A program made the translations under genes and the position numbers. A stretch of DNA of 42,988 bases from IMG/VR virus record IMGVR_UViG_3300014497_000013, positions 1 through 42,988 of that record; one strand, written 5' to 3'. The stretch is from a virus. Below, one piece after another: positions 1 to 42,988 of the stretch (the stretch's first letter is position 1; the number at the start of each line of letters is the position of its first letter). The notes under the pieces are model-generated. The model did no database searches and was not told where the DNA came from. It saw only the letters and a program-made list of their open reading frames with translations.

Positions 1-209
1 GAGTCTTTCAATGCGAAAATAAAAAACTTCAGATTGCAATTAAGAGGTGTGCGGGATAAAGCATTTTTTCTGTTCAGGTTGTCTAAACTTTTTGCCTAGC
101 CCCCAAGTTTTGAGATTGATCCACTTTAATTTTGAAAGTGATGTTTATTTAAAATGACATTAAGAAAATTTACGTCATAAAAAAATCCCGAAGAAATCGG
201 GATGAAAAG
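1..209. other. Host chromosomal flank left of the prophage
   Basis: This is host sequence to the left of attL. I see no open reading frame of useful length. Its one clear element is the hairpin at 185-203, described separately. In the uninterrupted chromosome this stretch would lie directly downstream of the tRNA-Thr gene that is now at 42621-42692. Confidence 0.6.
176..203 (-). terminator. Displaced terminator of the host tRNA operon
   Basis: On the minus strand a 6-bp stem (198-203 with 185-190) with a 7-nt loop is followed by a run of T. It lies just beyond the tRNA-Thr 3' fragment in attL, so before integration it would have ended the Tyr-Gly-Thr tRNA transcript. The prophage has moved it about 42 kb from the operon. 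Confidence 0.6.
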
Positions 210-257
210 TGAGCCAACTACGGGACTTGAACCCGTGACCTCTTCCTTACCAAGGAA
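210..257. repeat. attL: 48-nt tRNA-Thr 3' fragment
   Basis: These 48 nt are identical to 42619-42666 and match the 3' part of tRNA-Thr(GGU) on the minus strand: anticodon, variable loop, T arm and acceptor 3' strand. At 258 the identity stops, and the tRNA 5' half is missing here. This is the standard mark of site-specific integration into a tRNA 3' end by a tyrosine recombinase. Confidence 0.92.
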
Positions 258-497
258 ACTAAATAAACCCACAACAAACTGGATAGCAATTATTTAAAAA
301 ATTATATTTAGATTTGTCGGAAATAAATCTGAATTATTTAAGAAATAAGTTCTTAATAAATCCGTAAAAACACGGAGAATTTTAATAAGAAATTTTATAT
401 TTTTATCCACTTCATAATGAATTAAGTTAAGTCCTTTGAGATAAACTCAAAGAAACGTTATTTTGCTTTTAGTTAATAACAACTTAATTTACTAAAA
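258..497. promoter_or_regulatory. Noncoding left arm of the prophage with inverted repeats
   Basis: There is no gene here. Three short inverted repeats are visible: 338-344 with 350-356, 361-365 with 372-376, and 434-440 (CTTTGAG) with 446-452 (CTCAAAG). The third lies about 45 nt before the lipoprotein start and could be an operator. Near it, TATTTTG at 459-465 is one base short of the TAnnTTTG -7 element. Integrase arm-binding sites could also lie here, but I cannot identify any. Confidence 0.4.
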
Positions 498-710
498 ATG
501 AAAAAACTATTTTTCGCAGTAGCTGCGATTTTACTTTTGTCGTCGTGCAGAAATAACGACATTGAAAACGTTCAGGATGATTTTTTTCCTGAAAAATTAA
601 TAAACAATGAAAAACCAAAAACTGAATCAAGAGACTCTCTCCCATCAGGACCATCACTTCCAGGAAGCGACACAGGAATCGGCCCAATTGTCGTTACGCC
701 ACCAAAATAA
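498..710 (+). CDS. Small predicted lipoprotein
   Basis: The 70-residue product begins MKKLFFAVAAILLLSSC, a signal peptide of charged start, hydrophobic core and a lipobox ending at Cys17. The mature part of about 53 residues is polar, then rich in Pro, Ser and Gly, with no domain that I recognise. The gene lies just inside attL, next to the repressor region rather than the structural genes, and is followed by a strong terminator at 730-762. That makes it a self-contained unit that could be expressed from the lysogen, for example to alter the host envelope. The function is inferred from position only. Start and lipobox are clear. Confidence 0.7.
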   Translation: MKKLFFAVAAILLLSSCRNNDIENVQDDFFPEKLINNEKPKTESRDSLPSGPSLPGSDTGIGPIVVTPPK

Positions 711-1227
711 TTTTTTATTTAAAATATTTAGCAGAAGCAAATCAGCTGCTTCTGCTTTTTTTTCAAAAATTAAAAATTCATCCACTTACAAGTTTTACAA
801 TAAAAATAAAGCTACTATTTTCCTTATTATATCAGGATTATTGCTTTACACTGAAAATATAATTGAATTATTTATTAAGCTAGATTTTGAAGTCCCAGCG
901 TTTGGCGCGTTTAGAAACTTTGTATATGCAATGGCAATACCTTTTTCAGCGATTATTATAATGTTTGCTTCACGAATGAAACCTTTTAAACTTGCATATA
1001 TTGTTCCTTTATATGCTTACATGAACATGATTATAGGTAATTTAATCTTAGTTCTTGATTTTAAAATATTTCAGTTTTGGTGGTATCGTTTACTTATATT
1101 AGGCACTGTTGTACCTGTTTATTGGATCTTAAACCGGACAATAAAACATTATGATGCTAAAGATCGTGAAGAAAAAGCAAAAGACAGACTATTAAGAACA
1201 TACCAATCACAATATGACGAAAAATAA
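607..1227 (+). CDS. Predicted four-helix membrane protein, start uncertain
   Basis: From about residue 70 the product has four hydrophobic segments (about residues 70-90, 103-124, 129-150 and 157-175) followed by a charged tail, so it is an integral membrane protein. I do not recognise the family. The only ATG that keeps all four helices is at 607, inside the preceding lipoprotein gene in another reading frame. The first 50 residues are then rich in Gln and His and look like out-of-frame sequence, and a terminator hairpin (730-762) falls inside the frame. A rare start codon after 762, or an ATG at 931 that loses the first helix, are alternatives. It overlaps the next gene by 14 nt, which suggests they are translated together. 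Confidence 0.5.
   Translation: MKNQKLNQETLSHQDHHFQEATQESAQLSLRHQNNFLFKIFSRSKSAASAFFSKIKNSSTYKFYNKNKATIFLIISGLLLYTENIIELFIKLDFEVPAFGAFRNFVYAMAIPFSAIIIMFASRMKPFKLAYIVPLYAYMNMIIGNLILVLDFKIFQFWWYRLLILGTVVPVYWILNRTIKHYDAKDREEKAKDRLLRTYQSQYDEK
730..762 (+). terminator. Intrinsic terminator after the lipoprotein gene
   Basis: A perfect 10-bp stem (730-739 with 747-756), a 7-nt loop and a run of seven T follow the lipoprotein stop codon by 19 nt. Confidence 0.8.
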
Positions 1228-1465
1228 AACATTACATCACCAGTTTTTAGAAGAAATCGACAAAATGATGTTGATTGCTGATAAACAGCTTGAAACAAAA
1301 ATCATAACTCATAAGGAGTATAGAAGTATAATGTACCTTTTGATTGATAAAACGGAAGAATATATAAAAAAGCTTGAGAAAGCAGAATTACCGAAAATTG
1401 ATATTAAGAATTACGAAAATATAGATTTATTCAACCTTACCAATATTATGTTTTGTACCAGTTGA
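1214..1465 (+). CDS. Small helical protein of unknown function
   Basis: The 83-residue product is charged and mostly helical (Lys, Glu and Ile rich), with no membrane segment and no motif that I recognise. It starts 14 nt before the stop of the membrane-protein gene, so the two probably form one unit. Its last 39 nt overlap the 3' end of the repressor gene on the other strand, a convergent overlap that would let transcription of one disturb the other. The final dozen residues may not be conserved because they are read through the repressor gene. Confidence 0.5.
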   Translation: MTKNKTLHHQFLEEIDKMMLIADKQLETKIITHKEYRSIMYLLIDKTEEYIKKLEKAELPKIDIKNYENIDLFNLTNIMFCTS

Positions 1466-1909
1466 TTTTTCTCGCTCTAATAATTCAATATCTAAATCTC
1501 TTAAAACATTAATGGCCAACTGCAATTGTTTACGCAGAAGGTCATTTTTCTTTTTATCTTCTACACTATCTTTCTGCATCTGAGTCATTGTTTCCTTCAA
1601 TTGCTCATTCTTTTTACTAATTTCCTTGAGTTCAGAAAAAATTTCTAATAGTAATTCTTTCTCAGAGATTAGTGGTTCGCTTTTGAGATATTCAGCAGTA
1701 ATATCGTTTAGGACATCTTCTTTTGGATAATCTGAAAGAACTTCGCGCAAAGCTAATTCATAAAACCTCTGCTTACTATCTGGAATTTCTCTTCCATTTT
1801 CTACAGCAGATAAAGTCTGAAAAGCTATACCCATCTTTCTAGCCATATCTTTTTGAGTTAATTTCAAAGTATTTCGAATAGCTAAAATTTTATTACCGTC
1901 TATATTCAT
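1427..1909 (-). CDS. XRE-family helix-turn-helix repressor
   Basis: The 160-residue product opens with a helix-turn-helix of the XRE/Cro-C1 type (about residues 7-60). It includes the pattern LTQKDMARKMGIAFQTLSAV followed by ENGR, typical of the recognition helix and the turn after it. From about residue 85 to 150 the sequence is a charged coiled coil, probably for dimer formation; there is no peptidase S24 domain, so RecA-stimulated self-cleavage is not expected. It is transcribed away from the early genes. The space between them (1910-2064) holds a long palindrome and related half-sites, the expected operator. The likely role is maintenance of lysogeny. Confidence 0.85.
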   Translation of the reverse strand: MNIDGNKILAIRNTLKLTQKDMARKMGIAFQTLSAVENGREIPDSKQRFYELALREVLSDYPKEDVLNDITAEYLKSEPLISEKELLLEIFSELKEISKKNEQLKETMTQMQKDSVEDKKKNDLLRKQLQLAINVLRDLDIELLEREKSTGTKHNIGKVE

Positions 1910-1921
1910 ATCAGAATGTTC

Positions 1922-2024
1922 TCAATTGCGTAATTTTATTAGATTGATAATCAATTTCTTACATTTAAATTAACGCATTTGCGTTAATTTTTATTTAAAT
2001 ATTCGCAAATGTGAACTATATTTG
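1922..2024 (+). promoter_or_regulatory. Lysogeny control region: operator palindrome and early promoter
   Basis: The centre is a perfect inverted repeat with 11-bp arms (1967-1977 and 1980-1990, spacer TT) whose core half-site is TGCGTTAA. Related half-sites occur at about 1924-1934 (TTGCGTAATT) and, inverted, at 2001-2009 (ATTCGCAAA). TATATTTG at 2017-2024 fits the Bacteroidota -7 element TAnnTTTG and points to the early genes; I see no good -33 element at normal spacing. A repressor bound at the right-hand half-site would cover this promoter. Confidence 0.7.
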
Positions 2025-2064
2025 TATAGAAATAATATACAATTTGTATACAAAGATAAAGAAA

Positions 2065-2283
2065 ATGAACATTAAAAATGAACTTCTCGACCTTATTTTA
2101 TCCACTCCGAGACATTTTGCAGCTGTTTATCTTCTAATCAACAATAAAGATGTCGTAGAAGTTAAACCCTATGCTTTACAAAAGCAACTGGAAAGAAGAT
2201 ATAAAACTGCGAAACAAAATATCGCAATTGTTGATTATTTGCGAAAAGAGGGTTTTAAAGATGTTGAAATATTTGAATACTAA
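2065..2283 (+). CDS. First early gene, small protein of unknown function
   Basis: The 72-residue product starts at the ATG at 2065. An upstream GTG in frame at 2011 is rejected because the early promoter's -7 element (2017-2024) lies inside that extension. The protein is small and basic, with a middle part (LQKQLERRYKTAKQNIAIVD) likely to form helices. It has no membrane segment or cysteine motif. As the first gene after the operator it takes the place where phages often carry Cro-like or other early regulators, but I see no convincing helix-turn-helix. Confidence 0.6.
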   Translation: MNIKNELLDLILSTPRHFAAVYLLINNKDVVEVKPYALQKQLERRYKTAKQNIAIVDYLRKEGFKDVEIFEY

Positions 2284-2294
2284 AAAACTAAGAT

Positions 2295-2564
2295 ATGTTG
2301 ACTATCCCAGAAGGTTACAAAATGGTTCCCGTTGAACTCTACGAAAAATTCATGAGAAATCTTGAGTGGATAGATATCGCAGAACCAACGTTGGCGGAAG
2401 TTGCTGCATATGTAGAAATCAGTACTGAAAAAATAAGGGCTGATTTAAAAAAATACGATTGTCCACTTCGAAAAACCTATGAAGGAAGCAAGGGCAAAGG
2501 TAATCAGTCGAGATTTCATAAACCGTCAGTCGAGTTGTACAAAAACTGGCTGATTAAAAGATAA
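2295..2564 (+). CDS. Probable helix-turn-helix DNA-binding protein
   Basis: The 89-residue product has, at about residues 31-55, the sequence EPTLAEVAAYVEISTEKIRA, which reads as helix, turn and recognition helix (TLAEVAAYVEISTEKI). It is followed by a basic stretch with several Lys and Arg and a closing helix. The size and fold suggest an excisionase or small early regulator. It follows the previous gene by 11 nt and is presumably on the same early transcript. The excisionase idea is inference; only the helix-turn-helix-like pattern is visible. Confidence 0.55.
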   Translation: MLTIPEGYKMVPVELYEKFMRNLEWIDIAEPTLAEVAAYVEISTEKIRADLKKYDCPLRKTYEGSKGKGNQSRFHKPSVELYKNWLIKR

Positions 2565-2567
2565 AAC

Positions 2568-2670
2568 AGCACTTCACGAAAGAGATTTTATTCTTCGATA
2601 ATATTAATTGTGTTAATCATTATTGTCTCATAAAGCAAAAATCTTAATCAGCGCAGAAGTTTGAAGTGCT
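2568..2670 (+). ncRNA. Candidate structured RNA 1 (closed by a 9-bp stem)
   Basis: No gene is present. Right after the preceding stop, AGCACTTCA (2568-2576) is perfectly complementary to TGAAGTGCT (2662-2670), closing a domain of about 100 nt. Inside it are a hairpin at about 2578-2596 (CGAAAGA with TTCTTCG, one mismatch) and one at about 2600-2624 (nine pairs with a bulged C). Together they give a junction. A strong terminator follows at 2697-2732. It may be the structured 3' end of the early mRNA or a separate RNA; I see no promoter of its own. Confidence 0.4.
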
Positions 2671-2696
2671 TTCATATTATTTTTTTGATTTGGTGG

Positions 2697-2732
2697 GCAG
2701 TTTCCACGGTAAAATTTGGAAACTGCTTTTTT
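2697..2732 (+). terminator. Intrinsic terminator after RNA 1
   Basis: A perfect 10-bp stem (2697-2706 with 2717-2726), a 10-nt loop and six T (2727-2732). Confidence 0.8.
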
Positions 2733-2857
2733 AGAGGGAAGCGTGAGCGGTCTCGCTGAGTGAAAGGAAATTCTCAACGAACTTGAAAAGTACAATAAGT
2801 AGAGTTTTGGTAAGAATAGACCACAAAAACAAGGGTTCGACTCCCTTCTTCTCTACA
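2733..2857 (+). ncRNA. Candidate tRNA-like RNA 2
   Basis: This stretch lies between two strong terminators and encodes no convincing protein. At 2831-2847 there is a perfect tRNA-type T arm (5-bp stem AAGGG/CCCTT, loop TTCGACT). It is followed by CTTCTCT and A, the layout of an acceptor 3' strand and discriminator. AGAG at 2733-2736 can pair with the CTCT at 2851-2854, while GTAGAG (2799-2804) pairs with CTCTAC (2851-2856) as an alternative. Between them are hairpins at 2743-2756 and 2757-2776 and a TGGT/ACCA hairpin at 2808-2823. There is no normal anticodon arm, so it is not an ordinary tRNA. Confidence 0.5.
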
Positions 2858-2897
2858 ATACTCATGTCTAATGAGTTTTCATGGTTACTAGTTTTTT

Positions 2898-2927
2898 ACC
2901 CGACTGACAATGTCGGTCGGGTTTTTT
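2898..2927 (+). terminator. Intrinsic terminator after the tRNA-like RNA
   Basis: An 11-bp stem with one T:G pair (2898-2908 with 2912-2922), a 3-nt loop and a run of T to 2927. It lies 27 nt upstream of the SSB-like gene, so that gene needs its own promoter or readthrough. Confidence 0.8.
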
Positions 2928-2954
2928 ATCAAAACAATTTAAATTTCAAATATT

Positions 2955-3290
2955 ATGTCAAAAAAACCACTTTCATTTTACGGACAGATCAATTATACCG
3001 ATCTAAAAGCTGCAATGATGTCCGGACATGTAAAAATGCAAAAAGTACAGACTAAAGATGGTGAGAAAATCTTTGTAGATGTCAACCTCTGGGTTCACGA
3101 AGAAGCAGATCAATTTAACAACAATGCTGCGATACAGGCTTCATTAAAAAAAGAAGCTTTTGAAAACGGAGTTAAAAACACTTTTTACATAGGGAATTTA
3201 AAATACCAAACTGTGAAGAATGCTGAAGCTACGCAGGAAGATGTTGAAAAAGTAGTTACAGGTGATGACGATGATGATTTACCATTTTAA
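2955..3290 (+). CDS. SSB-like single-stranded DNA-binding protein
   Basis: The 111-residue product ends in an acidic run followed by Leu-Pro-Phe (DDDDDLPF). This is the hallmark of bacterial and phage single-stranded DNA-binding proteins and the site where replication and repair enzymes dock. The body of about 95 residues would fit a small OB fold, but its sequence is far from cellular SSB, so the assignment rests mainly on the tail and on its place at the head of the replication genes. It would coat single-stranded DNA and recruit the primase-ATPase encoded at 5285-8566. The start follows an AT-rich leader typical of this host group. Confidence 0.72.
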   Translation: MSKKPLSFYGQINYTDLKAAMMSGHVKMQKVQTKDGEKIFVDVNLWVHEEADQFNNNAAIQASLKKEAFENGVKNTFYIGNLKYQTVKNAEATQEDVEKVVTGDDDDDLPF

Positions 3291-3299
3291 TACGCAATA

Positions 3300-3494
3300 A
3301 TGACTCCCGAAGTTCGTGCTTTTGTAGAAAACTACTCCAAAAAGCCAAATCCTAAATTGAGTATTGCCCAGTTTTTTAAAACCCATAATCATGAGATTTG
3401 GAAAACGTGCTTTGATTGCGGTGACCATTTCGATATCAGGAAAGAACTTCACCACGACCGATGCCCAAGTTGTAAATCTAAAAATATTAAATAA
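3300..3494 (+). CDS. Small zinc-ribbon protein
   Basis: The 64-residue product carries two Cys pairs, CFDC at about residue 37 and CPSC at about residue 55, spaced as in a zinc ribbon. It starts 9 nt after the SSB-like gene and is presumably co-transcribed. Small proteins of this type bind DNA, RNA or other proteins; the role here, probably in early replication or transcription, cannot be read from the sequence. Confidence 0.65.
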   Translation: MTPEVRAFVENYSKKPNPKLSIAQFFKTHNHEIWKTCFDCGDHFDIRKELHHDRCPSCKSKNIK

Positions 3495-3496
3495 TC

Positions 3497-3607
3497 ATGA
3501 AAAAACAATTCTCAGAAATGACACTAGCGGTTTGCTGGTGGATTTTAACAGCCGTATTCATTTTTTATTTAATCCTAAAATACATTCCCAATGTCTCAGC
3601 AAATTAA
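3497..3607 (+). CDS. 36-residue single-pass membrane protein
   Basis: A short frame starts 2 nt after the zinc-ribbon stop codon and overlaps the next gene by 17 nt, the tight packing of a real phage gene. The product has a short charged start, one hydrophobic helix (about residues 9-29, with two adjacent Trp) and the end KYIPNVSAN. It is too small for most gene finders. A single membrane helix of this size could be a small regulator of host membrane proteins; no specific role can be assigned. Confidence 0.5.
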   Translation: MKKQFSEMTLAVCWWILTAVFIFYLILKYIPNVSAN

Positions 3608-3905
3608 AAATTTAAAAGAACATATTCAAAAAGCATTTTCAGATGCAGAATCTACGGAATTCTTAGAAAGACAAGTTTTAAAATCAAAACTTAGATTTTC
3701 TGAAAGCTTCGTTGAAAACATGAATAAAAACCCGAAAGCAAATTTCCGTGAATGGTCTGAAAAACTCATTGAAACATTCAACATTCATTCTACGGTTGCT
3801 CATGAATTACAGGTTATCGGAATTTCACTTTTGGCTTTGGATGCCTTAGAGCACGATATTACGAATGTGTATGTAAAATTTATAAACGATTCTGAAAAAG
3901 AATAG
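3591..3905 (+). CDS. Helical protein of unknown function
   Basis: The 104-residue product is almost all predicted helix, charged, with no Cys and no membrane segment. It overlaps the tiny membrane-protein gene by 17 nt and ends 1 nt before the next start, so it belongs to the early operon between the SSB-like and the primase genes. I do not recognise the family. Confidence 0.65.
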   Translation: MSQQIKNLKEHIQKAFSDAESTEFLERQVLKSKLRFSESFVENMNKNPKANFREWSEKLIETFNIHSTVAHELQVIGISLLALDALEHDITNVYVKFINDSEKE

Positions 3906-3906
3906 A

Positions 3907-4305
3907 ATGAAACGCATCAACGCCAGGCAATACAAAAAGCTCGTAAAATTCTGCAAAGAAGTTTTTCGGAAAGATAAATACATCTCTTCACGGCTTTTTA
4001 ATCTAAAAATTCAACAGGAACTTTCATCGATGTCTACACGCTACCGCAGAAACATGCTGAGCTTGCAGTTCATCAAAGAAAAAAACGGACTGATCTTTCC
4101 TGGTGAAGCGCTATTCTTTTTAAAACTTATCGATTATCAGAACATCAACAGACTGATGAAGCTTGGCGAAGTGATCATTATAGAAAAAAAAATAAAATAC
4201 ATCCAAAAACCCGGCATCACTACGCTTCACAATTTCCCAGATCACTGGAAACTCGAAAGCAAATCGAGAGGGGTTTTAATTTTTAATGTGGATTATAATT
4301 TATGA
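3907..4305 (+). CDS. Basic protein of unknown function
   Basis: The 132-residue product is strongly basic (many Lys and Arg, for example KLVKFCKEVFRKDKY near the start), which would suit nucleic-acid binding. It has no recognisable domain. Its stop codon overlaps the start of the PP-loop gene by 4 nt, so the two are probably translated together. Its local base use (more C and G) resembles the primase gene more than the PP-loop gene that follows. Confidence 0.65.
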   Translation: MKRINARQYKKLVKFCKEVFRKDKYISSRLFNLKIQQELSSMSTRYRRNMLSLQFIKEKNGLIFPGEALFFLKLIDYQNINRLMKLGEVIIIEKKIKYIQKPGITTLHNFPDHWKLESKSRGVLIFNVDYNL

Positions 4306-5282
4306 TAGTATTAACACCAATCTCCGGAGGTAAGGACAGTCAAGCTGCTACTCTTTGGGCAGAAAATAAATTTGGCTTAAAAAGTCTAATTGGCGTTTTC
4401 TGTGATGTCAAATGGGAAGCTGATGAAACATACTTACATATCGATTACTTTACTCAAAAGCTTGGTATTAATTTCAAGGTATTGACATCTAAAAAATATG
4501 ATGGCATGGTTGATTTAGCTGTTAAAAGAGGTCGTTTTCCTTCAACTACCGCTCGTTTCTGTACTGAAGAATTAAAGATATTTCCTATGATTGATTATAT
4601 TTTAACACTGGAAGATCACATAATTGTAGTTGATGGTATCAGGGCTGATGAAAGCGCAAAACGGTCAAAGATGGAAGCAGAATGCAGATATTTCAAATAC
4701 TATTTTGAACCATACCAAACTAACACAATGATCGTAGAATCATTTGCAGATAATCCTCCGGTATCTCTCAATCAAAAGAAAAAATTAAAGAAGGCTCAAG
4801 ATCGGTTATTAATTGGTAAAGATGATCCTAAATATTACACTTACAGAAAGAAAGATGTTTTTAAATGGTGTGAAAAGTACGATGACAGCGTAATTAGACC
4901 ATGCTTTCATATGACAGGTGATGAAGTTATATACTATTCTTTAAATCGTGGTTATGACATTAATCCGAGATATAAAAGAGGCTATAAACGGGTTGGATGT
5001 GACCCTTGTATAATGGAAGATATTCCAAGTATTACACTTACCGTAAAAGAATCCCCTTTAACTATAATCAAAGTAAAATATGCCGAATTAAAAGCCAATT
5101 CCTCATTTTTTCCACCAGATAAAATACCAAAAAGGTATCATAGTAAAGTAGACAAAAAAGGTAAATCATATCCTACAATGGGCGATGTTGAGAGATACAT
5201 CAATGATAAAACCGCTACGCCTGATATGTTTATATCAGATCCGGTATTCAAATGTAGATCACATTACAATATTTGCGAATAA
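4302..5282 (+). CDS. PP-loop enzyme, PAPS-reductase / DndC-like
   Basis: The 326-residue product has the PP-loop ATP-pyrophosphatase motif SGGKDS at residues 8-13 near the start, typical of the PAPS reductase, DndC and IbrA group. Later Cys residues are in RFCTEE (Cys87), GCDPC (Cys233 and Cys236) and the C-terminal CRSHYNIC (Cys318, Cys325). Such Cys sets in DndC-like proteins bind an iron-sulfur cluster. The enzyme would adenylate a substrate and may move sulfur. There are no dnd partner genes in the window, so phosphorothioate DNA modification is not supported. It is embedded in the replication operon, 4 nt overlap before and 2 nt gap after. The function is open; family confidence is high. 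Confidence 0.8.
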   Translation: MIVLTPISGGKDSQAATLWAENKFGLKSLIGVFCDVKWEADETYLHIDYFTQKLGINFKVLTSKKYDGMVDLAVKRGRFPSTTARFCTEELKIFPMIDYILTLEDHIIVVDGIRADESAKRSKMEAECRYFKYYFEPYQTNTMIVESFADNPPVSLNQKKKLKKAQDRLLIGKDDPKYYTYRKKDVFKWCEKYDDSVIRPCFHMTGDEVIYYSLNRGYDINPRYKRGYKRVGCDPCIMEDIPSITLTVKESPLTIIKVKYAELKANSSFFPPDKIPKRYHSKVDKKGKSYPTMGDVERYINDKTATPDMFISDPVFKCRSHYNICE

Positions 5283-5284
5283 CC

Positions 5285-8200
5285 ATGTCAAAAATATCCC
5301 AAAATACAATCAACGCAATTCAGGACGTACCACTTTCATCGGCGTTCAGAGGTTTTGTGGAACTTAAAAAAGCAGGTGCCGTACAAAAAGGTATATCGCC
5401 ATTTTCAGACGAAAAAACGGGAAGCTTTGTCGTTTCTGATGCAAAATCGATTTGGAAATGTTTCTCAACAGGAAAGTCAGGTAAAGATTTAATTTCCTTT
5501 ATCAGAGAAAAAGAAAATCTGGATTTTCGTGCTGCTATAATGAAAGCCGCTCAGGAGCTCAATATCATTGTTTCTTATGAAGAAGAAACCAAAGATGCAA
5601 AAGAAAAGCGTGAGAAAAACGAGATCCTGCAAACCATAGTCAATAAGACGAACAATTCGTACATCAAAAACTTCAAAAACCTAGCTTCAGAACATTGGGC
5701 AAAAGTCTACATGATACAGACCCGAGGTTTTAGTGAAGAAACTCTGGAGCATTTCGATATTGGTTTTGCTTTTGAAGGTAATCGCCTCACTCCAATTTTA
5801 AAAAATGAAGGTTTGCTTCAGGATGCTCTCGAGCTCGGCATCGTAAAACAAAATGAAAGCAACGAAGCCAATCATTATGATTTTTTTCGAGACAGAATAA
5901 TTTTTCCAGTTTATAATCACAGAGCCTTTCCGGTTGGGTTTTCCGGTAGGTTAAATCCTGAGAATTTGGACAAAAAAAGTCCAAAATATCTCAATTCAAT
6001 AGAATCGCCGATCTTCCATAAAAAAAATACACTCTACGGATTTAACCTGGCAAAAGAAGGTATTCGTTTTTTCGGATATGCCATTTTAGTAGAAGGTTCT
6101 ACAGATGTCATGAGAATGCATCAGGTTGGCTTCAACAATACCGTTGCGACGATGGGAACAGCTTTGTCTGCAGAACAGATTTCGCTTCTTAAAAAACAAA
6201 CCAATAAAGTAGTAATCTTCCGCGACAGCGACGAAAACGAAGCCGGTCAAAAAGCAGCGAAAAGAGATATCGAACTTCTTCTGAAAAACGGTCTTATGGT
6301 CGATATCATCGTTCCTGAAAATGTAGGTGAAGATCCCGACACTATCGGCCAGAAGATGGGAAAAGATTCTATTTCCTACATTTCTGCACTCATGCAGGAT
6401 GCCGTTATTTTTTTGATTAAAAATAAATATGCTGAGCTGACAAAAGATATTCTGCCCGATGCAAAAAAGAAAATCATTCTTACACCGCAAATCAAAAAGA
6501 ATTTCGTTGAATACATTGTGAAAAACATGATGCTCATCGAAACAAGTGTTGACCGAAATTTTTACATTAAATATATATCAGATTCTTACAAAGGCGATGT
6601 TTCGGAAAAAGACATCAATGATACCATCAAAGCTATTGAAGAAGATCAAAAAACAAAAAACGTAAAAACAAGCTGGGTAGACGAATATTCATTTGTGCTT
6701 CCGGAATATGTGACCTGTGAATTGAAAGACGTCTTGAAAGATATCAAAGAATACGGAATCTTCCAGAGTGACAACAGAATTTTTGCAAAAGTAGGTTCGA
6801 GCGAGCCGTATTATTTTAATGAAATTTCAAATTTCAATATCGAAATCGTACAGCACATGCAGGATGAAAAGTTTCCGATGAAACTAATCAAAGTATGTAA
6901 TATCCACGGCATTGAAAAGATTTTTGATGTAAAATCAGATCTGATCAATACTTTGCAGTCATTCAAAAATGTAGTTACCGCTTTCGGAAATTTCTTTTTT
7001 TCCGGTTCAGCCGCCAATCACGAGAATTTACTGAAATATCTTTTCGATAAAATGGGAAACGGCCGAAAGATAGACATTCTTGGCTGGCAACCGGAAGGCT
7101 TCTGGGTTTTTAACAACAAAGTCATTATTCCAGGTGTGCGAGAAGAAATTCTTAATAAAGAAGGACTTTTTAAATACGATGGTGAAAGCTATTATATTCC
7201 TTCCGCCAATAAGAACTATGAGAAAAACATGTTCGCTTTCGGTCCACAGAAGAAATTTAAATCGACACCTTCTGAAATATCCGCAGCTAATTATTTTAAT
7301 CAAGTTTACAAAGTGCACCGTGAGCATGCCATTACAGGAATGCTTTTTGGAGTTGCTTCTTTGTTTCAGGATATCGTGGTGCATTACACGGGCTTTTTTC
7401 CGATACTTTTTTACTTCGGTCCCGCATCTACAGGTAAAGATAATTTGGCAGAAGCTATTCAGTCACTTTTAGGCGTTCCACAGACCGCGATTCAGTTGGA
7501 AGGTGGAGCATCAACTATTAAAGCACAGATCAGGGAATTTTCGCAGTTCAACAATGGTATTTCTCAGCTTTCTGAATACAAAAGAGGAAATCCACAGCTT
7601 GACGGTGTTTTGAAAGGACTTTGGGACAGACGTGGTTACAAGCGTGGTTCCATAGAATCGAGAGTAGCGACCGATGAAATTCCGATTTTATCATCAACTA
7701 TCTTAACAGGAAACGACTATCCCGATGCTGAAGCTTTGATCACCCGTTGTTTGTGGGAAGAAATGAAAGTACAGGAATTTGACGAAGAAGCAAAAATAGA
7801 ATACAACAAACTAAAAGATGTCATCAAAAAAGGAATCTCCGGAATCTCTGATTATTTTATCAACAAAAGATCCTATTTCGAAGAAAACTTTCTGGAAACC
7901 TTCAGAAGCAATGTCAATCTTCTGAATGATCTCGATGCTTTCAAAGACACAACATCAAGAATTATTTCCAATCTATCGGTAATTCTCAGCATTTACAAAA
8001 TGTTTGAGAAAGAAAACTTCTTCCCATTCGGACAAAGTGAAATCATCAGACACTTTGCATCGATGGTCGATAACCAAAAAAGAAAACTGGCATCTGCATC
8101 ACCATTCATCAAATTCTGGGATTGCTTCATTATGTGTATGAGAGGTAATGTGACCGATAGATTGATTGTGAATGTTGATATAAGAATCGACGGTGCAACG

Positions 8201-8566
8201 TTGCTTTTCAATTTTAAAACTGCTTTTATGAAGATCCAGAGAATGTGGATCGCTCAATATAGCGAAGCCGCTCCGGATCAGCGGAAGATGAAGGAGATAT
8301 TAAAAGAAGATTCTTCATTCATTGCTGAAGGTGTGAAAGCCCGGGTAGATAAAACAGGAACGCCAACATCTGCATTTTCTGTTGATCTTTCAAAATTAGG
8401 AGCAATACACGGCGATTTGATGCATCAGGTAAATGTACAGCTGAATCAGGACACTTTGTTTGGCGATGGTAATAAAGATAAAGCAAATAAAAACGAAGAA
8501 AAAGACCATACACTTTTTGATGACGAGGAAGAAGATGATGATTTGGTGCCTTTCGCCGCTCGTTAA
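5285..8566 (+). CDS. Large phage primase-ATPase (CHC2-like, Toprim, P-loop)
   Basis: The product has 1093 residues from the ATG at 5285; a TTG 12 nt upstream is an alternative. It opens with a CHC2-type primase zinc-finger fold (about residues 18-75), but the metal ligands are largely lost: SPFSDEKTGSF and KCFSTG stand where CPFHNEKTPSF and CFGCG are normal. A Toprim domain follows, with EGSTD near residue 268 and FRDSDE near 313, the catalytic acidic motifs. A C-terminal ATPase region has a Walker A-like GPASTGKD near residue 713. It should prime and unwind phage DNA. The acidic end DDEEEDDD precedes the candidate origin. The single long protein replaces separate primase and helicase genes. 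Confidence 0.88.
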   Translation: MSKISQNTINAIQDVPLSSAFRGFVELKKAGAVQKGISPFSDEKTGSFVVSDAKSIWKCFSTGKSGKDLISFIREKENLDFRAAIMKAAQELNIIVSYEEETKDAKEKREKNEILQTIVNKTNNSYIKNFKNLASEHWAKVYMIQTRGFSEETLEHFDIGFAFEGNRLTPILKNEGLLQDALELGIVKQNESNEANHYDFFRDRIIFPVYNHRAFPVGFSGRLNPENLDKKSPKYLNSIESPIFHKKNTLYGFNLAKEGIRFFGYAILVEGSTDVMRMHQVGFNNTVATMGTALSAEQISLLKKQTNKVVIFRDSDENEAGQKAAKRDIELLLKNGLMVDIIVPENVGEDPDTIGQKMGKDSISYISALMQDAVIFLIKNKYAELTKDILPDAKKKIILTPQIKKNFVEYIVKNMMLIETSVDRNFYIKYISDSYKGDVSEKDINDTIKAIEEDQKTKNVKTSWVDEYSFVLPEYVTCELKDVLKDIKEYGIFQSDNRIFAKVGSSEPYYFNEISNFNIEIVQHMQDEKFPMKLIKVCNIHGIEKIFDVKSDLINTLQSFKNVVTAFGNFFFSGSAANHENLLKYLFDKMGNGRKIDILGWQPEGFWVFNNKVIIPGVREEILNKEGLFKYDGESYYIPSANKNYEKNMFAFGPQKKFKSTPSEISAANYFNQVYKVHREHAITGMLFGVASLFQDIVVHYTGFFPILFYFGPASTGKDNLAEAIQSLLGVPQTAIQLEGGASTIKAQIREFSQFNNGISQLSEYKRGNPQLDGVLKGLWDRRGYKRGSIESRVATDEIPILSSTILTGNDYPDAEALITRCLWEEMKVQEFDEEAKIEYNKLKDVIKKGISGISDYFINKRSYFEENFLETFRSNVNLLNDLDAFKDTTSRIISNLSVILSIYKMFEKENFFPFGQSEIIRHFASMVDNQKRKLASASPFIKFWDCFIMCMRGNVTDRLIVNVDIRIDGATLLFNFKTAFMKIQRMWIAQYSEAAPDQRKMKEILKEDSSFIAEGVKARVDKTGTPTSAFSVDLSKLGAIHGDLMHQVNVQLNQDTLFGDGNKDKANKNEEKDHTLFDDEEEDDDLVPFAAR

Positions 8567-8620
8567 AGCATTTTTTTTTAAAGCCTTTAAGATAAAAAAC
8601 GCTGACAACCCTATTTTTTT

Positions 8621-8852
8621 TCGTCTACAATTTCTACAAGGGTTTAAAGTATTATAAATAAAGGATTTAGTATGTAGAAGTAGTTGTAGAAATTGTAGAA
8701 AGTTGTAGAAACTTAAAAATATATTTCTACAAATTTCTACAAACATAAAATAGAATATAAATTTTCAATACTGTAAAGTACTGTAAATAAAGGTTTTTAA
8801 GTGTTTGTAGAAAATGTAGAAAATGTAGACGAAGATTTTACCACTTGTAGAA
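8621..8852. repeat. TGTAGA repeat cluster, candidate replication origin
   Basis: The 312-nt gap after the primase gene holds no gene but at least 12 copies of TGTAGA or its complement TCTACA. Forward copies start at 8673, 8685, 8694, 8704, 8806, 8815, 8824 and 8846; reverse copies at 8624, 8633, 8726 and 8736. Neighbouring copies are mostly 9 to 12 nt apart, about one helix turn. A second element, TAAATAAAGG followed by a T-rich stretch, occurs at about 8655 and 8785. Very AT-rich DNA with phased repeats beside the primase gene fits an iteron-type origin. Confidence 0.6.
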
Positions 8853-8878
8853 TAAAAACAATTTAAAATTTAAAATAC

Positions 8879-9166
8879 ATGAGTAAATTAAAACTAAAAG
8901 ACAGTGAAGGCTATCCATTAACTGTAGAACAATTTAGAGGGTCTGAAGAAAGATGTGTCATGCTTCACATCGAAGACAAATTTTATCCTGCATTTGAAAA
9001 AGCTGCTTATAGAGCATACGTTCGGTTTATCAGAGTTGATCAGTGTGAAAAATCTGATAATCCTGCTGGAGAAACAAAATTTTACACAAGACACCTTCTT
9101 GAAAGAGATCTATTCAGATTAGGAAGGTACTTCGAAGAGGAAAAATTCAAAATGAAATTAACCTAA
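8879..9166 (+). CDS. Protein of unknown function
   Basis: The 95-residue product has no recognisable domain. It is soluble, with balanced charge and two isolated Cys. It is the first gene after the candidate origin and leads a run of four small genes with gaps of 2 to 3 nt or small overlaps, so it is probably the head of an operon. The leader is the AT-rich type seen at several phage genes here. Confidence 0.65.
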   Translation: MSKLKLKDSEGYPLTVEQFRGSEERCVMLHIEDKFYPAFEKAAYRAYVRFIRVDQCEKSDNPAGETKFYTRHLLERDLFRLGRYFEEEKFKMKLT

Positions 9167-9168
9167 CA

Positions 9169-9543
9169 ATGTTCCCAAAACACAACATCCTTCCCGCAGA
9201 CGGCGATCATCCGCTATTTAAAGAGGCAGAGCAAAAAGGAATTGGTTTTTCGCCTTTGCCTTTCTGTGAGTTTTTCCAAGGCATGGAAGTGCTAGAACTT
9301 TATGGTGAAGAAACGGTGCAGTATGTTTTCGGCGTGTATGCGTGCGGTCGTTTGGTTGGTGCGCTGTATTTTGGAGATTTGTATAATGATAAAAATATAG
9401 CACAAATCAAGAAACATTACCTACCGAAAACATGGGATGAGATTGATGAATATGTACAGACAAAAGTGGGTGTAAAATACAAAAAAATGCATCCAAGCCA
9501 GTACGCTTTTGTTTTCGAAAAAGTTTTAAAAAAAATAGAATAA
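9169..9543 (+). CDS. Protein of unknown function
   Basis: The 124-residue product is soluble, with a central beta-rich part (VQYVFGVYACGRLVGALYFG) and a helical end. It starts 2 nt after the previous stop. I do not recognise the family; position suggests an accessory protein expressed with the middle genes. Confidence 0.65.
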   Translation: MFPKHNILPADGDHPLFKEAEQKGIGFSPLPFCEFFQGMEVLELYGEETVQYVFGVYACGRLVGALYFGDLYNDKNIAQIKKHYLPKTWDEIDEYVQTKVGVKYKKMHPSQYAFVFEKVLKKIE

Positions 9544-9546
9544 AAA

Positions 9547-9993
9547 ATGAAAAAATTAATATCAATGACAGATTTTGTGGAAAATCTTAGAGATGAAATG
9601 ACATCAAAAGGCGATTTAAATTTTAAAGAAACCAAAAATTATTTTGATAAAGTTTTCAATTACTCTGATTTCCTAAAACAGCCTTTAACGTTGGGAATGT
9701 TTGTACCAACGGATGAAAATGGAAATGTTTTCAACGAACCTAATTCCACAAATTGGCAAAACTTTACTGAATCAGGAAAATATAGAGATATTAAATTTCA
9801 AGAAGCAAAAGAAAAGGTTTTGTTTAAAGATGCAAACGTTAAACCTGTAGAAGATTATTATATTGTGAAAATAGGTAAAAGAGAGGTTTGGATTTCTTGG
9901 ACTCATCGAACAATTGAAGATGTTCAACACATAAATAGAGCTTATGAGATGGATTTCGAACTCACAGAATCAGCATTAAAAAATTTCTCATGA
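9547..9993 (+). CDS. Protein of unknown function
   Basis: The 148-residue product is soluble and has the Trp-containing segment REVWISWTHRTIEDVQHINR near the C-terminus, which may be a beta strand with a following helix. It overlaps the next gene by 4 nt (ATGA), typical of translational coupling. The family is not recognised. Confidence 0.65.
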   Translation: MKKLISMTDFVENLRDEMTSKGDLNFKETKNYFDKVFNYSDFLKQPLTLGMFVPTDENGNVFNEPNSTNWQNFTESGKYRDIKFQEAKEKVLFKDANVKPVEDYYIVKIGKREVWISWTHRTIEDVQHINRAYEMDFELTESALKNFS

Positions 9994-10454
9994 AACCATC
10001 GATAGAAATCCCCGTAAATCCAGCTGTAAAAAAATATCTGGAAATAAAATTAGGAAAAGAATATCATCTTTCAACAGATGATTGGTTTGGTATCATGATT
10101 TATAATTTCCTCATATACAAATCGAATAAAAATTTTAAAATAACTCCGAAAAGAATATCAGATAACCCTTCCTTTTTCACAGTTTTTATTTCAGAAAATC
10201 AAGCTGAAAAAAATGGGATATCGCTTACCGAAAAACAGGAGATTTCAATCAATAATATGGTAGAGAAAATCTTCAGGGAGGAAATGTATAATCTGGCGAT
10301 TTTAAATAAAACTCTATGTGAAATTGAGTATAGAGTTTCTATCAACTATTTTTTAGATTCTTTCGATATTACAGAAGATGATTTGTCATTCGACACGATC
10401 ATCAAAGATTTTGACCGGAAAAAGTTTACCATGATGGAAAAACTTTATTTATAA
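9990..10454 (+). CDS. Protein of unknown function
   Basis: The 154-residue product has the features of a small soluble alpha-beta protein, with no Cys pairs and no membrane segment. It closes the run of four small genes that separates replication from head genes. The 4-nt overlap with the gene before it indicates coupled translation. Confidence 0.65.
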   Translation: MKPSIEIPVNPAVKKYLEIKLGKEYHLSTDDWFGIMIYNFLIYKSNKNFKITPKRISDNPSFFTVFISENQAEKNGISLTEKQEISINNMVEKIFREEMYNLAILNKTLCEIEYRVSINYFLDSFDITEDDLSFDTIIKDFDRKKFTMMEKLYL

Positions 10455-10459
10455 ATTTT

Positions 10460-10490
10460 ACTTCGCCAAAAAATCCAAAAAATGCAAAAC
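10460..10490 (+). repeat. 31-nt leader repeat, copy 1
   Basis: These 31 nt, ending nine bases into the coding sequence (ATGCAAAAC), are identical to 20042-20072. Copy 1 carries the start of the gene at 10482. With two mismatches the similarity continues about nine more bases. An exact repeat across start sites of two unrelated-looking genes suggests a shared translation or regulatory element, or an old recombination point. Confidence 0.8.
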
Positions 10491-10982
10491 TTTACAAACA
10501 TACCAGAAAGTTTCTTTCGTGAGTTGAAAGGTATTTTAGTTTTCGATAAATCAAAGATCTCTTATATCGACAATCTGAAAAGTAAATTTCCTAATCCAGA
10601 AGATGCACTTTATAAATTCTGCGTCGTTCCAGGTGATGCTTCCCGAAGTATACCGACGGAAATAGTTGCAGCAAATATCTCTTATGCACCAGATATTACA
10701 ATGAGTCTTGTAGATCTTACTGTGCAAAATCGCGAACAATGGTACGAAGATCTTAATCGCTTCAATAAATTTGCTGTTATTCTCGTTTCCAATACGGAAA
10801 TGATGATGCTCGGAAACGATAAGTTTCCACTCAGCATTACAATAAACGATAACATGAGTGATGACGGTTCAGGAAGCGATTCTTTTTCGCTTCGAGTTTA
10901 CGGTGAAACGGTCATCGAGCCCAAAGTTTACAAAATAGTACCGAAATTCAAAGTCCTTTTCTTCATTCCAACAATCATATAG
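10482..10982 (+). CDS. Probable virion or head-assembly protein
   Basis: The 166-residue product has no signal or membrane segment and appears beta-rich. It lies directly before the prohead protease and shares its leader and first residues (MQN) with the connector-like gene at 20064. Position suggests a head-related structural or assembly protein; no domain is recognised. Confidence 0.6.
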   Translation: MQNFTNIPESFFRELKGILVFDKSKISYIDNLKSKFPNPEDALYKFCVVPGDASRSIPTEIVAANISYAPDITMSLVDLTVQNREQWYEDLNRFNKFAVILVSNTEMMMLGNDKFPLSITINDNMSDDGSGSDSFSLRVYGETVIEPKVYKIVPKFKVLFFIPTII

Positions 10983-11004
10983 TTTTGTCCGTGAAATCAA
11001 TACG

Positions 11005-11823
11005 ATGCACGGAATCAACCAATATCTGAACCAGCCAATGATGATAGATCAGACGTACTTAATGTCTGTTTTATCATCATTGGTTTTGGGTTTTAAGACC
11101 AATTCATTTGAAAGCTCAGAAAAGATCAATCAAAAATTTACTGAGCAGATCAATGCACACATGACGATGATGGTCAACAAAGGGGCAACTCAGTTTCCGG
11201 TTGTGATCAATATCATCGGGCCAATCATCAAATATTCTGATTGGTACTATACCGGAACGCAAACAATTCTAAACATCTGCAAACATCTGGAAATGGATGA
11301 AAGAGTTTCCGGGGTATTATTCAACATCGACTCCGGTGGCGGAATGGGTGACGGAACTCCAGAATTAGCAGATTTTATTTTTAATATGCAGACTCCAACC
11401 ATCGGTTATTCAAACGGAACTGTTTGTTCGGCTGCACTATATTTATTTGCAGCTTGCAAAAGAAAAGTAATGAGTCCGTATGCTAACAAAATCGGATCAA
11501 AAGGAGTTTACATTCCCTATTCCAATTACGAGGGTATTTTCACAAAGCTTGGTGCAGTAATTAAGGATATCTACGCTCCGGATTCTTCTCTTAAGAATTT
11601 TGCATGGAGACAAATGTCTGAAAACAACAATGATAAACCTTTTGAAGATTCAGCAAAAGAATTTAATGCAGTTTTCACGAATGACATTAAAAGGTTTTAC
11701 GGTGATCAACTGAAAGATGACGGTAAGTTTTTCGAAGGTGAAGTTTATTCTCCACAGCAGGCGTTAGAAATCGGTTTAGTTGACGAGCTCGCAAGTATTG
11801 ACACAGCATTAGAAATTTTTTAA
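11005..11823 (+). CDS. S49-type prohead protease
   Basis: The 272-residue product matches the S49 (SppA/SohB, lambda C-like) serine peptidase family. It has IDSGGGMGDGTPELAD at about residues 108-123, the nucleophile region TVCSAALYLFAA with Ser142, then GSKGVYIP, and Lys197 in DSSLKNF as the likely general base of a Ser-Lys dyad. It comes before a scaffold-like protein and the major capsid protein, the standard order for a maturation protease. The expected role is to cleave scaffold and capsid parts inside the prohead. Confidence 0.88.
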   Translation: MHGINQYLNQPMMIDQTYLMSVLSSLVLGFKTNSFESSEKINQKFTEQINAHMTMMVNKGATQFPVVINIIGPIIKYSDWYYTGTQTILNICKHLEMDERVSGVLFNIDSGGGMGDGTPELADFIFNMQTPTIGYSNGTVCSAALYLFAACKRKVMSPYANKIGSKGVYIPYSNYEGIFTKLGAVIKDIYAPDSSLKNFAWRQMSENNNDKPFEDSAKEFNAVFTNDIKRFYGDQLKDDGKFFEGEVYSPQQALEIGLVDELASIDTALEIF

Positions 11824-11826
11824 AAT

Positions 11827-12285
11827 ATGAAATATCCAAAATTCACAGCACTTTTAGGATTATCGACGTTGAGTTTCCATTCCACTTTTGGAATCGGAAA
11901 AAATCACATTCGATTAACCGAAGAAGAAGCTCAAAAAATTGAGGACCATCTTGCTGCCCAAAAGCCCGATGAAAGTACTCAGTTATCAGAACTGCAGACA
12001 AAGTTTGATACACTTCAAAACAATTATAACACTTTGAATGAATCAAATACTGCCATTACCACAGCTTTAGATTCAGCTTTAGCCTTAAATGATCTTAAAG
12101 GTGAATTGGGAGCAACAGCTACTACCGACGAAGCAATCGCTTTGCTCGGAACAAAATGTCAGGAATATGGAAGTTCTGGTAACAGACATTCTTTTCCTAA
12201 TAACGATGGAAACACACCGCCTGAAAATGGTCTTATCAACGGTGTTGTAGATATGAATGATGCTCACAATCAAATCGAATACTAA
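11827..12285 (+). CDS. Scaffold-like protein
   Basis: The 152-residue product lies between protease and major capsid gene, 3 nt after the first and overlapping the start of the second by 1 nt. Its middle (about residues 30-75) is a predicted coiled coil, and the C-terminal third is polar and probably disordered. This build and place fit an internal scaffold that guides capsid assembly and is cut by the protease. The assignment rests on context and composition, not on sequence identity. Confidence 0.65.
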   Translation: MKYPKFTALLGLSTLSFHSTFGIGKNHIRLTEEEAQKIEDHLAAQKPDESTQLSELQTKFDTLQNNYNTLNESNTAITTALDSALALNDLKGELGATATTDEAIALLGTKCQEYGSSGNRHSFPNNDGNTPPENGLINGVVDMNDAHNQIEY

Positions 12286-13301
12286 TGGCAGCTAGAAATA
12301 ATATCAATTTAGACGCAATCAAAAACGAAGTAATTCGTTACGGCGATGCAAATCCTACTGATTTACAGCGTGCAGTTTTGTCACCTGAAATCGTTTTAAA
12401 TAAACTGAATCCTACACCGCTGGGAAAAGTAAAAGGAAAATGGACTTTTCCGTCGATCTTAATCGGTCACGTTGTTCAGAATTTCTCTGATAAATGGACG
12501 CCGTACGGAATGGCTCAATTCGTAGCGAAAGTGGCGAAAAATTTCCATATGAAGATGAACTTCCCAATCTTCCCATATGACGTATATGGAACATGGATTG
12601 AAAAAATGTATGAGGAAGATAAAAAACCTAATGAAATGCCGATCTCAAAATATATCATGGATACTGTTTTGCCTCCGGCTATCATCAATGATTTAAGTAT
12701 TCTTTCGGTAAATGGGGTTTATGATGCGACACAGGTTGGAAGCACAACACCAACTTTCGGAAAAGCGATGAACGGTATTAATAAGATTGTTTCCGATATG
12801 GTTACTAATCTTACAGACCCCGTTTTCAAAATACCGACTGATGCCGCAGATAATATCGTTGACCGCGTTACTGCATTTGAAATGGCACTTCCACAACATG
12901 TAAAAGTAGATTTTATTGTCTTATCACTTTCAGAATTTAACCAGTATGTTTCCTTAAGAGAAACTCCTTCCGATAAGTATATTGATTTTAATGACCCAAC
13001 CAAAGGGAAAACTAAATTTGGTAGAACAATCATCGGAATTCCTGGCAGAACTGAAGGAGAAATCATTGCTTGGGTTAGTGGAAACTTCTTCCGCCTTTAT
13101 GACAGAAAAGATAATCCTGCAACTATTGACGATGTTCAAGTACAGGACTATATGGTTAAAATCTTCGCTCAGTGGCATTTGGGTTATGATTTCGCTGTAA
13201 ATCAATATGTTTTTGTAGAAACGCAGGACGCTGATGACGAAAGAGGTTTGAATAATGCCGAACAAAACGGACTTTATTTCCCAGGTGAAACATTTGCTTA
13301 A
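12285..13301 (+). CDS. Major capsid protein
   Basis: The 338-residue product directly follows protease and scaffold-like genes, has the size of an HK97-fold major capsid protein, and carries no signal or membrane segment. The sequence is long-range mixed alpha-beta with a helical part around residues 70-110 and beta-rich stretches near 210-310 (for example GRTIIGIPGR). I infer the HK97 fold from context and size. The gene is one of the better-balanced coding sequences of the window, as expected for a highly expressed protein. Confidence 0.82.
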   Translation: MAARNNINLDAIKNEVIRYGDANPTDLQRAVLSPEIVLNKLNPTPLGKVKGKWTFPSILIGHVVQNFSDKWTPYGMAQFVAKVAKNFHMKMNFPIFPYDVYGTWIEKMYEEDKKPNEMPISKYIMDTVLPPAIINDLSILSVNGVYDATQVGSTTPTFGKAMNGINKIVSDMVTNLTDPVFKIPTDAADNIVDRVTAFEMALPQHVKVDFIVLSLSEFNQYVSLRETPSDKYIDFNDPTKGKTKFGRTIIGIPGRTEGEIIAWVSGNFFRLYDRKDNPATIDDVQVQDYMVKIFAQWHLGYDFAVNQYVFVETQDADDERGLNNAEQNGLYFPGETFA

Positions 13302-13313
13302 AAATTAAATTTT

Positions 13314-13736
13314 ATGTCAGGTAAAAATAACAAAGAAGCTACTCCTCTAACTGAGGAGCAGCTTTCACAAAAAGACGCTGAGCTTAACGAAAAAGAAACC
13401 AATCTTAAAAAGTTGGAAGAATCTCTTTCACAAAAAGAAATTGCTTTAACTGAAAAAGAAGAAGCATTACTTCTTAGAGAAACTGAGCTTAACGAAAAAG
13501 AAACCAATCTTAACGAATTGGAAGAATCTCTTTTAAAAACGGAAACTTCAGAAGCAACTCCGGAACCGGAGCCAGGTCTTGATTTTAAGATTGATAAGGA
13601 GAAATTTAAATTCAAAGATTCTTCACCAAAGAATTTTAGAATTGGCGGTAAAGTTTTATCGCAGGAAGAAATCGTAAAAGACAAAGCTCTTTTGCAAAAA
13701 TTAATTAAAGGATCTCACATCGAAAAAATTAAGTAA
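13314..13736 (+). CDS. Coiled-coil protein with internal 35-residue repeat
   Basis: The 140-residue product starts with a long coiled coil (about residues 14-82) made of near-heptad repeats such as LNEKETNLKKLEESL, which returns as LNEKETNLNELEESL 35 residues (five heptads) later. After a Pro- and Glu-rich hinge, the last 55 residues are a compact basic part (FRIGGKVLSQEEIVKDKALL). It follows the capsid gene by 12 nt. A head decoration, head fibre or late scaffold role is possible; the family is not recognised. Confidence 0.65.
   Translation: MSGKNNKEATPLTEEQLSQKDAELNEKETNLKKLEESLSQKEIALTEKEEALLLRETELNEKETNLNELEESLLKTETSEATPEPEPGLDFKIDKEKFKFKDSSPKNFRIGGKVLSQEEIVKDKALLQKLIKGSHIEKIK
13380..13544. 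repeat. Imperfect direct repeat inside the coiled-coil gene
   Basis: The block beginning at 13380 recurs 105 nt later at 13485. It is identical over about 29 nt and continues with few differences to about 60 nt, corresponding to exactly 35 residues. This looks like internal duplication of five heptads. Confidence 0.75.
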
Positions 13737-13739
13737 ACT

Positions 13740-14318
13740 ATGCCAGACGAAGTATTAGACCCATGCTTTGGGGATGATTTAGCTGTAGAAAACATCAATC
13801 ATTGCCCAAATGATGAAGTAGTAGCTGGGATGGCTACCAAACTTTATTACATTTTAGAACCGCATTTAGCAACTTATACTAAGCCTCCAAAGACTGGTAC
13901 ATATGAAGCTAAAGCAACGATTCCCAACACAGGATTAGTTCCAGTTACGGGAAAAGGTTGGAAAAAAATTGATGTTTTGGTCAACAAAAATCAATTACAA
14001 AACCTATCTGTAGGAAGTAGAGGAATTAAAAAACTGAAAGGGCAGATTGATATCTTTATTCCTGGTTTCAGAAAAAAATTAGTTGGTTTTCAAAACACTC
14101 ATTTAAATACCAGACTCATTTTTGGAATGGCTGATTCTTCCGGTCAAATGTGGATTATAGGAAACAAAGACAATCCGTCTTTCTTCGAAAATCTTACGCT
14201 TGCTTCGGGTGACACAGATGAAGCAGAAGCTGGATTAACAGGTCAGATCATGGCAAATACTTCAATTTTTGCTTATGATGGTGATATGACAGTAATTGCA
14301 GATCCTACAACTCCGTAA
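13740..14318 (+). CDS. Structural protein, probable tail tube
   Basis: The 192-residue product is beta-rich, with the closing pattern FAYDGDMTVIADP often seen at the end of phage tail-tube or structural proteins of this size. It lies in the head-to-tail part of the genome and no other gene in the window is a better candidate for the tube. Its Cys residues near the N-terminus (CFGDD, HCPND) are unusual. It could instead be a head decoration protein. Confidence 0.55.
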   Translation: MPDEVLDPCFGDDLAVENINHCPNDEVVAGMATKLYYILEPHLATYTKPPKTGTYEAKATIPNTGLVPVTGKGWKKIDVLVNKNQLQNLSVGSRGIKKLKGQIDIFIPGFRKKLVGFQNTHLNTRLIFGMADSSGQMWIIGNKDNPSFFENLTLASGDTDEAEAGLTGQIMANTSIFAYDGDMTVIADPTTP

Positions 14319-14320
14319 TT

Positions 14321-14632
14321 ATGAAAGAGCATATTATTTTATCTGTACCAAAAAATTCTCAGGTAAGATCAGGAAACGGCACTATTACCGTTATCACGGA
14401 AGTTCCTGAGAATGCATTAGATTTAATCGAAGCGGGAACAACCTGGCTAATGTTCAAAGAATCTGCAAAAGAACCGTTAAAGAATCTTTCTGAAGAAAGA
14501 CTGGTAAAAATAATTGAGATGTTGAAATCTCAAAAACGTACCAGGGACACCGGAATTGTGGAAATGGCTTTAGCTGAAAAGAAATCAGGCAAAACGGTTT
14601 CAGAATCAAAAAAAGAACAACCTGCAAAATAA
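14321..14632 (+). CDS. Protein of unknown function in the structural block
   Basis: The 103-residue product starts 2 nt after the probable tail-tube gene. It has a beta-rich first half and a Lys-rich, probably disordered C-terminus (SGKTVSESKKEQPAK). Genes of this size and place may serve head-tail joining. The family is not recognised. Confidence 0.6.
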   Translation: MKEHIILSVPKNSQVRSGNGTITVITEVPENALDLIEAGTTWLMFKESAKEPLKNLSEERLVKIIEMLKSQKRTRDTGIVEMALAEKKSGKTVSESKKEQPAK

Positions 14633-14654
14633 GTATTAATTAAAAATTTAAAAA

Positions 14655-14864
14655 ATGTCAGATAATAAAACAATTGGCGAACAAAGAGTAAGAACAGATT
14701 TTAACGTTTCGGGAGATTCTGTTATAGATCAAATCAAACAAAAAACTGCTGAATTAATCAATCTTTGTGAAGGATTAAAGGCGAAAGATCCAAGAACGGC
14801 AAGTATTGCTCAAACGGAATTTGAAACTGCAGCAATGTATGCCGTAAAAGCTGCAACAGCGTAA
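14655..14864 (+). CDS. Acb2/Tad1-type hairpin protein (candidate anti-defence)
   Basis: The 69-residue product fits the short Acb2/Tad1 hairpin-domain pattern (DUF7681). After a start with GEQRVRTDFN comes IDQIKQKTAELINLCEG as first helix, then DPRTASIAQTEFETAAMYAV and KAATA as second helix. In this family Arg, Ala, Thr, Glu and the AMxAVKA end recur. Known Acb2 proteins bind cyclic nucleotides made by CBASS, and some also Thoeris signals. It is encoded after capsid genes, the usual place for acb2. The fit is from memory of the family pattern; no search was run. Confidence 0.68.
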   Translation: MSDNKTIGEQRVRTDFNVSGDSVIDQIKQKTAELINLCEGLKAKDPRTASIAQTEFETAAMYAVKAATA

Positions 14865-14890
14865 ATATAATATTTGAATTTTAAATTGCA

Positions 14891-14922
14891 AAATCTCTCT
14901 CATTTTCGGGAGAGATTTTTTT
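14891..14922 (+). terminator. Intrinsic terminator of the head operon
   Basis: A 9-bp stem (14891-14899 with 14910-14918), a 10-nt loop and a T run to 14922 follow the Acb2-like gene by 26 nt. Confidence 0.8.
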
Positions 14923-14926
14923 AGAT

Positions 14927-15610
14927 ATGAATCGGCAAACGCATAAGGAATTAATTGAAATTTATCTTTCATCAGGCGGTGATGTGAAGAAAATACAATT
15001 GTATAAGTCATTCAGCCCTGCCAATCATGCGAAACTGAAGTATTTTCTTAAGCAAATTAAAATTGATCTTCCGGATGCAAAACCCGTGAAAATTGGCGCA
15101 AAAACCACTACAATTATTCCTGAAGCAAAAGACCGTAAAGGCATCTGGAATGATCTGATTTCGCAATATCCAATCGAACTGCATCAGGATTATCAAAACC
15201 GATATAAATACTGGTTGGAAGCGTGCAGTCTGAAAGTAGAACTCAACGCCGTTCACAGAAAAGATGAAAAAACCGCCTATGAACTGCAGGAAAAGATCAT
15301 GTTTTGTTTTGAAAAAATGGACAAGGCGCAAAAGGCTTTACAACATTATCAGAACCACAAAAGAATTATTAAAACCGAAACAAAAACAGATTTCTCGCAA
15401 CTTTCACCAATGGAACTTTTATTGAAAAGAAATTCAACCCGATCCAATATTAGCAAAAGAAACTCCACCATTGCAAGAATGGAAGCTATTCTTCCGAATG
15501 TTTCAGATCCCAATTTTAAACGAAAATTACATTCTCTTAATCGCAAAAAAGAGCAGCTGCAGGAATTGTTGAATGAGTTGGAAATTTTGGAGGCAATGGT
15601 TGGTAATTAG
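14927..15610 (+). CDS. Charged helical protein of unknown function
   Basis: The 227-residue product is basic and mostly helical, with likely coiled coils at about residues 130-150 and 190-222. It starts 5 nt after the terminator of the head operon, so its expression depends on readthrough or an unseen promoter. The N-terminal part (KELIEIYLSSGGDVKKIQLY) is consistent with a small helical DNA-binding module. It comes before the terminase genes; a packaging-related role is possible but unproven. Confidence 0.6.
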   Translation: MNRQTHKELIEIYLSSGGDVKKIQLYKSFSPANHAKLKYFLKQIKIDLPDAKPVKIGAKTTTIIPEAKDRKGIWNDLISQYPIELHQDYQNRYKYWLEACSLKVELNAVHRKDEKTAYELQEKIMFCFEKMDKAQKALQHYQNHKRIIKTETKTDFSQLSPMELLLKRNSTRSNISKRNSTIARMEAILPNVSDPNFKRKLHSLNRKKEQLQELLNELEILEAMVGN

Positions 15611-15618
15611 TATATTTG
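15586..15618 (+). promoter_or_regulatory. Bacteroidota-type promoter
   Basis: TTTG at 15586-15589, then 21 nt, then TATATTTG at 15611-15618: a full match to the TTTG/TAnnTTTG pattern at normal spacing. It drives only two tiny frames before the terminator at 15903-15926. Confidence 0.65.
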
Positions 15619-15632
15619 GTAAAATAAAATGT

Positions 15633-15707
15633 ATGGAAACTATGCCTGGACATGATAAATGCGAACCGTTTGAAATTGTTTTTCATGACACCTTAAAAAA
15701 AACATAA
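15633..15707 (+). CDS. Possible 24-residue peptide
   Basis: A short frame starts about 14 nt after the -7 element of the promoter at 15586-15618 and encodes METMPGHDKC followed by 14 more residues. It is kept only because of its place in a small unit with its own promoter and terminator. It may not be translated. Confidence 0.25.
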   Translation: METMPGHDKCEPFEIVFHDTLKKT

Positions 15708-15719
15708 GCCTATCACATT

Positions 15720-15875
15720 ATGAGCAATAAAAAAAGAATTTCGAAGCTTCAAAAAAACAAATTAAGATCTGATTTTTTGAAAAAATATTGTATTAAGACG
15801 AGCAATAAGCACGTTTTAGGATATGAATTTGGTGTTGATTTTGGAAAAGGTTACTCCAAAAGTATTATCCACTAA
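15720..15875 (+). CDS. 51-residue basic protein of unknown function
   Basis: The product is strongly basic in its first half (MSNKKRISKLQKNKLRSD) and has a hydrophobic-aromatic second half rich in Gly. It is the second frame of a small transcription unit bounded by the promoter at 15586-15618 and the terminator at 15903-15926. Size and charge fit a nucleic-acid-binding peptide or an accessory gene. No family is recognised. Confidence 0.45.
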   Translation: MSNKKRISKLQKNKLRSDFLKKYCIKTSNKHVLGYEFGVDFGKGYSKSIIH

Positions 15876-15902
15876 TTTTTTAAAAAAAATAAATAATTAT
15901 CG

Positions 15903-15926
15903 CTCCTGAAAATCTCAGGAGTTTTT
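15903..15926 (+). terminator. Intrinsic terminator before the terminase genes
   Basis: A 7-bp stem (CTCCTGA/TCAGGAG) with a 5-nt loop is followed by six T. Confidence 0.75.
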
Positions 15927-15969
15927 TCATGTCCTTTCCAAAGCCTCTCTGTGAGGCTATTTTCGTTGT

Positions 15970-16554
15970 ATGGAAGTTGCAAAGTTTACGAAGAACAACC
16001 TTTTACAACGTCTTAAAAATAACTACATAGACGATGAGACTTATCCGCTTGAAGCCACAGATCTCGAAAAGAAAAATCTTTATGAGAAAATTTGGTCTTT
16101 AAGGGTGGGTAATAAATATCATCAGCAAGATATCATTGGCATACTCATGAGGCCTAAAGAAAGAGGCGGTGAAGGTCTTACAAGATCCACCGCTTATCGT
16201 TCTTACCAGATTTCACAGCAACTTTTCGGCGAGCTTGACAAAGTAGACACCGCTGCTGAATTAGCAATGGCAAGAGCTGTTTTTCATGATCTTTATATTT
16301 TGGCCAAAAAGCAGGGTGACCTTAAAACGGCAAATAAAGCGTATGAAAACTATGTGAAATTAATCCCGGAAGACAAAGCAGATATGCTTGATCCTGAAAT
16401 GTTGAAAGCTTCAGTTTATCGTGAAGTGCTTCCTCCTGCAGTGAAGAAAATGTTTAGAAAAGCTGCTGAGCGTGGTGTGATCGATCTGATGTTTTTGGGT
16501 GCAGAAGATGCAGAGTGGCAAGAAGAAGATAATGAAGACGAAGATGAAGGCTAG
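15970..16554 (+). CDS. Terminase small subunit
   Basis: The 194-residue product directly precedes the large terminase and overlaps it by 11 nt. An N-terminal part with YHQQDIIGILMRPKERGG and LTRSTAYRSYQISQ (about residues 50-85) looks like a DNA-binding helix-turn-helix. A helical middle and a very acidic C-terminus (EEDNEDEDEG) follow, a typical build for small terminases that choose the packaging site and join the large subunit. The assignment rests on this build and on gene order. Confidence 0.75.
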   Translation: MEVAKFTKNNLLQRLKNNYIDDETYPLEATDLEKKNLYEKIWSLRVGNKYHQQDIIGILMRPKERGGEGLTRSTAYRSYQISQQLFGELDKVDTAAELAMARAVFHDLYILAKKQGDLKTANKAYENYVKLIPEDKADMLDPEMLKASVYREVLPPAVKKMFRKAAERGVIDLMFLGAEDAEWQEEDNEDEDEG

Positions 16555-18076
16555 TTTCGCCAAATATCAGATGCCCGTCGTAAATGTCGCTCATAATCTT
16601 ATGCAGGCGGCAGTTGCCAATTCCATCAAAGCGGGAGTTCCCGAAATCATCGTTGAAGCAGCAAGGGGATCGGGTAAATCTACTGTTTTAGGTAAGAAAA
16701 TCACCACCAATGTCAAAGAAATGCCGAAATCTACTGGTGTTATCGTTGGTGAAACTTTCGTGCAGATCAAGACACGAACTTTAGCATCTACAAAGGAGGG
16801 TCTAAAAATGTATGGTCTTCATGAAGATATTCATTACTGTGTGGGCACATGCGGTAAAAAGTATGGCTTCGAAATGCCCTATCAGTCTCCCGACTCCTGG
16901 AACAATGTTATCCATTTTTTTAACGGTGCAATTGCGGTTTTTGTATCGCTCGATAATCCGAATTCAGGACGTGGACTGAATGCTTCCTGGATTGTTGGCG
17001 ATGAAGCAGCACTACTGGATTATACCCGACTTTACAATAACGTCGAGATTACCAATAGAACGGTGAAAGCAGAATTTAAGTATGCTAAATCAGTCAATTC
17101 AGTGATGTACGTTTCATCCGTTGCCATGACCAGAAAGGGTGATTGGTTTACTGGTAAAGAACTAGAAAGCCAGAGTGTACCGCAGAAGGTTAGATTTATT
17201 AAAGCTAATGCTTTCGTGAATGCTCACAACCTTCGTAACGGATACATTGAAGAGATGCAGCGTAAAGCATTATCTAAGATTATCTTTAGGGCTGAGATAT
17301 TAAACATCCGGCCTCGTGGAGTTACTGATGGTTTTTATCCTCAATTAAAGGAAAAGCATTACTACAACTCGAAAGACAATATCGCCATGCTTGGCGGCGT
17401 TACCGAGAACTATACACCCAGCTGTAAGTACGATCAGGATCTCGTACGGAATGTACCGCTAGATTTTAATCTAGACTTTGGGGGTAAAATCAATTGTGGT
17501 ACGGTATCACAGTACCTGAGCATGACCAATGAACTAAACTTCATTAAGGAGTTCTATGTAAAGTCAGTAGATAGTGAGAAGCTTAATGATCTAGTCAATA
17601 AGTTTATTGAATACTATGAGCCACACAAAGCATCGTGCAATGTGGTGAATCTCTATCACGACAGATCCGGGTACAAAGAAGAATCAAACTCAAAGACCAC
17701 ACTCGCCGAAGATGTGGAGAATCTATTGCGTAAAGCAGGATGGAAAGTGATCAACAGGACGCCAAACACGAACAACCCTGGTCACATCTTGAAGTACCGA
17801 CTAATCGAAACTATTCTGAGTGAGACAGATCATGAGTTGCCGAAGGTCCGCATCAATGCAGACCGTTGCCCGAATTTGATTATCTCAATGGAAAACGCCG
17901 CCGTTACCCATAAGAAGGACGGATACGAGAAAGACAAGAGTAGTGAAAAATCTAAGACATTACCTCAAGAACATGCGACGCATCTCTCTGATACCTTCGA
18001 TTACAGATTGTATTGGGGATTCGGATCGGTGATCGACCCGGCATACACCTCTTCTTTCATTATCACCAACTTTTAA
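16544..18076 (+). CDS. Terminase large subunit
   Basis: The product has 510 residues from the ATG at 16544; an upstream ATG at 16499 would overlap the small subunit by 56 nt and add a Lys-rich extension. It carries the packaging ATPase Walker A ARGSGKST at residues 40-47 and Walker B SWIVGDEAALLD near residue 145. The C-terminal nuclease half has acidic residues in DFNLDFGG and NLYHDRSG. It should translocate DNA into the prohead and cut it. Codon choice in its second half is noticeably richer in G and C than in neighbouring genes, which may reflect separate origin. Confidence 0.93.
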   Translation: MKASFAKYQMPVVNVAHNLMQAAVANSIKAGVPEIIVEAARGSGKSTVLGKKITTNVKEMPKSTGVIVGETFVQIKTRTLASTKEGLKMYGLHEDIHYCVGTCGKKYGFEMPYQSPDSWNNVIHFFNGAIAVFVSLDNPNSGRGLNASWIVGDEAALLDYTRLYNNVEITNRTVKAEFKYAKSVNSVMYVSSVAMTRKGDWFTGKELESQSVPQKVRFIKANAFVNAHNLRNGYIEEMQRKALSKIIFRAEILNIRPRGVTDGFYPQLKEKHYYNSKDNIAMLGGVTENYTPSCKYDQDLVRNVPLDFNLDFGGKINCGTVSQYLSMTNELNFIKEFYVKSVDSEKLNDLVNKFIEYYEPHKASCNVVNLYHDRSGYKEESNSKTTLAEDVENLLRKAGWKVINRTPNTNNPGHILKYRLIETILSETDHELPKVRINADRCPNLIISMENAAVTHKKDGYEKDKSSEKSKTLPQEHATHLSDTFDYRLYWGFGSVIDPAYTSSFIITNF

Positions 18077-18120
18077 GGCGTATTGTTCGCCGATTCATCA
18101 GAACTCATTCACGAAAAAAG

Positions 18121-18149
18121 CGAAAAAGCCCTATTTTAGGGCTTTTTCG
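18121..18149. terminator. Strong hairpin after the large terminase
   Basis: A perfect 13-bp stem (18121-18133 with 18137-18149) and a 3-nt loop lie 44 nt after the terminase stop. T runs are present in the stem on both strands, so it could end transcription either way; six more T follow at 18154-18159. The rest of 18150-18348 holds a weak hairpin near 18225-18240 and no gene. Confidence 0.75.
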
Positions 18150-18348
18150 ACGGTTTTTTGAAAGTTTTGCCCTCATATTTCCCTTTTTTCGAAAACGGAA
18201 ATTGTAGATCGAGCTAAGGCGACCGTGGGGTTAAACCTCAAACGATGGGATTTTATTTAAAAGCCACATAACCAACTAATTGACTATCAATTAAGTGCAA
18301 AAAAAAGCGTGGGATTTGAGGTATTATTTTGTACGAAAAAATATGTCC

Positions 18349-18379
18349 TTTTGGTTAATTGTCTTCCAAAATATCTTTG
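18349..18379 (+). promoter_or_regulatory. Bacteroidota-type promoter before the portal genes
   Basis: TTTTG at 18349-18353 and TATCTTTG at 18372-18379 with 18 nt between them match the -33/-7 pattern. Transcription would start near 18386, shortly before the ATG at 18397. This supports that ATG over the upstream GTG (18295) and ATG (18343) in the same frame. Confidence 0.6.
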
Positions 18380-18396
18380 GTGCTGTGGAAAAAACA

Positions 18397-18684
18397 ATGT
18401 TTTTGAGTGAAGTTTTGGAAAAAATGAAAGAAGCTCCTTTCACTTTAGAAATCCGCACTTTCAACAAATACAATAAGTCCGGCGGAAAAACAGTGATCTA
18501 TGAAGATGCAGAGCTGATGCGACCGCCGAAAAAAAAAGGTTTGGTAAGGCTTTCAGATCCTACGCCCTTTAAAAATCCTTATCACTTCGAAAACAGAACC
18601 CGAAACATCAAACTAGACGGAGTAATAAAAAAGATGCACATCATTTTTATAATTCGGTTTAATGGCTTCTTAGTAACATTTTAA
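18397..18684 (+). CDS. Small protein before portal
   Basis: The 95-residue product (MFLSEVLEKMKEAPFTLEIR at the start) has the layout of a small basic alpha-beta protein; the frame extends upstream to a GTG at 18295, but a promoter lies inside that extension. It ends 2 nt before the portal gene. I recall similar proteins beside portal genes in other Bacteroidota phages, without a known role. It is not clear whether it is a virion part. Confidence 0.55.
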   Translation: MFLSEVLEKMKEAPFTLEIRTFNKYNKSGGKTVIYEDAELMRPPKKKGLVRLSDPTPFKNPYHFENRTRNIKLDGVIKKMHIIFIIRFNGFLVTF

Positions 18685-18686
18685 AA

Positions 18687-20024
18687 ATGAGCACAAAAAT
18701 ATCAGACAACATCTATGCAGTTGGTAAAAATAGTGTAGCGATGGTTTTCAGTAAAACTTCTGATCCTGTACATTCTCAGATTAAAATCACCAAAAGTAAT
18801 GGGGATTCTGAGATTTGCAACTGGGGCGAAGACAATCTTTATCCGCTTAATTTTGAGTTGAAATTAAAACGATCCGGCACTGCTGTCGGTGGTCTTGAAG
18901 TGCTGACAACATCCCATTTCGGAACGGGCTTTTCACTATACAAAGAAACGGACGAAGGTGCTGCAGAGGACTACACCGCTGTACCTTATAGCAAGCATCC
19001 CAATATTTATCAGTTCTTTAGAAAGGTTAAAATTGATTTGTTTTACAAAGCTATCATCGAAGATTATGAAAAGTATCGTTGGGCTGTTACCGAATACCTT
19101 CTTTCTCCCAACGGTCAGGAAATAATTTCAATCAAACGCCAACCGACAGCTTGGTGCAGATTTGAAGTGCCAAACGAAAAAACAGGATTAATTGAAAATG
19201 TTATAATTAACAGTGATTGGGAAAGTCGTAAAAAAGAGAATGATGTATCTCTTCCTCTTTTTAGTCAGATGTTTTCGGTCGATGAGATCAAAGAATATTG
19301 TAAGGAAAAGAAAATTACAAATTTCTGCATCGCTTCCATCGACACTTTAAGCATTGAAAAAATTTATCCTTCCGTTGGTTGGCATTCGTCATTTAAAAAT
19401 GGGTGGATGGATGTAGTTCTTGCTATTCCGGAGTTCAAAAAATTCATGTTTGAAAATCAATTAAACTTTAAGTACCTGATACATATTGCTGATGATTACT
19501 TTATTCATCGATATGGTGCTGACGTTTGGAAGGAAATGAAACCTGTTGAACAAGAAGCAAAAAGAGCAGAATTAATTGAAAGCATAGATGATAAGCTGTC
19601 GGGAAATGAATCCGCAGGAAGATCTCTAATATCTCCATTTTTTCGCGACCGAAATTCCACTAGTAATGAGCCAATCAAGGGTGTTCAGATTGAAACTATT
19701 AAGCAAGATCAATCAAACGGCGATTTCCTTCTCGATGCCTCCGCAGGAAATTCAGAAATACTTTTTCCGATGGGTGTAGATCCGTGTTTACTCGGTGCGG
19801 GCATTCCGGGTGGGAAAAATCTTTCGGGTTCCGGATCTGATAAAAGAGAAGCTTACACGATTCTCTGCTCAAGACTTCCTGCAAAACATGCCGTAACCTT
19901 AGAAATCTTCTTAACGATTAGAGATTGGAACGGTTGGCCACAGGAGCTTATTGGTAAATTTCCGAATGTACAGCTCACGACTTTAGATAAAAATCCTACC
20001 GGACAATCTACCTTTGTGAACTAA
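18687..20024 (+). CDS. Portal protein
   Basis: The 445-residue product lies after the terminase and has portal-like features. There is an N-terminal part with CNWGEDNLYP and LYKETDEG, a helical stem region (about residues 260-300) and a C-terminal part with LLGAGIPGGKNLSGSGSDKREAY, in which Gly- and Ser-rich loops are common in Bacteroidota phage portals. The portal forms the ring through which the terminase packs DNA and to which the tail joins. Assignment is by context, size and this pattern. Confidence 0.78.
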   Translation: MSTKISDNIYAVGKNSVAMVFSKTSDPVHSQIKITKSNGDSEICNWGEDNLYPLNFELKLKRSGTAVGGLEVLTTSHFGTGFSLYKETDEGAAEDYTAVPYSKHPNIYQFFRKVKIDLFYKAIIEDYEKYRWAVTEYLLSPNGQEIISIKRQPTAWCRFEVPNEKTGLIENVIINSDWESRKKENDVSLPLFSQMFSVDEIKEYCKEKKITNFCIASIDTLSIEKIYPSVGWHSSFKNGWMDVVLAIPEFKKFMFENQLNFKYLIHIADDYFIHRYGADVWKEMKPVEQEAKRAELIESIDDKLSGNESAGRSLISPFFRDRNSTSNEPIKGVQIETIKQDQSNGDFLLDASAGNSEILFPMGVDPCLLGAGIPGGKNLSGSGSDKREAYTILCSRLPAKHAVTLEIFLTIRDWNGWPQELIGKFPNVQLTTLDKNPTGQSTFVN

Positions 20025-20041
20025 AATTTGCACAAAAAATA

Positions 20042-20072
20042 ACTTCGCCAAAAAATCCAAAAAATGCAAAAC
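20042..20072 (+). repeat. 31-nt leader repeat, copy 2
   Basis: This is identical to 10460-10490. It spans the 22 nt before, and the first three codons of, the connector-like gene at 20064. Confidence 0.8.
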
Positions 20073-20966
20073 CTGACAAACGAACAATATAAAAAATATG
20101 TAGGGCTTGATAAAAATTTCGCTTTTGAAAAACTATTGACTCACGAAGAAACTGCATTTAGAAAAAAAATATTTCCATATATCTCTGATGAAGTTATTAC
20201 GGAGTTAATGGACTCTGAAGATCCCGAGAAAAAAAAGCTTGCTGATTTAGTTTTAAAAGCCGGAGCATGTTATTCTGTGGTGACAGCCCTTCCTTTTATT
20301 AAAGTTAAAATCAGCAGTTTTGGCCTTGACAAATATTCCCAGGAAAAAATGAAGTCTGCAGAATGGTGGGACGTACGAGACATCGGGCTATCACTTGTCA
20401 AAAATGGAGATGAAGCGCTTTCGGATGCTCTTACGGAAATAGCAAAAGATCCACTTTTAAAAGACAGATGTAATTTCTTTACAGAATACTCGTTTGCGCC
20501 AATTCCTACACCTGAAGAATTCAATAAAATTTATTCGATTAATAAATCGATAGATGTTTATTTAAATTTGGTTCCGCTTATGCGCCGGGTTTGGCAGTTT
20601 TCAATCTTAGAAAAAATAAAAAGCTGCTCTGTCGATCAGATGTCAGCAAATACAGAGTTATTGTTTTTGCTCAAAGATGCTCTCGTTTATTCTTCCTTAT
20701 CAAAAGCAAGCAAGCTTTCACAGTTTACTTTTATCACTTCCGGAGTTGTGATCCAATATGAAGAGTTGCCATGGCAAAAATCTCTTATTTTATCAGAAGC
20801 TCAAAAATCGAATTTAGAAAACGAGTTCAATTCTATTGCCTCAGATTCGATTGGAGGTATTTTAAAATATCTTAAAGATCACCCCGATGATTTCCCATGT
20901 TATCAACCGCTAGTTGTGAAAAATACACGGAAGATAATTGATAAAAAATCAGGGCTTTATCTTTAA
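20064..20966 (+). CDS. Connector-like protein (head-tail joining, DUF6712-like)
   Basis: The 300-residue product directly follows the portal gene. It is mostly helical with no membrane segment, and resembles in size and place the DUF6712-type proteins found after portal genes in Bacteroidota phages. A role as adaptor between portal and tail is inferred. Its first residues (MQNLTN) and leader are shared with the gene at 10482 (MQNFTN), although the rest of the two proteins appears unrelated. Confidence 0.6.
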   Translation: MQNLTNEQYKKYVGLDKNFAFEKLLTHEETAFRKKIFPYISDEVITELMDSEDPEKKKLADLVLKAGACYSVVTALPFIKVKISSFGLDKYSQEKMKSAEWWDVRDIGLSLVKNGDEALSDALTEIAKDPLLKDRCNFFTEYSFAPIPTPEEFNKIYSINKSIDVYLNLVPLMRRVWQFSILEKIKSCSVDQMSANTELLFLLKDALVYSSLSKASKLSQFTFITSGVVIQYEELPWQKSLILSEAQKSNLENEFNSIASDSIGGILKYLKDHPDDFPCYQPLVVKNTRKIIDKKSGLYL

Positions 20967-20979
20967 AACTGTCCTTTTG

Positions 20980-21004
20980 TAGCGGGTTTTCACTCGCTAT
21001 TTTT
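20980..21004 (+). terminator. Terminator overlapping a promoter-like element
   Basis: A stem TAGCG/CGCTA extended by three inner pairs (one G:T) is followed by five T. The 3' arm and T run also form TATTTTTG (20998-21005), a match to TAnnTTTG. The same bases may therefore end the portal transcript and start the tail-fibre transcript. Confidence 0.5.
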
Positions 21005-21022
21005 GTTTAAATAAATTACAGA

Positions 21023-23467
21023 ATGTCGCATATATTCGAAACCGTCACCGGGACTTCAGGAGCTTTAGCATTTAAATTCAATGGACAATTTGCTCTAAAA
21101 AATTACACCGTTGAAATTGTTAATGGCAATCGACTAAAAGTCGTATCAACAACTAATGAAATGTTTTCACTTTTGGAAGCCGATGTCAGTGAAATTGAAA
21201 TCAACGGTACTATTTATTCTGATCCAACCGCCGCGCAATTAGCACTTACTACTTTAGTACATAGTGATGCTGAGCCTGTAGTTTTAACAAAAGAAAAATA
21301 TATGCAGTTGGCGGAAGCTGTACAATCTGCTGATCGTGGAAAGATATTGCCAGACACTACTGAACCTGTTGGTGGTTGGCAACCTGGTTGGTACACCCCA
21401 GGATTATTTGAAAATGATAATCCAGGAACTAATTATCCCAATCAAAATGATCTAAAAGCTAAAAAAGGTTTTATTACGAAGTTTTTATTTAATGGAGCGA
21501 CTTGGGATTTTGTTGAGTACGAAATGCCTAAGACAGATTTTTCAGCATTAGAAAACATTGTTTTCAATAAATCAACCTATGCAGCAATCAGCACAACGGT
21601 AATAAATAATGGCAACGCTCAAGCTATTTCCGGAATTAATGATACCCCGGCGACAATGGCGGGAATTCTCGCAAAGATTAAAGGCAGGTTTCCGGCAGCC
21701 GGAAATTTAGATTTATTCATTGCGAAAAACAAAGTCGGCAATGCATTTACCATCGGTCAGCTTTTCACCGTAGCTATACCTTCATCTGGGCTTCAAGAAC
21801 TCGACATTTCAAATTTAAATATTCCCATTAATATTACTGATCGTGTTGGTGTTGCGTCAACATCTACATCAAAGCCGTACTATGGCACAGACAACACTTT
21901 GGGGTACGGATGGAATCAGAATGCATTGACTCCGGTCGAAGGAGCTAATCAAACCTTTACAGCTGTTTCTAATGCTGTGTTTTCATTTGCTTTCGAAGTA
22001 AGAGAAGTGGGTGTAGCGAAAAAAGCAGTTGTAGATTTAATTGTTGAGAAATTAATTACCACGAGACCTTTATATACTTTGCCCGTACTTACGGGCGGAA
22101 ATAGTGCAGCTTTTTTGGCAAATAATGTACCTGCCGAAAACGATGGTATTATAAAATCTATACGCTTAAATGCAGAAACAGCAGGAATCGCACAATTTCA
22201 GATTGTAGAAAGGATTTCGTTTAATGCCATTTTACCTGCTGCAACAGATGTTTTTAAGGTGAAAAAATCATTTACAATTAATGTTACACCGGGTTGGAAA
22301 TCTTATGATCTGCCTTCTGAAGTAAAAATCAGCAGAGGAGATTATACAGCCATGACGGGTGGGGTTGGCTTTGTTAAAACTCCATTAAACAACGGAAGTG
22401 GTATCAATCATTTAGGGTGGTGGCAGGCTTCAGCAGGAGTGAAAACTGAAGGATCAACTACAGCACTTACTTTTCAAAACGGATCAGTTCTTTTTGAATA
22501 TGTGATTGAATCAGATAATTATCAGAAGGCAAAAACTTCTGTAGTTAATAAGATTACGGCAGTACAGAACGCTGAAAATTTCAACTCAATAAGAAATTTA
22601 GTTGCCTCTATTACTGATGCCGGTCCATACAATATATATGAAATTTATATTCCTGCAGGAATCTGGAACGAATATGACTGGCCAGGGAAAAAGTACGTGA
22701 AAATGATTGGCAGTGTAGCAGGCGGAACAATTATAAACCTCGATCCTAAAGGAACAATGGCTTCGTTCGTTGCCCCTGCAGATATTCATTTTTCTGCTGA
22801 AGCTGGTAAAACTCTTAACAACGTAAATCAACCTGCACTTCATATTATTTTCCTTAAAGATGATATTCACTGCGAAAACTTGACGTTTAGAGCGAAGAAT
22901 TCAAAATATCCGATTCACATGGATAATCCGGGATGGAAAAAGGCTTATTATAAAAATTGTTTTGTCTCCGAAAATAATTGTAATTATCCAATAGGGATAG
23001 GTGGTTATGCAGGTCAGGAAATATATTTTGATGCTTGTATTCCACACTCAGACCATGTAGGTAAACCTGGTTTCTTTTATCACAACTGGAACAATCAAAA
23101 TGCTCCTAATAGTGTGACTTTTAATAGATGTAAGTTTGATAATTGCTCATACGGGGTTATAGATGAACTGGGAAGTAATCAGATTGATTTTGTTAATCTC
23201 TTTAATTGTTTTACAACATTAGTTGTTAGCGGACAAAAAATAAATTTTATTGTCGATAAGCAAGATTCTACAGGAAAGACTTTCTGGAAGTACGATGGGA
23301 TTAATCAAGAACCTAATCCCGTAAACGTACCCTACTGTATCGTTTTAAATACGACCGGAACAAAAGTTACAACTCTTACATCAATTGACACCGGTGGTCT
23401 TTGGCCTGCTAATACCGTTCAAAGGGATGTAAACGTAATTAAAAACATTTCAATAATAGAATTATGA
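21023..23467 (+). CDS. Tail fibre or spike protein
   Basis: The 814-residue product is Asn-, Gly- and Thr-rich and beta-rich. The first 170 residues are probably the virion-attachment part. The middle (about 175-510) has repeated patterns such as two long stretches around GYGWNQNALTPVEG and LGWWQASAGVKTEG, suggesting two related beta-sandwich domains. The last 300 residues alternate short strands and loops (YYKNCFVSENN, FNRCKFDNCSYG) as in right-handed beta-helix proteins of the pectate-lyase type. It would recognise or degrade surface glycans and so set host range. Lysis genes follow directly. Confidence 0.75.
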   Translation: MSHIFETVTGTSGALAFKFNGQFALKNYTVEIVNGNRLKVVSTTNEMFSLLEADVSEIEINGTIYSDPTAAQLALTTLVHSDAEPVVLTKEKYMQLAEAVQSADRGKILPDTTEPVGGWQPGWYTPGLFENDNPGTNYPNQNDLKAKKGFITKFLFNGATWDFVEYEMPKTDFSALENIVFNKSTYAAISTTVINNGNAQAISGINDTPATMAGILAKIKGRFPAAGNLDLFIAKNKVGNAFTIGQLFTVAIPSSGLQELDISNLNIPINITDRVGVASTSTSKPYYGTDNTLGYGWNQNALTPVEGANQTFTAVSNAVFSFAFEVREVGVAKKAVVDLIVEKLITTRPLYTLPVLTGGNSAAFLANNVPAENDGIIKSIRLNAETAGIAQFQIVERISFNAILPAATDVFKVKKSFTINVTPGWKSYDLPSEVKISRGDYTAMTGGVGFVKTPLNNGSGINHLGWWQASAGVKTEGSTTALTFQNGSVLFEYVIESDNYQKAKTSVVNKITAVQNAENFNSIRNLVASITDAGPYNIYEIYIPAGIWNEYDWPGKKYVKMIGSVAGGTIINLDPKGTMASFVAPADIHFSAEAGKTLNNVNQPALHIIFLKDDIHCENLTFRAKNSKYPIHMDNPGWKKAYYKNCFVSENNCNYPIGIGGYAGQEIYFDACIPHSDHVGKPGFFYHNWNNQNAPNSVTFNRCKFDNCSYGVIDELGSNQIDFVNLFNCFTTLVVSGQKINFIVDKQDSTGKTFWKYDGINQEPNPVNVPYCIVLNTTGTKVTTLTSIDTGGLWPANTVQRDVNVIKNISIIEL

Positions 23468-23973
23468 TATTAGAATTTTTGAAAGAAGATTACACAGCAA
23501 TAACTATGAAATTAATGGTTATAGGTTTTCTTTGGTGCGCCGTATTATTGGCAATGATTATTGATTTCTTTTTTGGGATTAGAAAAGCCAAACAAGTAGG
23601 GGAAGTAAGAAGCTCTGAAGGTTATAAAAGAAGCGTTTCAAAATTTAATCAATATTTTGGAATGCTTGTTTTTGCATTTATTTTCGATGCAATTGTTCCA
23701 ATTTCATATTTTTTTGAGTTTCCAATTTCAGCAATTCCGGTTGTCTCATTATTGGCTGCAGTTGCTTTAGTTTTTACAGAAGCAAAGTCTGTACATGAAA
23801 AAGGTGATGAGAAGCAAAGGAGAAAATTAGATGCTTCAATGATTCAGGTTCTTGAGATTCTGGAAAAAAAAGAAGATGTTCTACAAGAATTATTATCTAA
23901 CTACAAAAAACAAGCAAATGAAAGCGTTAATGATAATGTTGGCAGCCCTTCTAATGATGGGTTGCAAAACTAA
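23464..23973 (+). CDS. Holin
   Basis: The 169-residue product has three hydrophobic helices (about residues 16-38, 70-90 and 92-108), with positive loops and a charged, coiled C-terminus. This is a phage-holin layout, as in several holin families of Bacteroidota phages. It overlaps the tail-fibre stop by 4 nt and the spanin gene by 56 nt, and stands first in the lysis cassette. It would open the inner membrane at the time of lysis. Confidence 0.75.
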   Translation: MILEFLKEDYTAITMKLMVIGFLWCAVLLAMIIDFFFGIRKAKQVGEVRSSEGYKRSVSKFNQYFGMLVFAFIFDAIVPISYFFEFPISAIPVVSLLAAVALVFTEAKSVHEKGDEKQRRKLDASMIQVLEILEKKEDVLQELLSNYKKQANESVNDNVGSPSNDGLQN

Positions 23974-24481
23974 ACAGGTCGTAAAAACTTCAGAAACTCT
24001 AAAAGAATTTGAAAAAGTTGATTCAAAGAAAGACAGCATTCAAAGTGAAATCAAAAGCCAGGAGAAAGAAACTATTTCCAAAAAAGAGACAGTTGAGCAA
24101 AAAAAAGAATCACAGACAGAAATTAACATTGTTGGTACGTCTGAGATTGATAAGCCGATTGAACTCTTCAATATTGAAAACGGTGATACTTTACAAAGTT
24201 TCAAAGTTACCGGAAACGCAAATGTTATCTTCAGATCAAAAACTTCAAAATTAAATGAATTAAAAACTGAGAAAAATTCAGAATCATTAGTTGAAAAGCT
24301 CAAAGAATTCTCTGAAAATATTGTTGAAGAAAATAATGTGAGAGAGCGTATCAAAGAAGTCAAAAACAAAACAAAGGAAGTGAAAGTAAAAGGCTTTCAA
24401 GCGGGGTTGTGGATTGTAATTACAATTGTTGTAACCTTTTTAATATTCATCTTTTTCGTGTATAAATATTTTAAGAAATGA
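23918..24481 (+). CDS. Unimolecular spanin (u-spanin)
   Basis: From the ATG at 23918 the 187-residue product has a lipoprotein signal (MKALMIMLAALLMMGC, lipidated Cys16), a long Lys/Glu-rich part with coiled-coil stretches, and a C-terminal membrane helix (about residues 163-183) with a basic end. A protein anchored by lipid to the outer membrane and by a C-terminal helix to the inner one is the definition of a u-spanin, which joins the two membranes at lysis. An ATG at 23852 would hide the signal and is rejected. The gene lies between holin and endolysin, overlapping both. Confidence 0.82.
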   Translation: MKALMIMLAALLMMGCKTKQVVKTSETLKEFEKVDSKKDSIQSEIKSQEKETISKKETVEQKKESQTEINIVGTSEIDKPIELFNIENGDTLQSFKVTGNANVIFRSKTSKLNELKTEKNSESLVEKLKEFSENIVEENNVRERIKEVKNKTKEVKVKGFQAGLWIVITIVVTFLIFIFFVYKYFKK

Positions 24482-24969
24482 AAACATCACAAAAAGGAAT
24501 TAATTTAATAAAATCGTTTGAAAGTCTTCACGATGGAGATTTGAAAATACCAGAATTGCAACCAAAAATGGACCCATCGAAAATATGGACTGAAGGTTGG
24601 GGACGAGCTATGCGTGGAAATGACGGTAAATTTCTAAAAGGAGAAGCTAACAGAGCCTTAGCATATAAGAGAGCAACCGTGAAAACACTTGCAGATGCTG
24701 ATAAGGCACTTGCTGAAGATTTAATTCCAAGAGAAAAAGCAGTATTAAATAAGCTGAAGGTGCCTGTTAATCAAAACCAATTTGATGCGCTAGTTTCACA
24801 TTATTATAATACAGGTGGTTCTGACACCCTTTTCGATTTAATCAATAAGAAAAGAGGAAAGGAAGCAATTTATAAATGGTTTACTGAAAGATATATTACC
24901 TCAGACGGTGTAGTTTTGAATGGTTTAATCAGACGAAGAAAGGCGGAAGCGGATTTGTTTTTTTATTAA
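24478..24969 (+). CDS. Endolysin, GH24 lysozyme family
   Basis: The 163-residue product has the T4-type lysozyme layout. The catalytic Glu lies in IKSFES (Glu15), then comes the IWTEGWGRA segment that matches the usual TIGYGHT strand. The helix VNQNQFDALVSHYYNTG follows, and the end is GLIRRRKAEADLF. It has no signal peptide, so it depends on the holin for release. It would cut peptidoglycan glycan chains. The ATG overlaps the spanin stop (ATGA). Confidence 0.9.
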   Translation: MKTSQKGINLIKSFESLHDGDLKIPELQPKMDPSKIWTEGWGRAMRGNDGKFLKGEANRALAYKRATVKTLADADKALAEDLIPREKAVLNKLKVPVNQNQFDALVSHYYNTGGSDTLFDLINKKRGKEAIYKWFTERYITSDGVVLNGLIRRRKAEADLFFY

Positions 24970-24972
24970 CCA

Positions 24973-24996
24973 AAAGGTGCCGGATTCGACACCTTT
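24973..24996. terminator. Hairpin after the endolysin gene
   Basis: A 7-bp stem (AAAGGTG/CACCTTT) with a 10-nt loop lies 3 nt after the endolysin stop. Neither strand has a proper T run behind it, so termination may be weak. Confidence 0.4.
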
Positions 24997-25045
24997 AAAA
25001 AAATGAGATGTTTTATCAACGCCGCATGAGATGGGGTTATTTTAT

Positions 25046-26842
25046 TTATTTTTGTATATCTTGCAGAAGATCTAATATATCAACAGACATTAAGTCCGGA
25101 ATATCATCAATTACTTTATTAATAATTTCTAACTTCAGAAGTTCTTCTTTATTTTTTTTACTTGTTTTCAATTCATCAAATGCTTTGATATATGCCTCTT
25201 CAAGTTTATGACCCTGATGAAGTAAAAACCAATTCGGTAGATTTATTTTTAAATTATTAAGAAGAGTAACTTCTGTGTAGCCTTCAATAGCTAAAGCTTC
25301 CTTATCAGTAAGAAAAGGGTGTAATTTGTCTAGTATATTATCAGCTATGGCTTGAAGTTTTTGAGAATCAAAGGTTTTTAAATCAATGTAGGTTTCATCA
25401 GCCGAAAGTCCTAATTCTTCTCGGTCAATATACTTTTCTCTAAGTAAAAGAGCCGCAACAAGTAGAGGGTCAAATAAATAATTTTCTATACTATATCTTT
25501 GTTTCCACCCTAAAACTGAGACAAATTGACATTCTGGCATTTCTGTGTTTCTATCCCAATCAATAATTCCCCATATAAAGTTATTACCATACCCTCTCAT
25601 CAATGTTGTTATTTCCTTAACATTATCACAACTGTGTTTTCCTACCCCGAATTCATTTTTTTGAACATCTCCAGATGCGATAAAATTCAAAGAAATTTCA
25701 GGTTTCAATTTTGGTGATAAGATAGCGTACAACCTTTCATAATATTTGACATCATATGGACTTTCTACAAAAATTTGTCTTCTGTTTTCATAATTGATAC
25801 TGAAAGAAGGTACACCCTCAGTTAATATTTTTAAAGCAGCATCTCTTGTATTTGATTGAATATAGGGTTTTGAATCAATCATAGTGTAAATACTATCTTT
25901 GGGAGCTAATGCCACGGTAGTAGGATTGTGTGTTGTCATAATAACCTTAATGCCTTTATCCTTTACAAAAACCTCTTCTACTACATTTAAAAAATATTTA
26001 ATCATTGAAGGATGAAGAGATGCATCAGGCTCATCCATTAATAATATTTTAGGATATGGAAATTCACTATTAGTATTATATATACTAAAAGCTATTGAGA
26101 TAATCACTTGCTCACCGGAAGATAAATCATCAAATTTTATTTTAGTTCCATTTTTATTGTTTATGAGATACAAATTAAAAGGCGTATCTAATTCATCAAA
26201 TTCTGGAGTTTCTACAGAGTAGTTAATATTTAGGGAAGCAAAAATTTTATTAACAAAATCCCATGGAGCTTCACCATAAAATTCAAGAAATTCGTCGGAA
26301 GACATAAAAAATTTATTAGTTTTACCTTCAGAAAGATTTAAAAATTTTTTATAATTATTATTCCTCAATATTTTAGCGTAAAAGGTACAAGCCAAAATAA
26401 AATTTTTATAAAATACATCTTCTGGTCTTGCATTAAGATTCAAATAAAAAAAATTTTTAAAATCATCTTGCACTAAGCTATCTGGATTTTTTTTAACAAA
26501 TCTTGCGATTTTATTGTAAGTCTCTTGTAACTGTGGAGATTTTTCCAAGCTCATTCCTGCTGTCCATGTTGCCAGATGGCTTTCGTAAGCAGATGAATAT
26601 GAAAGTAATTCATATTGCGACAAATGTTGCTCTTCAGTAACATTTTTAAAAGAACTGCTATCTATAAGTTTAATTAGAATTGGATAGTTTTCGAAGTCAT
26701 TCTCAATAGATTGAGTCTTGATGGAATTTAAAAAAAAAGTTTTACCAGAACCATTTAATCCTGTAATTATACATAAATCCGGCAAAACAATTTGGCATGG
26801 TTCAAAGAAACGTAATTTTTCTTTGATAGTAAATGTAATCAT
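25046..26842 (-). CDS. Fused ABC/AAA ATPase - DUF4435 protein (PARIS/OLD-like defence)
   Basis: The 598-residue product joins two parts. Residues 1-350 are an ABC-type ATPase: Walker A GLNGSGKT (28-35), signature LSSGEQ (240-245), Walker B ILLMDEPDASLHP and His305 in TTHNP. Residues 355-598 have FVESPYDVKYYERL, IIDWDRN and SIENYLF, the Toprim-like acidic pattern of DUF4435. The same pair forms AriA and AriB of the PARIS anti-phage system, which is also known as a single fused gene; OLD nucleases have a similar build. It is on the minus strand, clearly AT-richer than its neighbours, and interrupts the late genes, as an acquired accessory gene would. TATATTCG upstream is a near-match promoter. 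Confidence 0.8.
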   Translation of the reverse strand: MITFTIKEKLRFFEPCQIVLPDLCIITGLNGSGKTFFLNSIKTQSIENDFENYPILIKLIDSSSFKNVTEEQHLSQYELLSYSSAYESHLATWTAGMSLEKSPQLQETYNKIARFVKKNPDSLVQDDFKNFFYLNLNARPEDVFYKNFILACTFYAKILRNNNYKKFLNLSEGKTNKFFMSSDEFLEFYGEAPWDFVNKIFASLNINYSVETPEFDELDTPFNLYLINNKNGTKIKFDDLSSGEQVIISIAFSIYNTNSEFPYPKILLMDEPDASLHPSMIKYFLNVVEEVFVKDKGIKVIMTTHNPTTVALAPKDSIYTMIDSKPYIQSNTRDAALKILTEGVPSFSINYENRRQIFVESPYDVKYYERLYAILSPKLKPEISLNFIASGDVQKNEFGVGKHSCDNVKEITTLMRGYGNNFIWGIIDWDRNTEMPECQFVSVLGWKQRYSIENYLFDPLLVAALLLREKYIDREELGLSADETYIDLKTFDSQKLQAIADNILDKLHPFLTDKEALAIEGYTEVTLLNNLKINLPNWFLLHQGHKLEEAYIKAFDELKTSKKNKEELLKLEIINKVIDDIPDLMSVDILDLLQDIQK

Positions 26843-26922
26843 GATTTTATTAAGTTTTCCACGAATATAGAAATATTTATTAAATTTACATAGCCGGTTT
26901 ATTTAACCGCTTAGAATTCTTA

Positions 26923-26955
26923 TGGGTCTGCTTCTTAAGTGGACTCATTTTTTTT
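26923..26955 (+). terminator. Orphan plus-strand terminator
   Basis: A 9-bp stem with three G:T pairs (26923-26931 with 26939-26947), a 7-nt loop and eight T. No plus-strand gene precedes it for 1.9 kb; the nearest is the endolysin. It may be the original end of the lysis transcript, separated from it by insertion of the ATPase gene. Confidence 0.65.
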
Positions 26956-26975
26956 AATACGTCAAGTTTTGTCGC

Positions 26976-27287
26976 ATGCAAGTTTTTAATTTGTTAAATA
27001 CTGAAATTTACAATATGGGTTATAAAGATTGGAAAATGAATATCAAATTTCTTACAGAGAAGATGTGGGAATATTGGGGCGCGTCCGACAGAAACGAGAC
27101 GGAAAAAAAGGAAGTTTTACGAAAAGAGTTTTTTGAAATGTTCGATAAACTTGAAGGTCCGGAAGAAAACTTTCATCATGTTCAAGAAATCAGGGCTAAG
27201 ATAGTTCGAGATATGGATGCTAATGAAAATAACTCAATTGTAGCAGCAAGTTACATAAGAGATTTGGTGATATTTGGGTATCAGTAA
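26976..27287 (+). CDS. Small protein of unknown function
   Basis: The 103-residue product is acidic and helical, with a Trp-rich part (WKMNIKFLTEKMWEYWGA). A second ATG in frame at 27015 would drop 13 residues. It ends 8 nt before the convergent stop of the next gene. No family is recognised. Confidence 0.55.
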   Translation: MQVFNLLNTEIYNMGYKDWKMNIKFLTEKMWEYWGASDRNETEKKEVLRKEFFEMFDKLEGPEENFHHVQEIRAKIVRDMDANENNSIVAASYIRDLVIFGYQ

Positions 27288-27295
27288 AATATCTA

Positions 27296-27598
27296 CTAAT
27301 CATTTTCTCCGGGAGGTTCCCAATTTTTATCTTTAATGTAAGGCGAATCAACTAATTCAGCTTTTTTACACAAAAGATGAGTGAAGTACGACTTAGCTCC
27401 AGTTTTAGGTTCAATGAAAACTTCACTTTCCATCTTAATATTGAGAATCCAGGATTCCCACTTTTTCATTTCCAAATAAAACGGACTGAATAAACATTTG
27501 ACTTCAAAATGCTGGTTTTTATCATCACCGTAAAACTCAACTATAATTGTTTTATCTGAAGGTTTTACTTCTTCTCGAATAATAGCTTTTAGTTTCAT
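27296..27598 (-). CDS. Small protein of unknown function
   Basis: The 100-residue product appears beta-rich (TIIVEFYGDD, EVKCLFSPFYL) and soluble. It is divergent from the SRAP gene; TATATTTA upstream on the minus strand is one base from TAnnTTTG. It belongs to an accessory block with genes on both strands, a sign of piecewise acquisition. No family is recognised. Confidence 0.55.
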   Translation of the reverse strand: MKLKAIIREEVKPSDKTIIVEFYGDDKNQHFEVKCLFSPFYLEMKKWESWILNIKMESEVFIEPKTGAKSYFTHLLCKKAELVDSPYIKDKNWEPPGEND

Positions 27599-27684
27599 AG
27601 AATACCTTTAACTGATAGTATAAATATAATCATATTTTCGTGTAGCATAAAATTTGTAGATTCGTTTTGACCAAATAAAATATT

Positions 27685-28350
27685 ATGTGCTATTACGTCG
27701 ACGCTAAGCTTACGAAAAAACAGGTTCGAGAAATCTTTAATGTTGAAACCGATTTTAAGGATTTTGAAGGCGAAAAAATGCTCTCGGGGTTTCGAGCAAA
27801 AGGAACCGTTGATAAAGCCCTGCCGATAATTACCGATGATAATCCTGATTCTGCAATTCTGGGTGATTGGGGATTATTGCCTTTTTTTTCAAAAGATAGA
27901 TCTTTTCAGTCAAAAACATTGAATGCTGTAATTGAGGAACTAGAACTAAAAAACAGTTATAAAAATAGTATTAATAAAAGATGTTTGGTTTTGGTTAATG
28001 GCTTTTATGAGTGGCGTTCGCTAGACAAATTCGGCAATCCTGATCCCGATGGCAAAGTAAAACAATTACACAGAATTCATTTAGATAATGGAGATAAACC
28101 ATTTGCTCTCGCTGGCATTTATAATGTCTGGAATGATATAACTACTTTCTCAATTTGCACAACAAAAGCAAACACATTGATGGCAGATGTTCACAATTCA
28201 AAAAAAAGAATGCCTGTAGTACTAAATGATTATGATCATGAAAAGTGGCTAAATAATCCTGTATATTTAGATTTTGCACATCCTAACTACGATGCCAAAT
28301 TAATTATGGAAAATTTAGAACCGGAGAAAATCCCACAAACACTTTTTTGA
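27685..28350 (+). CDS. SRAP protein (YedK/HMCES family)
   Basis: The 221-residue product shows the SRAP signature. Cys2 directly after the start Met makes a covalent bond with abasic sites, Asn lies in LNAVIEE, RCLVLVNGFYEW carries the key Glu, and HNSKKRMPVVL the conserved His. SRAP proteins guard abasic sites in single-stranded DNA against breakage. The family runs about 220 residues, as here. The active Cys sits in MCYY rather than the common MCGR. In a phage it may protect replicating DNA or counter base-excision damage. It is followed 1 nt later by the next gene. Confidence 0.9.
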   Translation: MCYYVDAKLTKKQVREIFNVETDFKDFEGEKMLSGFRAKGTVDKALPIITDDNPDSAILGDWGLLPFFSKDRSFQSKTLNAVIEELELKNSYKNSINKRCLVLVNGFYEWRSLDKFGNPDPDGKVKQLHRIHLDNGDKPFALAGIYNVWNDITTFSICTTKANTLMADVHNSKKRMPVVLNDYDHEKWLNNPVYLDFAHPNYDAKLIMENLEPEKIPQTLF

Positions 28351-28351
28351 T

Positions 28352-28717
28352 ATGAGCATACAAGATACCGAACAAGTGATAATGAATATCACTATGGATA
28401 TGGCTGAAGATCCAGAAGGAGTTTACAATGATGTGATGGAACTCATTCGTGAAGAAGCGATTGAGAAAAAAATTGAATATGATGGTTATTATCGCATTAA
28501 ATGGGAAGAAGAAGCTGAAAACATAATGACCTTCAATAAAGAATATTTTGAAAATAAAGATCGCAGAGATTTATATGTTTTCAAGGCTGCTTTAGATGAT
28601 AAAGAAATTTTTCAATTATTGCATTATATCTGGAACTTAGCAAAAGGCGAAGATCTTTCCGAAAATATATTGCATCGTGAAATATATCTTTTAGAAGAAA
28701 AAGGAGTCAGTTTTTGA
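28352..28717 (+). CDS. Acidic protein of unknown function
   Basis: The 121-residue product is very acidic and helical. It starts 1 nt after the SRAP gene, so the two are one unit, and its stop lies inside the terminator at 28701-28731. Charge and size resemble small DNA-mimic or partner proteins, but nothing specific supports that. The family is not recognised. Confidence 0.55.
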   Translation: MSIQDTEQVIMNITMDMAEDPEGVYNDVMELIREEAIEKKIEYDGYYRIKWEEEAENIMTFNKEYFENKDRRDLYVFKAALDDKEIFQLLHYIWNLAKGEDLSENILHREIYLLEEKGVSF

Positions 28718-28731
28718 CTCCTTAATTTTTT
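28701..28731. terminator. Shared terminator of convergent genes
   Basis: A perfect 9-bp stem (28701-28709 with 28715-28723) and a 5-nt loop are followed on the plus strand by a T run. The plus-strand stop codon is in the stem and the minus-strand gene ends at 28722, so it can serve both. Confidence 0.75.
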
Positions 28732-28940
28732 GGTAACATAATCATCCGGGCATTGGGTCCCATTCTGATTGCAATTTTCTTTTCATCAACCATTCGTTTT
28801 AAGAACGAGTTCCTGTCGTCAAGTGACATTTTTAGAATATGGTCAAAGTCGCCAAAACCATTTCCATTATTTCCGCCAGTTTCATTGTGCTTTTTTGTGA
28901 CTATTTCTAATATCTGCTTTTCCAATTCTTCATTTTCCAT
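28722..28940 (-). CDS. Small helical protein, possibly leaderless
   Basis: The start at 28940 gives 72 residues (MENEELEKQILEIV at the start), with a winged-helix-like run: a helix, an Asn/Gly-rich loop (GGNNGNGFGDFD) and KMSLDDRNSFLKRMVDEKKI as a second helix pair. A start at 28994 is rejected because a perfect TATATTTG promoter element (28952-28945 on the minus strand) lies inside that extension. This box ends only 4 nt before the ATG, so the mRNA should begin at or next to the start codon. Confidence 0.55.
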   Translation of the reverse strand: MENEELEKQILEIVTKKHNETGGNNGNGFGDFDHILKMSLDDRNSFLKRMVDEKKIAIRMGPNARMIMLPKN

Positions 28941-29014
28941 TTTGCAAATATAGAAAAAGTACAAGTCCTTTTTTTCAAAACAGCTTTCATCCAATTTTAC
29001 AAAAAAATTAAAGG

Positions 29015-29782
29015 ATGAATATCATCGTTGCTAGATCGTGGCAGGAACTCAACACATGGCAGCTGCAGGAGATTGTAGATCTGTATCTCAACTATTTTGA
29101 AAAATATCCGGAAAAAGCATTTGAAAAAATGATTATTATTCTTTTTCAAAAAAACAAAGGTTTTTGGAAACGTTTAAAACTTTGGAAAATTCTAAGACAA
29201 GTTCCGATATCTACACTTGCTGAGTTTGGAGAATTTCTTTTAAAACCTCCAAAGCTTCACGTTTTCCCGGAAATAGAAAATTTAAGAAAGCCTGCAGATC
29301 GCCTCGGCAATTTATCAATAAAACAGTTTTCATTTATGGATCAGTTTTTTCATTCCTGGATGGAAACAAAATCCGATAAGTTTCTACGAGCTTTGTGCGC
29401 TTCTATTTATCGTATTGGTGAAAACTTTGACGAACAAGAACTTCCTGCAATAGCAAAACAAACAGATAAACTATCTAAAAAGGAAAGACAAGTTATCGGT
29501 TTTACGTATATGTCTTCTTATCATCATTTAGCCGATCAGTTTCCGGTAGTATTTCCAAAACCTAAGGAGAAGACTACGGAGCAGATTGAGGAAAGCCGAA
29601 AACCTAAAGCTAAGCATCAACCGTTTTCTGAGATCATTCTTAGTCTCGTAATGCACGAAGAAACAAAACCACTGGGAAACCTTCATGAAAGTAATGCAAC
29701 AAGAATCTACGAGTTTATGCATGTTTTCACCAAAATTATTATAAAAAATCAAAAAGCTGCTAAAGATGCCAAGACAAGATAA
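29015..29782 (+). CDS. Probable tail assembly protein
   Basis: The 255-residue product is basic and helical, and opens the tail block upstream of the tape measure, the usual place of a tail assembly chaperone. It has no membrane segment or known motif. It overlaps the next gene by 17 nt. A classical chaperone frameshift pair is not evident, so the function is inferred from order only. Confidence 0.5.
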   Translation: MNIIVARSWQELNTWQLQEIVDLYLNYFEKYPEKAFEKMIIILFQKNKGFWKRLKLWKILRQVPISTLAEFGEFLLKPPKLHVFPEIENLRKPADRLGNLSIKQFSFMDQFFHSWMETKSDKFLRALCASIYRIGENFDEQELPAIAKQTDKLSKKERQVIGFTYMSSYHHLADQFPVVFPKPKEKTTEQIEESRKPKAKHQPFSEIILSLVMHEETKPLGNLHESNATRIYEFMHVFTKIIIKNQKAAKDAKTR

Positions 29783-30269
29783 TTCTTATTTGAAAATGAA
29801 AGATTACTTCGAAGATCTCGTAAGTAAATCTACACTCGTAAAATCTTTTGCCGGATATTTCCGCCGGGAATTGCTTAGTAAAATCGAAAAAGAGAGTTTT
29901 GAAAGCCCATATTTAGCATTATTCGATTATGAATTAAGCTTTTCAGGTCCCGAACAAAACACAATTTCAGTTCGAAAAATAGGTTTTGCGGTAATCTATG
30001 CTAACGTTCCGGATGATGATTTGGAGTTGCAATATCAACGCATAGACGATGCTGAGCAAATCATTAAAGAATTTATGGCAAGAATGAAAATAGAGTCAGC
30101 CAATGAGGAGCACTTTCTTTATAAAGCTTTCAAAAAAGAAGGTGCCGTCATTACTCCTGTTGAATTAGAAGATAATGGCTTTGGCTCTGAAGTATCTTTA
30201 GAGTTCAATAACAGCCAATCGTTGAAAGCACATGCTGAAGCATGGACAGATGACTTTTTAAAATGCTAA
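29766..30269 (+). CDS. Probable tail or neck protein
   Basis: The 167-residue product is soluble alpha-beta, and overlaps the previous gene by 17 nt. It has the size of tail-terminator proteins and lies upstream of the tape measure, but without a recognisable motif. After it the tail operon is interrupted by accessory units until 32707. Confidence 0.5.
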   Translation: MPRQDNSYLKMKDYFEDLVSKSTLVKSFAGYFRRELLSKIEKESFESPYLALFDYELSFSGPEQNTISVRKIGFAVIYANVPDDDLELQYQRIDDAEQIIKEFMARMKIESANEEHFLYKAFKKEGAVITPVELEDNGFGSEVSLEFNNSQSLKAHAEAWTDDFLKC

Positions 30270-30281
30270 AAATAGATATTA

Positions 30282-30361
30282 ATTGCCTTTTTTATTTTGT
30301 TGAATCTATTACATTATTATGGTAAACTATAATGAAAATAAAAGGCAATAATATATATTTG
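30282..30361 (+). promoter_or_regulatory. Inverted repeat and promoter before the inserted membrane gene
   Basis: ATTGCCTTTT (30282-30291) and the following T/A-rich bases are complementary to a segment ending in AAGGCAAT at 30349, giving arms of about 15 nt around a 36-nt centre. TATATTTG follows at 30354-30361, 15 nt before the gene's ATG. The repeat could be a terminator for the tail genes or an operator. Confidence 0.5.
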
Positions 30362-30375
30362 CATAAAACTAAACT

Positions 30376-31008
30376 ATGAAAAACTTTTTTGATAAGAGAT
30401 ATTCCATCAGGTTAATATGGCTTATTTGTGCATTTGTAATTTTAACTTTTGTAACTACATTTTTATGTCTTCGATATTTAGTGGATTATGATGCTCCGAT
30501 TGCTTTTGATTATACCTATAAATTTACTTTATGTCTATTTGCATTTATAACTCTTCTATATCACTTTCATAATTTAGAGAATCAGATTAGGACACAAGAA
30601 AATAGCAATAAGCAGAATTTAGCTAAATATACTTATGATATATGTTCTGATTTCCGTAGACCCGTTATGATGGAGGTAAATGAGCATGTTAGATGTTTAG
30701 TTAAAGACCAAAAAAATAATTTGGAAAGACACACTATAAAAGATTTTCATAAATATATTGAAGAAACAGAAAATAAAGAAAAAAGAATGGCATTAATAGT
30801 AACCCTAAACTATTTTGAAAGCGTTTCAGCAATGGCTCTTGCGGGAGATCTAGACAATGAAATAGTAAAAAGGTTATTTGGCAAGCTATTTGGACGATAT
30901 TATTTAACTTTTCAACATTATATAAATTATAGACAAGAGGAAGCATCAAAAGTGTGGGTAAATTTTGAAAAGCTTGCAATAAAATGGATTAATGATGAAA
31001 AGTCTTAG
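30376..31008 (+). CDS. Two-helix membrane protein with cytoplasmic domain (DUF4760-like)
   Basis: The 210-residue product has two hydrophobic helices (about residues 12-36 and 48-66), then a helical soluble domain of about 140 residues with NLENQIRTQENSN and YFESVSAMALAGDLDNEIVK. This build resembles DUF4760-type proteins. It has its own promoter at 30354-30361 and interrupts tail genes, so it is a good candidate for a gene expressed from the lysogen, for example for superinfection exclusion. The role is inferred from context. Confidence 0.6.
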   Translation: MKNFFDKRYSIRLIWLICAFVILTFVTTFLCLRYLVDYDAPIAFDYTYKFTLCLFAFITLLYHFHNLENQIRTQENSNKQNLAKYTYDICSDFRRPVMMEVNEHVRCLVKDQKNNLERHTIKDFHKYIEETENKEKRMALIVTLNYFESVSAMALAGDLDNEIVKRLFGKLFGRYYLTFQHYINYRQEEASKVWVNFEKLAIKWINDEKS

Positions 31009-31017
31009 AATTTTGTA

Positions 31018-31178
31018 TATATTTGACGAATCAAAATAGTGAAAAAAATAAATCAAAAACCAATTTAAATACAATCGATATGGCAAATACAATTAAAAGA
31101 GACTACGATGGTATCTAGTCTTAAAATAGACAAACAATTATTAACAATATTTAAAACCTCCCAAATCGGGAGGTTTTT
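31018..31178 (+). other. Small promoter-terminator unit without a clear gene
   Basis: TATATTTG at 31018-31025 and a perfect terminator (9-bp stem 31154-31162 with 31168-31176, then T) bracket about 125 nt. Inside it are only a 12-residue frame (MANTIKRDYDGI, 31080-31118) and a 29-residue frame that runs into the terminator. This may be a small RNA, a leader peptide or the remains of a broken gene. The -33 element is not clear. Confidence 0.4.
31154..31178 (+). terminator. Intrinsic terminator
   Basis: A perfect 9-bp stem with a 5-nt loop and a run of five T on the plus strand. Confidence 0.8.
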
Positions 31179-31218
31179 CTTTTACGGTATCCCATAAATT
31201 TCATTTCCTATTTTTCGA

Positions 31219-31226
31219 TATATTTG
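31219..31226 (+). promoter_or_regulatory. -7 promoter element of the DUF4468-type gene
   Basis: TATATTTG matches TAnnTTTG and lies 15 nt before the ATG at 31242. A frame extension starting at 31224 would overlap it. Confidence 0.55.
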
Positions 31227-31241
31227 CGGAAAAATTATACC

Positions 31242-31793
31242 ATGAAAAAACTTTTATTTCTATGCGCTGTTTTTTTTGCGCTTGTTTTTAAATCTCAGGA
31301 AATAGAACCTTTAAAATATGAAGAAGTTATAAAGGTTTCCGATAGTTCTAAAAGTGAAAAACAACTATATGCAAATGCTAAAATTTGGTTTACACAAGTA
31401 TTTAAAAATCCAAAAGAAGTAATTATTCTGGATGATACAGAAAATAACATATTGATAGCAAGAGGAAATATTCCTTATATAAGTAAAATTGGATTTGGGT
31501 CTGCTTGTAGAAAAGGTTATATTACTTTTGAAATGCAAATTGCTATAAAAAAAGGAAGATATAAATATAATTTTAAGGACTTTTATCACAAAGGAGATTG
31601 TTATGATTTGGGAACAATTACAAATGAAGAGTTTTTATCAACAATGAAAGGGGCTTTTGCAGGAGGCCCACTTAATTATAAAATAAAAGTTACAAATGAA
31701 TTAAGAGACAAGGTTAAGACCCATATAGAACCAATAATATTACTGCTTAAGCTTGAAATGGATAAAAAATTAGCAACAAAAGAAGATTGGTGA
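31242..31793 (+). CDS. Exported DUF4468-type protein
   Basis: The 183-residue product starts with a signal peptide (MKKLLFLCAVFFALVFKSQ; cleavage probably near residue 19, no lipobox Cys at the site). The mature part fits DUF4468, common in Bacteroidota: KQLYANAKIWFTQVF, then strands with DDTENNILIARG and YITFEMQIAIKKGRYKYNF. Its function is unknown in general. With its own promoter and terminator it is an independent accessory unit in the tail region, probably expressed in the lysogen and exported to the periplasm. Confidence 0.75.
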   Translation: MKKLLFLCAVFFALVFKSQEIEPLKYEEVIKVSDSSKSEKQLYANAKIWFTQVFKNPKEVIILDDTENNILIARGNIPYISKIGFGSACRKGYITFEMQIAIKKGRYKYNFKDFYHKGDCYDLGTITNEEFLSTMKGAFAGGPLNYKIKVTNELRDKVKTHIEPIILLLKLEMDKKLATKEDW

Positions 31794-31799
31794 AAAAAT

Positions 31800-31832
31800 A
31801 ATCTTGCAAAATATTGCAAGATTATTTTTTTT
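31800..31832 (+). terminator. Intrinsic terminator of the DUF4468-type gene
   Basis: A perfect 10-bp stem (31800-31809 with 31814-31823), a 4-nt loop and eight T. The 3' arm also holds the TTG of the next promoter. Confidence 0.8.
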
Positions 31833-31843
31833 CTGTACATTTG
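31814..31843 (+). promoter_or_regulatory. Bacteroidota-type promoter of the structured leader RNA
   Basis: TTG at 31814-31816 and TACATTTG at 31836-31843 with 19 nt between them match the vegetative promoter pattern of Bacteroidota. Transcription should start at about 31848-31851, at the first base of the pairing segment described in the next entry. Confidence 0.7.
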
Positions 31844-31847
31844 CTAT

Positions 31848-32030
31848 AGCGAAAAACCACAGACAGAGGAAAGTCTCAAAACATCCAGACAACTTTAACG
31901 AAAATTAAATAAAGACTTTGGTCTTGATTAATTGGCAATACATTTCCTCGGAATTGTGGTTTTTCGCGAAACGCCAAGAAAGTCAAGACCTTTTTTGTGC
32001 TTTAAGAGGAAACTTTTAAATAAATATAAA
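31848..32030 (+). ncRNA. Candidate regulatory RNA with alternative pairings
   Basis: The 5' end (segment A, 31849-31861) is perfectly complementary over 13 nt to segment B (31955-31967). GAGGAAA (31866-31872) pairs with TTTCCTC (31943-31949) within the same fold. A different fold pairs 31920-31927 with 31983-31990 and 31932-31936 with 31973-31977, and is followed by six T: a terminator-like hairpin that uses B in its loop. An exact copy of A (A', 32033-32045) starts at the third base of the next gene, so B can also pair with the coding start. This fits a leader switch, or a separate RNA of about 148 nt. Confidence 0.55.
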
Positions 32031-32321
32031 ATGCGAAAAACCACAACAAAAACAGCCAAAAACCAAAGTCAAAGTAAGTTTTTAGGCAACCGAAGAAGAA
32101 GATTATTAAATAGAAATTTTGTTCCGGTACTTCCGTCAAATGCTAATCTCAGTGTAAAACAAAAAACAGATATTTTCTGCAGAACTTTTGCCGGAGTTTT
32201 TCATGTGAAATACAATTCTCAAGAAACAGGAAGATTTGCGCAAGGATTTGGTGCAACGCTTGAACTTGCTTTCACCAACATGCACATTCATTTTAACGAA
32301 AAATATAATTGTCATGCCTAG
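32031..32321 (+). CDS. Basic protein downstream of the structured leader
   Basis: The 96-residue product begins MRKTTTKTAKNQSQSK with a strongly basic N-terminus (GNRRRRLLNR) and a more regular second half (FAGVFHVKYNSQETGRFAQG). The ATG at 32031 is chosen over a longer frame from 31932 because the latter reads through the structured RNA. The first codons contain A', which is complementary to segment B of the leader. It overlaps the next gene by 8 nt. Function unknown; a nucleic-acid-binding protein is plausible. Confidence 0.6.
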   Translation: MRKTTTKTAKNQSQSKFLGNRRRRLLNRNFVPVLPSNANLSVKQKTDIFCRTFAGVFHVKYNSQETGRFAQGFGATLELAFTNMHIHFNEKYNCHA

Positions 32322-32592
32322 ATTAATGGATACTTACGGATATAAAATCTGCATTCTATTATCATTTATGCAGGACAGAGTGAAAGAAAACAAAAACTTC
32401 ATCGACAGAGTAATGGCGGTAAAGAGACAAATTCGCATTGGTGATCCCATAGACGACGATGATCAATTATTTGTAAGCGATATTTTGGATGATGTGATAA
32501 GAATTGCAGAAATGTGCACCAATCACGAAGATTTTGGCAAGTTTCTTTTTACACACGCCGATATAGATGCGTATCTTCCAGCCTCAAAATAA
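32314..32592 (+). CDS. Small protein of unknown function
   Basis: From the ATG at 32314 the product has 92 residues, helical and acidic in the second half (IGDPIDDDDQLFVSDILDDV). It overlaps the basic protein gene by 8 nt, so the two may be made together and could act as a pair. A longer frame from 32236 would lie inside the previous gene. The family is not recognised. Confidence 0.55.
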   Translation: MPRLMDTYGYKICILLSFMQDRVKENKNFIDRVMAVKRQIRIGDPIDDDDQLFVSDILDDVIRIAEMCTNHEDFGKFLFTHADIDAYLPASK

Positions 32593-32616
32593 CTAACTAA
32601 CTTTTTTAAATTGATG

Positions 32617-32651
32617 CCCCGCTGTCCTTTTATTAGGATGTCGGGGTTTTT
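32617..32651 (+). terminator. Intrinsic terminator of the accessory unit
   Basis: A stem CCCCG/CGGGG with an inner TCCT/AGGA pairing and five T close the unit that begins with the promoter at 31814. Confidence 0.75.
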
Positions 32652-32706
32652 ATTTTTGTCTGTAAATGTCCATCGATGTCTAACATTTGTCTAACTATTT
32701 TCCACA

Positions 32707-33018
32707 ATGATTGATTATAAAGAAGAGATGATCGCAGTTTTTGAACGCTACTATTCGCCAACAGGAGAAATAGAACTAAAAAAAAACATGTCAACTACCG
32801 AGATAGATTTTCTTTTCCGCGGTATAATGCCATTGCTTCCTACTTCAGAGCATGATGTGTACGAGCTTATGAAAGAACTAGGTTATGAGCAGGAAAAAGC
32901 GATCATCTATGAAGAAAAAGTAATTGTAGAAGAAAATTTAAAAGAAGGTATTAAGGAAGAAATAGATCTTATAGCTGTAGGACAAATTTTCAAATGGATC
33001 GTTTTCGAAAAAGATTAA
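32707..33018 (+). CDS. Acidic protein in the tail block
   Basis: The 103-residue product is acidic and helical (EELKEGIKEEIDLIAVGQIF near the end resembles a helical pair). It resumes the tail genes after the accessory insertion and lies 3 nt before the next gene. The family is not recognised. Confidence 0.55.
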   Translation: MIDYKEEMIAVFERYYSPTGEIELKKNMSTTEIDFLFRGIMPLLPTSEHDVYELMKELGYEQEKAIIYEEKVIVEENLKEGIKEEIDLIAVGQIFKWIVFEKD

Positions 33019-33021
33019 ATT

Positions 33022-33480
33022 ATGTCGCAAAATTTCAATGACAAACAAATCGGGATTCAGGCCTCCGGTAGATTAACGGCCGCATTGCGTGGTAAAACGA
33101 GAGGTTTTGCTAATCACTATAACGGTACACCAAGAGATAAATCGCTTAAAGATGCAAGTGCAGTCCCTCGGTTTAAAAATTATGGTTTAGTTCGAAACGG
33201 AAACAGAAACACCTATCTACGTGCAATTTCTTTAAAAATGTCAAAACATGGCTACATACGTCATTACGGTGTTGATATTTCGAGAAGCGCAGGAAGCAGA
33301 TCGTTAAATGGTACAACTTATCATTTTCGAAATCATATGATGAAACAAAATCCCAAACCTTTCTTGGATGAAGTGATCAGAAGGTCGGGAGTTCTCAATT
33401 TTGTTTCCGAAAAAATAGCCGAATCCAGAGGTGAAGAAATTGCGCAAAACATGGCTGTTTCTATTTCAAATTTCCAATAA
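33022..33480 (+). CDS. Probable tail or neck completion protein
   Basis: The 152-residue product is basic, with a Gly/Arg/Asn-rich first half (ASGRLTAALRGKTRGFANHY). It directly precedes the tape measure gene. Size and place resemble tail-completion proteins of the gp10/morphogenesis type; the sequence alone does not settle it. Confidence 0.5.
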   Translation: MSQNFNDKQIGIQASGRLTAALRGKTRGFANHYNGTPRDKSLKDASAVPRFKNYGLVRNGNRNTYLRAISLKMSKHGYIRHYGVDISRSAGSRSLNGTTYHFRNHMMKQNPKPFLDEVIRRSGVLNFVSEKIAESRGEEIAQNMAVSISNFQ

Positions 33481-33537
33481 ATCTGTTGTCCTTTTTTGAG
33501 CAACTGAACTATTCCACTTTTGGTAAAATTTTTATCA

Positions 33538-36500
33538 ATGGCTGGAAGAAGTGTCCAATCGAATGTCGTTATCAGAATCAATGACCGTGAAATTACCAAT
33601 TCTTATCGAGGTATCGGCGCAGAAGTAAGCAGACTTCAGCGTGAACTTCGTGGAATGACGGTCGGATCGGAAGAATATATCAGAACATCACAACAACTTC
33701 GAACTGTTCGTGAGAGGTTTCACGAAGTACGAGACGAAATCAACGGGACCCGGCGTGACACAGAATCTCTCTTCCAAATTTTCGCAGGAAATGTTGCTGC
33801 TAATTTCTTTGAAAACGCAACTTCAAAAGCAATGGAATGGGGTCAGCAACTTGCGAAAAGAGTGGAAGATCTTGTAAAAATAAAATCTGCTTTGTCTACA
33901 CTCGATTCAGACCTTAAAGGCACTGATCTCAATAAAGCTACAGCTTCCGTTCAGGCAATTGTAGATACTTATGAGAAATCAGCAGAAGATATTCAAAGTG
34001 CCCTAAAAGGCATGAATGTCTTGACAGGCGATACCGAAAAATCTTTGAAATTAATTGTTGATGGTTTCGATTCCGGAGCTGATGCTTCAGGAGAAATGCT
34101 TGCGCAGATCAAAGAGTATGCGCCAATGATGAAAGATGCTAAAGTGTCTGCGGAACAAATGATAGCGATTATTTCGCAGACTGAAAAAATGGGTATTTAT
34201 GATGATAAAGGAATCGATGTCATCAAGGAGGGAATGCTGCGTGTGCGTGAAGGAACGAAAGGAACGAAAGACGCAATGCGTGCTTTGGGCATAGACGTAG
34301 ACGGAACTTATAAAAAGATTGCTGCTGGTACAATGTCATATTTTGATGTTTTACAAGTTGTGTCAGGTAAAATTGCAGATATAGGAGCAGACAGTCGAAT
34401 AACAGGTACTGCGATTGCTGATATTTTCGGAGGTCCCGGTGAAGACGCAGGATATCAATATTTGTCCCAGTTGAAAGATATCAACACCAACCTTGATACG
34501 ATGGTTGCGAATACTAGTGAAACAGCCGTTGCAAAAAAAGCTGAATTTGAAGCGAATGAGAGATTGAATAATATCTGGGTAAATCTCACAGGTACTGCTT
34601 CTCAATTAAGTCTTGCTTATTCTAAAGTAAAAATAGCTCTCGCCGATATAATCTCAATTATTTTTAATTTAGAAAACGAAGACCCCTCTGCTGAATATAT
34701 AAAAATGTCGCGAAGGTTATCAGACCTGAAAATGACAATTCAGGCGGTAATTGCAGTTTTAGCAAGTTACAGAGCCGGTATTATTCTTACCACACTGCTC
34801 ACCAGAGGAGCCTGGCAGCAAACTGTCATTTACAATGCAGTACAAAAAGCTAAAGTAATCGGTGAAACGGTTGCTAGAGCATCTACTTTATTGTACTCTG
34901 CGGCAAAAGCATTACTCACTGGAAATATTGTAAGAGCTACCGTAGCAATGCGTGCTTTCAATATGACAACGAAGCTAAATCCTTTAGGTTTTTTGCTATC
35001 TCTATTAACAGCGGCAGTCGTTGCATTTGTAATTTTCAAAAATAAAGTAAAAGAAGCAAGGGAGGAAATAGCAGTTTTGAGTCGGGAACAGAGGTTGTCT
35101 ATGGAGATTCAAAAAGGAATGAATAAACAGGTAATGCAAGATGTAGAAGAACTGAAGCGTAAGATCGATCCGTTAGTGAAGGTTCTTAATGACCAAAATA
35201 AAACGCTACAGCAACGTAAAAATGCGTATGAGCAATTAGTGAAAATAGCCCCTGAATTTAGAGGTACAGTTGATAAAGAATACTTTGCTACTTTAAAATT
35301 AAGTGATGCATACGGGAAGTTAATCAACAGAATTACAAATCTTGCTAAAAAACGTGCTTTGGAGTCTCTAACATCTGAAAAGCAATCTGTATTAATTAGA
35401 GAGGAAACTGTAATATCTACCCTGCAGGCCGAAAAAGAAGAAAATCTTTATAAAATGACGGGTACATTTCCTGGTAAAACTTGGATTGTAGACAAAGACA
35501 TTAAAAAGCTTTCTGAAACTGAGAAAAATGTTTTGAATAACAGAAATAGAGCTATTGATGTTTTAATATCAGCCTCAAGAATTAAAATTAATAGTTTTCA
35601 AAAAGACATAGATGATGTTAATAAATTGATTGAAAAAAATTACTCTGATGTTTTTGACGATGAAAAGAATAAAAAAGTTTCTTTAGATGCAGATTTTGAC
35701 GCTGATAAAGACAAAGAAAAACGAGCTAAGCAGGCTCAGAAAGATGCAGAAAAAGCTAAAAACGATCTTGAAAAATCTAAAGATTTATACAATAAAAGTT
35801 TAGAGGCAAAGTCGACTTCTGATAATAAATTACTAGAGCTTCAACGAGCATTTGAGGAAGAGAAGTTAAAAATTGTTGAAGATTCACGAATTAAAGACGA
35901 GCAATTAGAAAAAGCTGAGTTTGAGAAAAAATTAGACACTCTAAAAAAAGAAAATCAATCTTATGAAAATGAAATAATTAAAACGAAAACGGAGATTGAA
36001 AAGCTACAACGTGATAAATCAGAAACAAAATCCCCACAAGCCGCAAAATACATTCAATTAGCGATTGATGAGCTTCAAAAAACTAATTTACAAAGACGCT
36101 CTATCATAAGTGCTAATAATAAAATAGAAAAACAATTAGCAGAAACTCACGAGTATAATTTAAAAAGGATTCGTGAAAAGTGGAATGTAAAAGATTTTGA
36201 TGAACTTGTTAAAAATCAACAGAAAAGAAGTGAATATTCAGCCTTATTAAAAGAAGAGGAAATCCAGAAAATAACTTCTTTAGAAGAAGCAAAACAAAAA
36301 ATTCAACAATCGTCATTATTAAAGCTTACTCGTCAGGAATTTATTCAGATTGACACCTTAGAGAAAGCAAAAGCTATACTTCGAGAAGAAGCCAATAGAG
36401 CAATGCTATTGGAAACAGAAAAGGCACTAACCGAGCAACTTTCTCTATTAGATGAATCAATAAAAATCATGTCTTCTGGTCCCGAAAAAGAAAAGCTGGA

Positions 36501-37539
36501 AGAATATATTGAAACTCTTAGAAAAAGAATTGTTGAACTACGCGCAAGTATTCAAGGAGGATCTGAATCTGATAGATCAAAAAAGAAAGAATCTGTTGAT
36601 GAAGTAAAAGGAGGCATAGACATTCTTGGATTTTCCTTTAAACAATGGGAAGATACTTTTAATAATTTAGATACATTAAGTGAAAAAGTAAAAGCTGCAG
36701 CAATGCTTATGCAGGCAATGGGAAATGCGGCTACGATGTATGGCGATTTACAGCGAGCTTTAGGCGAAAGAGAGCTAAGAAATTTCACAAAAATTCAAGA
36801 TGCTAAGAAAACTGAACTAGATAAAAAACTTGCATTAGGATTAGTTTCTCAGGAAAATTACACAAAACAAACTGAGCTTTTAAATGTAGAATTAGCTAAT
36901 AAACAGGCAGAAATTGAGTATAAACAGGCTAAAGCTGATAAAATGTCTAAGCTATTTTCTGCAATCGGAGGTGTAGCAATGGGAGTAGCGAACTCATTAG
37001 CGATTGGAGGTCCCGCAGGTATTGCTATGTCTATAATAGTAGGACTTTTAGGTGCCGCACAAGTTGCAACTATCGCTGCACAACCACTTCCTGAGCTTCA
37101 ATCTTATGCAAAAGGAGGATTCTACGAAGGTTTCACAGGCGATAGTAATCTTCCTGCAGATGATACCGGAGAAAGACCTTTTGCCAATGTAAAACTTCAC
37201 CGTAAAGAATGGGTCGCCCCACGGTGGATGACCGAACACCCGGTAATTTCAAAAGATATTAACCGCTTAGAATTTATGAGGGCGAATAAAGTAACAAGTT
37301 TAGCTGAAGGTGGATATCCAGAGGGTAATACGACGGGCGGTGTCGCTCCGAATTCTCAACAGTCTTCAGAAAACTCCACAGCATTTTACACCATAGTTAC
37401 TAAGCTCCTTAATCTTTTGCAAAAAATAGACGACGATGGCGGTTTAGAAGCTTTCATTGTTGAAAACCCTATCAATGAGAAAAAAATGCGAAGAATGGTG
37501 AAAAACAGAGAAATTTTAGAAAATAAAAACAAGCGATAA
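33538..37539 (+). CDS. Tail tape measure protein
   Basis: The product has 1333 residues from the ATG at 33538, the longest gene of the window. The first 300 residues match the TP901-type tape-measure pattern: repeated helices with SAEDIQSALKGMNVLTGDTE, AEQMIAIISQTEKMGIYD and ADIFGGPGEDAGYQYLS. Hydrophobic stretches lie near 410-430 and 490-510, followed by a long Lys/Glu coiled coil (about 730-1010), and then a Gly/Ala membrane-like part near 1150. This sets tail length and tells of a long-tailed, probably siphovirus-like virion; no contractile sheath gene is seen. At about 3 residues per 0.45 nm of helix, a tail well over 100 nm would fit the usual relation. Confidence 0.93.
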   Translation: MAGRSVQSNVVIRINDREITNSYRGIGAEVSRLQRELRGMTVGSEEYIRTSQQLRTVRERFHEVRDEINGTRRDTESLFQIFAGNVAANFFENATSKAMEWGQQLAKRVEDLVKIKSALSTLDSDLKGTDLNKATASVQAIVDTYEKSAEDIQSALKGMNVLTGDTEKSLKLIVDGFDSGADASGEMLAQIKEYAPMMKDAKVSAEQMIAIISQTEKMGIYDDKGIDVIKEGMLRVREGTKGTKDAMRALGIDVDGTYKKIAAGTMSYFDVLQVVSGKIADIGADSRITGTAIADIFGGPGEDAGYQYLSQLKDINTNLDTMVANTSETAVAKKAEFEANERLNNIWVNLTGTASQLSLAYSKVKIALADIISIIFNLENEDPSAEYIKMSRRLSDLKMTIQAVIAVLASYRAGIILTTLLTRGAWQQTVIYNAVQKAKVIGETVARASTLLYSAAKALLTGNIVRATVAMRAFNMTTKLNPLGFLLSLLTAAVVAFVIFKNKVKEAREEIAVLSREQRLSMEIQKGMNKQVMQDVEELKRKIDPLVKVLNDQNKTLQQRKNAYEQLVKIAPEFRGTVDKEYFATLKLSDAYGKLINRITNLAKKRALESLTSEKQSVLIREETVISTLQAEKEENLYKMTGTFPGKTWIVDKDIKKLSETEKNVLNNRNRAIDVLISASRIKINSFQKDIDDVNKLIEKNYSDVFDDEKNKKVSLDADFDADKDKEKRAKQAQKDAEKAKNDLEKSKDLYNKSLEAKSTSDNKLLELQRAFEEEKLKIVEDSRIKDEQLEKAEFEKKLDTLKKENQSYENEIIKTKTEIEKLQRDKSETKSPQAAKYIQLAIDELQKTNLQRRSIISANNKIEKQLAETHEYNLKRIREKWNVKDFDELVKNQQKRSEYSALLKEEEIQKITSLEEAKQKIQQSSLLKLTRQEFIQIDTLEKAKAILREEANRAMLLETEKALTEQLSLLDESIKIMSSGPEKEKLEEYIETLRKRIVELRASIQGGSESDRSKKKESVDEVKGGIDILGFSFKQWEDTFNNLDTLSEKVKAAAMLMQAMGNAATMYGDLQRALGERELRNFTKIQDAKKTELDKKLALGLVSQENYTKQTELLNVELANKQAEIEYKQAKADKMSKLFSAIGGVAMGVANSLAIGGPAGIAMSIIVGLLGAAQVATIAAQPLPELQSYAKGGFYEGFTGDSNLPADDTGERPFANVKLHRKEWVAPRWMTEHPVISKDINRLEFMRANKVTSLAEGGYPEGNTTGGVAPNSQQSSENSTAFYTIVTKLLNLLQKIDDDGGLEAFIVENPINEKKMRRMVKNREILENKNKR

Positions 37540-37542
37540 AAT

Positions 37543-39423
37543 ATGATTTATTCAATATCACCTACGTCACAGGATGTAAACTATACAGAAGGTTCGGGTT
37601 TTGTTCAAGTGCAAAGTGTAAAAATCAATGCTCAAAATTCAACTCCTATTTTTGTTGATGTTCAGTATATCAATACCTCTGTAGATTGGGTCTCGGTATC
37701 AATTTCAGGCATTTCAGGGAATAATGCAACTGCTCAAATTTTTGTAGATGCAGACCAGCTTCCGGGGAATCAATATGTTGCAAAAATCTATTTTAAAGAT
37801 GAAAATGAATTTGGTCCCCTTCATACAATTAATCTAACTAAAATAACTCTTATTCAGAAAATTAAAACTGAAAAGAGTAATTATATTGTTGTTTATAATA
37901 GAATAACCAATACGTTATCCGGTGATTTAAATGTAAACATTCTTAATAATTCTGGTTCTGAAACACTTAGTTTTGAAACGATCGGTACATTGTTTTTAGA
38001 AAAAACAACAGTTGATAATTTTAGTTTAGAAAATGATCCGGCGCATCCATTTTCATCTAATACTGAACTTCCTATCTCCGGTACTAAAGTAGTAACCTGC
38101 AGATTAAAAGATAGCAATGGAAATATTGCAACTTCTTTTACGGTCACTCTTAACGTTGTTAATACCAATGACATTACTACGGACTTATCCATCGTGAGTT
38201 TTACGCAATATCGTCATTTATCAGAAACAAAATCTTCTGTCTTAAAATTAATAAATCCTGGTAATGTCGATTTTAATGTAAATGCTCCCGCATTTATTAA
38301 TGTATCTCCCACTTCCGGAAATACCTCAATAGATTTGACAATAAGCACCGAAAACTCAGCAGTATTGGCAGCACAAAAATACAGCGGTGATATTGATGTG
38401 TTGTTTGCTGGTAAGATTAAAAAAATTCCCGTAACAGTTGATAACATTGATTTTATTGATTTCCCGATTAACGACAATAATTTTTGTCTTGATGCTTTTA
38501 GAATGTCAATAAAAAGAATTTCTGATACTGCAAAACGTGTAAGAATAAAGCTTTCGATACAAATTGAATCACCGGAAGGAAATGTACATGTAGAACCCGT
38601 TTACCAAATTGCATATTATAACGATCAGGCAATTACAGATATAGGAAAAAAAGTTCACCACCATTTTCCTATTTTTTCTAAGCCAATTTTCGACAATCCG
38701 GGTGTTGAATTTAATAATATTTTCATCTACAAACCTGCCAATGTTAACGTTACAATTGAAGAACTGGATGCTAATTATGATGTAGTTTTCACAAAGACAA
38801 TTTCGAATATTAAACTATTTCCGGGGAAAAAACCAAAAATGTTTCCAATCTTCAGCAATTTACAGCAAAAACGCATATACAGTGATACAGGACATATATT
38901 TAGCTATTTAACTTCTGAAATTCAGCCTTCAGATATTGTTGGAAAAACAGTAGCAAACAACCCTTTTTCAATTAATGAAATTAATTCTGTTTTTTTTGAA
39001 GATCGAGAAAACTTGATGATTTTTGGAGATTATAAGCAAATTTTAGGGATCGATTTTCTCAGAATTCCAAAAGGTCATAATCAGATTTTTGTACAGTTTA
39101 TCAATCAGAATTTAGTTCCTGAATTGGTTGTATTTAATGGTTTTTTTCAATTTAATGAAGATTACACTCATAATTATGAAGATGCGGAAGGTTTTAGTGA
39201 AAAATACGACAGTAGTGTGATTAAAAAAGCAGTTTTGCAAACCGGATATCTATTTAAAGAAGAATCAACAATGATTGAAGAACTATGCAAAAGTCCATTA
39301 TCATTCATAAAGATTGGAAATGATGTTTACGAAGGCTTTGCGATACCTGGTAAAATGACTTCGCAAAATTCTGAAAGTAACCTGGTAATTTTTGATATTG
39401 AATTTTTAATTGTTTTGAAATAA
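37543..39423 (+). CDS. Distal tail protein with Ig-like domains
   Basis: The 626-residue product starts 3 nt after the tape measure gene. The first 300 residues look like three beta-sandwich (Ig/BACON-like) domains, with patterns such as VDWVSVSISGISG and INVSPTSGNTSIDLTIS. The rest is mixed, with a longer domain around FPIFSNLQQKR and RENLMIFGDYKQILGID. Position suggests a distal-tail or tail-tip protein; Ig-like parts on tails can bind host glycans. Confidence 0.65.
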   Translation: MIYSISPTSQDVNYTEGSGFVQVQSVKINAQNSTPIFVDVQYINTSVDWVSVSISGISGNNATAQIFVDADQLPGNQYVAKIYFKDENEFGPLHTINLTKITLIQKIKTEKSNYIVVYNRITNTLSGDLNVNILNNSGSETLSFETIGTLFLEKTTVDNFSLENDPAHPFSSNTELPISGTKVVTCRLKDSNGNIATSFTVTLNVVNTNDITTDLSIVSFTQYRHLSETKSSVLKLINPGNVDFNVNAPAFINVSPTSGNTSIDLTISTENSAVLAAQKYSGDIDVLFAGKIKKIPVTVDNIDFIDFPINDNNFCLDAFRMSIKRISDTAKRVRIKLSIQIESPEGNVHVEPVYQIAYYNDQAITDIGKKVHHHFPIFSKPIFDNPGVEFNNIFIYKPANVNVTIEELDANYDVVFTKTISNIKLFPGKKPKMFPIFSNLQQKRIYSDTGHIFSYLTSEIQPSDIVGKTVANNPFSINEINSVFFEDRENLMIFGDYKQILGIDFLRIPKGHNQIFVQFINQNLVPELVVFNGFFQFNEDYTHNYEDAEGFSEKYDSSVIKKAVLQTGYLFKEESTMIEELCKSPLSFIKIGNDVYEGFAIPGKMTSQNSESNLVIFDIEFLIVLK

Positions 39424-39425
39424 TT

Positions 39426-41270
39426 ATGGAAACAAAATTTATATCTGAACTTGGATCGGAAGATTTGACAAATATTCCGATCAGCGTAGAAGAAAGCAAT
39501 TCGAAAGTTGCAGACAGCATGTTTACCAAATTTACATTACCGTTTGAAAGTGTTGCTTCTGCTGATTTCATAGCGATGTATGGTGATTACCTAAGCAATG
39601 AAAGCAATAATTTGAAAAATAAGATCGTCGGAAAATTTCAGTTTGAAAACAAATTACACGATGCTGAAAGATTTATTCAATCAATTCAAGGCAATAAGCT
39701 CACTAATCAAATAGATTTTGGCTTTGAAGAATTACCAAATTTTGATAAAAAATTATCTGAACTACCTTTAGAAAGTTTTGAAGTTTCTGATATACACATT
39801 TACGCAAAAGAAATTGCAGGAAAAACATGGCCACAGACTAATTTTAATTTTCCGAGAATATACACTAAAAAATATTCTTCGGATCAACAGATTTGGAGTT
39901 CATTTGATGGCTACTACAACGATCTGAAAACTGATGGCACAGAAATGCGTAGGAATTATGTTGATGGAAGTGGTAATATTTTCAATTTAAATATTATTCA
40001 TCCTACCCCACATCCAATTTATATTTTAATTACTGGTTTTCAAGATGCCGGTTTAGAGTTAAAGGGTGATGTTCTTACAGATCCTGTTTTGCAAAAAAAA
40101 TGGATTTTCTCCGGAACAGAATATTTTGGAAAAGTCAACCAGTTTTCAAATGAAGTCAGAGTGCTTTCCAATGAATCTATAAAATCGGAATGGAAAGATC
40201 ATATTAAATACGGCAATATCTTAATTTTCACATATGGAAAAGAAGAACAGTTGAATTTTCAGGATTTGGTGTTTGTAAGCGTAACTTTCCGAGCAAAAGT
40301 TCAGGCAGATTGGACTTTAAAATTCAAAGTTAGAATCAATGGAAATGATATCTATTCCCATGAAGAATATTACAGTCAATTTTCAGATGTTACCAAAACT
40401 TTTCAAACCAGTATCAATGTAAATTTTGCAAATATTTCTTTTCATGTGGAAGGCGCAGTTCTTGGAATAAATGAAGCTTATGAGGTTATTAAATATGAAT
40501 TGAAATCAAATTCAATTATTACTGTTGAATCTGAAGCTCAGGATTTTGATAACTCTTTAGTGAAGAATGCCAACAAAATAGACCTTAAAAAAGCAGTTCC
40601 GGATATGACTTTTGGCGAATATTTTAGTATTCTCAAAAACTGGCTGAATTACGATTTAGACATTGTTGACAATATTGCGATAATGAATAAAATAAACACT
40701 GAAGAAATTTCAGATGTGAAAGATTTTACTTATTATGAGACAAAGTATCCTAAAAGAACATTTTTAAATAAAAAATCATGGCTGCTAAAATTTGACGAAC
40801 TTGATAATGATGCAAAAAAAGACTCTCTTTTTTTTGATTCTTCAGGGGTAAAAATTAATGGTGCCGAAAATGAAGAAACTAACGTTATTGAAATCAACGG
40901 TTATGTGATGCCGGTAAAGCTTCCGAAAGAAAACGGATATAATACAGCAATGATGATGAAAGATTCTTCAAGTACACTAGCTTTGGTTGATTATGATGGA
41001 ATAAAAGACGGGCAAAATAACGCTAATTCTGTTTCAGACTGTGATTTCCCTGATCTTTTTGAAACGCATTGGAAAAGATGGCTTCAAATGCGGTTAAACG
41101 GGCAGGAGTTTCAATGGTCCGCAACAATAAAGATATGGCACATGGCTTTGTTTAACATCAAAAATTATATTTACGCCTACAATAATATTCACATCATAAA
41201 AAACTGGAGTAAAAACAAAATCAGTAAAGATTATTATCAAGTCGAATTTACTACAGAAACTATCTCTTAG
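39426..41270 (+). CDS. Tail tip / baseplate hub protein
   Basis: The 614-residue product is the third large gene after the tape measure, the place of the tail-associated hub (Tal-like) protein. It has long beta-rich parts and a C-terminal domain with KNWLNYDLDIVDNIAIMNKI. No lysozyme or peptidase motif is visible. Its last 4 nt overlap the end of the integrase gene on the other strand, marking the end of the late genes. Confidence 0.65.
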   Translation: METKFISELGSEDLTNIPISVEESNSKVADSMFTKFTLPFESVASADFIAMYGDYLSNESNNLKNKIVGKFQFENKLHDAERFIQSIQGNKLTNQIDFGFEELPNFDKKLSELPLESFEVSDIHIYAKEIAGKTWPQTNFNFPRIYTKKYSSDQQIWSSFDGYYNDLKTDGTEMRRNYVDGSGNIFNLNIIHPTPHPIYILITGFQDAGLELKGDVLTDPVLQKKWIFSGTEYFGKVNQFSNEVRVLSNESIKSEWKDHIKYGNILIFTYGKEEQLNFQDLVFVSVTFRAKVQADWTLKFKVRINGNDIYSHEEYYSQFSDVTKTFQTSINVNFANISFHVEGAVLGINEAYEVIKYELKSNSIITVESEAQDFDNSLVKNANKIDLKKAVPDMTFGEYFSILKNWLNYDLDIVDNIAIMNKINTEEISDVKDFTYYETKYPKRTFLNKKSWLLKFDELDNDAKKDSLFFDSSGVKINGAENEETNVIEINGYVMPVKLPKENGYNTAMMMKDSSSTLALVDYDGIKDGQNNANSVSDCDFPDLFETHWKRWLQMRLNGQEFQWSATIKIWHMALFNIKNYIYAYNNIHIIKNWSKNKISKDYYQVEFTTETIS

Positions 41271-42484
41271 GCTAAATCTGTATATTCAGAATATATTGGT
41301 AATTCTAAAACTTTTGCATCTATAACAGCATCAATTATCTTCCTGTGAACTTCATCTTTGATTTTTACAGGAAATTTACCTTCATATATTGACAGTGTGT
41401 CACGCTGTGCATGCCCTACCAATTCTTTAATAATATCTCTGTTCTGATATAATTCCATACTTCCAATATGAATGAACGAATATCGGGGCGATTTCGAGTC
41501 CACATGAGTGAAAATTTTGATCTTCGAAAATATCGGCTTCATACGTGCTACATAATTCTTACGATAATCAGCATAATTATACTTGTAAATAGGAAGAATA
41601 TATTCTGATTCTTCATCATGAAAAAAATCTATTATTTTCTGAGCCTCTGGAAATATCCTATTGTTAATAACTTCTCTTGTATTTCCTTTTTCCCGAACTT
41701 TTTTAACTCGACCAAATTTGATATCTGATTTTTTAAGACTTGCAATATCAATAAAGTCGAGACCACCTAAATAAAAGCATAAGAGAAAGTACTTATAATA
41801 AACATGATTGACCGGATTTTTTACAAGTATTTGCATTTCTGAAATGGTCAGATACTTATCTTTAGTAGGCATTTCCTTCTCCATTATTTTATTGAAAGGA
41901 TAATTGCCCTCATTGGTGTACATTCCCCTTCTTATAGCTTCATTATAGATTGCTCGGATAGTTTTGAGATATGAATTAATTCCACTTGCCTTACAGCTTG
42001 ATGATTTTTCTATTTTAAATTTTGTTAAAAAATCATAGGTTATCTCATCATAGGACAGAATTGATTTATAATTTTTCCAAACATTCAAAGCCGCTTCATA
42101 AACACCAGCATTGCCAGTCGTTTTTATTGCTTTATTCTTGTTTTCGAGTTTCTTTTTCTCTTCAGCTATTCTTTGCTGCCAGAATGCATAGATATCGCCA
42201 TCATTTCCGAATAAATAATTTTTAATCTGATTTGAGGATCGTTTTAAATTTGATTTTTGAAGTTTATGTATCTTAATTTTAAAATCTGAAACCTTATCAT
42301 AAACTAAAAAATACTGCGGATGAGATTTTTTAGGTTCTTCACGTTCGAAATCCCAGTGCTCGGCGAAAGAATATAATTTTATTGCAGGATAGCATCTATC
42401 AGACTTAGTGACGAAAATATTAATAACGATCGGGTGACCGTTTTGTCTCAATTTACTCTGATCAAGCGTAATATTTACTTTCAT
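41267..42484 (-). CDS. Tyrosine recombinase integrase
   Basis: From the ATG at 42484 the product has 405 residues (an ATG at 42505 adds 7). An N-terminal arm-binding domain (1-95), a core-binding helical domain (100-200) and a catalytic domain (210-390) are visible. Catalytic candidates are Lys265 in REKGNTR, Arg334 in SPRYSF, His358 in LVGHAQ and Tyr367 in LSIYEG. The usual first Arg is absent: GGLDFIDIASL has Asp243 there, and the HxxR His is not His. Loss of the first Arg is also known from IntDOT of the Bacteroidota. The gene lies 106 nt from the restored tRNA-Thr and is oriented away from it. Confidence 0.9.
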   Translation of the reverse strand: MKVNITLDQSKLRQNGHPIVINIFVTKSDRCYPAIKLYSFAEHWDFEREEPKKSHPQYFLVYDKVSDFKIKIHKLQKSNLKRSSNQIKNYLFGNDGDIYAFWQQRIAEEKKKLENKNKAIKTTGNAGVYEAALNVWKNYKSILSYDEITYDFLTKFKIEKSSSCKASGINSYLKTIRAIYNEAIRRGMYTNEGNYPFNKIMEKEMPTKDKYLTISEMQILVKNPVNHVYYKYFLLCFYLGGLDFIDIASLKKSDIKFGRVKKVREKGNTREVINNRIFPEAQKIIDFFHDEESEYILPIYKYNYADYRKNYVARMKPIFSKIKIFTHVDSKSPRYSFIHIGSMELYQNRDIIKELVGHAQRDTLSIYEGKFPVKIKDEVHRKIIDAVIDAKVLELPIYSEYTDLA

Positions 42485-42589
42485 GTCTGGAAAATGTCTG
42501 AACAAAAATACGATTTTGTAAATATTTTGTAAATATTTACAAGAAAATCACGAATAAAATATCAAATAAAAAACTCGTTGAAAAACAAA

Positions 42590-42614
42590 AAACACATTGA
42601 TTATCAATGTGTTT
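42590..42614 (-). terminator. Phage-borne replacement terminator for the tRNA operon
   Basis: A perfect 11-bp stem (42604-42614 with 42590-42600) and a 3-nt loop are followed on the minus strand by a T-rich tract. It ends 6 nt before the tRNA-Thr 3' end. It takes over from the host terminator displaced to 176-203. Confidence 0.85.
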
Positions 42615-42618
42615 CATC

Positions 42619-42666
42619 TGAGCCAACTACGGGACTTGAACCCGTGACCTCTTCCTTACCAAGGAA
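42619..42666. repeat. attR: 48-nt core, part of the restored tRNA-Thr
   Basis: Identical to 210-257. It supplies the 3' part of the complete tRNA-Thr; bases after 42666 are host sequence for the tRNA 5' half. Confidence 0.92.
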
Positions 42667-42692
42667 GCACTCTACCGCTGAGCTAAGTCGGC
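42621..42692 (-). tRNA. tRNA-Thr(GGU)
   Basis: A complete cloverleaf of 72 nt: 7-bp acceptor (one G:T pair), anticodon loop TTGGTAA with anticodon GGT, T loop TTCAAGT and T discriminator; CCA is not encoded. Its 3' part is phage-derived. Confidence 0.95.
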
Positions 42693-42732
42693 CTAAACAA
42701 AAAAATCACACTATAGAGTATGATTTTTTTTG

Positions 42733-42805
42733 AGCGGAAGACGAGGGTCGAACTCGCGACATTCAGCTTGGAAGGCTGACGCTCTACCAACTGAGCTACT
42801 TCCGC
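42733..42805 (-). tRNA. tRNA-Gly(UCC)
   Basis: A complete cloverleaf of 73 nt: acceptor GCGGAAG/CTTCCGC, anticodon loop CTTCCAA with anticodon TCC, T loop TTCGACC. It is upstream of tRNA-Thr in the same minus-strand operon. Confidence 0.95.
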
Positions 42806-42892
42806 AATTTTGTTTCCAAAACTATTGGTAAACGCTGTGCAAACTTAAGGAAAACCCTTTAAAAATGCAAGACTTTTTTTTAATATAAAATG

Positions 42893-42973
42893 TGGGGAGA
42901 GCAGGATTCGAACCTACGAAGCCGAAGCAACTGAGTTACAGTCAGTCCCATTTAGCCACTCTGGAATCTCCCC
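42893..42973 (-). tRNA. tRNA-Tyr(GUA)
   Basis: A complete tRNA with long variable arm: acceptor GGGGAGA/TCTCCCC, anticodon loop CTGTAAC with anticodon GTA, A discriminator. The order Tyr-Gly-Thr is the one known from the thrU-tyrU-glyT-thrT cluster of Escherichia coli. Confidence 0.95.
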
Positions 42974-42988
42974 AGATATTTTATATTA

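Follow-up and report, generated by a model that had tools for sequence, protein, structure and literature searches.

A compact ATPase–DUF4435 fusion gene in a putative temperate phage, with PARIS-like domain composition and apart from the catalogued fused AriAB families

The window, meaning the whole stretch of DNA analysed (42,988 nucleotides), is the virus record IMGVR_UViG_3300014497_000013. On its minus strand an open reading frame of 598 codons (25046–26842) begins with ATG and contains zero internal stops. The GC content of this gene is 29.2%, against 34.2% for the whole window. To its left a holin-like gene precedes a T4-type endolysin gene (24478–24969, plus strand, phrog_7); to its right two small ORFs are followed by a conserved gene of 221 residues (27685–28350). 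An earlier sequence-only reading had described the gene as AT-richer and as lying after the lysis genes, and both descriptions hold. Its statement that the gene opposes its neighbours in strand applies to the long ones only: the endolysin gene and the ORFs at 26976–27287 and 27685–28350 are on the plus strand, but the small ORF 27296–27598 shares the minus strand with the fusion. The features of the locus are as follows.

25046–26842, minus strand: single gene, ATPase–DUF4435 fusion, 598 residues (open frame and relatives)
26738–26761, minus strand: Walker A GLNGSGKT, residues 28–35, with K34 (read from the sequence; G33 and K34 at least 90% conserved)
26111–26125, minus strand: ABC signature LSSGE (LSSGEQ in the protein), residues 240–244 (S241, G243 and E244 invariant in 42 sequences)
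26027–26047, minus strand: Walker B ILLMDEP, residues 266–272 (D270 and E271 invariant in 42 sequences)
25928–25930, minus strand: switch histidine H305 (in TTHNP; invariant in 42 sequences)
25049–25804, minus strand: C-terminal DUF4435/Toprim-like domain, residues 347–598 (hhalign against AriB-type profiles 96–98.5%; shuffle control)
25760–25771, minus strand: FVES, predicted catalytic motif with E360 (Glu in 40 of 42, two gaps; aligns with VEG of AriB-type proteins)
25553–25567, minus strand: IIDWD (in IIDWDRN), predicted metal-binding motif with D428 and D430 (each Asp present in all 42 sequences; lines up with IDRD/IDKD in DUF4435 proteins)
25481–25492, minus strand: SIEN (in SIENYLF), residues 451–454 (E453 in 37 and N454 in 39 of 42; also in AriB-type proteins, for example GHSLENYFF in 8ux9_A)
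24973–24996, no strand: inverted repeat of 10 nt where the endolysin and fusion genes converge (not called by the terminator scan)

The inverted repeat is a possible transcription end; promoter and terminator scans gave chance level only. Elsewhere the record encodes an integrase (41267–42505) and a repressor-like regulator (1427–1909), and has matches to head protease, terminase, portal and tape measure proteins. By its gene content it reads as a temperate siphophage. The host is likely to belong to the Bacteroidota, since phages of Flavobacterium, Elizabethkingia and Riemerella encode similar primase and tape measure proteins. The early region also carries a gene resembling phosphoadenosine phosphosulfate reductase (window 4302–5282; phrog_424, 1e-33).

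The N-terminal half is a complete ABC ATPase, as had been claimed: all of the named motifs are present and conserved in the alignment of 42 sequences. Across the whole protein S241, G243, E244, D270, E271, H305, D428 and D430 are invariant in this alignment, and conservation is 90% or more at G33, K34, E360, D364 and N454. The long stretch with the weakest conservation, residues 51–185, sits between Walker A and the signature and is a candidate sensing region. Pfam identifies AAA_21 (8.4e-16) and AAA_15 (2.7e-10) in the window protein, and the NCBIfam matches are to generic ABC ATPases far under their cut-offs. The best PADLOC matches are to defence ATPases; a housekeeping family in their place would have told against the sequence-only reading. 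The retron I-B ATPase-Toprim model leads (82.6 bits), ahead of AriAB (72.5 bits) and then MAD3 and PtuA/AriA models. Searched against solved structures, the family profile finds the retron PtuA/Ec83 ATPases (8.6e-17) and AriA (8ux9/8v45, 3.5e-10). Among the groups compared, the family ATPase is closest to split-PARIS AriA (hhalign 98.9%, E 1.5e-17). The leading retron match (PDLC02914, class 3 OLD) covers residues 22–393, taking in the ATPase but, of the C-terminal domain, just the beginning. We rejected a retron of type I-B, as the flanks of the window gene hold no RT-like or Rfam match.

The C-terminal half had been called DUF4435. A Pfam-A search of the window protein gave no such call and placed nothing above cut-off in this half. 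The assignment needed family profiles, together with direct Pfam DUF4435 matches in relatives, which occur in three of the 42. Seven Pfam-called proteins were used to build a DUF4435 profile, which scores 23.9 bits against the window C-terminus; the maximum is 9.9 bits in 8400 shuffled C-termini and 3.7 bits in reversed ones. Compared by hhalign with the family C-terminus, split AriB reaches a probability of 96.2% (E 2.7e-9), the C-termini of known fused AriAB proteins 96.7% and a compact AriB-like protein (L076) 98.5% (E 2.6e-15). The earlier assignment stands at the level of family profiles (96–98%) and not as a Pfam-A call in the window protein itself. The split-PARIS reference set used here is anchored twice: the Planktothrix AriB (L095) matches solved E. 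coli AriB 8ux9_A at 2.3e-19, and a fragment of a solved AriA chain shares 61% identity with an AriA from Pseudoalteromonas. Profiles of the C-terminal domain searched against the PDB returned chance matches only and no solved AriB or other Toprim structure, so we infer the Toprim fold; nuclease activity is likewise predicted. The profile evidence points to a DUF4435/Toprim-like C-terminus, and not to the lack of one that would have undermined the sequence-only reading. We note that the L076 protein belongs to a compact split pair (47–1748) of a 337-residue ATPase and a 229-residue DUF4435 protein, and is the closest to the C-terminal domain of the fusion family among the proteins tested.

Class 1 OLD proteins and Gabija GajA also place a Toprim-type domain after an ABC ATPase. 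The window protein could on this basis be a DNA-targeting nuclease of OLD/Gabija type and not an RNase, in which the ATPase gates nicking or degradation of phage DNA by the Toprim domain. The fused order is that of OLD and GajA, the ATPase matches GajA and retron I-B models, and PF20469 (OLD-like_TOPRIM), which has no match in the window protein, matches weakly in three of 26 relatives' C-termini. The C-terminus itself, however, is of DUF4435/AriB type: the family profile gives only 1.4–2.2% in hhalign against two OLD-type proteins (L079, L080), which are OLD-like by PADLOC or sequence and not verified class 1 references. The tree described below separates the family from the OLD-like proteins included. 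Nor does a GajB helicase adjoin the window gene, whose neighbours are the endolysin gene and small ORFs, and neither a reverse transcriptase nor a helicase was found as a partner of the fusion. We regard a DNA-targeting nuclease of this type as improbable.

The two-domain composition resembles that of PARIS, as the sequence-only reading had proposed: the ATPase profiles lead to AriA and the C-terminal profiles to AriB-type proteins. PARIS (split AriA and AriB, E. coli B185; class 4 OLD) shares with the window protein the ABC ATPase, the DUF4435/Toprim domain and the motifs VEG/VES glutamate, D-x-D/E and (S/I)xEN. E360 is the predicted counterpart of the catalytic glutamate E26 of AriB, and the acidic metal-binding motif is also present. 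Unlike PARIS, the window protein is one polypeptide of 598 residues, with a shorter DUF4435 part and a separate tree branch. The definition of PARIS includes single-gene fusions found with permissive profiles (PMC9122126). The known fused AriAB proteins of PADLOC are likewise single-gene ATPase–DUF4435 proteins with the same domain order, but the window protein scores well under their members. PADLOC holds two fused-AriAB models, PDLC02982 (570 positions) and PDLC02981 (694 positions). AAA_21+DUF4435 proteins found here score 212–683 bits with the former, and the latter gives 409 bits to one AAA_15+DUF4435 protein. The 72.5 bits of the window protein come from PDLC02981, PDLC02982 is absent from its best 25 matches, and its score is at member level with neither model.

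Forty-odd full-length relatives were collected, mostly from phages and prophages. L021 is the nearest, with 45% identity across the full length. Searching plasmids by tblastn gave four relatives with long alignments (27–47% identity), and about 45 further relatives with strong matches came from scanning viral and genome contigs with alignments. An alignment query was needed to find them, as single-protein pattern scans of the viral and genome collections returned zero relatives. There was no relative in 50,697 phages searched by tblastn. The fusion occurs in one of 395 Bacteroidota genomes; among 369 Gammaproteobacteria none was found outside the genome that had supplied a relative, save the compact AriB-like protein of the query.

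A tree of 67 proteins, full-length or concatenated and unrooted, places the family and two outliers (L014, L059) on one side of a split with local support 1.0; split PARIS, both known fusions and the OLD-like proteins lie on the other. In 60 FastTree bootstraps this split recurs at 97% with full-length sequences, 83% with the ATPase alone and 2% with the Toprim half on its own, where the signal is too small; the Toprim-only tree was set aside. The family does not fall within split PARIS. The sequence-only reading had suggested a distinct lineage between OLD and PARIS; the separate lineage is borne out, but 'between' is not shown by an unrooted tree whose Toprim half has so little signal, and the C-terminal half groups with DUF4435/AriB and not with the two OLD-type proteins compared. 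These results support placing the family, on sequence criteria, outside the catalogued PADLOC AriAB families, and it may already fall within the sets of PMC9122126 or of PMC12796447, where uncharacterised OLD clades U1–U11 are drawn.

Comparison of 44 loci bears out the prophage-cargo setting that had been proposed. GC is below that of the flanks in all 44 (mean difference 12 points), and in 34 of them no other long ORF has a GC content as low, where about five would be expected. In 10 of 39 loci the fusion is flanked on each side by a long gene of the opposite strand. Nine of 25 lie within 10% of a contig end, a weak tendency (p about 0.05). No conserved partner gene emerged: no neighbour cluster occurs in more than eight of the compared loci, and none at a constant position. 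Defence genes adjoin several cellular and plasmid relatives; these neighbours were picked by hand and have no matched control. They comprise GajA and GajB (589 and 481 bits, L013), a type I restriction enzyme (1105 bits, L004), a type II restriction enzyme (70 bits, L012), an MzaC-like protein (213 bits, L009), an AbiLi-like ATPase (74 bits, L011) and TIR-domain genes on both sides of the fusion (L005). The Gabija system of L013 is complete (2587–5710 and 5944–7722, together with the family member), and a probable relaxase gene lies nearby.

The conserved gene at 27685–28350, whose product starts MCYYVD, is probably SRAP/HMCES, a DNA-damage gene. It is 0.84 kb from the window fusion, and seven loci have a related gene no more than 2 kb from the fusion. 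In five otherwise diverged prophage loci (L100–L104) the SRAP/HMCES-like gene is 78–90% identical, and the content between it and the endolysin gene is different in each; this variable content suggests a cargo site. Phages recovered by way of the SRAP-like gene have diverged elsewhere, which allows no base-by-base pairing with an empty site. The proximity of this gene could mean that the fusion serves the phage itself, as a RecF/SMC-like repair, replication or counter-defence protein, and does not protect the host. Weak SMC_N/RecF-like matches and the location inside a phage genome would agree with such a role. The gene is nevertheless AT-rich and on the opposite strand, as cargo would be; none of the related phage backbones recovered shares it; its occurrence in genomes is rare and patchy; and plasmid and chromosomal relatives adjoin defence systems. 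We consider a phage-serving function very unlikely.

We think it probable that the fusion is temperate-phage cargo, a PARIS-like abortive-infection module complete in a single gene. In PARIS, AriA keeps AriB inactive until a phage anti-restriction protein triggers its release, and dimeric AriB then cleaves tRNA-Lys (PMC12409363, PMC11455837). PARIS is also carried by prophages and satellites (PMC9122126). By analogy, the ABC ATPase half of the fusion would act as the sensor and keep the DUF4435/Toprim half joined to it inactive. The ATPase would be altered by an incoming phage, through one of its proteins or activities. As the two parts are tethered, we propose that the DUF4435 domain would be activated within the complex, becoming a metal-dependent nuclease. 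Its target would be RNA rather than DNA, most likely tRNA as for AriB; translation would stop, a second phage would not be amplified and the host would presumably be protected. The fusion could also work strictly as PARIS does, with an AriB-like tRNase set free from an ATPase hexamer in response to anti-restriction proteins such as Ocr. The two parts, their order and the residue types are identical, and the likeness of the ATPase to split-PARIS AriA given above favours this account. With the effector fused to the ATPase, however, free release as in two-gene PARIS is impossible, and the family lies outside split PARIS and both known fused-AriAB families. Strict PARIS action is rather doubtful. 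Action in one polypeptide with no free effector would require an activation mechanism unlike that of two-gene PARIS. It is plausible, if somewhat short of probable, that the family is a third, so far unrecognised single-protein ATPase–DUF4435 defence lineage, spread mainly by prophages across many bacterial phyla, which senses phage infection and acts without effector release.

From their sequences and settings, these proteins appear to form a separate, little-noticed family of ATPase–DUF4435 fusions, mostly in prophages and sometimes beside defence genes. A review of OLD nucleases leaves undecided whether fused AriAB forms its own class or has a different mechanism (PMC10568477). The present family, a compact fusion that has no partner gene and stands apart from the two catalogued ones, comprises about 40 diverse full-length proteins. 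It would offer a direct test of whether a DUF4435 domain that stays tethered can be switched on without release. Since the window protein has no DUF4435 match and weak AriAB scores, we suggest that searches with the DUF4435 Pfam model or the existing AriAB models can miss such genes. Two further loci contain related arrangements. The Planktothrix plasmid NZ_LR882935.1 carries both a family member (L002, 6350–8365) and a split PARIS pair (L095, 2098–4490). In a P2-like Escherichia phage record (L099, 2251–4354) genes for an ATPase and an AriB-like protein occupy the opposite strand between the baseplate and tail-completion genes.

Follow-up and report, generated by a model that had tools for sequence, protein, structure and literature searches.

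A leader RNA in a Bacteroidota prophage carries one antisense word that can pair with either of two copies of a sense word, and we think that this sense-antisense-sense arrangement is probably a bistable switch that works at the start codon of the next gene downstream. It appears to represent an undescribed structured RNA family of Chryseobacterium-group prophages. The DNA that we analyzed, called the window here, is the full 42,988-nt virus record IMGVR_UViG_3300014497_000013 from IMG/VR (positions 1–42,988). It is a prophage, with an integrase beside three tRNA genes at its right end. The integrase is a tyrosine integrase and the tRNA genes are on the minus strand (41267–42973), so that this is probably the attachment end; at 212–268 a fourth, weak tRNA-like match could be the fragment at the opposite prophage end. 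Table 1 lists the features of the leader and its genes.

Table 1. Positions in the window of the leader RNA elements, their genes and the flanking signals.
Feature	Positions	Strand	Remark
Upstream terminator-like hairpin	31793–31830	+	perfect 17-bp inverted repeat, 4-nt loop, T-run
Bacteroidota-type promoter	31814–31843	+	TTG (31814–31816), 19 nt, TACATTTG (31836–31843)
A	31849–31862	+	first 13–14 nt of the presumed RNA; pairs with B as helix P1
A2 (GAGGAAA)	31866–31872	+	pairs with B2; inner extension of P1
P2 5' strands	31920–31936	+	inside the A:B loop; 31920–31927 pairs with 31983–31990, 31932–31936 with 31973–31977
B2 (TTTCCTC)	31943–31949	+	partner A2 or A2'
B	31954–31968	+	antisense core; partner either A or A'
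P2 3' strands and T6	31973–31996	+	31973–31977 and 31983–31990, T6 31991–31996; terminator-like
A2' (second GAGGAAA)	32006–32012	+	25 nt 5' of the start codon
p96	32031–32321	+	controlled gene (96 aa), presumed target of the leader
A'	32032–32046	+	start-codon bases 2–3 and codons 2–5; copy of A, target of B
p91	32317–32592	+	second gene; start overlaps the p96 stop (ATGCCTAG)
Hairpin CCCCG...CGGGG with T-run	32617–32654	+	read from sequence; likely end of the unit

The first 13 nt of A (31849–31861, GCGAAAAACCACA) are 100% complementary to B at 31955–31967. The start codon of p96 is at 32031–32033, and B pairs with A' over 14 nt (31954–31967 with 32033–32046), or 15 if T32032 is counted as a G-U pair. 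None of 300 dinucleotide shuffles of the leader reached the A':B duplex. The folding energy of the 150-nt RNA is -43.8 kcal/mol, well below the average of its shuffles (-24.8; z = -5.7). A repeat search of the leader found only A/A' and the GAGGAAA copies, plus weak two-copy matches. A preliminary description of this DNA had reported the three-way complementarity, the promoter in front of it, and two copies of GAGGAAA with a single partner; on re-reading, the coordinates of all of these were exact, and the triad recurs in homologues in the same register and with different sequence.

Transcription is expected to start near 31849, as judged from the promoter, and nearly all of the homologues have a TAnnTTTG-like box about 4–6 nt 5' of A. 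The TTG box, at -33, lies inside the 3' arm of the perfect inverted repeat, which looks like a terminator of the upstream gene; a similar hairpin is found 5' of the promoter in several homologues (e.g. L003, L125, L129, L130, L140 and L144). L003 and L125 also have a hairpin matching the one at 32617–32654, which is likely the end of the RNA-p96-p91 unit.

Together with the window there are 20 distinct loci, the 19 others coming from genomes of Weeksellaceae and from contigs of IMG/VR. Searches with the p96 protein led to one IMG/VR contig (L003) and to Chryseobacterium sp. YIM B08800 (L125). Profiles run against the genus of YIM B08800 (175 genomes) and against its family (323 genomes) gave L129–L132 and L139–L144, an order-level search (398 genomes) added L146, and scans of IMG/VR added L147–L154, among which L148 and L151 are distinct. 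These first 16 distinct loci were found by protein similarity alone, with proteins down to about 24% identity, and for that reason their leaders are an independent test of the pairing. Homologues that keep the protein and lose the complementarity had been named beforehand as the result that would speak against a switch, and we saw A, B and A' kept, with different sequence, in all 16. A covariance model of the leader that stops before A', searched in the family, gave L162, L163, L164 and L166, and A' was present in all four. The E-values of this RNA model are rough, and the order-level search with it was strictly filtered and may have missed divergent members. The 20 loci all follow one plan. 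After a TAnnTTTG-type promoter comes A, at the presumed +1; B follows at a distance of about 100 nt, and A' starts from base 2–3 of the start codon.

Some matches were set aside. L133 was a short, weak protein match (E 6e-4, with a stop) that has no triad and is absent from the matches of a better profile. Two order-level matches of the RNA model (L172 and L173, E 0.03–0.04) and a match in the window at 15843 have no triad either, and matches on the antisense strand reflect the palindromic A:B helix. The 14-mer pattern of A hit 119 unrelated stretches in viral contigs, and a 14-mer is too short to be informative. Neither the DNA nor the protein had a match in a phage genome collection.

A, B and A' change together from locus to locus. 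There are 12 different A' 10-mers among the first 16 loci, and the words differ widely (GCGAAAAACC, GCTACAAACA, GCTAAACCCA, GCGAAACAAA, GCAACATCAA, GCTAAACATT, GTACAACAAT, GGAAGTAACA, GTCAAACACA and others). Across 12 positions in 20 loci, 227 of the 240 A':B positions are Watson-Crick pairs, 5 are G-U and 8 are mismatched; the same 240 positions of A:B have 220 Watson-Crick pairs, 15 G-U pairs and 5 mismatches. The A':B energy with the locus's own B averaged -20.8 kcal/mol, compared with -10.1 for foreign B (22 rows, 16 distinct), and a foreign B was better than the own B in none of these 22 rows. For a set of 14 loci the values were -20.2 and -8.7 kcal/mol.

The preliminary description had suggested a covariance analysis of homologous leaders, and in 10 aligned leaders both A:B and the helix that we call P2 covary. 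In P1, the A:B helix, every cell (100%) is paired and 7 of 14 pairs have double changes; the main stem of P2 reaches the same 100%, and 2 of its 8 pairs have double changes. For P1 and P2 together, 98.5% of cells are paired and there are 10 double-change pairs (0 of 500 shuffles); slid controls had less than 48% paired. We consider the evidence for a pairing switch to be very strong. The earlier reading of the region as an attenuator, a start-codon-blocking switch or a small RNA silencing its neighbor gains support from complementarity that is kept in every protein-found homologue. Covariation by itself does not tell cis-only action from action in trans.

P2 holds B in its loop and is followed, in the window, by six T's. 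It is present in all 14 loci tested (0–8 of 300 shuffles), and T's are mostly present after it, with a poor T-run in the L139/L140/L143/L144 group. The preliminary description had listed this helix as a third fold, and its coordinates, the position of B in the loop and the six T's were right. The fold does not exclude A:B. The two helices cross and both covary, and because they cross they can coexist only as a pseudoknot. It is plausible from the sequence that P2 and its T-run form the 3' end of a short RNA of about 145 nt. The shorter set A2, B2 and A2' is a covarying three-way set in 6 of the 20 loci, where GAGGAAA/TTTCCTC/GAGGAAA changes in step, to GAGGATAA or AGGGAAA. The remaining loci have A2:B2 alone, often clear and sometimes weak.

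We folded the leaders with a nested model at 30 C, which excludes pseudoknots. In the intact leaders of the 20 loci, A is the main partner of B in most cases. A':B was the clear winner at equilibrium in five (L003, L146, L148, L162 and L164), and in L129 the two were about even. The predicted resting state is not uniform among the loci. When A was deleted, A':B became dominant in 18 of 20 loci; since A:B is the main pairing in most intact leaders, this indicates that little energy separates the two states. At 11 positions A pairs by G-U and A' by Watson-Crick, and the reverse holds at 2. Because the pairing of A' covers the U and G of the AUG, A':B should block initiation, and occlusion of the start site is an established way of blocking translation initiation.

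Our proposed mechanism is as follows. Transcription would start at A. With B, about 100 nt after A, sitting on A, the start codon would be free and the gene ON. When B instead sits on A', covering the last two bases of the AUG and a few codons after it, the start codon would be hidden and the gene OFF, and A would compete with A' for B. P2 and the T's would probably end part of the transcripts as the short RNA of about 145 nt, and the remaining transcripts would read through into p96 and p91. We regard the evidence for a separate short RNA as moderate. Such an RNA carries both A and B and could therefore tip the switch in further mRNA molecules. By pulling B off A', its A could activate, as in IsrK; by sitting on A', its B could repress, as in P1 c4 and P4 CI. 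For the sign and the target of this trans action the evidence is weak.

A single genome has both L140 and L144, each on its own contig. Over 83 aa the two proteins share 98% identity, and the same 98% holds for a 55-bp segment that includes the upstream terminator and the promoter. Between about +1 and codon 12 the sequence similarity is lost, and the two loci have unrelated, orthogonal triads. The window and L125 have the same type of protein (CDS 90%) and their A/B/A' differ (50–57%); L125 and L131 have the same triad, with identical B, and different types of protein (CDS 59%). At L164 the module stands 5' of a protein without evident similarity to p96, in a different type of prophage. By sequence comparison, specificity is independent of the protein type, and the two appear to be shuffled independently. 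Near-identical proteins with orthogonal triads in one genome suggest that the RNA acts in trans. By analogy with heteroimmune phages, selection for distinct trans-acting identities would give this pattern, and drift plus recombination is a possible source of the swaps in specificity. We tentatively raise the idea that the modules may be a new class of orthogonal antisense identity tags, encoded by Bacteroidota phages. The short RNA would act in trans on any incoming or co-resident phage with a matching A/B/A' word, at its start codon, its specificity would diversify and be swapped like an immunity or incompatibility group, and p96 would possibly bind double-stranded RNA and read or stabilize the duplex.

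It may also be that the leader works purely in cis, as an attenuator or kinetic timer with no trans RNA. A:B would form first, in the course of transcription, with the start open for a time; later A' would displace A or A would decay, translation would cease, and P2 would tune read-through. In favor of this, A is the very first part of the RNA to be transcribed, ahead of A'; G-U pairs weaken A:B at positions where they do not weaken A':B (11 against 2); A':B takes over in 18 of 20 loci once A is removed; and pairing in cis accounts for all of the covariation. However, a cis leader leaves unexplained that specificity evolves more quickly than the protein and is exchanged as a whole (L140/L144, window/L125), and it gives no reason for the orthogonality of two copies in one genome, though drift is possible there. 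We give the purely cis leader a minor share of our belief.

The order of promoter, pseudoknot-forming RNA, terminator and small protein is also that of type III toxin-antitoxin modules (PMC5086642), and we considered a type III-like toxin-antitoxin or abortive-infection module with the pseudoknotted RNA as antitoxin and p96 or p91 as toxin. The location among accessory genes and a weakly double-stranded-RNA-binding-domain-like model of p96 would fit. This reading is very unlikely in our judgment, as the RNA has no tandem repeats, the protein matches no toxin or other family, an RNA that binds a protein needs no complementarity to its own start codon, and the codons at the start of the gene vary along with A', in keeping with a constraint on RNA-RNA pairing. 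Even less probable, we believe, is that A, B and A' are DNA sites for a repressor overlapping the +1 and the start codon. One short word does occur three times near the promoter (two direct, one inverted) and a DNA-binding protein could coevolve with it. Against such operators, the departures in A:B are mostly G-U compatible (15 of 20), the covariation of P2 and of A2:B2 is that of RNA helices, A' keeps its register on the start codon in 20 of 20 loci, and p96 proteins that are 98% identical go with unrelated words, as different proteins go with one word type (L125/L131). An insertion or target-site duplication as the origin of the A/A' repeat was rejected because at every locus B has changed in concert and A' holds its place on the start codon. 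Group I intron, retron and TnpB-guide readings were also rejected, since we saw none of the corresponding proteins in the neighborhood and the register does not suit these elements.

p96 had no sequence match in Pfam, PHROG or the PDB, and p91 had none in Pfam or PHROG; neither protein matched a ToxN/CptN/TenpN endoribonuclease in Pfam, nor did p96 in PDB sequences. Two AlphaFold models of p96 have a confident alpha-beta-beta-beta-alpha C-terminal half. Double-stranded-RNA-binding domains were the commonest class among the top Foldseek matches of these models, none of which was significant (best E 0.08–0.15), so the modeled resemblance of this half to such domains is weak. In some relatives, e.g. 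L132, p91 does not directly follow p96. The module stands 5' of a shorter p96-like protein in L142, L146, L162, L163 and L166; the prophages of the first four are arranged differently, and L166 is near a contig end.

In the main group, the RNA unit sits between p167 and p103/p152/tape measure and adjoins interchangeable accessory genes. Its surroundings are accessory and tail genes and are not a known immunity region. The accessory genes directly upstream (30376–31793 in the window, with equivalents in L003, L125, L148, L169 and L171) encode DUF4760, DUF4468, HIRAN-like and BRCT-containing proteins, and this hotspot is worth mining for defense or exclusion genes. Elsewhere in the window there is an AAA_21 / OLD-AbiEii-like ATPase gene in the late region but on the minus strand (25046–26842), which is a possible prophage-borne defense gene, and a gene for an SOS-response-associated peptidase (SRAP, YedK/HMCES type) at 27685–28350. 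The L140 copy (L170, G318 contig 39, 6324–9460) is near an integrase without a tape-measure gene between them and may be a remnant or a rearranged prophage; the L144 copy (L171) has a tape measure. In the L164 prophage (L169, 10926–12709), the 100-aa gene presumed to be under RNA control is followed by a gene pair for an HTH protein and a RelE-like protein, and then by the tape measure.

Rfam covariance models found no family except tRNAs in the window or in any homologous locus, and nothing near a gathering score in the leader. This cmscan result agrees with the preliminary description, which had recognized no known riboswitch class. The arrangement that c4, P4 CI and IsrK have in common, an antisense word complementary to an upstream copy and to a translation-start target on one transcript, is present in 20 of 20 loci. 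P1/P7 c4 with a1b1 and a2b2 underlies phage heteroimmunity, and c4 controls the icd/ant antirepressor genes in the immunity region. Like c4 (RF01695), our module has two antisense words (B, B2), each with one copy of its target upstream (A, A2) and another in the region of the ribosome start (A', A2'), in tandem on one strand. Unlike c4, it is in a different host phylum, with different structure and adjacent genes; cmscan found no c4 match in the window or the homologous loci, and where c4 has icd/ant in an immunity region, here p96 and p91, without a Pfam or PHROG family, are among accessory and tail genes. Satellite phage P4 makes its CI RNA by processing, and the effect there is to end transcription prematurely in the replication operon. 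The seqA - CI RNA (seqB) - seqC arrangement of P4 likewise has an antisense core between two sense targets on one transcript, but here P2 is intrinsic-terminator-like, the downstream target is a start codon, and there is no Rfam match. Because the module lies outside a known immunity region, the role of c4 and P4 in lysogeny need not carry over. The c4 and c4-a1b1 RNAs are listed for Proteobacteria and phages (PMC2864571).

In Gifsy-1 IsrK of a Salmonella prophage, one promoter gives a short terminated RNA and a silent read-through mRNA, which the short RNA activates in trans (PMC4825925). Our leader is similar in its prophage location and its two alternative folds, and in our proposal a short terminated RNA would also open the start region of a small ORF in trans. 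It differs in that IsrK controls orf45-anrP (an antirepressor) in a regulatory region, and p96-p91 are among late or accessory genes of a Bacteroidota prophage; there is also no sequence or covariance-model match to IsrK, and here the start codon is copied at the 5' end of the RNA and the crossing P2 is conserved. Type III toxin-antitoxin modules (ToxIN, CptIN) share the order of promoter, pseudoknotted RNA, terminator and protein, but our module lacks the RNA repeats and a toxin-family protein, and it is complementarity to the start codon that defines it.

We found no Rfam family for this RNA and no description in the literature that we searched. The logic is shared with P1 c4, P4 seqA-CI-seqC and Gifsy-1 IsrK, yet the RNA is not a member of those Rfam families. 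To our knowledge, few phage regulatory RNAs are known in Bacteroidota. The covariation is triple and extends into the coding sequence at the start codon, which makes the case for mutually exclusive pairing unusually clean. The roughly one dozen natural, orthogonal switch words are a series for testing cis against trans antisense control. Bacteroidota ribosomes depend little on Shine-Dalgarno pairing, and the leader offers a handle on the control of translation starts in this phylum.
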